Shown here: positions 1 through 39,282 of the stretch, piece by piece
Layout: each line of letters opens with the position of its first letter
How positions within the stretch are numbered: position 1 is the first letter of the stretch
Assembly: GCA_903850425.1 (NCBI GenBank)
Contig: CAINLR010000022.1
Span: 1 to 39,282 of the forward strand
Length of the DNA: 39,282 bases
Direction: 5' to 3'
From: an uncultured Verrucomicrobia subdivision 3 bacterium
Lineage (GTDB): Bacteria > Verrucomicrobiota > Verrucomicrobiia > Limisphaerales > UBA11358
Made by a program: the position numbers and the translations under genes
The notes under the pieces: model-generated
The model's database searches: none
Told to the model about the DNA's origin: nothing
The model's input: only the letters and a program-made list of their open reading frames with translations

Positions 1-1
1 C

Positions 2-226
2 AAGGCGGAAGGGGACATAGAAACCTACAACGGTCTGCTCGCGCAGGCGGATGAGCTGGGCAACGTGATCGCCCAGGATGAAACGGACCTCCACGAAGCC
101 TCGGCGCGGGCGTTGCTCGGCGCGCAGGCGCAGTTCGGGCGGGATAGCAGCGCGGTGGAGGAGCTCGGCGGCACGCGCACGAGTGAACGGGCCAAGCCCA
201 AAGCGAAAGTCAAAGCGCCCAAATAA
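2..226 (+). CDS. C-terminal end of a hypothetical protein (partial)
   Basis: An open frame runs from base 2 to a TAA at 224-226 with no stops and encodes the last 74 residues of a protein that begins outside the window. The fragment is hydrophilic, begins with a helical Gln/Ala/Glu-rich stretch, then has an FGRDSSAVEELGGTRTSERA segment and a Lys/Pro/Ala-rich basic tail ending in KAPK. The GGTR-SERK-type ending is a pattern I associate with small conserved hypothetical proteins of environmental bacteria, but I cannot assign a function. A strong hairpin 25 bases after the stop supports this as the true gene end. It is transcribed in the same direction as the pyruvate carboxylase that follows. 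Confidence 0.6.
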   Translation, partial: KAEGDIETYNGLLAQADELGNVIAQDETDLHEASARALLGAQAQFGRDSSAVEELGGTRTSERAKPKAKVKAPK

Positions 227-250
227 CGGACGGGTGGGCGGGCGGAAGCG

Positions 251-284
251 AAAACCGCGTCGGCAGTAATGCCGGCGCGGTTTT
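251..284 (+). terminator. Intrinsic-type terminator hairpin after the first partial gene
   Basis: A 15-base arm (251-265) pairs with 270-284 around a GTAA loop with a single mismatch; the arms are AAAACCGCG...CGGCA and TGCCG...CGCGGTTTT. The 3' arm itself ends in four T's, and the 5' A's make it nearly symmetric, so it could act in both directions. It lies between the stop at 226 and the carboxylase start at 381. Confidence 0.7.
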
Positions 285-380
285 GCGTGGCGGTTGGGTG
301 GGGGCTTGGGGATTTGCGATTGGCCGCTTTCTCGGATTGCTTGCGGCCGGGATTTTCGCTTTCATCTGCGCTTGCAAAAC

Positions 381-3300
381 ATGAGCGCCAACCCCACGCC
401 GACTCGTCAGAGAAAATTGCTCGTTGCCAATCGCAGCGAGATTGCCATTCGCGTTTTCCGCGCCGCCACGGAGCTTGGTTTCCGCACGGTGGCCATTTAC
501 GCCGCGGAGGATCGGCTGGCGATTCACCGCTTCAAAGCCGACGAGGCCTATGTGGTGGGCGAAGGCAAGGGGCCGGTGGGCGCGTATCTGGATATTCCCA
601 GCATCATCGCGCTCGCGCAGGAAAAGGGCGTGGACATGATTCATCCGGGCTACGGCTTTTTGTCGGAGAATGCGGAGTTTGCCCAGGCGTGCGATGCGGC
701 GGGCATCATTTTCGTGGGTCCGCGCGTGGAACTGCTAAAAAACATGGGCGACAAAACCGCGGCCCGCGCGCTCGCGCAAAAAGTCGGCGTGCATGTTTTG
801 CCGGGGACGGAGGACGCGATTGAAGATCGCAGCGTGGCGCTCAAGGTGGCGAAGGAAATCGGCTTTCCGCTCATCATCAAGGCGGCCTTCGGCGGTGGTG
901 GCCGCGGGATGCGGGTGGTGACCAAGCCCGGCGAGCTCGCGGATTTGCTGGATGAAGCGCAAGGCGAGGCCGGTCGCGCGTTTGGCAATCCGGCGGTGTT
1001 TCTGGAAAGATATATTCCGCGGGCGAAACACATTGAGGTGCAGATTCTGGGCGACAAGCATGGCAAGGTGGTGCATTTGCACGAGCGCGATTGCTCGGTG
1101 CAACGCCGCCACCAAAAAGTTATTGAGATCGCGCCGAGCATCGGCCTGGACAAGCAAGTGCGCGCGGAACTTTGCGATGCGGCGGTGAAGCTGTGTCACG
1201 AGATCAGATACGACAACGCGGGGACGGTGGAATTTCTTTACGATCAGGATACGAAAGAATGGTTCTTCATCGAGATGAACCCGCGCATTCAGGTGGAGCA
1301 CACGGTCACGGAAGTCATCACGGGCATTGATCTGGTGCGCTCGCAAATTTTGATCGCCGATGGCCAGCCGATGCACGGCGCGGAGGTGGGCATTCCCGCG
1401 CAGGAGGATATTCCGCGCAACGGGTTCGCGGTGCAGTGCCGCATCACGACGGAAGATCCGGAGAACAAATTTCAACCCGACTACGGCCGCATCCTGACGT
1501 ATCGCAGCGCCGGTGGTTTCGGCGTGCGGCTGGATGGCGGCATGGGTTACGGCGGCGCGGTCATCACGCCGTTTTACGATTCCCTGCTGGTGAAGCTGAC
1601 GGCGTCGGCGCCGACCTTCGACGCGGCGTTGCAACGCATGGACCGGGCGTTGCGCGAATTCCGCATCCGGGGCGTGAAGACGAATATTCCGTTTCTCGAA
1701 AACGTGATTCATCACGAGGAATTTCGCAGCGGCCGCGCGACCACGACGCTGATTGATCACACGCCGGAACTCTTCAAGTTGAAGACCAAGCGCGATCGCG
1801 CGACGAAGCTGCTGACCTTCCTCGGCGACGTGACGGTGAATGGCAATCCGCAAGCGAAGAGTTTTGTTCCCAAAGAAATGCTGCTGCCCGCGCGCGTGCC
1901 GGCCTACGACCACAAGCAGACGCCGCCGAAGGGAACGCGGCAGATGCTGCGCGAACTCGGCCCCAAGCAGTTCGCCGAATGGACGCTCAAGCAAAAGCAA
2001 CTGCTCGTCACGGACACGACGTTTCGCGACGCGCATCAATCGCTCTTCGCCACGCGCCTGCGCACTTACGACATGCTCGCCGTGGCCGCCGCCGTGGCCC
2101 GCCGCACGCCGAACCTATACTCGATGGAAATGTGGGGCGGCGCGACGTTCGATACCGCGCTACGTTTTCTGCACGAAGATCCGTGGCTGCGGTTGCGCGC
2201 GTTGCGGGAGCGCATTCCGAACATTTGTTTCCAAATGCTCTTTCGCGGCTCGAACGCGGTGGGCTATTCCAATTATCCCGACAACGCCGTCGCCGGGTTC
2301 GTGAAGCACGCGGCGGAGGCGGGCATGGATATTTTCCGCGTGTTCGACTCGCTGAATTATCTGCCGAACCTCGAAGTGGCGATGGAGGCGGTGAACGAAA
2401 CGCACGGCATTTGCGAAGCGGCAATTTGTTACACCGGCAACATCCTCGATCCCGCGCGCGCCAAATACTCGCTGAAATATTATGTGAAGCTCGCAAAAGA
2501 ACTGGAGAAGATGGGCGCGCATATTCTCGCGATCAAGGATATGGCGGGACTCTGCAAACCCGCTGCCGCCGCGATGTTGGTGAAGGCGCTCAAAGCGGAG
2601 ATTGGCCTGCCGATTCATTTCCACACGCACGACACGAGCGGCATTGCGGCGGCATCGGTTCTGGCGGCAGCGGAAGCGGGCGTGGACATTGCCGACTTGG
2701 CGATCGCGTCAATGAGCGGTTCGACGAGCCAGCCGAACTTGAACTCCATCGTGGCCGCGTTGCAATTCACCAAGCGCGATACCGGTCTCGACCTCGACGC
2801 GCTGAATGAGTTTGCGGATTACTGGGAACACGCGCGGACGTTTTACGCGCCGTTCGACACGTCGCCCAAAGCCGGCAGCGCCGAAGTTTACCTGCACGAG
2901 ATGCCGGGTGGGCAGTTCACGAACCTCAAGGAACAGGCCGCCGGCATGGGCCTGGCGCATCGCTGGCCGGAAATCGCGCGGACTTACGCCGAGGTGAATC
3001 AACTTTTCGGCGACATCGTGAAGGTCACGCCGAGCAGTAAAGTGGTCGGCGACATGACGATGTTTCTCATCACGCGCGGCATCAAGCCCGCCGACGTGGT
3101 GAACCTCGAACCCGACAGCACGCCGTTTCCCGAATCGGTGATTGATATGCTCGCGGGCGGACTCGGTCAACCGCTGGGCGGCTGGCCAAAGAATTTACAG
3201 AGGGTGGTGCTCGGCAAACGCAAGCCGGTGACGGGTCGTCCGGGCGCCGGGCTCAAGCCGCTGAACTTTAAGAAGCTGGAGGAAGAACTCACGACCAAGC

Positions 3301-3851
3301 TAAAGCGCGAGGCGACGAGCGATGACGTTTTCAGTCACATTATGTATCCGGAGGTGTTTGCCGAATTTGCGAAATACATCCGTGAACACGGCGACTTGTC
3401 CGTGCTGCCGACGCCCGCATTCTTTTACGGGATGAAGGTGGGGCAGGAAGTTTCGGTGGAAATTGAACCTGGCAAAACATTGTTCATCCGCCTTGTCAAC
3501 ATTGGCGCGGTGGATGCCGAGGGTAAACGCGCCGTGAACTTTGAATTGAACGGCATGGCCCGCCAACTCGCCATCGTGGACAAGGCCGTTAAGCCAACCA
3601 TGAAGGCACGCCTCAAAGCCGATCCGGCCAAAGCGAACGAAGTCGGCGCGCCCATCCCCGGCCTCGTCACCGTCCTCTCGGTCAGCGTCGGCGCGAAGGT
3701 GGCCAAGGGCGACAAGCTGCTGACGCTCGAAGCCATGAAGATGCAGACGACGATTTACGCGCCGGCCGATGGGGTGGTGGACGAAATCTGCGTGCGCGTG
3801 AGCGATGCGGTCGAGAGCAAAGACCTGCTGATGCAATTGCGAACAACCTGA
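381..3851 (+). CDS. pyc: Pyruvate carboxylase (single-chain, biotin-dependent)
   Basis: Carboxylates pyruvate to oxaloacetate with ATP and bicarbonate, the anaplerotic reaction, in the cytoplasm. At 1156 residues from the ATG at 381 it has the usual family length and order. The biotin carboxylase half has LLVANRSEIAIRVFRA at 13-28, the ATP-grasp glycine loop GGGGRGMR near 171-178, ERDCSVQRRHQK near 235-246 and EMNPRIQVEHTVTE at 298-311. The carboxyltransferase domain begins at TDTTFRDAHQS (544-554). A C-terminal biotinyl domain carries the AMKM motif with biotin-accepting Lys1120. The frame is open 87 bases further upstream, but that translation has no family similarity, so 381 is chosen; no convincing ribosome binding site is visible. 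It sits alone between two terminators, so it is probably monocistronic. Confidence 0.97.
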   Translation: MSANPTPTRQRKLLVANRSEIAIRVFRAATELGFRTVAIYAAEDRLAIHRFKADEAYVVGEGKGPVGAYLDIPSIIALAQEKGVDMIHPGYGFLSENAEFAQACDAAGIIFVGPRVELLKNMGDKTAARALAQKVGVHVLPGTEDAIEDRSVALKVAKEIGFPLIIKAAFGGGGRGMRVVTKPGELADLLDEAQGEAGRAFGNPAVFLERYIPRAKHIEVQILGDKHGKVVHLHERDCSVQRRHQKVIEIAPSIGLDKQVRAELCDAAVKLCHEIRYDNAGTVEFLYDQDTKEWFFIEMNPRIQVEHTVTEVITGIDLVRSQILIADGQPMHGAEVGIPAQEDIPRNGFAVQCRITTEDPENKFQPDYGRILTYRSAGGFGVRLDGGMGYGGAVITPFYDSLLVKLTASAPTFDAALQRMDRALREFRIRGVKTNIPFLENVIHHEEFRSGRATTTLIDHTPELFKLKTKRDRATKLLTFLGDVTVNGNPQAKSFVPKEMLLPARVPAYDHKQTPPKGTRQMLRELGPKQFAEWTLKQKQLLVTDTTFRDAHQSLFATRLRTYDMLAVAAAVARRTPNLYSMEMWGGATFDTALRFLHEDPWLRLRALRERIPNICFQMLFRGSNAVGYSNYPDNAVAGFVKHAAEAGMDIFRVFDSLNYLPNLEVAMEAVNETHGICEAAICYTGNILDPARAKYSLKYYVKLAKELEKMGAHILAIKDMAGLCKPAAAAMLVKALKAEIGLPIHFHTHDTSGIAAASVLAAAEAGVDIADLAIASMSGSTSQPNLNSIVAALQFTKRDTGLDLDALNEFADYWEHARTFYAPFDTSPKAGSAEVYLHEMPGGQFTNLKEQAAGMGLAHRWPEIARTYAEVNQLFGDIVKVTPSSKVVGDMTMFLITRGIKPADVVNLEPDSTPFPESVIDMLAGGLGQPLGGWPKNLQRVVLGKRKPVTGRPGAGLKPLNFKKLEEELTTKLKREATSDDVFSHIMYPEVFAEFAKYIREHGDLSVLPTPAFFYGMKVGQEVSVEIEPGKTLFIRLVNIGAVDAEGKRAVNFELNGMARQLAIVDKAVKPTMKARLKADPAKANEVGAPIPGLVTVLSVSVGAKVAKGDKLLTLEAMKMQTTIYAPADGVVDEICVRVSDAVESKDLLMQLRTT

Positions 3852-3891
3852 CGCGGAAATGATCGGAGACGACGCTTCTCAGCTGCCGCCT

Positions 3892-3930
3892 CAAAATGCA
3901 AAAAGGGCCGAACCTTGATAGGTTCGGCCC
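3892..3930. terminator. Perfect 10-bp stem terminator between convergent genes
   Basis: GGGCCGAACC at 3905-3914 pairs perfectly with 3921-3930 around TTGATA. On the minus strand the stem is followed by a T-rich stretch (complement of the A-rich 3892-3904), making it a canonical terminator for the minus-strand surface-protein gene ending at 3986. For the + strand carboxylase the same stem lies 53 bases after the stop but has only a short T run, so it is probably shared. Confidence 0.8.
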
Positions 3931-3985
3931 CATTTCCCAAGTGAGGGTCCGAATTTGAACTGCCGGGCCAAGTGCGCCGAGCCAC

Positions 3986-6900
3986 TTACCAAGTGACCCA
4001 TGTATTACACGTTCCCTGAGCGGTGCTAGGGTTGCTGGAGCTTGAATAATTGCAGGAGGCAGTTGCCTGACAGTTGAACGAACCAAAGTCACTCAACTGG
4101 AACTGATAACTAATCGGGAACGAACAACCCTCGCCGGCTCTTAACGGCGGACAAGTAAACGATTTGCCACATGCTGTCACCTGACAGGCTGAGAAACAAG
4201 CGGTGCCCGTATTGGTGACGTTGCAGGTGTAGACGGCCGTCTGCCACAAATGTCCGGTGCTTGGTCCGGTCACACATACCACGGGTTTGGGCACAACGCC
4301 CTGATAGGAGAAGTTCACGCAGGTCAAGGCTTGGCAAAGGGCCAAGGTGAATGTCTCAGTATTGTTCGTAGGCACATCGCAACTGACATAGGTGCAATTC
4401 TGTGTGTGCGAAGTGCCGTTTTTGTCCTTCCAGCAATCTTTGTTTGCCGAATTTTTCCAATGCTGATAGCCATCACTGGCGGTCCAGCAATCCACGCCAT
4501 CGCCGCCTTTCCAATGTTGGTATAAATCTCTATCAATCCAGCATTGCTGACCAGTGCTGTTCAGCCAGTGATTGGTGCAGGTGCCCGCAGTTTGGACATG
4601 TCCGGTCGGCTGAATGGTGCTAACGGAGTAGGTTCCTGGCGTCAGATTAAAGAAGCAATAGGAGCCTTGTGCATCAGTTGTGTTCGTCGCGATGGCGACG
4701 TTACTGGCATTCTTGAGAGTGACGGCAACATTCGGCAAGCCTGAATCAAGACCTGGGGTAAGGAAGCCATCCCCGTTACAATCCATGAACACGTAGCCAC
4801 AAACGCTGGCCTTGGAGTTCCCAACAAAAATGTTCTGGGTGCAGCTGTTGCTGTTGCCGCAACCATCCACCGCCAGCCAGGTGCGGGCGATGACATAGGT
4901 TCCAGAACAAGTTCCAGGCGTGATCACATCCTTATAGGTGAGGGTGGGAGTTGAAGAGCACTTGTCAATCACCGTGGCATAGCCGGTCACGGAAGGCGAA
5001 ATGTTGGTTATGGCCGGTGGCACAAGGTGGCCCTTGCACCAGTCGCTGGGTTTGCAGTTCTGGAATGATTGATTCAAGTTGCTGCAAACAATGCTCAGAT
5101 TACTGATGGTGCATCCGTATGCGGAAATGTTGCCACCCCCCAAAGCCGTATGGCAAATGTCGAGAATCTGCCGGATGCTCCGTCCGTCGAGCGAACAGGC
5201 GGGGTCCTTTAGAATCAGATCACCACAACCGGCCGCGAAGCCGGTTACGGACTTGGCATCGCCAAAATCCACATTGAGCTTCAAGCAGAGAGCCTGTCCC
5301 GCGAAGACGCCAGCCTCACAACTGGTGGGGTTGCTATAATTTGTCTTCAAGCAGCCGGGCGTTCCAGTGTAGGGAATGAATTTCTGAATGTTAGTGCAGG
5401 TGGTGAATTTGATGCAATATCCAGTGGCATTGGTAATGCCGCACTGCATATAACCATTGGTATAGATCTTCTTGAAGCAATTCGTCAGGATGCTGGACGC
5501 ATTGGTGCCGTTGCACACAGCGCCATAATCCGCCGGAGTGTAGGTGCAATAGAGAACATAACTATTGCTGATCGTGACGTCCGGCGGGCAGGTGACCACC
5601 GGTGCCGTTGTATCCGCGGTCCAAGTATAGGCCACAGTCTTGGGCAAGGAGACATTGCCGCACGCATCGCAGACGGTGATGGTGAAGGTGCGGGTAACGG
5701 TGCAAACATTGGTCACGTCAAGGTGCGAAACATTGGTAGCCAGCATCGTGCAATTATCGGTCGCAATAACCTGCGCTTTCACGCTTGCGTCAGATGGCAG
5801 CGTGGCGGGGTTGCAGCCTAAATTGCTGTTGACCGGAACACTCGTAATCGTTGGTGCGGTCAGGTCGACCGACCAGGTATAAACAACCGTCGAAGGGGCG
5901 GAGGTGTTGCCGCAGCCATCGCTGGCGGTAATGGTAAATGTGCGAGCCATGGCGCAGGCAGTGCCGCCATCCACATGAGTCACTTTGATGGTCGGAGCAC
6001 CGCAACCATCGGCTGCTGTCACAAGCAACGCTACGCTCGCATCAGTCGGCACATTAACAGGGTTGCAGCCCAAGTAATTATTGGTCGGCACTCGGGTCAA
6101 GACCGGTGCGTTAGTGTCCACGGTCCAAGTGTAAACCACAGTTTTCGGAGTGGCCGTGTTGCCACAAGCGTCCATGGCGGTAATGGTAAACGCGCGGGTT
6201 ACAGTGCAGTTGGTGGTTGCGTCCAGAAACGAAACATTGGTCGAGGTTGCACTGCAAGTGTCCAAAACCGTGACCTGGGCTTTGAGGCTCGCAATGCTCG
6301 GCAAAAGAACAGGGTTACATCCCAGGTCGCAGTTGGTGGCCCCAACCACAATCACCGGCGCGTTCGTGTCTATCGTCCAACTGTAAACCACCGGCTGGGT
6401 GGCAGCATTGCCACAGTTATCGGTGGCCAGGATGATGAATGTGCGCGTGACGGTGCAGTTGGTGGTTGCGTCTTTATGTGAAACGGAGACGGTTGCGTTC
6501 GATGAACTACACATATCCTTGGTTGTGACTTGCGCGGCAATGCTTGCGTCTGTCGGCAAATTGGCGGGGTTACACCCCAAATTCATGTTTGTCGGGGCGT
6601 TCAGGATGTCCGGAGCATTGGTATCGGCAATCCATGAAATGCTCCGCGTGCAAGTGGCTGTATGGCCATAACCGTCGGAAGCCGTGTAGGTCAGAATGCG
6701 GTAATTAAGGCAACCACCTGAGAAATCGGATTTCGTGCACGTAATCGTCACTGGATAGCCGCAACAGGAAGTCGCGAAGACAACATTGGTATCAACCGGG
6801 TTGTGGCAGTCAGGAATGCTCGACGGATCCGGGTTACAACCGAGTGAAAGGTCCGGTGGGCAATTGCTAAACGACACCTGACAGCAGGGCACTTCCAGCA

Positions 6901-7627
6901 GGATGAGTTGAAAGGGTGAATTCTGACCTGCTCCGCTTGCAATATCGAAAATGGCTCCGACACTGCCGCCGCAAGGCACCAACCACGCCGCAGCATTGCT
7001 TGTCGCGTCATTAAGAATGACGGCAACCTCATTGATGTCGACTGGAGGATAAGAATTTGGTTGATCATTCAGCGGATCATTCGGCGCGGGTCCACCCACC
7101 AGCCGGTTGATTGCTGCCTGAACATTCCACCAGTAGTAGTGATAGTCCGGCGGGCTCTTGTGATTCAAGATATAGTTAATCTGGTGCCACGTGGCCACGT
7201 CCACGATCGGCGGTGGCCCTACCGGAGGGGTCCCCAGACGAAAAGGCAGATTCGCGAGTCCGATCGGGTCACACGTAGAAATCAGAGTTCCTGAATAAAC
7301 TGTCAGTCCCGGGACAATAAAATAAGTCGGGTTAAGAATGGTGCTTTCATCAACGCACCAAGCAGGGTAAATTCCGATTGGAATTGGCGAGGTTGGATCC
7401 AAGACATCCACCGTGAATCCTGCTGGCGGAGTCGTAAATCCGTGAACAGGGTTTGGGTCACCATTGGTCACGATCCAGTTGGGATAAGTCGTGATATAGG
7501 CAGTGAGAATATTGTTCGTGGGTAGCGTCAGGCAACATTGTCCAGAAGCGGAGTTGGTCAGGACAAAAATCGCGAGTATGGCCACAATTGTCCACGGGGT
7601 TAGTTTTCTGAGTGTAGTGTTTTTCAT
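3986..7627 (-). CDS. Large secreted Cys-rich repeat protein with SdrD-B-like domain
   Basis: A 1213-residue protein starting at ATG 7627 with a signal peptide (hydrophobic core about 13-25, likely cut after SASG near residue 29). Residues about 89-180 (WCVDEST ... WWNVQAAINRL) resemble the Cys and Gln segments of thioester-type adhesin domains. Residues 335-671 are four Ig/HYR-like repeats of about 84 residues, each starting D-x-x-AP and carrying LGCNP, C-TVTRTFTI and D-CGN motifs. Residues 943-1100 resemble an SdrD-B collagen-binding-like repeat (NGDGFLTPGLDSGLPNVAVTL, then GSYCFFNLTPGTY) interrupted by three 18-residue Trp/Cys repeats. No PEP-CTERM, LPXTG or Por sorting tail is seen; it ends in TWVTW. 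A role as extracellular matrix or adhesin protein is an inference. The gene is flanked by a terminator, has an AT-rich leader and is probably monocistronic. Confidence 0.85.
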   Translation of the reverse strand: MKNTTLRKLTPWTIVAILAIFVLTNSASGQCCLTLPTNNILTAYITTYPNWIVTNGDPNPVHGFTTPPAGFTVDVLDPTSPIPIGIYPAWCVDESTILNPTYFIVPGLTVYSGTLISTCDPIGLANLPFRLGTPPVGPPPIVDVATWHQINYILNHKSPPDYHYYWWNVQAAINRLVGGPAPNDPLNDQPNSYPPVDINEVAVILNDATSNAAAWLVPCGGSVGAIFDIASGAGQNSPFQLILLEVPCCQVSFSNCPPDLSLGCNPDPSSIPDCHNPVDTNVVFATSCCGYPVTITCTKSDFSGGCLNYRILTYTASDGYGHTATCTRSISWIADTNAPDILNAPTNMNLGCNPANLPTDASIAAQVTTKDMCSSSNATVSVSHKDATTNCTVTRTFIILATDNCGNAATQPVVYSWTIDTNAPVIVVGATNCDLGCNPVLLPSIASLKAQVTVLDTCSATSTNVSFLDATTNCTVTRAFTITAMDACGNTATPKTVVYTWTVDTNAPVLTRVPTNNYLGCNPVNVPTDASVALLVTAADGCGAPTIKVTHVDGGTACAMARTFTITASDGCGNTSAPSTVVYTWSVDLTAPTITSVPVNSNLGCNPATLPSDASVKAQVIATDNCTMLATNVSHLDVTNVCTVTRTFTITVCDACGNVSLPKTVAYTWTADTTAPVVTCPPDVTISNSYVLYCTYTPADYGAVCNGTNASSILTNCFKKIYTNGYMQCGITNATGYCIKFTTCTNIQKFIPYTGTPGCLKTNYSNPTSCEAGVFAGQALCLKLNVDFGDAKSVTGFAAGCGDLILKDPACSLDGRSIRQILDICHTALGGGNISAYGCTISNLSIVCSNLNQSFQNCKPSDWCKGHLVPPAITNISPSVTGYATVIDKCSSTPTLTYKDVITPGTCSGTYVIARTWLAVDGCGNSNSCTQNIFVGNSKASVCGYVFMDCNGDGFLTPGLDSGLPNVAVTLKNASNVAIATNTTDAQGSYCFFNLTPGTYSVSTIQPTGHVQTAGTCTNHWLNSTGQQCWIDRDLYQHWKGGDGVDCWTASDGYQHWKNSANKDCWKDKNGTSHTQNCTYVSCDVPTNNTETFTLALCQALTCVNFSYQGVVPKPVVCVTGPSTGHLWQTAVYTCNVTNTGTACFSACQVTACGKSFTCPPLRAGEGCSFPISYQFQLSDFGSFNCQATASCNYSSSSNPSTAQGTCNTWVTW
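4415..4576 (-). repeat. Three 54-bp repeats coding 18-residue W/C-rich units
   Basis: Residues 1018-1071 of the surface protein form three exact-length units: TNHWLNSTGQQCWIDRDL, YQHWKGGDGVDCWTASDG and YQHWKNSANKDCWKDKNG. The shared pattern is x-x-HW-x7-CW, one Cys and two Trp per unit. They are inserted between the two halves of the SdrD-B-like domain. Confidence 0.8.
5615..6625 (-). repeat. Four ~253-bp repeats coding Ig/HYR-like domains
   Basis: Residues 335-671 of the surface protein comprise four units of 84-85 residues starting at DTNAP 335, 420, 504 and DLTAP 588, with a fifth partial start at 672. Each keeps LGCNP, a D-x-C before the middle, a C-TVTRTF-like strand (Ala in one unit) and a D-CGN turn followed by VYTW. 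Units differ at many positions, so this is an old duplication. Confidence 0.8.
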
Positions 7628-7836
7628 AATATTATTTTTGAGGATATTTAGAAAACCATCAATCTATCTCCAACGCTTTCATTGTGAATAGTATGTCGGT
7701 GCCAGACGTCAAGCCTCGCCCATTTTTGTTCACCGATCCTATCAGGTTAATCTGACGAAAATGTTACTCGCTTCACCGCCGGATCGTGTGACTCGAACCT
7801 ATCAACCGCATCAAACAGTTGGGGCAGGCTCCTCAA

Positions 7837-8046
7837 TCATTGCCCGCGCGGGAACTCAGCGTGGCTTCGCCTTGCATAACGGAGCAGCCTCCGGCCCAAG
7901 ACGAGTGCGGTCATTGAAATGGCGACGAACACAACGGAGCTACCGCCGTCAGGAACACTTACTGGAGGTGGGGCGGCTCGGGCGGTAGTCAGCAAACAGG
8001 CAATCCCGGCAATTAAAACTTTTACTGATAGGCTTGATTGCTTCAT
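7837..8046 (-). CDS. Tiny VPDSG-CTERM sorting-signal protein
   Basis: A 69-residue protein starting at ATG 8046, with a clear ribosome binding site (AGGAG seven bases upstream). Residues 1-24 are a signal peptide (KVLIAGIACLLTTARA core). Only about four residues later comes VSVPDGGSSVVFVAI, followed by a hydrophobic helix and Arg-rich RRLLRYARR, the layout of the VPDSG-CTERM sorting signal recognised by exosortases in Verrucomicrobiota. The tail (SHAEFPRGQ) is longer than usual. There is practically no mature domain between the two signals, so the product would be a membrane-spanning micro-protein or processed peptide; a cell-surface role is inferred. It stands alone, upstream of the large surface protein and downstream of a similar PEP-CTERM micro-gene. 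Confidence 0.75.
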   Translation of the reverse strand: MKQSSLSVKVLIAGIACLLTTARAAPPPVSVPDGGSSVVFVAISMTALVLGRRLLRYARRSHAEFPRGQ

Positions 8047-8180
8047 ATGTTTCTCCTGCTCGCTGCCGCTAATCTAAGCACTTGCAAACTGCTAACGTAT
8101 TCGTCAAAGCCAAACCGTTGCCTTACCGTAGCTAGCACGCAGACAATAGTCGAGATAACTGCCAGTAATTGGTGCCAATG

Positions 8181-8215
8181 AAAAAAAACGCGCAAAACCG
8201 GAAGCATTTGCGACG
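8181..8215 (-). terminator. Intrinsic terminator after the PEP-CTERM micro-gene
   Basis: On the minus strand an 8-bp stem (CG-CGCAAA with one bulged base, pairing with TTTGCGCG) is followed directly by eight T's (8188 down to 8181). It lies 36 bases after the micro-gene stop and shows that the two micro-genes are separate transcripts. Confidence 0.75.
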
Positions 8216-8250
8216 CGTTGTGCCATCGTGTAAGCTTGGCCAAAAGCCTT

Positions 8251-8424
8251 TTAGCGGCGAGGTTTCCGCAACAAACGCACAACGCCGATGGCAACTGGCA
8301 CTAGACACAAGGCTCCAGCAAAAATGGTGCTCGGTTCCGGAATCGGTGGATTGCCTGCCAAGGCTGCCATTGGTAATGCGCAAATGGCCACAATGGTCAT
8401 TGTTGTGAAGTTGATTGCTTTCAT
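8251..8424 (-). CDS. Tiny PEP-CTERM sorting-signal protein
   Basis: A 57-residue protein read from ATG 8424 (GGAG six bases upstream) to TAA 8251. Residues 1-23 are a signal peptide (TIVAICALPMAALA, probable cut after ALA). Residues 24-32 are GNPPIPEPS, containing the PEP motif, followed by a hydrophobic helix TIFAGALCLVPVAIGVV and a basic end RLLRKPRR. This is the tripartite PEP-CTERM signal, but only about five residues separate it from the signal-peptide cleavage site. An exosortase would therefore have almost no cargo to sort. It is followed by its own terminator and preceded by a spaced direct repeat that may be regulatory. The gene is easily missed because of its size. Confidence 0.75.
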   Translation of the reverse strand: MKAINFTTMTIVAICALPMAALAGNPPIPEPSTIFAGALCLVPVAIGVVRLLRKPRR

Positions 8425-8513
8425 AGTAGCTCCGTTTAATTTGTTTTTAGGGACTTTGCTCCTCTGCTTTAGTGAGAAAACATTATCGGCTTTGTCATTT
8501 AGAATCTATACCC

Positions 8514-8543
8514 TTTTGGGACATTCTTTAGTTATTTTGGGAC
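8514..8543 (-). promoter_or_regulatory. Direct repeat upstream of the PEP-CTERM micro-gene
   Basis: On the minus strand GTCCCAAAA occurs twice, 21 bases apart (8543-8535 and 8522-8514), i.e. on the same DNA face two turns apart, about 90-119 bases before the ATG at 8424. The spacing suits a dimeric activator site, but no regulator is identified. Confidence 0.3.
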
Positions 8544-8572
8544 GTAGTGGGGAAATGACTCGGTAGGTTGAA

Positions 8573-8716
8573 TCATTCCACGAGTGCGTCGTTGGCTTTG
8601 GCTGATTTGGCGACCACTCCGACTTTTTGAAGAGCCGTGATGGCGATCCGGCGGGCGTCTTGAACGAATTTACTGGCTGCTCCTGCAAACACATCTGAGG
8701 TCGAATTCAACCTCAT
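8573..8716 (-). CDS. Small hypothetical protein translationally coupled to TPR gene
   Basis: A 47-residue frame whose ATG (8716-8714) overlaps the stop of the TPR gene in a TGATG arrangement, typical of translational coupling. The product begins MRLNSTSDVFAGAASKFVQD and contains one long Ala/Val/Lys-rich amphipathic helix (ASKFVQDARRIAITALQKVG), ending NDALVE. It has no signal peptide and no recognised domain. It would be the last gene of the exopolysaccharide operon. Support is from position and protein-like composition only; it could be chance. Confidence 0.45.
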   Translation of the reverse strand: MRLNSTSDVFAGAASKFVQDARRIAITALQKVGVVAKSAKANDALVE

Positions 8717-10413
8717 CAGACTCCCGCCTTCGCCTGCTCGAACAATTTCCGCTCCTCCGGCAACAGCGGACCGTTGAACGCCCAATTTAAGTAAGTGCGC
8801 GCTTTCAATTTGTTGCCACTGGCTTTCAGAACGAGGCCATAATAGCCGGCATTGGAAGGCTGTTCCAGCTCTTTGGGGTCGAGCGTCTCATATACCTTCA
8901 AAGCCTCGGGGATCTTGCCTTGCAAATAGAGAGAAAACCCATAGGTCGAGGCGTAAGCAGCGTTGGTGGCGGCGCTTTGGAAAAGTTCTTTGGCCAGTTC
9001 ATGTGGTCTTAGTTCTTTCGCGTCCAGCAATAGCGCCGTCATGGCCAGGTTGTTTTTCACGTCAAGTTCGGACGGTGACCGTTTCGATTCTTGCATGAAC
9101 AGCTGCATCAAGGGCCGGGTCCGTCCGTCGGCATACAAGATCTGGCTCAGTGCCTGCATGGCCCATTTTTCGCTCGGATACTGGTTGACAATGGTCCAGA
9201 GCAATTTCTCGCTTTCACCCTGCCATTTCCAAGCCACCGCCAGGCGCAGTAGCATTTCCAGACTTCCTTTCTTAATTTCAGGGCGTTGCTGTGCGACCTG
9301 CTCCAACGCAACCACCCATTCCGTAGTCGCCGCCCCATCCAGACCCTGCGAGCGGAGCGCGCGGGTCAGGAACGCATGGCGCAAAAATTCAAGACCCGCC
9401 CAGTCGCGTTTGCTAAGCGCGAGCTGGAGTCCCGGCCAATCTTCGAGCATGGTCAGGCAATCCGCAATCACCACCTCAACGGTCTGGTTGGTTCGCACGC
9501 TCGTGGGCAGGCTCCGAAGCCAGGCCAGCGTGGCAGCGGGGCCTGACCGGCTGATTTGCCATTGGCTCAGCTCATAGATTTTAACCAAATTCGTGCCGGC
9601 CTCACGTAGCATAGTGTTTAGCGCCGGTTTGAATTCAGCATTTTGGCTTCCCCTCAGCACGTCCAGGCGTAAGAGCTGGTCGCTAAACATGGCGTTGGTT
9701 TGCCGCACTAAATCACGCGATAATTCCAAAGCTGTGTTTGTTTGCCGTGCAAGCATGGAAGCCAACAGAAGCTCGCGCAGGGCTTGGCAGCGCAAAGTTG
9801 GAGTGGATGCGGCAATGCGCGCCAGGGTGGCACGCGCTTCAGCTACGGCGGCCGTATTGGTGCTATGGAGTCTTAAGATCGCTAGGTTCAGCTGGGGAAA
9901 CTGGTTGGTCGGTTCGAGTCGCGCGGCTTCTAGAAAGTGGAATTCGGCCTGGCTGGCTTGGTTTACCATTGAGTATATTTCACCAGCAATGTTGTGGTAG
10001 GCGGCGGTTTTTTTGGCAGCTGCGTCCACGGCCTCCAAGGTATTGGTCGCTGACGCCGGGTCGCCAAAGAGTATGGCGCTCTGGGCGAGTGCCAGCCGGT
10101 CGTCCACCGAGCGCGGATTGAGTTCGACCACACGGTTGCGCCAAAGCAGGGTCTCGGGCGAGCGAGACGCCTCGTGAATGGCCGCCATGAGGCGGCAGGC
10201 TTCCACGTTCCGAGGGTCGGACCGCAGCACCCGCTGCAGGCACAACATCGCCTTCTTCGGGTCGGGCTTGGCGAGGTGCATTTGCGCTTGTTTGATCAAA
10301 CGGACCTGGCGCTGAGCCAAATACCCCCGATAGCCGGCGTAACCGCCGCCGACGGCAAGGAGGCTCACAACTAACACGGCGATCAGAATCTTTCGGGTGC
10401 TTTTGGTTTTCAT
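8716..10413 (-). CDS. Membrane-anchored TPR-repeat protein
   Basis: A 565-residue protein from ATG 10413. After a basic N-terminus, residues about 8-27 (KILIAVLVVSLLAVGGGYAG) form a single membrane anchor or uncleaved signal. The rest is helical with degenerate tetratricopeptide repeats, for example KAMLCLQRVLRSDPRNVEAC, QAEFHFLEAARLEPTNQFPQ and IPEALKVYETLDPKELEQPS, so most of the chain should be a periplasmic TPR scaffold. TPR proteins of this kind are common in exopolysaccharide/exosortase loci, where they are thought to assist assembly or export. The start lies 10 bases after the stop of the 4-epimerase gene, so it belongs to that operon. The open frame extends further upstream into the epimerase, but that part is not protein-like. 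Confidence 0.8.
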   Translation of the reverse strand: MKTKSTRKILIAVLVVSLLAVGGGYAGYRGYLAQRQVRLIKQAQMHLAKPDPKKAMLCLQRVLRSDPRNVEACRLMAAIHEASRSPETLLWRNRVVELNPRSVDDRLALAQSAILFGDPASATNTLEAVDAAAKKTAAYHNIAGEIYSMVNQASQAEFHFLEAARLEPTNQFPQLNLAILRLHSTNTAAVAEARATLARIAASTPTLRCQALRELLLASMLARQTNTALELSRDLVRQTNAMFSDQLLRLDVLRGSQNAEFKPALNTMLREAGTNLVKIYELSQWQISRSGPAATLAWLRSLPTSVRTNQTVEVVIADCLTMLEDWPGLQLALSKRDWAGLEFLRHAFLTRALRSQGLDGAATTEWVVALEQVAQQRPEIKKGSLEMLLRLAVAWKWQGESEKLLWTIVNQYPSEKWAMQALSQILYADGRTRPLMQLFMQESKRSPSELDVKNNLAMTALLLDAKELRPHELAKELFQSAATNAAYASTYGFSLYLQGKIPEALKVYETLDPKELEQPSNAGYYGLVLKASGNKLKARTYLNWAFNGPLLPEERKLFEQAKAGV

Positions 10414-10423
10414 AAAGTCGAAT

Positions 10424-11452
10424 CTAGTTGCAGTTTTGGCGATACCAGTCCAAGGCTTCCGACAACCCTTGCGCGACCGTATGCGATGGTTTGTAACCGA
10501 GAGAGTGTTCCGCTTTAGATATGTCGGCCTCGGAGTGCCGGACATCGCCGGCGCGGAAATGCCCATACACAGGCCGGCTGTCCCTTAAATGAGGATAAGC
10601 CGCTAAGAGCTTACCACGCAGGAGCGCATACAGTTGATTCAGGCTGGTGCGTGCGCAGACCGCGACGTTGTAGATCCCACCCATTGTGCCCGACGTTGGA
10701 ACCGTGGCGGCAAGCAGATTGGCCTGCACGACATTGGCCACATAGCAAAAATCACGCGTCGTCTCACCATCGCCATGAATTTGGACCGGCTCATTCCGCA
10801 TCATCGCAGCGATCCATTTAGGTATGACCGCCGCATATGGTCCGTCGGGATTCTGCCGCGGGCCAAAGACATTAAAGTAGCGCAGTCCGGCGTTTTCTAA
10901 TCCATAACAACTGGCAAATACCCTCGCGTAAAGTTCGTCGGCAAGCTTGGTGACGGCGTAGGGCGAAAGGCAATGACCGATGTTATGTTCCATTTTTGGC
11001 AGCGCCGGATGATCGCCATAAACGGAGCTGCTGGAAGCATACACTAGGCGCATGACACCGTTGTCACGGGCGGCCATTAACATGTTTAAAAAGCCTGTGA
11101 CGTTGTTCGCGTGGGTTTCTGCGGGATTCGCGAGCGAGCGCGGCACCGACCCCAGCGCCGCCTGGTGCAACACAAACTTAACGCCGTTGGTTGCCTGCTT
11201 GCAGGTTTCCAAGTCGCGGATGTCACCCTCCATTTGCCGGAAATTCTGCCACCGCTCTGTCCCGACCAATTCCCTCACCTGCTCCAGATTATGCCGGAAG
11301 CCCGTCGAGTAATTGTCCAACCCAATCACGCGCTGATTCAAACATAGTAGTGTCTCCAGTAAGTTGGAGCCAATGAAACCCGCCACCCCGGTGACTAGCC
11401 AAACCTTCGGCTCGGCGAGGAGTTGGTTTTTTAAATGATCGAAGGCAGTCAT
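10424..11452 (-). CDS. wbpP: UDP-N-acetylglucosamine 4-epimerase (WbpP-like)
   Basis: A 342-residue extended short-chain dehydrogenase, the length of WbpP, which interconverts UDP-GlcNAc and UDP-GalNAc in the cytoplasm. The NAD-binding motif GVAGFIG is at 22-28, followed by [19 protein letters not shown] at about 96-106 is characteristic of the WbpP group. The catalytic site is SSSVYGDHP (about 141-149) with Y165-x3-K169. [14 protein letters not shown] and the [12 protein letters not shown] segment are also family-typical. The neighbours are a 4,6-dehydratase and the scar of a nucleotide-sugar dehydrogenase. In WbpP systems a dehydrogenase (WbpO or WbpA) is the usual partner, so the scar suggests that branch was lost. 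Confidence 0.88.
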
Positions 11453-11466
11453 CTAAAATCCCTTCT

Positions 11467-11587
11467 TCAAGCCTTCCATGCCTGGCCTGATTTTGTTTGG
11501 ATAGCAGCCATGGCGTTGCAGGTGTCGAGAATGCACGGGGCCCGGACCGACATAACCCAGACCCACAATAGCTATTTTGGCATTCAT
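11467..11587 (-). pseudogene. Internally deleted nucleotide-sugar dehydrogenase remnant
   Basis: Reading from ATG 11587, the first 13 codons give MNAKIAIVGLGYV, the NAD-binding N-terminus of UDP-sugar 6-dehydrogenases. After a +1 frame change the remaining bases read ILDTCNAMAAIQTKSGQAWKA and a TGA at 11469-11467, which looks like the C-terminal DTRNA motif and tail of the same family. About 1.2 kb of the gene is missing between the two ends, so it cannot encode an enzyme. It lies between the 4,6-dehydratase and the 4-epimerase, where a WbpA/WbpO-type UDP-HexNAc dehydrogenase would be expected. Confidence 0.65.
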
Positions 11588-11604
11588 AAATTTTCAGAAT
11601 TTGA

Positions 11605-13608
11605 TCAGGATAATGGTGCCGCGCTCGGTGCGCTTGATTCTGGTGAACCAAAGAAGTCATGCTTCCCACTCTTAGATTTAATCTCCACCTGATTGTGGGG
11701 GTAATCAGGTTGGACGATTGATTGGACGGACGGGATAACTGGCAGCGCATTGGGTTTATAATCCGGCAGGGCCGCTTGCAACCTAACTTTGAGTTCCTCC
11801 ACCCCGAGTTGATGGAGATTTTCGCGCAAGTTTTGCAGCATGACACGGCACCGGGCCAGATCTGCGGGTTGGGAGAGGAACCGGAAGATCTTCGGGTGGG
11901 TGGTCGGGGCAAAATTTTCTCCTTGGCGAGTAACCTCCTCAAATAGTTTCTCGCCCGGACGAATCCCGGTAAATTCAATCTGCACATCCTCATCCGGTTT
12001 CAACCCGCTCAATTCAATCATCTGTCGCGCCAAGTCCACAATCTTGATCGGACTGCCCATATCCAGCACGAAGATTTCTCCGCCGGTGCCCTGGACCGCG
12101 CTCTGCAGCACCAACATGGAAGCTTCGGGAATGGTCATGAAGTAGCGGGTCATCTCTGGATGCGTCACTTTGACCGGTCCTCCCTCGGCAATTTGGCGGT
12201 GAAATACCGGGATGACGCTGCCGGAGGAACCGAGGACGTTGCCAAAGCGAACAGCCATGAACTTGGTTCGGTCGGGGTTCGCCGCGTAGAGTGCCTGAAT
12301 GTAAATTTCCGCCAACCGTTTGGTTGCGCCCATGACACTGGTCGGATTGATGGCCTTGTCCGTGGAAATCAGGATAAACCGATCCACGCCAAATTCCAGG
12401 GCCAGGTCGGCGAGTTGAGCCGTGCCGAGACTGTTATTTTGAATCGCCTCGCCCGGCTGATGTTCCATCATCGGCACATGCTTGTGCGCGGCGGCATGGA
12501 AAACGACTTCCGGCCGATGGCGCAAAAAGATTTCCTTCATGCGCGCCCGATCCGAGATATCACCGACCAAAGGGATAATCCTCTGGCCATGGTCGAGGCG
12601 GATTAGCTCTTGTTCAATTTGGAACACATTGGGTTCAGCGCGATCCAGCAGCAGCAGGTGTTGGCAATGATATGTGGCGATCTGCCGGCATAATTCACTA
12701 CCGATGCTCCCGCCGGCCCCAGTCACCAGCACCACCCTGCCCTCCAAGGCGAGCCGAATGCTGGCCGCTTCCAACTCCACCTTTTCCCGACCCAGCAGAT
12801 CCTGAATCTCGACATTCCGCAACTGACTGACGCGCACTTGGCCCAAAGCCAGTTGATCCAGCGATGGCACGGTCTTGCACACCAAGTTGGTCTGCCGCGC
12901 GAGCCGGACTATTTCGCCGATGCGCTTGGCCGACGCCGAAGGCATGGCAATAATCACTTCCTGAATTCCTAGTTTGCCATTTACGCTCGCCAGTTGTTCA
13001 GGCGGACCAATCACGGCGATGTCATAGACGCGCGAATTCCATTTTTGCCGGTCATCATCAAAGAAGGCGACGGGGATCAAACCATATCCGGGCTTGAGCA
13101 ATAATTCATGGGCCAGAACGGCACCGGCGTCGCCCGCGCCAATAATTCCCACCCGCCGCCGCCGCCGACCCGCCCCTTTGCTGCCCACGGTCCCCGACTC
13201 CCTCAAAGTGCGTAACGCCAGCCGGATTCCGGTTAGTCCAATCAGGCAAAACAAGAAGTCCATGGCCAATACCGCGCGCGGCGGGGCAAAGCCCTCTCCC
13301 GCCACGATCCAGACGATCAATGCCGCGCACGCACTAAAGAACAACGCATGAAACATGCGAGCCAAGTCGGGGGTGCTGAAATAACCGAGCAGGGACGTCA
13401 ACTGGTGAAACAAGCCGAGTAACACCAATTGCAGCGGCACCAACCAGAACAGAACGAAATATCTTTCCTGATAGGACACCGGGTCCACCATGAAATCATA
13501 GCGCAAATCATAGGCCAGCCAGAGACTGGCGGCGAGTTCGACCGCATACAGCAAGAGCAGCACCAGAAACCGCTGCGGCGGCGACAGGTCCAAGCGAAAT
13601 ATCTTCAT
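11605..13608 (-). CDS. wbpM: Membrane-bound UDP-GlcNAc 4,6-dehydratase (WbpM/CapD family)
   Basis: A 667-residue member of the long FlaA1/WbpM/CapD family that converts a UDP-HexNAc to its 4-keto-6-deoxy form, the entry to QuiNAc, FucNAc, bacillosamine and related sugars. It has four N-terminal membrane helices (about 13-34, 50-70, 84-103, 112-132), a first Rossmann-like domain (RVGIIGAGDAG near 152-162), then the catalytic SDR domain with TGAGGSIG at 296-303. The active site STDKAINPTSVMGATK has Thr416-Asp417-Lys418 and Met426-x3-Lys430; Met in place of Tyr is normal for this family. RFGNVLGSSGSV and RPGEKLFEE follow. The N-terminal half is clearly related to the C-terminal half of the next gene upstream (13655-15049). 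Confidence 0.92.
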   Translation of the reverse strand: MKIFRLDLSPPQRFLVLLLLYAVELAASLWLAYDLRYDFMVDPVSYQERYFVLFWLVPLQLVLLGLFHQLTSLLGYFSTPDLARMFHALFFSACAALIVWIVAGEGFAPPRAVLAMDFLFCLIGLTGIRLALRTLRESGTVGSKGAGRRRRRVGIIGAGDAGAVLAHELLLKPGYGLIPVAFFDDDRQKWNSRVYDIAVIGPPEQLASVNGKLGIQEVIIAMPSASAKRIGEIVRLARQTNLVCKTVPSLDQLALGQVRVSQLRNVEIQDLLGREKVELEAASIRLALEGRVVLVTGAGGSIGSELCRQIATYHCQHLLLLDRAEPNVFQIEQELIRLDHGQRIIPLVGDISDRARMKEIFLRHRPEVVFHAAAHKHVPMMEHQPGEAIQNNSLGTAQLADLALEFGVDRFILISTDKAINPTSVMGATKRLAEIYIQALYAANPDRTKFMAVRFGNVLGSSGSVIPVFHRQIAEGGPVKVTHPEMTRYFMTIPEASMLVLQSAVQGTGGEIFVLDMGSPIKIVDLARQMIELSGLKPDEDVQIEFTGIRPGEKLFEEVTRQGENFAPTTHPKIFRFLSQPADLARCRVMLQNLRENLHQLGVEELKVRLQAALPDYKPNALPVIPSVQSIVQPDYPHNQVEIKSKSGKHDFFGSPESSAPSAAPLS

Positions 13609-13654
13609 AAATGGTCAGCAGGCTTTCGTGAGAAAATCAACTCCGCAGCGGCAC

Positions 13655-15049
13655 CTACAAAGGCAGTCCGGCAGCGACGGTAACTTTGAATGGCTGATCT
13701 TTCAGCATTTCCCGGATTTCCATCAGCCGTCCCGGATTGTGTTCGGGTAGCGCCACAATGACTTCATCAATTTTCGCCTGCCACTCCGGGTTCAGCAGGC
13801 ACTCCGGCATACCGATGACAGGAATATCGTGCGGCCGTTTGTGCCAGATGCGCGGATTGTCGTCAAAGAACGCCACCACTCGCCGGTGCCCGCCACGGCT
13901 GCTGACACAGCCTAGCGCAAGATTCGTTGCCTGTTCACCAGTGCCAACAATCGCGACCCGCCAGCGCGCGGCTTGGTTGACGGCTTTAGATTCCGCGGAG
14001 TGCTCGCGTAAAAATCGTAACGCCAGGCGGACCGAGCACAGCGCAAAGAAGGAGACCAACAAATCGATGAGCAGAAGGTTGCGGGTGGGCTCCAGGCGAC
14101 CTTGCGAAAACTTGCAGAGGCCGTATTGAAGCAGAAACGCAATCCCCAGGGCGCTGACGGTCTGTCGCAGTTCAGGGACGCTGAAGTAACTGATCAAGCC
14201 ACGTAATTGCCCGCGCCAGAATAGCAGCATTAACTGTGGAAAGATGATCCAAGGCAGGTAGCGGCGGAACTCTTCGTAATCATTCTGATCGGCGTGAAAG
14301 TCGGAGCGTAACTGGTAGGCCAACCCAAAGCTGACAGTTAATGTAAGCGCATACACCAGCAACACCCCGAGCCAGTAAGGACAAATCGTCTGAACGATAA
14401 TCCAGATATCCCGCAGCACATTAGCGCGTTGTGCATATTGGAGGTTTAGCTCAATCTTTTTCGGCAGACAGTAACGCAGATAAAATGCTTCAACATCTCC
14501 GGCCCCCCGCAAGAGCGACTCCTCATTCCGGAACATCATGGTGGCCATGTCCGTGATACCAGGCATCAACTTGAGGATCTCGCGCTGCGCCGGCGTGTAA
14601 TGCTCCACATAGTTCGGCATCTCGGGCCGCGGCCCCACAAAGCTCATGTTGCCAACCAGAACATTCCAGAGCTGGGGCAATTCGTCTAGCTTGGCCCTCC
14701 GCAAGAACCGGCCGATCCAAGTAATCCGGGGATCCTCCGCTTTAGTCAACTGCAACCCTTGCTTATCGGCGTTGACGACCATGGACCGGAATTTCCAGAT
14801 GCGAAAAGGTTTCCCGAACTGGCCAATCCGGTTTTGCGAATAGAAAATGGCACCCCCGTCCGTGATTTTGATCAGCAGACTGATCAGCAAGCCCACCGGC
14901 CACAAAGCCAACAGACCGGCAGCAGAGCAAACAATGTCGAAGGCTCGTTTCATTCGCTGATGCGCGAGCGATGGCTGGCTCGTATCCACAAAAATCGTTG
15001 GCTGGTTTTCCTTGGCGCTGAATGTGCAACTGAATAGAGAACACGTCAC
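13655..15049 (-). CDS. Sugar-phosphate transferase fused to FlaA1-type membrane/Rossmann region
   Basis: A 464-residue two-part protein. Residues 33-222 form a bacterial sugar transferase that moves a sugar phosphate from a nucleotide sugar to undecaprenyl phosphate: MKRAFDIVCSAAGLLALWPVG membrane segment, IWKFRSMVVNAD, catalytic Asp122-Glu123 in KLDELPQLWNVLVGNMSFVG, and PGITDMATM. Residues about 225-464 contain membrane helices and a Rossmann domain (RVAIVGTGEQATNLA, VAFFDDNPRIW, IDEVIVALP) homologous to the first 250 residues of the neighbouring 4,6-dehydratase, then stop. In WbaP/WcaJ-type enzymes the membrane/Rossmann region precedes the transferase; here it follows. GTG 15049 gives the full frame; ATG 14953 at MKRAFD is an alternative start. 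It would start each repeat unit of the polysaccharide. Confidence 0.85.
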   Translation of the reverse strand: MTCSLFSCTFSAKENQPTIFVDTSQPSLAHQRMKRAFDIVCSAAGLLALWPVGLLISLLIKITDGGAIFYSQNRIGQFGKPFRIWKFRSMVVNADKQGLQLTKAEDPRITWIGRFLRRAKLDELPQLWNVLVGNMSFVGPRPEMPNYVEHYTPAQREILKLMPGITDMATMMFRNEESLLRGAGDVEAFYLRYCLPKKIELNLQYAQRANVLRDIWIIVQTICPYWLGVLLVYALTLTVSFGLAYQLRSDFHADQNDYEEFRRYLPWIIFPQLMLLFWRGQLRGLISYFSVPELRQTVSALGIAFLLQYGLCKFSQGRLEPTRNLLLIDLLVSFFALCSVRLALRFLREHSAESKAVNQAARWRVAIVGTGEQATNLALGCVSSRGGHRRVVAFFDDNPRIWHKRPHDIPVIGMPECLLNPEWQAKIDEVIVALPEHNPGRLMEIREMLKDQPFKVTVAAGLPL

Positions 15050-15064
15050 TAAGGTTGGATTCGA

Positions 15065-16309
15065 CTAACGCCTGGCCGTTTCAGCGGAGCGGGAGCCTGA
15101 AGCAGGACTACCGGAAACCGCCGTCTGGTTACGGGCGAGAATGTCCTTGATTGTTGAGCAAACATAGGCTACTTCGTCCTCCGTCATGTCCGGATAAATC
15201 GGTAGAGTGATGATTTCCGGGTATAAAGAACAGGCCACTGGTAGATCATGCGGCGCGTAACCATAAGTTTCACGGTAATAGGGATGCATGTGTAATGGCA
15301 GCCAATGAACCGAGGTGCCAATGCCGCGTTGCTGCAACTCTGTGATGAATTGCGCGCGATCCAAGTTCAATCGCTCCAACTGCACCCGGATGGCGAAGAG
15401 GTGCCAGGAGTGGATGCGGTCCGGTAGGACTTGGGGAAGGATCAACTCCTCGACTTCTTGTAGTAGTTCTTGATAGAGGCCGGCCAATTCACTCCGGCGG
15501 CGGTGAAACCGGTCCGCTTTGCGCACTTGATGAATGCCGATGGCCGAGGCAATGTCGGTGAGATTATATTTATAGCCGGGCGCGATGATCTCGTAATACC
15601 ATGAACCTTCGGTTGTGTAACGCTTCCACGCATCGCGTGAAATGCCGTGCAGCGACATGATTCGCATCCGGTCGGCGTAATCATCGTTCTCGGTGCAAGC
15701 CATGCCGCCTTCGCCGGTGGTTATCGTCTTGTTTGCGTAAAACGAGTAGCAACTGATGTCAGCGCCAGTCCCGACGGACTGCCATGAATCTTCTCCAGAT
15801 TCGCGGAAAAAAGCAGGACAACAATGTGCAGCGTCCTCGACAATCTTGAGCTGGTAGCGTTGGGCGAGTGCCCGAACGCCGGCCACATCTCCAATCTGGC
15901 CGCCATAGTGAACCGACATGATCGCCGTAACCGACTGGCCAGCCGCCAATGCGGATTGGATTTTTCGTTCGGCATCCGCAACATCGAGATTAAGATCCGC
16001 CACGCGGCAGTCCACTAGAATCGGACGCGCGCCGAAGTAGCGGACCACCTCAGCCGTGGCGGCAAAGGTCATCGTCGGCACAATGACGCCCTGACCGGCC
16101 TTAAGACCGATGGCCTCCAGCGCAAGGTGCAAAGCGGCCGTGCAGGAATTGACCGCGATAGCGTGCTTGTGCTTGAGGTAGTCGCCAAACTCGCGCTCAA
16201 ACTGCTTGGCCTTCGGCCCCGTGGTGAGCCAACCGCTTCTTAGCGTATCCACAACCTCGGCGATTTCTTCAGCACCAAGGCTGGGCTTGTAGAAGGGAAT
16301 TTTCAACAT
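15065..16309 (-). CDS. DegT/DnrJ/EryC1-family sugar aminotransferase
   Basis: A 414-residue PLP-dependent aminotransferase acting on keto-sugar nucleotides, most likely the 4-keto product of the neighbouring 4,6-dehydratase. Characteristic elements are RSGWLTTGPKAKQFE (24-38), NSCTAALHLAL (54-64), VHYGGQIGD (133-141), VEDAAHC with cofactor-binding Asp159, and SFYANKTITTGEGGM with the Schiff-base lysine Lys194. The start at ATG 16309 (MLKIPFYKPS) is chosen because the family begins just there; the frame is open 36 bases further. The C-terminal 20 residues are Ser/Ala/Arg-rich and unlike the family. Gaps to its neighbours are short, consistent with one operon. Confidence 0.9.
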   Translation of the reverse strand: MLKIPFYKPSLGAEEIAEVVDTLRSGWLTTGPKAKQFEREFGDYLKHKHAIAVNSCTAALHLALEAIGLKAGQGVIVPTMTFAATAEVVRYFGARPILVDCRVADLNLDVADAERKIQSALAAGQSVTAIMSVHYGGQIGDVAGVRALAQRYQLKIVEDAAHCCPAFFRESGEDSWQSVGTGADISCYSFYANKTITTGEGGMACTENDDYADRMRIMSLHGISRDAWKRYTTEGSWYYEIIAPGYKYNLTDIASAIGIHQVRKADRFHRRRSELAGLYQELLQEVEELILPQVLPDRIHSWHLFAIRVQLERLNLDRAQFITELQQRGIGTSVHWLPLHMHPYYRETYGYAPHDLPVACSLYPEIITLPIYPDMTEDEVAYVCSTIKDILARNQTAVSGSPASGSRSAETARR

Positions 16310-16356
16310 GGTATTAAGGGATGCACGGATCAATGGCCGGGGCAACCGTCAAACCG

Positions 16357-17128
16357 TCACATCCAACCTCTCATTTTGTCGTAGGCGATTCCGTGGTATT
16401 CATGCATGACTTCGGTAAACGCCTGCAAATGATCAGGCGTTGGAATCAGGGCAGATAGCTCCCGATACCAAGGAGTGTTTGAGGGTTGCTCGGTTGCATG
16501 GTAATCGGTCGATGCCGGCATGAATTCAACCGCAGGAAATTGCTTTCGGAAGGCACCCAAGGCGCGCGGAATATGCATGGCGGAGGTGACCAACAGAATT
16601 CGCTTTAACTTGTGTTCCTGAAAAATGGTGGGAAGGTTCTGGGCGTGTTCATGGGTGTTCCTGGAGCCGCCTTCTGTTACGATAGCCTCGGGCGGCACGC
16701 CCAACGTCCCGAGGAATTCCGCCATGACGTGTTACGGCCGCGCCGCCGGTAGCGACGCCACCCGTGCAGATCACCAGACCGGCCTTCCCTTGTTTGTAAA
16801 GCAGGGCAGCATCAATTACTCTATCCCCCGCGTCAGCCACCTCAATCATTCGACGGGGTGGAAGTTTCTCCAGCAAGCCACCACTTAGCACTAGGATGGC
16901 ATCCGCAGTGGGGGCCGGTTCCGGCAAAGAGTAACGCCACTCAAGATTTTCAACCAGAAAACCAACCAACCAACCATTGCCGCAAGTCATAAGGGTGAAG
17001 AATGCGGCCCCGAAGAAAAACCAGCTTAACTTCGGTCGCTTCCGGAAGATCGCCGCCGCCGCCATCAGCAACGCGCACAGCGAAGTCGGATTCAGCAATC
17101 TCAGAAAAAGGCTATACAGAATTGACAT
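16357..17128 (-). pseudogene. Frameshifted YdcF/ElyC-like DUF218 membrane protein
   Basis: From ATG 17128 the frame encodes two N-terminal membrane helices (SLCALLMAAAAIF and LSWFFFGAAFFTLMTCG) and the first part of a DUF218 domain (ADAILVLSGG, LYKQGKAGLVICTGG). It then leaves the family. The second part (MAEFLGTLGVPPEAIVTEGG, SRNTHEHAQN, LLVTSAMHIPRA, and the family ending EYHGIAYDKMRGW) continues in another frame from about 16731 to 16357. A single net base change near 16726-16735 would rejoin them into about 255 residues. ElyC/SanA-type DUF218 proteins act in envelope polysaccharide or peptidoglycan lipid-carrier metabolism. It is either a recent pseudogene or a sequencing error; a separate start at ATG 16725 would give only half a domain. 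Confidence 0.75.
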
Positions 17129-17208
17129 GGCAAAAAGGCGTTACGACGTATTTGGCAACCAAGACCTATGGTTAACGCTGTAAAGTTCAGGACTCCCGCA
17201 CCCGAAAT

Positions 17209-18480
17209 TCAAGGCAGTCCGGGAACTTTTGGATCTTCGCCCTGCTTGATACAATCCACCTGCCGCACCCAGTCGCCGACCAGGAATCGCCAGGAGAATC
17301 CTCGCTCAGCAACCGAACGTCCGCGTTTGCCCATTTCGTTCCTCGACTCTGGGTCATCCGCCAACGCGCGGATGGCACCGGCAAGCAGGTCAGCACGTTC
17401 CGGCTCAACCACCACTCCACAGCGTTCTGTTTGGACAATTTCAGCCGACTCGCCGCGGCCCGCATAGATCAAAGGCACGCCGCAAGCCAGGGGGGGAATG
17501 GCTTTGGATAACCGCATTTTTCTGGCCGCCGGCAGATCTTTGAGAACAACCAGGGAAGCGTAGGTAATGGACATGAGGCGCGGCATCTCTTCGAACGGCG
17601 ATTCGCGAAAAAGGATGTTCTTCAAACCGGCGGCCTGGGCAGCTTGAATGAGGTCCGCTCGCACCGGTCCCTGCCCCACCATGAGAATCACAATATCCGG
17701 CCGATCAACGAGCAGTTTAGCGGCTTCCACGATGACCTCCAAGCCCTGATAATGAGCGTGCGTGCCGGCGTAGGTAAACACGGTGCGATCGCCGGTGCCT
17801 AACCGCTGTGCATACTCCGGGTCACGCGCAAGCGGCCGGAGCAAATCAATGTCGGCTCCATTGGGCAGAAAACTGGCCCGCGCTCGCGGCACTCCCCGAT
17901 GTTCAATGAAATGTTCAATGAAGGCATGGGTGACGGTTGTTACGGAAAGTGCGTTTCGCATGAGAAATCCTTCCAGATTCTTGGCCAGACCAATGAGCCA
18001 ACCCATGCCGATCCACTTACCTTCGCCGGAAATCTCCACCTGTAGATCCGGCGTATTGTAAACATAGGGAACGCCGCGCAGCACTTTGAGCATCCACGCC
18101 GGAAACGCCAGCGTCAGCGGTTGCGCTTCCACAAAGACCAAATCGGGGCGGCGTCCAAAGAGCAGGCTTGGCATCACTGCTAAAGTGAACGAGACATAAT
18201 TCACGATCCGCTTCAACGAACCTCTACCGGCCGCTGGGTAGAGCCAAACCCGCTCCACCGGGATGTCATCCACGGTGTCGCGCTGATGGAGCTTGCGGCG
18301 GTAGCCGGCAAAAATCCGGCCCAAAGGGTAGTTTGGCATGCCGGTCAATACGCGCACCTTGATTCCCAGTTCGCTCAACTCCTTCGCCATGGCGTGTAAA
18401 CGGATCTGGGGTGCGCCTGGCTCCGGGTGGTAGTATTGGGTCAAAATTAGAATATTTCGGATGGAACCGTTGTGTTTCAT
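17209..18480 (-). CDS. WbuB-like family 4 glycosyltransferase
   Basis: A 423-residue GT-B enzyme. The N-terminal domain has ILILTQYYHPEPGAPQIRL, then TGMPNYPLGRIFAGYR, a stretch typical of the WbuB (putative L-fucosamine transferase) group. The C-terminal domain has FTYAGTHAHYQGLEVIVEAA and PLACGVPLIYAGRGESAEIV, the nucleotide-sugar binding region. It is probably cytoplasmic and membrane-associated and would add one of the amino sugars made by the neighbouring dehydratase/aminotransferase. Start at ATG 18480; an in-frame TTG nine bases upstream is less likely. Confidence 0.88.
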   Translation of the reverse strand: MKHNGSIRNILILTQYYHPEPGAPQIRLHAMAKELSELGIKVRVLTGMPNYPLGRIFAGYRRKLHQRDTVDDIPVERVWLYPAAGRGSLKRIVNYVSFTLAVMPSLLFGRRPDLVFVEAQPLTLAFPAWMLKVLRGVPYVYNTPDLQVEISGEGKWIGMGWLIGLAKNLEGFLMRNALSVTTVTHAFIEHFIEHRGVPRARASFLPNGADIDLLRPLARDPEYAQRLGTGDRTVFTYAGTHAHYQGLEVIVEAAKLLVDRPDIVILMVGQGPVRADLIQAAQAAGLKNILFRESPFEEMPRLMSITYASLVVLKDLPAARKMRLSKAIPPLACGVPLIYAGRGESAEIVQTERCGVVVEPERADLLAGAIRALADDPESRNEMGKRGRSVAERGFSWRFLVGDWVRQVDCIKQGEDPKVPGLP

Positions 18481-18529
18481 TAGCAGCAATAGATGCTTAC
18501 GAGGAGGTGTGCAAGCCTAAGATAAACTC

Positions 18530-19816
18530 CTATTTTATACCCGCGGAAGGATTCATTTGCTGCAAATCAAATATAGGCACTCCTTTTGCCGAAAACTTCC
18601 GGATCTCCTCGTTGCTCATCATGCGCTTGCATACCACGATGGCATCAGCCTGGGCACAAGCTTCTTCCGCTGTATCCACAAGGATGCGGGCCAGATGAGG
18701 CAGCCGCTCCATCACATGCGCCATGTTAGCCCCCACCAATCGGTGTGGATCCAGATCGGGGTCGTAGATTTTTATTTCGAATCCCTTGCCCAGCAGACGC
18801 TCGGCGACCTCGACATGCGCGCTCTCTCGCAAGTCATCACTGCCAATTTTGAAACTCAGCCCGATGAAGCCTAGGCGGCGCCCAGAATTGGCCAAGATGG
18901 TCTCGATGGCTTGTTCAATCCGCCGCCGGTTGCTGGGCAGGACGGACGAAAGCAGCGCCAGTGGCTCATGGTGCTCCCGCGCGAGCGCCTCCAAAGCACG
19001 CAGATCCTTGGGGAGGCAAGACCCGCCAAAGGCGAACCCAGGCCGCAGGTAAACCGGAGAGATGTTCAAGATTTTATCTTCCGTCAGGAGTTTCATCACT
19101 TGGCGCCCATCCGCGCCAATGAGCGAGGCCAAGGTGTCAATTTCGTTGGCGAAGGCGATCTTCAAAGCATGAAAGGCGTTGCAACTGTATTTAAAAATGG
19201 AGGCGGTCTCGAGGCTGACCTTGTAACGCGGGGCTTGAATCGACTCATACAGGCTTAAGGCGTGCGTCAGCGACGCCGGGTCATCACCGCCAACAACCAG
19301 CAAAGGCGGGTTAAAAAAATCCGCAATCGCAGTGGTTTCCCTCAACAATTCGGGGTTCATGACCAACCGCAGCTTGTCTGCTCCCTCTCGGGGTTGTGTC
19401 TCGGTTTGAATTTGCCGAATAACGGGGGCCAGCGCGGTAGAACGCACCACCACCGTGAGCGGCGACGGTCGGGTCAGCACTCCACGAGCGATGGACTCAA
19501 AAACGCGTTTCAAGGCCCGGGCATCGATGACGCCATTGGGCTGGCTGGGGGTGCCGATGCAGACCATCGCCATGTCCGCCGCACGGAGGCCGGTTTCACC
19601 TTCCGGCAAAGCCATTTCTGCGTCAATCCGCCCAGCGGCGACGCCCGCGGCAATCAATTCATCGAGGCCTGGTTCTAACACAGGACTGCGCCCGGATCGG
19701 ACTGCATCCACCTTTGACAACATCAGGTCCACGATCGTGACAGTATGCCCCATTTTTGCCAGGCAGGCGGCGGTGACACAGCCGACATAGCCGGCACCAT
19801 AGATATAAAGTTTCAT
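18530..19816 (-). CDS. algD: GDP-mannose 6-dehydrogenase (AlgD-like)
   Basis: A 428-residue UDP-glucose/GDP-mannose dehydrogenase. It has GAGYVGCVTAACLAKMGH (NAD site) at 7-24, SPVLEPGLDEL, VCIGTPSQPNG, VVRSTALAP and NPELLRE, plus the catalytic cysteine Cys267 in RPGFAFGGSCLPKDLRAL. The RPGFAFGGSCLPKD form and GLSFKIGSDDLRESAHVE near the C-terminus match GDP-mannose dehydrogenases such as AlgD, which oxidise GDP-mannose to GDP-mannuronate, more than UDP-glucose enzymes. It is the first gene of the minus-strand operon running to 8573; a TACAAT box lies about 39 bases before the ATG, with no good -35. Substrate is inferred from similarity; UDP-HexNAc is less likely. Confidence 0.85.
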   Translation of the reverse strand: MKLYIYGAGYVGCVTAACLAKMGHTVTIVDLMLSKVDAVRSGRSPVLEPGLDELIAAGVAAGRIDAEMALPEGETGLRAADMAMVCIGTPSQPNGVIDARALKRVFESIARGVLTRPSPLTVVVRSTALAPVIRQIQTETQPREGADKLRLVMNPELLRETTAIADFFNPPLLVVGGDDPASLTHALSLYESIQAPRYKVSLETASIFKYSCNAFHALKIAFANEIDTLASLIGADGRQVMKLLTEDKILNISPVYLRPGFAFGGSCLPKDLRALEALAREHHEPLALLSSVLPSNRRRIEQAIETILANSGRRLGFIGLSFKIGSDDLRESAHVEVAERLLGKGFEIKIYDPDLDPHRLVGANMAHVMERLPHLARILVDTAEEACAQADAIVVCKRMMSNEEIRKFSAKGVPIFDLQQMNPSAGIK

Positions 19817-19954
19817 GCTTATTAAATTTCGGTTGTTGGGAGATTAAACGGTGATATTGTAGGCATTAAGTCGGCCGCTTTCGGCTACGACTCGCAGCGG
19901 GAATCATGCCCCAGCGATGTAGTTGGCATGGTTTTGGCTATTCTAAATATCAAT

Positions 19955-21652
19955 ATGAATTTTATGTCCATTTCGCGCAGAGTTTGGTTGGTTTCGCTCC
20001 TCGTGGTTGCGTTCTCAGCGCAGGCGACCGACTGGTATGTGGCCACGAACGGAGTAAACACCAACCCCGGCACTCTGGCTGCTCCGCTGGATATAGACAC
20101 CGCCTTCGGAACCATCAATCGAAGTGCGCCCATCATTCCGCCCGTGTTGGCCGGTGACACCATCTGGCTCCGGGGCGGAACTTATGTGAGCAAGGCCAAT
20201 TCTGCGACCAATGATCTGCGCGGGTCGTTCACCCTTCTGAATAACACAAACGCCTCGCAATACAGCATTGTCGGCACCAGCAATAGTCCAATCATCATCC
20301 GCAACTACAACAATGAGCGGGCCGTTCTGGATGGAAATCTTTATGTGGCGACGAAAAATCTCTGGTTTTGGGGGTTGGAAATCACCGACAGCGAGGTGCT
20401 GCCGGTTACAATTACACGGGCGGCCGGAGATGCTGCTATCAGCGCTGGAACTTATAAGGCGGCCAACCTCAATCTTTATGGAAGTGGGAACAAGTTTATC
20501 AACTGCATTTTCCATGACTGTCCACAAAGCGCCTCGGCCAAGGGTGATTACAATGAGATTTATGGCACCTTGTTTATTGACAATGGCCGCTGGTCAATGG
20601 ACTACTCAAGCGGACATGGCTTATATGCGCAAGGTTCTTCTCCCTTTTCGTGGACTAAAGTAAATGATTGTGTTTTTGCCAACAACGCCTTGAACGGTTG
20701 TCAGCTTTATTCAGCTTTGGACGCGAACATTAATAATTATCAGATGACGGGAAATCTATTTTTACGTAACGGCAACGGCGTGCCGGGCGGTGTGGAGTTT
20801 GTTGAAGGTTCCGGGTCTGGTTGCACCAATCTGGTATTCAAGAACAACGTGATGTTGGGCAATGCATCCGACAGCGCCACGTTCGGCGGGAGCGCCACAC
20901 TATTGGTAAACGCAGACATAGAACAAAATTGTTTCTACAATCTGCCGGTCAATTTCTATTCGTTTACAGGGCTTACGATGTTGTCAAATCTAGTTGACAA
21001 CGCCAACAGTTTTTTACTAGTTCAGTCCAACTATTTTGGAGCCGTTTGGGATTACAACAACTATTATTTCAGCAGCCCGACGCCGGTTACGATGGATTTT
21101 TATCCCAGCGGTGGTGCCGCCTATTTGACTCACGCCCAATGGGTCGCATACTCAGGCTTTGACGTTCACTCCACTGTGGCCGCCACTTTGACCAATCCCA
21201 GTGTGATTGTCCGATCGAATCAATGGGAAGTCGGGCGTGGATCCATCACCATTGTCAACCCCCGGAGCAACGGCGTAGTCAATGTTGACCTTTCCGGCAT
21301 CGGACTGGCCAAAGGTCAGACTTATGTGATTCATCCGGTTCAGGACTTCTTCGGCTATTGCCTTACCAACACCTACGTTGGCACGCCGGTTGCCATTCCG
21401 ATGACCAACTGGCACTGCTACACACCAATGTCGCTGGTAAATGCGATCACCAATCAGGTCTGGCTGACCAATGTGAACGGCGAGTCAATTGTAAATAGCA
21501 ATTATTCGACAATGATACCCATTGTGGCCAATGGCGGTTTAATCAGCACATTTCCGGCCTTTGGCGCGTTTGTGGTGGTGCCCATCCCTTTAGTATTGTT
21601 AGCCCCGCCCACGGCGTTAATCATTTACACCAATAAACATGTCAATCCTTAG
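19955..21652 (+). CDS. Secreted beta-helix-like protein
   Basis: A 565-residue exported protein. The signal peptide is ISRRVWLVSLLVVAFSAQA, with the mature part starting TDWYVATNGVNTNPGT, a beginning typical of pectate-lyase-like or DUF1565 right-handed beta-helix proteins (WYVATNG, PGT...PL, TIWLRGGTY). Repeated short Asn/Gly-rich strands (IIIRNYNNERAVLDG, NLYGSGNKFINCIFHDC, KVNDCVFANNALNGCQ) fit a parallel beta-helix. No catalytic residues can be assigned, so lyase activity is only possible. ATG 19955 is chosen; 19964 and 19928 are alternatives. It is the only + strand gene between two minus-strand polysaccharide clusters, and its 3' end overlaps the convergent CapK-like gene by 11 bases. 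It may trim or bind the polysaccharide. Confidence 0.75.
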   Translation: MNFMSISRRVWLVSLLVVAFSAQATDWYVATNGVNTNPGTLAAPLDIDTAFGTINRSAPIIPPVLAGDTIWLRGGTYVSKANSATNDLRGSFTLLNNTNASQYSIVGTSNSPIIIRNYNNERAVLDGNLYVATKNLWFWGLEITDSEVLPVTITRAAGDAAISAGTYKAANLNLYGSGNKFINCIFHDCPQSASAKGDYNEIYGTLFIDNGRWSMDYSSGHGLYAQGSSPFSWTKVNDCVFANNALNGCQLYSALDANINNYQMTGNLFLRNGNGVPGGVEFVEGSGSGCTNLVFKNNVMLGNASDSATFGGSATLLVNADIEQNCFYNLPVNFYSFTGLTMLSNLVDNANSFLLVQSNYFGAVWDYNNYYFSSPTPVTMDFYPSGGAAYLTHAQWVAYSGFDVHSTVAATLTNPSVIVRSNQWEVGRGSITIVNPRSNGVVNVDLSGIGLAKGQTYVIHPVQDFFGYCLTNTYVGTPVAIPMTNWHCYTPMSLVNAITNQVWLTNVNGESIVNSNYSTMIPIVANGGLISTFPAFGAFVVVPIPLVLLAPPTALIIYTNKHVNP

Positions 21653-23081
21653 AACCACGCTTGTATCGAACGTGGTTGCCCTGCTGTAGCCTTTCGATGT
21701 CCAACGCAGGCAAGTTGCAAATGACCGCACGGAACTTCCCGTTTCCGGTTCGTGGGATGTCAGCCAACGCCTCCAATGTGACCTGAACTTCTCCCAGGCG
21801 TTCCTGTAACCGGGAAACCAACAACTGCGCATCTGATGCTGTCAAGCTGCCGACCGGCACATAGCGCACCGTGAACCGGTTCAAATGGGTTTGAATGATC
21901 TGGGCCTCCCGGATGGGAAGATTCGCCTTAAAAACTGGGTCCAAACGACCGATCCTTGTGCCGTTTGGTGTGTAAAGCACATCGTCATTGCGCCCCTCCA
22001 CCGTGGCCAGCACCGGCAGGCTGCGTCCGCACCGACAAGGGGTTTGGTTTTGAGGAAATGCACCGCGATCTCCAACCCGGTAGCGGATCAGCGGCATGTC
22101 GAGATTAAGTAGCCCGGTGCCAATGAACTCACCCGACCGGCCCGGAGCCACCGGTTCAGTTCCCTCGACTACCTCCAGGACGGACGCGTCCGGCCACAAG
22201 TGCAGCGAACCGGCCTCACACTCGCTCGCGTTGACAACATTTTCACACATGCCATAAGTTTCCCGCACCGGACAGTGGAAGGCATCGGCAATCGCCTGGC
22301 GTTGATAGTCGTAAACCGGCTCGGCATTGGTAACAGCCACCCTGAGTGTTGGGAGCGATAGTCCGCTGCGCAAGACTTCTATGGCCACGGCGTATAAGGA
22401 CGACGTGTAACCCACCAAATACTCCGGCTGGAACGAGTGAAGAGCTTCGACATAATGAGGGATTAAATCGGGAGCCAAGTGGTAGGAGGAAAAATAGAGT
22501 TGCTTCAGCCCCTGGTTCCAGATCCAGAATGGAGGCTTTCGTTGCCTCGCAGGCGTTACCAGTTGTCCGCCGAAAATAGCCCAGCGGGTGTGCCGATTCA
22601 CTCCATGCCAGCGGCGCCACCGGGCCTCCATGAGGGCGTAACTCGCTTGAACGGTTCTCCGGCTGAACCACAAATCGAGCGGCTTGCCCGTGGTTCCGCT
22701 GGTGTGCTCATAAAACATGCGCCGGGGATTGGCATCTTCAGCCAGAAATTGCAGCGGCTGGGATCGAATCGTTTCTTTTTCGAGGATGGGCCAATTGGCC
22801 AGGTTCTCCCATTCGCTCCGGTGCCCCTCAAGCTGGCGTTTCTTCCAATAGTCGCGATAATAAGGCACTTGGGTCGCAGCCCGGTTCAGGATGTAAGTCA
22901 ACCGCTCCTGTTGCCATTTGTCCCATTGGACTTTCGTCCAGGTTTCTCGATCTAATGCCTCGACCACCAAGCGTTCGCTCCCGGGGCCATAGCGCCACCA
23001 CTGGAGCTGATAACCACGCAGGCTGGCAGCAGCGGCTCGCAAATGCACCGGCAACCGATGATAGAGGGGCAGCAGGTTCAT
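21642..23081 (-). CDS. CapK/PaaK-like adenylate-forming protein
   Basis: A 479-residue member of the phenylacetate-CoA ligase/CapK family. It has the nucleotide-binding EHTSGTTGKPLDLWFSRRT near 125-143, the YGMCENVVNASEC segment and LIRYRVGDRGAF further on, and a C-terminal domain with IPRTGNGKFRAVI, where a conserved Lys acts in adenylation. CapK-type proteins are regularly found in capsule and exopolysaccharide clusters and probably activate a small acid for attachment to the polymer; the substrate is unknown. A CPCRCGRSLP motif suggests a bound metal, seen also in other PaaK relatives. It is the last gene of the right-hand cluster, 20 bases after the preceding glycosyltransferase. Confidence 0.85.
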   Translation of the reverse strand: MNLLPLYHRLPVHLRAAAASLRGYQLQWWRYGPGSERLVVEALDRETWTKVQWDKWQQERLTYILNRAATQVPYYRDYWKKRQLEGHRSEWENLANWPILEKETIRSQPLQFLAEDANPRRMFYEHTSGTTGKPLDLWFSRRTVQASYALMEARWRRWHGVNRHTRWAIFGGQLVTPARQRKPPFWIWNQGLKQLYFSSYHLAPDLIPHYVEALHSFQPEYLVGYTSSLYAVAIEVLRSGLSLPTLRVAVTNAEPVYDYQRQAIADAFHCPVRETYGMCENVVNASECEAGSLHLWPDASVLEVVEGTEPVAPGRSGEFIGTGLLNLDMPLIRYRVGDRGAFPQNQTPCRCGRSLPVLATVEGRNDDVLYTPNGTRIGRLDPVFKANLPIREAQIIQTHLNRFTVRYVPVGSLTASDAQLLVSRLQERLGEVQVTLEALADIPRTGNGKFRAVICNLPALDIERLQQGNHVRYKRGSKD

Positions 23082-23101
23082 GTGACCGAACGATGGCCAA
23101 C

Positions 23102-24157
23102 TCAGAAAACACGCTTGCTGCCGGACGGAAGCAGCGATTGAAAGATATCAATCCATTGCGGAAGGACGACCGACCAGTCCATCGATTCCACAAGGCCACG
23201 GCCATGCAGGGACACCCGCGCTGCCAAAGCGGAATCCTTCAGCAAACGCCGGACTGCCTCGGCCATGCCCTTTTCATCGTTGGCTGGCGTCAGCAGCGAA
23301 TCCTGCCCATCGCTCAAGAGATAAGGAATCCCACCGACCAAAGTGCTGACCACACATAAGCCACAGGCCAGGGCCTCCATCACGCTAACCGGAGAGTTAT
23401 CCACGTTGGTGGTATTGAGAAAGATGTCGTTCCGGTCGAGCCACAGTGGAACTTCTGTCTTGGAGACCGGGCCGGGCAGATCAATGCGATCAAACACCTC
23501 AGCTGAGCGAGCGGTTGCGCGCAGGGCTGGTAAACTACCGTCTCTGCGGTCAGGTCCGATCATCGTCAAAGTTATGTCTGGAAATTCGCGCCGTAATCGG
23601 GCCACTACCTTTGGGCCGAGGGAGGGATTATAAATCTGGTGAAAGGCGCGCAGCCAGACCAGCTTGGGTTGCAAAGCGCTGCGTTGACGAAAGACGTAAG
23701 CCGAGAGATCCAAACCATTAGGCACCAACCGCAAGTCCTCCCGGTAAGGGTGCATCTGCTCTTGCAGGTAGCGCGAGGGCGTGGTGACCAAGCGTGCCCC
23801 GGCCAGCAAACCGCGCATGCGCTGCGGCCAGCGTTTGGCAAATCGCGGTAGATTTCCTCCGTGCAAGGTGAGCACATAGGGCTTGCAAACCAGCCGCAAA
23901 GCCGCACAAACACATTCGGCCAAAATAAAAGCGGGACCGCTGTAAACATCCACTTGCGCCACTTCGTAATCCCGCCGCCGTCGCCATACCGTGGCCAGCA
24001 TGTCAAACAACCTAGCCAGACGGCCTGGTTTGTCCGAGGCGGTCAGAACACGGAATCTTCCATGTGCGGCCAAGCGCACGGCCAGATCTTCGCAGACGCT
24101 CCGTGTTCCCTCCGAGTGCGACAGGAAGTTACCTACGATTAGAATACCCGGGATCAT
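23102..24157 (-). CDS. Family 4 glycosyltransferase
   Basis: A 351-residue GT-B glycosyltransferase of the GT4 type. The start at ATG 24157 (MIPGILIVGNFLSHSEGTRS) overlaps the stop of the CapA-like gene as ATGA; the open frame extends 87 bases further but is not family-like. The N-terminal domain shows VDVYSGPAF and YVLTLHGGNLPRFA, then VPNGLDL at the domain junction. The C-terminal donor-binding domain has NTTNVDNSPVSVMEALACG and VVSTLVGGIPYLL. It acts on a lipid-linked glycan on the cytoplasmic face; donor and acceptor are not predictable. Confidence 0.85.
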   Translation of the reverse strand: MIPGILIVGNFLSHSEGTRSVCEDLAVRLAAHGRFRVLTASDKPGRLARLFDMLATVWRRRRDYEVAQVDVYSGPAFILAECVCAALRLVCKPYVLTLHGGNLPRFAKRWPQRMRGLLAGARLVTTPSRYLQEQMHPYREDLRLVPNGLDLSAYVFRQRSALQPKLVWLRAFHQIYNPSLGPKVVARLRREFPDITLTMIGPDRRDGSLPALRATARSAEVFDRIDLPGPVSKTEVPLWLDRNDIFLNTTNVDNSPVSVMEALACGLCVVSTLVGGIPYLLSDGQDSLLTPANDEKGMAEAVRRLLKDSALAARVSLHGRGLVESMDWSVVLPQWIDIFQSLLPSGSKRVF

Positions 24158-25365
24158 CTTGAGGATCGAATTCGCAGCCGCCCCAGCAACCACTGCCACA
24201 CCATCCGGCAATGTTCCCAGCGCAAGCGCCGGAACACCTGCCAAACGTAGGCGCAGTTTCCACGTTTCAAATGGAACATTAAGACCTTAAGTCCCAGCCC
24301 GGCGTTGCGCTCCGCACGCTGTTTTTCGAACAAGGTAGAATAATTGCTTTCCAAGTCGCCGCTGATGCGCGCCAACCGCTGAAGAATCCTTTCAGCTTGC
24401 TCACCGGTGGCCCACCGCACGCGCAAGTTCTCATCGGTCCACGTCGGCAAAACCAGCCCGCGACAAACACCCTCCCGGTCCAAATCGAAGAGGAATACGG
24501 CTCCCTCTTGCTGCTCACGAACCATTACTTCGGCCCTGACGTTGCCTTCTTGACAGTCGAACAGAAAATTGCCGAGGTTGTAACAGATGACCCGACGCCG
24601 GTCGTCAACCTGAACGCCTTGGATCACGTGGGCATGGTGCATCAGCACCAAATCCGCGCCAGCCTCTCGCAGCCGCTCGGCCACAAGTTTGTCCTCGGGT
24701 TTAGGATAATCGAGGAACATCAGTCCGACGTGAAGCGAAACCACCAGCACATCCACAGAAGGCCGGGCAGAACGCACGGCCGCCAAGACCGCCTCCGGGT
24801 CATATTCCCAACAGTAAGGTCCGCCAGCAGACTGTTTTTCTTTGGTTTGCCCGCAGCCGAGCCAGCCGATCCGCAAACCGCAGCAATCGGTTCGCCGCAA
24901 TTCACTGGCGGAAGCTGCGTCCTGCCCGGCTCCCACCCACGCCAAACCCGCAGACTGCAAGGCAGACATGGTGGAGTGCAAACCTTGCGGACCATGGTCT
25001 CGAATGTGGTTATTAGCCAGGTTAAGCAGCGTGAATCCCGACTGTGCCAATGCCTTGGCGGCTTCAGTTGGTCCGGTGAACATTGCCGGAGCCGAAGTGT
25101 CCGCCAATAACGGCGTCTCCAAATTGCCAAAAACAATTTGTCCCGTCTGGAGCATCGGCCGAATTTCATCCAACAGGGATCCGTAGCCGCCGCCAGCGGC
25201 GCTGTTTGCCACGCGCCCGGAAAAGCCGACATCCCCAACGGCCAACAACCGCGTGGTGGTTCCAACCGGTGCCCGCTCGAAGAGACGCAGCGCTAAAAGC
25301 TCAGGCAGGATCTCTGGTAAATAACGCGAAGCGGGGACGATATCGAAAAAAGGGTGCTCATCCAT
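24154..25365 (-). CDS. CapA-like metallophosphatase-fold protein
   Basis: A 403-residue protein of the PGA_cap/CapA family. Family motifs in order: LLAVGDVGFSGRV (about 40-52), FGNLETPLLAD (79-89), NLANNHIRDHGPQG (113-126), SLHVGLMF, DLVLMHHAHVIQGV and CYNLGNFLFD; the Asp, Asn and His residues form the predicted binuclear metal centre. CapA is best known from poly-gamma-glutamate capsule synthesis, but relatives occur in many polysaccharide loci with an unproved phosphatase or esterase-like role. No signal peptide is seen. The C-terminal 60 residues are basic and Trp/Arg-rich, perhaps membrane-associating. It is coupled to the following glycosyltransferase by a 4-base overlap. Confidence 0.87.
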   Translation of the reverse strand: MDEHPFFDIVPASRYLPEILPELLALRLFERAPVGTTTRLLAVGDVGFSGRVANSAAGGGYGSLLDEIRPMLQTGQIVFGNLETPLLADTSAPAMFTGPTEAAKALAQSGFTLLNLANNHIRDHGPQGLHSTMSALQSAGLAWVGAGQDAASASELRRTDCCGLRIGWLGCGQTKEKQSAGGPYCWEYDPEAVLAAVRSARPSVDVLVVSLHVGLMFLDYPKPEDKLVAERLREAGADLVLMHHAHVIQGVQVDDRRRVICYNLGNFLFDCQEGNVRAEVMVREQQEGAVFLFDLDREGVCRGLVLPTWTDENLRVRWATGEQAERILQRLARISGDLESNYSTLFEKQRAERNAGLGLKVLMFHLKRGNCAYVWQVFRRLRWEHCRMVWQWLLGRLRIRSSR

Positions 25366-25392
25366 AAGCCTGCGGTTTTGGGTAAAAGAGGT

Positions 25393-26526
25393 TCAACTAC
25401 CCTGAATCAATTTATCCAGCCATTCTGATTGCAACGTGACGGTTCGACCCTGCTCATATTTATAAATGAATCTCTGACGGCAACAGGTTGACATCTGGCT
25501 TCGCAAACCTCTGTTCTTGGCCAGTTTGATGAGACATCCCGCCAAGGCAAGTGAATCTTCCGGTTTAAACAAAAGCCCGTCCACGCCATCCCGAACAATT
25601 TCAACTATTCCACCCGTTGCCGAACCCACCACGGGGGTGCCGACCGCCATGGATTCGATATTCACCAATCCAAAGGCTTCGCACCGGCTGGGCACGAGGG
25701 TTGCCCACGCCTGTCGCATTTTCTCCAGCACTTCGGTGTGCGGCACTTTCCCCGAAAATAAACAATGGTTCTGAACCCCGAGTTCCCCGGCCAAACGTTG
25801 GCAGCTTTCCCGGGTGGGTCCGTCGCCGACAAACTCGACTGAGATGTCGAGATCACGCCGCACCACCTCCGCAACCGCCCGCACCACCACATCCTGACCT
25901 TTGGACCAGGCAAAGCGCCCCACGCACAGGAATCTTGAAGAACTAGTAGTCGTTGATTCCGAAACAATCGCCCCGTTGGCAATAGGGTCTCGCAGGGAAT
26001 TGGCAAAGACGATGGACTTCTGTTCCGGCACGCCGAAGGTCGCCCCAAGGTCAAGCCGGGCGGCTGCCGAGTTGGCCACACTATGGGTGACACATTTATA
26101 AACGAGTCTGGCCCGTTGCCGCACCAACCAAAGGTAGAGGCGCTGGCTATGCGGTGTGTCCAGATCAATTTGCGACGAAAGCGTATGATACCAATGCACC
26201 CGAATCGGAACCCGCCGCAAAGTGCCGACGATCATCATAATGTTGGTCGAGCCGAAATTGCTGATCAAGCAGCCGGGTCGGTGCCTGACCACAAGCCTGT
26301 CGAAAAACAATGCGTCCGCCAGGCGGGTCGGACGCGGCGAAGGCCAGTGGAGAAGTTCGATTCTGGGATTAACATACTGGTCTTCACGCCGAACGCCATG
26401 CACGAGCAAGGAAACCGAGTAACCCCGTTCTGCCAACTCTCCGCCCAAAGCAGCAAAGTGGAGTTGGACAGGATTATCACCCAAGCTCGTGCCTATCAGA
26501 ATAGCTTGCTTCGGCGAGATTTGCAT
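25393..26526 (-). CDS. Family 4 glycosyltransferase
   Basis: About 377 residues from ATG 26526; a GTG at 26535, directly after the stop of the upstream gene, is equally possible. The N-terminal domain has GDNPVQLHFAALGGELAERG and HWYHTLSSQID. The C-terminal GT4 domain has FLCVGRFAWSKGQDVVVRA, EFVGDGPTRESCQRLAGELG and the donor-binding E-x7-E element CEAFGLVNIESMAVGTPVVG, followed by GGIVEIVRDGVDGLLF. It is a retaining GT-B enzyme of the repeat-unit assembly line, with unknown sugar specificity. Confidence 0.88.
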   Translation of the reverse strand: MQISPKQAILIGTSLGDNPVQLHFAALGGELAERGYSVSLLVHGVRREDQYVNPRIELLHWPSPRPTRLADALFFDRLVVRHRPGCLISNFGSTNIMMIVGTLRRVPIRVHWYHTLSSQIDLDTPHSQRLYLWLVRQRARLVYKCVTHSVANSAAARLDLGATFGVPEQKSIVFANSLRDPIANGAIVSESTTTSSSRFLCVGRFAWSKGQDVVVRAVAEVVRRDLDISVEFVGDGPTRESCQRLAGELGVQNHCLFSGKVPHTEVLEKMRQAWATLVPSRCEAFGLVNIESMAVGTPVVGSATGGIVEIVRDGVDGLLFKPEDSLALAGCLIKLAKNRGLRSQMSTCCRQRFIYKYEQGRTVTLQSEWLDKLIQGS

Positions 26527-26535
26527 CTTATCCAC

Positions 26536-28056
26536 TCAAGGAGCAGTCATCTTCGAGGGCTTTGGGACTGCCGTGCGGCCCAATGCCAAACCGGTGCGCC
26601 GCATGAACCGCAGTCCGGCCATGCGCATGCTTCCTTCGGGCTGCGGACTAGCTGGACGATTCCTCCGGGCAAATCTTTGTTGAGGGATGATGGATGCCGC
26701 AACGACTCCAAAAGCCAGCGCTGGAACAACTAGGCGGGTAGCCGAGACCGACATGAATAGGAGGCCGAAAATGAATGCGCCCCATTTTATGCTGCGGCTG
26801 GCAGGATCGGGTGCGGAAAGGCACGCCCTTATAAGAATCCAGAATAGAATACAACCGGCGAGAATCCCAAACACCCCGTGTTCAGCCACCAACCGGGTAT
26901 ATTCGGTGTGCGGGTATGCTGCGTGGCCCAAGAACTCCCGGCGGGCCGAATACGCTTTGCCGATGCCTACGCCCAGAAGCAGATGTTTTGCCCATATCTG
27001 GAAGTCCGATTTCACAATTTCTTCGCGCCCAGTTCCAACGGTGTTTTCAAAGCGCGCGGTTAGTTTGCCACCTGTGAATTGGTCGAGATAAGGGAAGAGT
27101 AGGTAGGAACTCAAGAGGTAGAATCCCAAGACAACGCCTATCACCATAAAGCCAGTTCGCCATCGGCGCAGCAAAGGCAGACCGGCGACCAGGCAACTCA
27201 TGACGCTCAAATATAAACCGGTCCGGGAAAAAGTCAGCGCCGACTGCATCGCAAACCAAGCTGCCAGCATCGCCAAGCCAGCTTTGACTAGAAGGCCAGT
27301 CCGTCCCAAAAGGAGGCAGAGAAATGCACAGACACTGCCAAAACCCAGCATGGCAGACACCTGGTTGGGGCCAAAGCCGCCACTGGCGTCGACATTTGAA
27401 CTGGACTCAAAGTCAATTTGCGGGGCTCCAAAAGTGCTGGTGTAACAGATATAAGCCACCCCGATTATGGGCAAAACCGTGATGCAAAGCGCATTCAGAA
27501 CCTGGTCCCGGGATAATTTTGTGTCGGCGAAAAAGGTCAGGCTTAACGCTATGGCCAGAAGACAGGTATAACCGGTAGATATTATCGTGGGTATATAATG
27601 CAGATCCACGCTAGCCAGCGTGGGTATCAGCGCTGGGAGCAATAACAGGAAGTAAGCCAATGGCAGCCGCGCCTGGCTGAAACGGCGGCGTCTGACAAAA
27701 GCACAAAGAATAACCAGAATGAAAGCCTGCTTGCCAAACATCCAAGTTAAAAACGGCGGCGTATCTACCATTCGCCAGAGAACTTCGCTGCCGGCAATAT
27801 AGCATAGTGCGAGTAGTGTCCGTGCCGGCTTTCCTGGCCGGGTTCCCCAAACCAAGCTAAACGCGAGGGTGCTAAAGGCGTGAACGGTGACGACCCACGG
27901 AGACAACTTTATAACAAGCCCCAAGGCGGCATGGCCCAGCGCAAGCAGTGCGAGAACCCAGATCCTGCCCGTCAGCAAGGAATCGAGGGTTTTGCCCCCT
28001 CTGGACGGTCTTCTTACCGATGCAGAAGTGGTCTGGTTAAGAAAGTGCCCGTGCAT
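26536..28056 (-). CDS. Wzy/O-antigen-ligase-like polysaccharide polymerase
   Basis: About 506 residues from ATG 28056; an ATG at 28095 with a weak AGGG site is an alternative and gives 519. There are about ten to twelve hydrophobic helices (e.g. VLALLALGHAALGLVIKL, GLYLSVMSCLVAGLPLL, GFMVIGVVLGFYLLSSYLLF). A large external loop contains FENTVGTGREEIVKSDFQIW, GVGIGKAYSARREFLG and HTEYTRLVAEHGVFGIL, the R-x..G-x-G..H-x-EY layout of the Wzy_C/WaaL family. It would join lipid-linked repeat units in the periplasm or transfer the glycan. The start overlaps the preceding glycosyltransferase gene by 20 bases. The tail after the last helix is basic (residues after RRNRPASP). Confidence 0.85.
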   Translation of the reverse strand: MHGHFLNQTTSASVRRPSRGGKTLDSLLTGRIWVLALLALGHAALGLVIKLSPWVVTVHAFSTLAFSLVWGTRPGKPARTLLALCYIAGSEVLWRMVDTPPFLTWMFGKQAFILVILCAFVRRRRFSQARLPLAYFLLLLPALIPTLASVDLHYIPTIISTGYTCLLAIALSLTFFADTKLSRDQVLNALCITVLPIIGVAYICYTSTFGAPQIDFESSSNVDASGGFGPNQVSAMLGFGSVCAFLCLLLGRTGLLVKAGLAMLAAWFAMQSALTFSRTGLYLSVMSCLVAGLPLLRRWRTGFMVIGVVLGFYLLSSYLLFPYLDQFTGGKLTARFENTVGTGREEIVKSDFQIWAKHLLLGVGIGKAYSARREFLGHAAYPHTEYTRLVAEHGVFGILAGCILFWILIRACLSAPDPASRSIKWGAFIFGLLFMSVSATRLVVPALAFGVVAASIIPQQRFARRNRPASPQPEGSMRMAGLRFMRRTGLALGRTAVPKPSKMTAP

Positions 28057-29152
28057 ATAAATGCGCCAAAAACGTTGAGAGCAGACCAAGTTCATGGTTG
28101 CCCTGAATAAAAGAGTGCCCGTGGCAGCCCATGGATTCCCGCAAGGGCTGATTATTCATCAACTTTTCAACGGCGCCGAGGAACCCGGCCAGATCGTCAA
28201 CCGGAAACACGAAACCACTGGTTTCATGGCTTACTAGTTCCGGAACATCCCCAACGGCCGTAGCCACCACCGGCAAACCACACGCCATGGCCTCCATGAT
28301 CACGTTTGGGGTTCCCTCGCGGTCGGAGGTGAGCATGAGGAGATCGGCTTCCCGGTAAATTGGCACAATATCTTTAACGCTCCCGTAAAAGTGGACTGAA
28401 CCGTCGAGCAATCCGAGCCGGCCCGCACGTTCCTCAAGTTCCTTTCGCAGCGGGCCATCTCCCACCAGGCAGGCACGAACTGGTGCCCGCCTTTTTTGTC
28501 GCCACTGAAAAATCACCTCCAAGAAAAAATCAAATCGTTTCTCCGGTCCCATGCGTCCTACTCCCACGATCATCGGCACGCCATTGCCTCGTTGGTTCTT
28601 GCGTTTGAAGCGGGCAAGATCGATAACATTTGGAAGATAGTAGAGTTTGCTTTCAGGGCAGCCAAAGGAATGCATTTTACGCATGGCGGCGCGCGAGTTT
28701 ATCGCCAAAAGATGCGGCAGGTGCATGTTAAGCCTCCGAAACACATGCCCGCAGGAATCGAAATCGGCTGTTCCATCGCCTCGAACAGCACCGACACTTG
28801 GAATCCGGCACACTCTCGCCGCGATTGCCGCATAAGCATTTACATAATAGTGCTGGCTTTGTAAAACATGGGGGCGGAATTTTCTGGCGGCGGCAATAAT
28901 CTCCATCAACCGCCGGAGACGGAAACGCGATTCGCCGACAAAATCCACGGCAACGTTATGTTCGCGCAGAGGTTTCTCCCAGAACTCACCCTTGGTCAAA
29001 GAGATGACTTGCACCGTAGCCCCTTCCCGCTCAAGCGTTGAGGCGATAAGGAATAACTGGTTTTCCGCACCGCCCTGACCTAACGTCCCCGTGACGATGG
29101 AAACTCGCAGGCCACGCAGGACGGAAGTCGGAGATCGAAGGTCGGAGGACAC
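28037..29152 (-). CDS. Family 4 glycosyltransferase
   Basis: Up to 371 residues. The core begins RVSIVTGTLGQGGAENQLFL, typical of GT4 enzymes, and continues VLQSQHYYVNAYAAIAARV, LPNVIDLARF, GVGRMGPEKRFDFFLE, CLVGDGPLRKELEERA and the donor-binding E-x7-E element REGTPNVIMEAMACGLPVVA with DVPELVSHETSGFVFP. The only start before the core is a GTG at 29152, inside a tract of degenerate heptamers (29123-29150). The first dozen residues are therefore repeat-encoded and the true initiation site is uncertain. Confidence 0.85.
   Translation of the reverse strand: MSSDLRSPTSVLRGLRVSIVTGTLGQGGAENQLFLIASTLEREGATVQVISLTKGEFWEKPLREHNVAVDFVGESRFRLRRLMEIIAAARKFRPHVLQSQHYYVNAYAAIAARVCRIPSVGAVRGDGTADFDSCGHVFRRLNMHLPHLLAINSRAAMRKMHSFGCPESKLYYLPNVIDLARFKRKNQRGNGVPMIVGVGRMGPEKRFDFFLEVIFQWRQKRRAPVRACLVGDGPLRKELEERAGRLGLLDGSVHFYGSVKDIVPIYREADLLMLTSDREGTPNVIMEAMACGLPVVATAVGDVPELVSHETSGFVFPVDDLAGFLGAVEKLMNNQPLRESMGCHGHSFIQGNHELGLLSTFLAHLYARALS
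29123..29150. repeat. Degenerate heptamer tract: 4 copies at a gene start
   Basis: GGAAGTC GGAGATC GAAGGTC GGAGGAC in register. On the coding (minus) strand it gives the GTG start region and first ten codons of the GT4 gene at 28037-29152. It belongs to the same sequence family as the tracts at 29224 and 30468. Confidence 0.8.
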
Positions 29153-29197
29153 AAGACTTCTAAGCTGGTTTTGGAAACGTTAAAAGCTCCAAGCCGA

Positions 29198-30409
29198 TTA
29201 CGGCACCACTGCCTGCTGAAACCTGACTTCCGGCTTCTGGCCTCCGACCTCTGCCTTCAGCGGCCCCCAAGCGGCTTCAAGGTAGCCTCCGATGGTATCA
29301 CGCCAATTCTCGAGAGAGTATCGGCGGGCGGTTTCAATGGCATTACGGGACATGGCTTCGTATTGAGTCGGATTGCTTATCGCCCGCTCGATGCCCCGGG
29401 CCACGGCCTCGGGAGTGGCTTCGTCAATGAGCACGCCGCAGCCGGCGCCTATCAACTGTGGAAGCACGGAGACGCGGGTGGACACTACGGGTAAGCCGCT
29501 GGCCAAGGCTTCCAAGACCGCCTTGGGGAAACCGTCCGAAGCAGTGGTCGGGAAGATAAACAAATCGGCCTTTTGCAGGCGTTGCATTACCTGTTCATGA
29601 GTGAGTTTGCCGGTAAAATCAACCCTGCCTGCTACACCAATTTCTCGGGCAAGTTGCCTGAATTCAGGAATGGCGGCACCCTCGCCAACAATGTCCAAGC
29701 TCTCTTGGGGAAATTTTTGCGCAAGCAACGGCAGGCTCTGGATCGCCGTGGCTGCGCCCTTAGCCTTTTCCTGCCGAGCCACAATGATGAGCCGCAATTG
29801 TCCGCGGGTGGGAAAGGTCCGCGGATTGGCGTAAACTCGCAGTTCTTTTTGGGTAAGGCTGGAGGAGAAAATCCACCGGACTTTCGGATTCTTTCGGCTC
29901 GGGGATTCAGCCGCCCCCCCGGTGGCCAGCATGATATTTCGTCCGCCTGCAAATTTCACCATGAACCAACGCCAGAACTTCTCCGCCAGCGTAACGGGCC
30001 GCAGCCAGTTGCCGCAGTGCCGGACAAACAGAGGCTTACGGAATATCCAAGCTAACAACATGCCCACCGTTCCGACGTCTCCGGGGATGGCAGCATGAAT
30101 CGCACCGGCACCGCGAAATTCCCCGAGGATGGCAGGCGCACAGCGGAAGAGCCAGAGAGCGAGCAGTAGTTTGCGCCCGAGTCCGGAGCCGGAAGGCGCA
30201 GGCAGTGCCGACACCCTTAGGCTTGGGCCTGCCAAAGGAATCTCGCCCTCCCCATCAGGACGCCGACCACATGGCACCAACAGAACGGTTTCATCAAACA
30301 GTTCGGCTATGGCCGCCAGCTGAAAGGGGAAACCGCCATCCGTCGCAAAGCCCGTGGGGGAGACTGCGCAAGGCCAGCAGGGCTTGTGAGAGAAAACGAC
30401 GAGCTTCAT
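29198..30409 (-). CDS. Family 4 glycosyltransferase
   Basis: A 403-residue GT-B enzyme from ATG 30409. The N-terminus KLVVFSHKPCWPCAVSPTGF and GGFPFQLAAIAELFD precede a domain with HAAIPGDVGTVGMLLAWIF and FVRHCGNWLRPVTLAEKFW. The donor-binding domain has LRLIIVARQEKAKGAATAIQ, DIVGEGAAIPEFRQLAREIG, FIFPTTASDGFPKAVLEALA and SGLPVVSTRVSVLPQLIGAG. The last 17 residues (KAEVGGQKPEVRFQQAV-like) fall outside the fold and come partly from a heptamer tract at 29224-29258. No ribosome binding site is obvious. Confidence 0.86.
   Translation of the reverse strand: MKLVVFSHKPCWPCAVSPTGFATDGGFPFQLAAIAELFDETVLLVPCGRRPDGEGEIPLAGPSLRVSALPAPSGSGLGRKLLLALWLFRCAPAILGEFRGAGAIHAAIPGDVGTVGMLLAWIFRKPLFVRHCGNWLRPVTLAEKFWRWFMVKFAGGRNIMLATGGAAESPSRKNPKVRWIFSSSLTQKELRVYANPRTFPTRGQLRLIIVARQEKAKGAATAIQSLPLLAQKFPQESLDIVGEGAAIPEFRQLAREIGVAGRVDFTGKLTHEQVMQRLQKADLFIFPTTASDGFPKAVLEALASGLPVVSTRVSVLPQLIGAGCGVLIDEATPEAVARGIERAISNPTQYEAMSRNAIETARRYSLENWRDTIGGYLEAAWGPLKAEVGGQKPEVRFQQAVVP
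29224..29258. repeat. Degenerate heptamer tract: 5 copies in a gene tail
   Basis: TGACTTC CGGCTTC TGGCCTC CGACCTC TGCCTTC in register. Its reverse complement contains AGAGGTCGGAGGCC, identical to 14 bases of the tract at 30468, so the two are inverted copies of one family. It encodes most of the last 15 residues of the glycosyltransferase ending at 29198. Confidence 0.8.
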
Positions 30410-30467
30410 CTAATAATCCGAAATGCTGAAATTGGACAACAGGACGACGGAGCATGGGACAGAAACC

Positions 30468-30495
30468 AGAGGTCGGAGGCCGGAGGTCAAAGGTC
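30468..30495. repeat. Degenerate heptamer tract: 4 copies at a gene end
   Basis: AGAGGTC GGAGGCC GGAGGTC AAAGGTC in register. It covers the stop codon (30487-30489) of the glycosyltransferase gene and extends into the spacer before the next gene. Confidence 0.8.
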
Positions 30496-31752
30496 AGGGT
30501 CACACAGTCGCTTTTCGCTTTGCGCTTGGCTCCGTGTATTCACCCACTCCCTCAGTTCTTTCATCAGCCGGCCGTAGGTGATTTCCAGACCATAGAGACG
30601 CTCCATTTCCGAACGGGCTAGACGACTTTGCAATTCGAGTTGCTTTGGAGCCGACAATAGTCCTAAAGATTGTTCAGCAAGCGCTTGATCAGAATTGGCC
30701 AGAATGATCCCACGACCGGACTCTAGTTCCATCCCGTCCACTGCTGCGGGGGGCGCGACCACCGACACGCCAAGCGCCATGACTTCAACGATGCGGCTAC
30801 GGAAGCCGTAAGTGCCCGTCCAGGGACACAGCACCAACGACATTGTTTTTAGCAAATGCTGAACCTCCGCCACAAAGCCGGTCACCTTGACCCGATGGTC
30901 GCTCGTCAGATTACGGAGACGTTGGGTTGGATTACTGCCGACCAGCCAAAGCTCGGTGTCGGGGAACCGCCGCCAAATCAGCGGCATGATGCACTCGTAA
31001 CAACGCAGCGCGGCAGCTTCGTTGTGCGCGCTGGCCAGCCCCCCGTAATATGCTAGACGCGGAGGCGTGGCTGGCTGCCAGCAATAAGGCCAGCGCGAAA
31101 GATCCGTTCCCATCGGCGCGTAGAACAACTTCTGATCCGGCCGCTTTCTGGCATGAACCATGTCGTGCTCGCGGCGGTTAATGGCAATCAAGGCGTCAAA
31201 CTGATCCCACGCGGATTCCTCCCGACGGCGATACCGGGTCAAGGAAACTCGCTTTATCCAAGCTGGCCAGGCGACGCTTTCTTTCAATCGTTCTTCCCTG
31301 GATTTCCAGAGCACGTTGTGCATATCCAAAATGCTAGGCACTCCGGCGCTCTGGAACACGGGAACACTGTCCACGGCATGGAAATATTCATAGAGCACCG
31401 CGCTGTATTCCCAGGGTTTGACGGCTGAACGAATACGGGAAGGAGAAAGCTCCACTCTTCCGATGACGTAATTGGACGATTTCATACCGGTGCAGAGCGC
31501 GAAAAGAGAAGCGCCTAGCATAAAGCGAAGTCTGGAGAGCGGGCTATCGGTCTGGCGCGACGTCAAAACGATAGGGCGACAGCCTAGGGCTGCAAGCTGA
31601 TCTTCCACTTCTTTTCGCTTTCCCGCGGGTGCGAAGGTGAGGAAATCCACCTGAAATTTCCGCACCGCCGCCGCCAAGGCGTAGCGCACCCGGAGCTGCT
31701 GGCCTGCCTCGCCAGGCCAGGGTAAAACATGGGAGATGATCAATAGCCTCAA
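30487..31752 (-). CDS. Family 4-like glycosyltransferase
   Basis: A 421-residue GT-B protein from ATG 31752, overlapping the previous stop as ATGA. It begins MRLLIISHVLPWPGEAGQQL followed by RVRYALAAAVRKFQVDFLTF, the start common to polysaccharide-locus glycosyltransferases. SILDMHNVLWKSREERLKE and PMGTDLSRWPY lie before the C-terminal domain. That domain has LAYYGGLASAHNEAALR-type sequence, ELWLVGSNPTQRLRNLT, TGFVAEVQHLL, LCPWTGTYGFRSRIVEVMAL and VVAPPAAVDGMEL. The last residues (SEKRLCDPDL) and the stop codon fall at a heptamer tract, suggesting the tail has been remodelled. Confidence 0.83.
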   Translation of the reverse strand: MRLLIISHVLPWPGEAGQQLRVRYALAAAVRKFQVDFLTFAPAGKRKEVEDQLAALGCRPIVLTSRQTDSPLSRLRFMLGASLFALCTGMKSSNYVIGRVELSPSRIRSAVKPWEYSAVLYEYFHAVDSVPVFQSAGVPSILDMHNVLWKSREERLKESVAWPAWIKRVSLTRYRRREESAWDQFDALIAINRREHDMVHARKRPDQKLFYAPMGTDLSRWPYCWQPATPPRLAYYGGLASAHNEAAALRCYECIMPLIWRRFPDTELWLVGSNPTQRLRNLTSDHRVKVTGFVAEVQHLLKTMSLVLCPWTGTYGFRSRIVEVMALGVSVVAPPAAVDGMELESGRGIILANSDQALAEQSLGLLSAPKQLELQSRLARSEMERLYGLEITYGRLMKELREWVNTRSQAQSEKRLCDPDL

Positions 31753-32867
31753 TCTTCCCTCCCCGCGAGATGCTCATGAAAGTGGGTGTAAAACCCGTTA
31801 CTACTAAGCCGATCCAACCAAATGCGGCGACAATCCTTCTGCAGGTCTAAAAAAGAATCGGGCGAAAGCCCCTGATGAAACTCCAAAAGGATTTCCGGCA
31901 GCCGATGAACATCCGCCGCTTCAACCCAAACACAATAATCGCGCCAGTTCACCGTGAAGTCATACGGGAGAATGCAATCGGTGTTGACGAAAATCGGGAT
32001 TCTGCCAAGACAAAGGGTTTCATAAAACCTCGCCGAGAAATTGCCCACTCCCCGGACGCAAACCGTATAATCATTTTCGAGAATGTTATTCACAAATTCA
32101 AGCCGGGTCGGACTGAAGGTTTCATCGGTGGAACCGGCACGCAGCCCGCCCCGATACTGATTTCGATTCATAAAGTTTGTTCGGATCCGGACCTCCTGGC
32201 GCAGGAGGTTGAGGATACCCTGCCGCAGCAGAAGTGGCGACCTTAAAGGTGGCGGGACATAATTGGAACACCCGAGGTGATACCGAGCAAGGTGGAAGGC
32301 CGTCAAACACTTCCTGATCGCAAGTTTGGCCCGGTTACCCGAAGCCCACCCGCAAAAGCCAACGGATGGGCGCAGACACCAAGTCCGAGGCCTTAGTTCG
32401 CCTCCACAGTAGGTTTCCAGCCAATCGGATTTGAACTGGGGAAAGGCAAAAACTTTTTTAGGAATCCGGGAGAGGGAACGAAAGGGGCCATGATTGAACT
32501 GGATGGCGTTTGGGATAGGAACCAAGGCCTCGAGATCGCCGCCATTCCAGACAATAATCCTCTTACCGGCCGCTTGTGCTAGACGGGCCAGAGCCTGTGC
32601 CGTCCCCGTTTGCTTCTGTTTCAGGTAGTAATCCCAGACAAATGGGAGGGCGACTACATCCGCGTCGCCGTCCGAACTGACAGCCTCGAACGCTTCGGCA
32701 CGCGCGGCATACTTCTGGAATCTTTCTTCGTAGCTGGCCGGGTCAATTGTCGCCCGAACAAACCCGACGAGCCAACGCTCCTTTTCGGTGGGCCAGCACT
32801 TGAGTCCCGTGAATATCTTCGTCCTGCGCATGTAGAATGCAACTGGGGCGCTTTGCCGCCTTGCCAT
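31749..32867 (-). CDS. Exostosin-family glycosyltransferase
   Basis: A 372-residue protein starting at ATG 32867, with GGAG ten bases upstream. The exostosin (GT47) signature is in the C-terminal half: FVNNILENDYTVCVRGVGNF, SARFYETLCLGRIPIFVNTD, CILPYDFTVNWRDYCVWVEA. The donor-binding Glu is expected in the FYETLCLGRIP segment. The N-terminal half is less typical (ADVVALPFVWDYYLKQK, GKRIIVWNGGDLE). Bacterial exostosins occur in capsule and O-antigen clusters; donor unknown. It is coupled by a 4-base overlap to the next glycosyltransferase. Confidence 0.82.
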   Translation of the reverse strand: MARRQSAPVAFYMRRTKIFTGLKCWPTEKERWLVGFVRATIDPASYEERFQKYAARAEAFEAVSSDGDADVVALPFVWDYYLKQKQTGTAQALARLAQAAGKRIIVWNGGDLEALVPIPNAIQFNHGPFRSLSRIPKKVFAFPQFKSDWLETYCGGELRPRTWCLRPSVGFCGWASGNRAKLAIRKCLTAFHLARYHLGCSNYVPPPLRSPLLLRQGILNLLRQEVRIRTNFMNRNQYRGGLRAGSTDETFSPTRLEFVNNILENDYTVCVRGVGNFSARFYETLCLGRIPIFVNTDCILPYDFTVNWRDYCVWVEAADVHRLPEILLEFHQGLSPDSFLDLQKDCRRIWLDRLSSNGFYTHFHEHLAGRED

Positions 32868-32919
32868 CAGACATCTCCGTCTCCATTAAAGAAAAACCAC
32901 CCGGTCAATACTCAAATCA

Positions 32920-33633
32920 CTATTGCTTAATTGCTCTGAAACCAAACTGAGGATACTGAATATCCCAGGAATGGAAGAAAGTTGATAGCACTAAAATCAA
33001 GACCAGCAGTCGTTTTAAAGGGTTTTTTTGGGCGTTGATTCCCTTCAGAAAAGCGATCGTCAAGCCCTGGTCTGTTAAAGTCCGAACGATGCTCTTGTGG
33101 GTAAAAAATCTCAAATGGGTTCTATCCAAGATTCCTGAACTTTCGTATTGCCAGTCCTTTTTAATCAAAATGTTATAAAGATTGCCGACGTAACGGACGT
33201 TGGGGATTGAGCCCACAATGCTGCCTGAAGTTTTTAGTTTCTTAGATAATGAACTGAGAAAACTCGTGCTATCCGGAAGATGCTCTATAATGTCGTTGCA
33301 AATAATCAGGTCAAAGTATTCATCTGGAATGTTTTGGGACACCTCGTCATACGAACCCACCAGGACTTTGGTGAACCGCTGTTGAGCGACCAAAGCTGCT
33401 TCCCGATTCATTTCTACTCCCCAAGTCTCACAACCTTGCTTCAAGTTGCGGATAAATTTCCCTTCGGCACAGCCTATCTCAAGAACAAGTGAGTATGACT
33501 CGGGAAGAAATTGCCTAATCTCACTTCTTAGATAAGTGTAATAATCCGATTTAGTCTTCATATAAGCGTTTAGATACTCAATGCTTTCAATTTCTGATAA
33601 CAGGGGAATGAACTTGACAAGCGGCCTCGTCAT
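32920..33633 (-). CDS. Class I SAM-dependent methyltransferase
   Basis: A 237-residue protein from ATG 33633. Motif I LVLEIGCAEGKFIRNL is at about 49-64, then ETWGVEMNREAALVAQQR, FDLIICNDIIEHLPDSTSFL (motif II region) and LKTSGSIVGSIPNVRYVGNL (motif III), followed by HLRFFTHKSIVRTLTDQGL. This is the layout of Methyltransf_23-type sugar or glycan methylases. Near the C-terminus is a hydrophobic stretch (RLLVLILVLSTFFHSW) that may touch the membrane. The base composition is visibly richer in A+T than most of the cluster, as in the following GT2 gene, which hints at separate acquisition. Confidence 0.85.
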   Translation of the reverse strand: MTRPLVKFIPLLSEIESIEYLNAYMKTKSDYYTYLRSEIRQFLPESYSLVLEIGCAEGKFIRNLKQGCETWGVEMNREAALVAQQRFTKVLVGSYDEVSQNIPDEYFDLIICNDIIEHLPDSTSFLSSLSKKLKTSGSIVGSIPNVRYVGNLYNILIKKDWQYESSGILDRTHLRFFTHKSIVRTLTDQGLTIAFLKGINAQKNPLKRLLVLILVLSTFFHSWDIQYPQFGFRAIKQ

Positions 33634-33702
33634 TCCTGTTAATAAAGTCGGCGCGGCCGGTCAGCCAATGCGGTCTTGGACTGTCAATTCAATTGGATGC
33701 AT

Positions 33703-33757
33703 AAAAATACCAGAGCCGCTTTCGAACTGTGCTGTTCGCGATATATGCAGAGCGGCT
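33703..33757 (-). terminator. Possible terminator after the GT2 gene
   Basis: On the minus strand AGCCGCT (from the stop codon region, 33757-33751) pairs with AGCGGCT (33720-33714). An inner stem CGAAC/GTTCG lies between them, and TATTTTTAT follows five bases after the outer stem. The large asymmetric internal loop weakens the call. Confidence 0.4.
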
Positions 33758-34758
33758 TAAAGCTGCATCAAGATATCTTTAACTGGCCCACGCACCGGGT
33801 GTGAGTATCGCTGGTAGCCCAGCGCGAGAAATTCGCGCAAGATGAAAAAACTTCGAGCAACTCGATTTGCAGGCAATGCAGCACGGCGCCGGTAGTGTTC
33901 GGAAGCTGCTAATAATAATTTCAACTTGCTTTCTTTGTTTATAACATTGGGTGCTTCCGCAATCCGCTTATGCGCCTTCAGAATAAAATCAGACTGTCCG
34001 AGCAATTTTAAGCGATTCCGTATGCCTTTACGATCTCGCAATTTTTGTATTTTGTTTGAAAGTGGATCCCATCCTATGGTTGCGGTATCTGAGTGACGGC
34101 GATATTTTACCAGCAATTCCGGGGTGAAACCAACATTGGAAACAAACGGAAGAATGAGCATGACCCAGATGTCGTGGATTGTCTTTTCGGGAAACGGCAA
34201 CAATATGCCTCTTAAGTTACTCCGAAATGCCAACACCATACCGTGCATACTGAAGTTCTTGAGAATGGTTTCGGCTGCATGACCCACTTCGATCTGCCGC
34301 AGCCGCGCATCGGTCATATGGACAACCTTCCACAATGACTTTCCAATGGGACGTAAATTTTCATCCACGACAGATGCATCAGAAAAGACTAAACCAATAT
34401 CCGGGCTACGCGAAAAAATCTCAGTCATGGATTTGATTTTGCAGGGTTCCCAAACATCATCTTGGTCTGAAAAAAAAACGATGTCGCCAGAGCATAAACT
34501 TAAAGTCCTTTCAAAGTTCATCAAATGCCCGAGCCTGTGCCGATTGCAGTGGATGCGAACTGGAAATGGGGCCTTATCAGCAAAACGGTTTAAGATGTCA
34601 AGAGTGTCATCTGAGGATGCATCATCGCAAACAACCAGCTCGCCAGGCAAGAGAGTTTGACTGCAATAACTCTGAAGCTGCTCGCGTAGAAAACGGGAGC
34701 CGTTGAATGTGCACAAGGCAATCGAGGCGCTTAGTTGCTGACTCATTGATGCTGTCAT
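33757..34758 (-). CDS. Family 2 glycosyltransferase
   Basis: A 333-residue GT-A enzyme from ATG 34758 (M5 at 34746 also possible). SASIALCTFNGSRFLREQLQ near the N-terminus, LVVCDDASSDDTLDILNRFA with nucleotide-binding Asp residues, GHLMNFERTLSLCSGDIVFF and the metal-binding SDQDDVW (about 96-102) identify a rhamnosyltransferase-like GT2. HDIWVMLILPFV and LVKYRRHSDTATIG follow in the acceptor region. It begins two bases after the stop of the preceding gene. Its A+T content is higher than that of most neighbours. Confidence 0.9.
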   Translation of the reverse strand: MTASMSQQLSASIALCTFNGSRFLREQLQSYCSQTLLPGELVVCDDASSDDTLDILNRFADKAPFPVRIHCNRHRLGHLMNFERTLSLCSGDIVFFSDQDDVWEPCKIKSMTEIFSRSPDIGLVFSDASVVDENLRPIGKSLWKVVHMTDARLRQIEVGHAAETILKNFSMHGMVLAFRSNLRGILLPFPEKTIHDIWVMLILPFVSNVGFTPELLVKYRRHSDTATIGWDPLSNKIQKLRDRKGIRNRLKLLGQSDFILKAHKRIAEAPNVINKESKLKLLLAASEHYRRRAALPANRVARSFFILREFLALGYQRYSHPVRGPVKDILMQL

Positions 34759-34760
34759 AT

Positions 34761-36260
34761 TTATGCCTTCCTTGGTCCACTGGCCGCCAGGCCAAACAGC
34801 GTTTTGGCGACCCTTCGGCCAGCTTGGCCGTCGGCTGTGGATCCAAAGAAATTGGAAATAAATCGTCGCCTCGTTTCGCGGTCAACCTCCGGGTGGGTTA
34901 GACCCTGAATAAGCATCTTCCGCATATCTTCCACGGAACGGGTAACCATGGCGGCGCCACTTTGGACGACTGGCCAGAAGTGGTCGAACCGGATGTGCCG
35001 TCTAAAACCATCGCACGGCGCAAGGTCGCTGCCGGGCGGATCAAAATCCAGGTTTATCACCGGCTTGTCCTTGAGTATGAATTCCAATGTCACGGTAGAC
35101 GCGGCGTTGATGCTCATCGCGGCGTGATGCACGAGGCTACAGTAGAGTTCCAAATCTTCCGGCTGTGGTGTGGCCCACGCCATATCCCAAAGCATGGGCG
35201 GGAAGACGACGTCCGGGATCTTCCGTTTCGAGAGCGCCTTCATCTCCGGGCTGGTGCCCTTGATGTAATTCCTCACCACCAACTGGGGCCGCAAGGAGAG
35301 CTGCAGCTCTTTCAATAACCGGATGACCAACTCTACGTGCAGGTGCTCTTTCGGGAAATGTTTATCCACGCCGGTGGTGTAGAGGATGAAGGGCCGGGCG
35401 GGATCAATGCCGATCCCGCGCGCCAACTCTTCGCGCGGCATTACGAGTTCCGGTCGGAAATGGAAGTCCATTTGCGGCGTGCCGGTGACGAAGACACTGG
35501 ATTCCTGAATGCGTGGATAAATGGATAATAGTTGCCGCTTCATGCCTTCATGCCAGACGAGCCAGTAATCGTAGGGCACCATGACCCGGCTGCGGGACGT
35601 GAGGTTATCCCAGGAGAAGATGAACCCGGCCGTGGGGATGCCCAGCCGCTGGGCCACACGCAAGGGGAGTTCTCCGGCAGGACCGTGAATGTGCGAGCCA
35701 TTGAAGACCAAATCCGGCTTCAACCGGGCGAACAATTCGTCATATATTCGGGTGGTGCGGAGCCGCCATTGGAGCGATTGCTCCAAAGCCGTCAGTGCAT
35801 GGAGACAGGGGTTGTTGCCGAGCAAGCGCGACGCGCCGGCCACCGCCAGCCATTGCAGATTCTGGAAGCCACCTTGCTGGCGCGCGCGGCGGCCGCGATG
35901 CTCCCAGTTGTTCTGCGCCACCTTGCTCCAGAGCCAGCGGTCGTGGGCGTGCTCGGTCAGCACCCGGAGGTAAGCGGGAAGCGCTTGGACTGGGTGCTCC
36001 TCAATGAGGATAATCTCTTCCACGAACGGGCGGGCCACGGCAAGAATAGACTCGTTGGTAACGACGGATAAAACCACGACCCGTGCTTGCTTGCTTAAAA
36101 GGCGAAGCGTATCAGAATAGAGGAAGTTTCTAACCGCCTCGCCGCGAGGAACGACCAAAACGACCAACGGGCGCTTGCTGCGAGCGGCAGCGGCGACCAC
36201 CGGACTACTGACCACGGGACTACTCTGGGCGGCGGCGGTCGGAGACGAGAGCTCAGTCAT
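34761..36260 (-). CDS. CDP-glycerol glycerophosphotransferase-like GT-B protein
   Basis: A 499-residue protein from ATG 36260. After a low-complexity N-terminus (about 1-30, Ser/Pro/Val/Ala-rich, partly coded by a GACTACT/GACCAC repeat at 36195-36225), the fold starts at RPLVVLVVPRGEAVRNFLYS. Later segments are DLVFNGSHIHGPAGELPLRV, AGFIFSWDNLTSRSRV, YWLVWHEGMKRQLLSIYP, VFVTGTPQMDFHF, FILYTTGVDKHF, HHAAMSINAASTVTLEFILK and DKPVINLDFD. These resemble GT-B proteins grouped with CDP-glycerol glycerophosphotransferases and polysialic/capsule transferases. Next to NeuB/NeuA-type genes it may transfer the nonulosonic acid, but this is inference. Confidence 0.7.
   Translation of the reverse strand: MTELSSPTAAAQSSPVVSSPVVAAAARSKRPLVVLVVPRGEAVRNFLYSDTLRLLSKQARVVVLSVVTNESILAVARPFVEEIILIEEHPVQALPAYLRVLTEHAHDRWLWSKVAQNNWEHRGRRARQQGGFQNLQWLAVAGASRLLGNNPCLHALTALEQSLQWRLRTTRIYDELFARLKPDLVFNGSHIHGPAGELPLRVAQRLGIPTAGFIFSWDNLTSRSRVMVPYDYWLVWHEGMKRQLLSIYPRIQESSVFVTGTPQMDFHFRPELVMPREELARGIGIDPARPFILYTTGVDKHFPKEHLHVELVIRLLKELQLSLRPQLVVRNYIKGTSPEMKALSKRKIPDVVFPPMLWDMAWATPQPEDLELYCSLVHHAAMSINAASTVTLEFILKDKPVINLDFDPPGSDLAPCDGFRRHIRFDHFWPVVQSGAAMVTRSVEDMRKMLIQGLTHPEVDRETRRRFISNFFGSTADGQAGRRVAKTLFGLAASGPRKA
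36195..36225. repeat. Degenerate GACTACT/GACCAC repeat in coding sequence
   Basis: GACCACC GGACTACT GACCACG GGACTACT: four units of seven to eight bases related to the GACYACT heptamers at 38206. They encode the SSPVVSSPVV segment at the N-terminus of the GT-B-like protein. Confidence 0.6.
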
Positions 36261-36264
36261 AAAA

Positions 36265-36339
36265 GCTGAAACGCTGACAAATTGAAATGCTGAAAACAGC
36301 CAATTATGAAGCAGAAATCCGGAAAGCTGAAAGCTGAAA
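36265..36339. repeat. Degenerate GCTGAAA heptamers in a spacer
   Basis: GCTGAAA at 36265, 36326 and 36333, with CGCTGAC, GAAATGC and GAAATCC-like variants between. GAAATGCTGAAA (36284-36295) occurs again at 30420-30431, and GCTGAAA is the reverse complement of the TTTCAGC unit at 37939. It lies in the 125-base spacer between the NeuB-type gene and the GT-B-like gene, just upstream of the latter's ATG. Confidence 0.6.
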
Positions 36340-36385
36340 TTAGTCAGAGCCTCCTGACGTCGGCTGCTACACTTCAAAACTGAAA

Positions 36386-37261
36386 TTAGCTGGCGACTAC
36401 GCGCAACTTTTTCATCACCGGGATTTCGCTGTCATAAACACGTTTTTTGCCGTCGCCCAAAGCTTTCTCGATGGTGCGAATATCCCGGACCAGCCGCGAG
36501 AAACCGGAGGGTTCGACCGAGGCTGCTTGATCACTGCCCCACATGGCGCGGTCCAAAGTGATGTGCCGCTCCACCAGACAGGCTCCTAACACCACCGCCG
36601 CATAAGTCGTTTGCAGCCCGACTTCATGTCCGGAATACCCCACCGGCACGCTAAACTCGGCTTTTAGGGACGCGATGACATTGAGGTTCAATTCCTCGGT
36701 CTTGCAGGGATAGGTGCTGGTGGCGTGGGTTAGTATGAGCCGCTCTTTGTCCAGTTCAGCCACCGCTGTGCGAATCTGCTCCAGCGTGGACATGCCGGTG
36801 GAGAGAATGACCGGATGCCCGGCTTCACGAATCCGCCGGAGCAGCTTCACGTCGGTGATTGTGGCGGAGGCCACCTTGAAACACACCGGGTTGAAGGCTT
36901 CGATGAAATCCACCGACTTTACATCCCAAGGGGAAACAAACCAAATGATGCCACGCTGCCTGCAATAAAGATCAATCTCCTGATACTCCTTGACACCGAA
37001 TTCGACACGTTCCCGGTATTGCATATAGGTCATCATGCCCCAGGGAGTTTCGCGCATGAGATTGCGTTGCTCCAACGGCACGCAAAATGCGGGAGTTCGC
37101 TTCTGAAACTTGACCGCGTCGCAACCCGCCAGAACGGCGGCGTCAATCATGCGCTTGGCGGTTTCCAACTCACCGTTGTGGTTGATGCCGATCTCCGCCA
37201 CGATGAAACAGGGCTGGCCGTCGCCAACAAAACGATTGCCGATCTTTAATTTATTCGTCAT
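36386..37261 (-). CDS. neuB: N-acetylneuraminate synthase family protein without SAF domain
   Basis: A 291-residue TIM-barrel enzyme of the NeuB family, which condenses phosphoenolpyruvate with an N-acetyl hexosamine to a nine-carbon nonulosonic acid. Motifs: FIVAEIGINHNGELETAKRM, AGCDAVKFQKRTP, GIIWFVSPWDVKSVDF, FKVASATITDVKLLRRI, HPVILSTGMSTLEQI, LTHATSTYPCKTEELNL, VPVGYSGHEVGLQTTYAAVV and VERHITLDRAMWGSDQAASV. ATG 37261 (MTNKLKIGNRFVG) is chosen over an upstream in-frame start at 37306. It ends shortly after the barrel, so the C-terminal SAF (antifreeze-like) domain of classical NeuB (about 345 residues) is missing. The CMP-transferase lies just upstream, so the product is a sialic, legionaminic or pseudaminic acid relative. 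Confidence 0.85.
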   Translation of the reverse strand: MTNKLKIGNRFVGDGQPCFIVAEIGINHNGELETAKRMIDAAVLAGCDAVKFQKRTPAFCVPLEQRNLMRETPWGMMTYMQYRERVEFGVKEYQEIDLYCRQRGIIWFVSPWDVKSVDFIEAFNPVCFKVASATITDVKLLRRIREAGHPVILSTGMSTLEQIRTAVAELDKERLILTHATSTYPCKTEELNLNVIASLKAEFSVPVGYSGHEVGLQTTYAAVVLGACLVERHITLDRAMWGSDQAASVEPSGFSRLVRDIRTIEKALGDGKKRVYDSEIPVMKKLRVVAS

Positions 37262-37315
37262 AAAATGAGTTTTTGAATGAGAACAGAATTTATCCCAAAA
37301 CAGCACCGCAACCGG

Positions 37316-37744
37316 TTATTCAGAGGGGCATCTCTCCACGCCGGGGTCTGGCACGAACAACCAGTTCTTGTTTCGCCCGCAGCGCCGCGTGATTCGACCC
37401 TGTTCTGTGAGACCCCAGTTCTCGTTAATATGCCAAAAGGAGTAAAAGGGTGGCAGCGTTGCCCAAATCGCCTCGCCGGCCGTGGATGTCAGAACTTCGC
37501 ATAAAATGACCAACTTAAAAGTTTGCAGCACTTTTTTGCCGGCGAGCAAAATGCCGGGTTCTGCGCGCTCGACATCGCTTTTTCTCAAAGATGGGGCGAT
37601 AGCCTCACAAATCCAAGACTCCAGCGTCACAGCCGGGACCTTGCAAACGAGTCCAACATAGCGGTGATAGAGCTTGACTGGCAGCATCAATCTGAAAATG
37701 CGCCTCAACGAGCTTGGATAGGGATTTCGCGGCCAGTCGGTCAT
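37316..37744 (-). pseudogene. FkbM-family methyltransferase with deleted SAM-binding core
   Basis: A 142-residue frame from ATG 37744. The N-terminal 30 residues (MTDWPRNPYPSSLRRIFRLM, then LPVKLYHRYVGLV) look like the start of an FkbM methyltransferase. From VPAVTLESWI the chain jumps to SDVERAEPGILLAGKKVLQ, the counterpart of the conserved K-x-DVEGAE motif, then VILCEVL, HINENWGLTEQGRI and KNWLFVPDP, the family C-terminus. The VDVGAN-type SAM-binding region (roughly 100 residues or more) is absent although the frame is kept, and the Gly of DVEGAE is Arg. It is very likely inactive. It lies between the NeuA-HAD and NeuB genes in the same operon. Confidence 0.6.
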
Positions 37745-37749
37745 AAAGT

Positions 37750-39027
37750 TCAACTCAAATGCGCCAACAACCAGTCCGAAATTTCCCGAACAGCCCCCTG
37801 ACCGCCGGATTTCATGGTGATAATAGTTGCGATGGATTTGACTTCCGGCACGGCGTCAGCCACAGCTATAGGCAAACCAACCCAGCGCAGACACTCCAGA
37901 TCATTTAAATCGTTCCCAACATAAGCAATCTCGGTTTCTTTCAGCTTTCTGCTTTCTGCTTTCAGCTTTAGCTCTGCCAATTTGTCGTCGCAGCCTTGGA
38001 TGCACTTGATGTCCAATTTCCGGCACCGGGCAGCCACGACGGGATTCTTTTCCTTGGAAATCACGATGACCTCGACCCCGGCGGCTTTAAGCATTCCGAT
38101 GCCCATTCCGTCACCACGGCTGCAATAGACCGCTTCAGTGCCATCTTCCTGAACGAGCACGCGGTTATCGGTGAGGACTCCGTCAAAATCCAGAACTAAA
38201 AGTTTGACTACAGACCACTGACCACTGACTACTGACTGCTGACTGCTGGCCACTGTCCGTTCTAATTTTTGGTCCTGTGGTCCTGTGGTCCGATGGCGGG
38301 ACGCCATCAACGCTTCAATCAGTTCAAGGTCGGCGGGTTCGTCAATTTGAAATGAATGCAAAGCAGGCATGCGATAGACGGCAATTTTGCCGCCCAGACG
38401 GTTGTTGAACCGGCGCAGGACCCAGGGTTTGAAGATGTAAATGGAACCGTTTTCAATCAGATCCTCGGGCGCGTCCTGCCGACGCGGACGGTCTAGGTGA
38501 TTGTAACTAAAAGAACGGGGTGTGCCATCCTCCTCAACCCGCCAAACGAAACCTTCCACCCGGCAGGCGGAGAACAGCGAATCTGCCTGCTCGCGCTCAA
38601 ACGTCTCGATGGCTTTCTGAATGTCATCAGGCTTCCGCAACGGCGAAGTGGCTTGAAGGAAGACGACTAAGTCGGGATTCGATGCCCAGGGCGAAGCGCT
38701 AATAGAGAAGCGGGAAGCATCCTTGGCGCTTGGCGCTTGGCACTTGGCACCTTCCAGCCAATCCAGGGCATGCACCAGACAGGACTCGGAACTCGCGGTG
38801 TCGCCGCTGATTTCCGGGGGGCGCATGATGACCTCGGCCCCATAGTCTCGGGCGACGGCGGCGATCTCATTGGAGTCGGTGGAGACAAAGACGCGAGTAA
38901 TTTGTGGGGTCTGCCGCGCCTGTCCGATGGACCACGCGAGCAGGGGTTTGCCGCCAACCGGACGAATGTTCTTGCCCGGGATACCTTTAGATCCGCCGCG
39001 GGCAGGGATGATAGCAATTAACTTCAC
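37750..39027 (-). CDS. neuA: Bifunctional CMP-sialate synthetase (NeuA type) / HAD phosphatase
   Basis: About 425 residues from GTG 39027 (MKLIAIIPARGGSKG); a TTG at 39042 is the other possible start. The N-terminal 240 residues are an acylneuraminate cytidylyltransferase: IPARGGSKGIPGKN, VSTDSNEIAAVARDYGAEVI, VVFLQATSPLRKPDDI, ENGSIYIF and HSFQIDEPADLELIEALM. A C-terminal HAD domain of the KdsC type follows: LVLDFDGVLTDN with nucleophile Asp and second Asp, SRGDGMGIGMLK, VISKEKNPVVAARCRKL and AYVGNDLNDLECL. It would remove the 9-phosphate and activate the sugar as CMP-nonulosonate. Such fusions are known, but three heptamer tracts and an octamer tract are translated inside this one: a loop near 98-110, the 250-279 linker, and the HAD helix near 355-368. 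It is the first gene of the right-hand cluster. Confidence 0.88.
   Translation of the reverse strand: MKLIAIIPARGGSKGIPGKNIRPVGGKPLLAWSIGQARQTPQITRVFVSTDSNEIAAVARDYGAEVIMRPPEISGDTASSESCLVHALDWLEGAKCQAPSAKDASRFSISASPWASNPDLVVFLQATSPLRKPDDIQKAIETFEREQADSLFSACRVEGFVWRVEEDGTPRSFSYNHLDRPRRQDAPEDLIENGSIYIFKPWVLRRFNNRLGGKIAVYRMPALHSFQIDEPADLELIEALMASRHRTTGPQDQKLERTVASSQQSVVSGQWSVVKLLVLDFDGVLTDNRVLVQEDGTEAVYCSRGDGMGIGMLKAAGVEVIVISKEKNPVVAARCRKLDIKCIQGCDDKLAELKLKAESRKLKETEIAYVGNDLNDLECLRWVGLPIAVADAVPEVKSIATIITMKSGGQGAVREISDWLLAHLS
37939..37966. repeat. TTTCWGC heptamer tract, 4 copies, inside HAD domain
   Basis: TTTCAGC TTTCTGC TTTCTGC TTTCAGC in exact register, followed by TTTAGCT. On the coding strand it reads LKAESRKLK, replacing the helix that precedes ETEIAYVGNDLND in the HAD phosphatase domain. 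Confidence 0.9.
38206..38254. repeat. GACYRCT heptamer tract, 7 copies, in the interdomain linker
   Basis: GACTACA GACCACT GACCACT GACTACT GACTGCT GACTGCT GGCCACT, exactly seven bases apart. It encodes VASSQQSVVSGQWSVV, the linker between the cytidylyltransferase and HAD domains. Because seven is not a multiple of three, the amino-acid pattern only recurs every 21 bases. Confidence 0.9.
38271..38294. repeat. Octamer tract GGTCCTGT, 3 copies
   Basis: GGTCCTGT GGTCCTGT GGTCCGAT in register, coding part of RTTGPQDQ in the same linker. It lies 17 bases from the GACYRCT tract but has a different unit and length. Confidence 0.7.
38722..38749. repeat. CTTGGCR heptamer tract, 4 copies, in the cytidylyltransferase domain
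   Basis: CTTGGCG CTTGGCG CTTGGCA CTTGGCA in register. It encodes AKCQAPSAKD, part of a roughly 20-residue insertion between HALDWLEG and PDLVVFLQATSPLR, where NeuA-type enzymes normally have only a few residues. Confidence 0.9.
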
Positions 39028-39167
39028 AAAATGCGTGAACAATTTTGGGTTGAAGCAAACAACATTGTGAGCGGCGGGTAGCCTTGTAGCGTATTGATTC
39101 CCCGCTTTGAGGTCACGAACTCAGAAACGGCGGGGGAGCAAACTCTTAAGAAACTAGGCGTATAAGT

Positions 39168-39282
39168 TTATGAGGCTGAGACCAATGTGAGGCCGAGTGC
39201 GGCGGCATTTTGTTGCAGCCGTTTGAGTTTTTTCTGGTTGGAGTGAGCGATGGCTTGGTCCCAAACGGAGGGGTCGTAAGGA
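39168..39282 (-). CDS. C-terminal end of an unidentified protein (partial)
   Basis: An open minus-strand frame enters from the right edge and stops at TAA 39170-39168, giving 38 residues: a YDPSVWDQAIAHSNQKK helix, LKRLQQNAAALGLTLVSAS and the end. The Lys/Gln-rich helix followed by AAALGLTLV resembles tails of some transposases, but the fragment is too short to name. About 125 bases without a recognisable gene separate it from the NeuA-type gene. Confidence 0.5.
   Translation of the reverse strand, partial: PYDPSVWDQAIAHSNQKKLKRLQQNAAALGLTLVSAS

Follow-up and report, generated by a model that had tools for sequence, protein, structure and literature searches.

Cargo-less exosortase-tag genes recurrently adjoin genes for predicted thioester-domain proteins in an order of Verrucomicrobia

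A sorting signal usually belongs to the very protein that it sorts. In a draft genome of an uncultured Verrucomicrobia bacterium we found exosortase tags encoded as separate micro-genes beside the gene for a tag-less adhesin-like protein. As read from sequence, this two-gene arrangement recurs across the order, and one-ORF versions occur in the same order. The recurrent pairing suggests that a surface protein and its tag can be produced as two distinct proteins.

Two micro-genes and their predicted thioester-domain neighbour

The window, 39,282 nucleotides long, spans contig C22 in full; the draft genome comprises 197 contigs and 6.9 Mb. Three genes follow one another on its minus strand in order of transcription: B (8251–8424), A (7837–8046) and a 3642-bp gene (3986–7627). 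Gaps of ~200 bp flank A and B on either side. The initial annotation had described A and B as two cargo-less exosortase-signal genes with good ribosome binding sites, and our analysis agrees: only 5–6 residues separate signal peptide and tail, and AGGAG and GGAG stand just 5' of the ATG codons of A and B, respectively. The 69-aa product of A has a signal peptide ending in TTARA, the mature sequence APPPVS, a VPDGGSS (VPDSG-like) motif, a hydrophobic stretch and the end RRLLRYARR. The 57-aa product of B has a signal peptide ending in AALA, mature GNPPI, a PEP-type motif (PEPST), a hydrophobic stretch and RLLRKPRR. The N-terminal signal peptides were recognized by a hydrophobicity rule and by eye, and cleavage sites were set by eye.

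Both tails have the layout of motif, helix and basic cluster and score under the curated cut-offs of the family models (A: TIGR03778, 15.5 bits versus 22, and PF18205, 14.8 versus 25; B: PF07589, 13.9 versus 20.7). Unrelated families score the two proteins as weakly (PA3371_fam, 16.4 bits for A; DUF2306, 15.6 bits for B). The homologue at G026:C17 reaches 25 bits against the PF18205 cut-off of 25 and 20.9 against the TIGR03778 cut-off of 22. Because their tails fall under the curated cut-offs, annotation would skip A and B. The initial claim that B has its own terminator is weakly supported: a hairpin of –9.8 kcal/mol followed by U8 does lie 3' of B (8176–8222, minus strand), but it is a weak candidate (z –0.66 versus shuffles) that the terminator scan did not flag. 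In the promoter and terminator scan, signals were no commoner than in shuffled sequences. A comparison of positions 7800–8450 with plasmid records gave no DNA match. Elsewhere in the window (16357–17128), a DUF218 (ElyC-like) gene is seemingly split over two overlapping frames, by a frameshift or an assembly error.

The 3642-bp partner gene encodes a repeat-containing exported protein of 1213 aa that includes an SdrD_B domain and in which no C-terminal sorting tail is visible by eye. Predicted fold and motifs identify the N-terminal domain (residues 27–257; 6857–7549, minus strand) as a thioester domain (TED). TEDs are the covalent-adhesion module of the Gram-positive adhesins CpTIE, SfbI and Cpa (PMC4450167, PMC6194298). 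We modelled the domain with AlphaFold from a 17-sequence alignment (pLDDT 76, pTM 0.80). In a structural comparison, the top ten entries were all thioester domains (Z 8.0–11.4, versus 2.3 for the eleventh), with CpTIE-TED at Z 11.4 (rmsd 3.1, 157 residues aligned). Foldseek ranked TEDs first, but with an E-value of 1.1e-2. The model of a second family member (pLDDT 81) retrieved twelve thioester-domain entries at Z 8.2–11.3 (next entry, Z 2.9), including CpTIE-TED at Z 11.3 (rmsd 3.5, 161 residues aligned).

Class I TEDs, as PMC6194298 defines them, have a Cys in [YFL]C-phi-zeta on strand C, a Gln in phi-Q-zeta-phi-phi on the last strand and a TQXX-phi-W motif in helix 2. The Cys and both Gln residues are invariant in 17/17 domains and fall at the expected elements of the model. 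In the window protein, the candidate thioester Cys91 (Cys65 in alignment A4; codon 7355–7357, minus strand) lies on model strand 59–65. Gln170 of the TQXX-phi-W-like motif (Gln144 in A4; 7118–7120, minus strand) lies on helix 140–151, and the candidate thioester Gln240 (Gln214 in A4; 6908–6910, minus strand) just before the last strand, 215–221. Deviations from the motifs are Trp before the Cys and Val for Thr before the motif Gln; in addition, the window protein has Asn in place of the motif Trp. The Gln of VQAAIN had been considered as the bond-forming residue and was dropped, since the bond-forming Gln sits in the last strand according to PMC6194298. A thioester bond probably forms in the partner TED. 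Four N-domains gave no match to PF08341 at E ≤ 10, NCBIfam returned no TED match for N-domains, and a PDB sequence search with a 4-sequence N-domain profile returned nothing at E ≤ 10. Because there is no PF08341 match, the name TED here refers to fold and motifs and does not imply membership of the Pfam family. Within or close to TED proteins, a stretch that contains a Cys (GDL...VRxIL...ALxGG) occurs repeatedly (window 3986–7627; L149; L148 14775–16640).

Recurrence of the pair and one-ORF versions in the order

With B as query against 59 genomes, the two best other matches were full-length short relatives at G026:C268 (E-value 6.0e-12) and G020:C50 (9.2e-8). With A as query, the second-best other match (E-value 0.0046) was a short gene in G026. 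All three short genes found in this way adjoin a homologue of the partner gene, which is the sole neighbour family common to the homologous loci. The TED family is present in 4 of 49 genomes of the genus. Order-wide, there are at least 25 matches in at least 21 of 320 genomes at E ≤ 1e-4, lower bounds because the best 8–20 candidates per genome were scored. Eighteen of the 25 matches are strong (≥93 bits; 17 loci in 14 genomes) and seven are weaker (≤51 bits).

Directly upstream of the TED gene and on the same strand, an intact cargo-less tag gene stands at 13 of the 17 strong loci listed, with 22–348 bp between its stop and the TED start. The paired loci come from 11 of the 14 TED genomes and, by taxonomic labels, from eight families; conservation in relatives, a check proposed in the initial annotation, is thus seen as homologous genes of the same architecture and size. 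The tag is of VPDSG type at 12 of these loci and of PEP type at one (G020), in the same slot. A fourteenth locus, in G176, has a copy that is frame-broken as judged by eye, and no tag gene was found at G166:C37, G147:C61 and G088:C204. At the first of these three, a single ORF that runs off the contig contains two TED domains (L142 2833–11103). A tag gene is missing within 1.6 kb of each of the seven weaker, distant TED-like loci, six of which can be read to a stop and lack a tail as well. A stop is reached in 11 strong TED ORFs, all of them without a terminal sorting tail (eight by rule, three by eye); the other six run off their contigs. The C-termini of the TED proteins vary from locus to locus, and hence no docking domain is obvious. 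Among 79 other flanking ORFs of at least 90 aa, taken with a simple ORF picker at loci of which several end at contig ends, no family is common to three or more of the 17 loci. Hence, in the stretches examined, the pair stands outside any larger conserved neighbourhood.

The association was also seen from the side of the tag genes. A profile search of the 320 genomes placed 11 TED-adjacent genes on top (E ≤ 4.3e-13), eight of which had served to build the profile. A rule-based detector found 12 of the 13 intact tag genes, and the one at G026:C268 was found by the profile; the detector misses the VPDV-type tag of that locus and the broken tag of G176. In the TED-locus stretches it gave no match more than 1 kb from a TED gene, and in 1.01 Mb of shuffled sequence it gave one match. 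In 542 kb of other stretches it gave 11 matches: eight in stretches that had been chosen because they contain the match, a ninth that is a further copy of these, and two PEP proteins of 104–105 aa that are not cargo-less. Homologues of both A and B are present in the window and at G026:C268. In the window, A lies between B and the TED gene, which are 623 bp apart; at G026:C268 the B homologue is on the opposite strand, past the distal end of the TED gene.

The exosortase motif, tail helix and basic end are all conserved among the tag genes. Synonymous differences exceed non-synonymous ones in six homologue pairs (one-sided P-value 0.035 to 1.9e-6), of which we use the direction only, because some synonymous distances have reached saturation and the pairs partly depend on one another. 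The TED-linked mature peptides have 4–10 aa, 40% proline and no lysine in 15/15 (related sequences, cleavage sites by eye). Nine further cargo-less tag genes have no TED gene nearby (two each at G165:C108, at G266:C106 and in G062, one each in G125, G035 and at G159:C186), plus a tenth, in G319, cut by the contig end. We judged TED absence from the neighbours read and from these contigs, several of them short, not being among the order-wide TED matches. One TED-less tag gene is conserved between G062 and G035. The mature part contains lysine in four of eight such orphan genes, a contrast that is a hint at most because the sequences are few and related. A cargo-less VPDSG-type gene conserved in two genomes adjoins a putative undecaprenyl pyrophosphate synthase gene (by eye), with no TED nearby (L196 5972–6199 and L199 455–682). 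Just 3' of ATP synthase genes (by eye) lie two cargo-less tag genes whose mature parts are basic (L194 5924–6109 and 6532–6735).

TED and tag are also found as one protein. One-ORF signal peptide–TED–tail proteins gave at least 56 profile matches in at least 36 of the 320 genomes. A first screen, with too strict a motif, had found none among 66 tailed ORFs; a looser pattern gave nine ORFs, and the five judged TED-like by eye became the profile seeds. At all 30 loci examined among the 56 matches (four of which hold seeds), TED and tail lie in one ORF, with the tail recognized by rule at 28 and by eye at two. The Cys, first Gln and Trp are present in 30/30 and the last Gln is aligned in 19/30. 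PF08341 is the best Pfam match, sub-threshold, for three of five fused proteins. The proteins are mostly 220–270 aa long, lack a stalk and carry the tag soon after the TED end; their TEDs form a sequence branch other than that of the stalked adhesins. In a class sample of 384 genomes, adhesin-branch TED proteins came from five genomes, all in the order and none outside it, and no fused, one-ORF form of this branch was seen. Members of the fused small-protein family, which falls under the Pfam TED cut-off, include L220 6059–6721 and 7119–7760, L222 7032–7853, L216 850–1596, L178 693–1466 and those at L223–L252. L222 (4932–7853, G018:C46) has three adjoining genes on one strand: one for a nearly cargo-less PEP-type protein of 70 aa, one that looks exosortase-like by eye (5276–6871) and one for a fused TED–PEP protein.

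Possible roles of the detached tags

The supposition that more than one exosortase type exists proved correct for the window genome. It has six exosortase loci, among them XrtC, the VPDSG-specific type (311.6 bits versus the cut-off of 300), and another locus with the XrtU C-terminal domain above its cut-off. We surveyed XrtC in 20 genomes, all of which have some exosortase match to the model at E ≤ 0.001, and counted matches at E ≤ 2.5e-57 alone. Such a strong match was found in 12 of the 14 TED genomes. It was found neither in G067 and G262, both with VPDSG-type tag genes, nor in the control genomes G001, G013 and G034. The window genome alone passed the curated XrtC cut-off.

Our leading, though tentative, reading is that A and B are detached exosortase sorting tags of the adjacent tag-less TED adhesin, which would thus receive its anchor in trans. 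Sec would export the micro-proteins and the adhesin. The tail would then be cut, in A by XrtC and in B by another exosortase, and the enzyme would join the short peptide to an envelope or exopolysaccharide anchor. Thus anchored, the stub would keep the TED adhesin on the cell surface. In the stalked adhesins, where the stalk comes after the TED, the tag may be delivered as a separate protein; in the fused proteins it comes close behind the TED. Several observations count against trans anchoring: the three strong and seven distant loci without a tag gene, the tag genes without a TED, the fused TEDs belonging to another branch, the distance of B from the TED gene, the misplaced B homologue at G026:C268, the two VPDSG-type genomes without strong XrtC and the absence of an obvious docking domain.

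The micro-proteins could instead be independent surface or matrix components, signalling peptides or exosortase titrants that are made alongside the adhesin, for example during biofilm growth, without touching it. Such co-regulation, which we regard as unlikely but as a serious contender, accommodates the orphan tag genes, the strong TED loci without a tag gene, the gaps around A and B and the possible terminator after B. However, it does not lead one to expect that the upstream same-strand slot is kept at 13/17 loci while no other neighbour family is kept, nor that other proteins of the order combine TED and tag in one chain. It is mainly because TED and exosortase tag co-occur as one protein or as adjacent genes that we prefer a functional link over mere co-expression. 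Among the roles listed in the initial annotation, which had overlooked the adjacent TED gene, that of an anchor is taken up in our leading reading; a free-standing decoy or titrant would not predict that the same-strand slot upstream of one exported family is so often kept.

An export or assembly helper is a more doubtful proposition. The uncleaved micro-protein would be a one-helix inner-membrane chaperone that delivers the TED protein either to the exosortase or to the exopolysaccharide machinery, or that protects the thioester in export. Gene order, with the tag gene first and the TED gene second at short distance, and the conserved tail helix and basic end are consistent with this role. 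A helper would, however, have no need for an exosortase motif, yet the motif is conserved, and two tag classes in the same slot are left unexplained. That A and B are decaying relics of longer exosortase substrates, a refutation foreseen in the initial annotation, or spurious ORFs is highly improbable: small size, sub-cut-off tails and one frame-broken copy would fit, but the 13 loci, from eight families, agree in architecture and size, and this and the synonymous excess indicate genes conserved under purifying selection. Overall, we lean towards trans anchoring over both the co-regulated neighbour and the membrane helper.

A bolder version of trans anchoring, which we consider quite improbable, is a two-step covalent assembly. 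An exosortase would first fix the micro-peptide to the envelope, and the N-terminal amine of the peptide would then attack the adhesin thioester, so that anchor and stalked adhesin are joined in trans. The characterized TEDs of SfbI and FbaB react with a lysine, according to PMC4450167. Because the TED-linked mature peptides lack lysine, the alpha-amine alone would be left, and this absence cuts both ways. If such capture of the peptide by the TED were true, it would amount to two-step covalent surface assembly in a Gram-negative.

Relation to known systems

Both ingredients, exosortase tags and TED adhesins, are already known; the split arrangement was not met in the literature searched. That search, in which few subscription journals were covered, yielded no account of a split arrangement, of cargo-less exosortase proteins, of tag-only genes beside TED genes or of exosortase tails on TEDs. 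The recurrent pair and its one-ORF versions make it testable how exosortases and thioester adhesins hold proteins at the Gram-negative surface, and a search rule is gained for tag-only genes missed by annotation. VPEID-CTERM/exosortase E micro-proteins resemble A and B in being short, with little between signal peptide and sorting signal, but they are encoded beside the exosortase, whereas A and B lie beside an adhesin.

The exosortase/PEP-CTERM (PMC1569441) and XrtC/VPDSG-CTERM (TIGR04151, TIGR03778) systems share with A and B a signal peptide, a C-terminal motif, a hydrophobic helix and a basic end, and XrtC is present in the genome. Ordinary PEP-CTERM and VPDSG-CTERM substrates have a cargo domain between the two signals; A and B have hardly any sequence there, and what is probably their cargo is encoded by another gene. 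TED proteins, described from Gram-positives in PMC4450167 and PMC6194298, would be placed among probable exosortase cargo in Verrucomicrobia. Like the Gram-positive TED adhesins of those accounts, the partner is an exported, repeat-rich protein whose N-terminal part has the predicted TED fold and the motifs; unlike them, it is found in Verrucomicrobia and is tail-less, its putative sorting signal being a separate gene and of the exosortase kind. The fused TED–PEP/VPDSG proteins of the order are like the pair in combining a TED with an exosortase tag, but differ in carrying the tag in cis, in having no stalk and in belonging to another TED branch.
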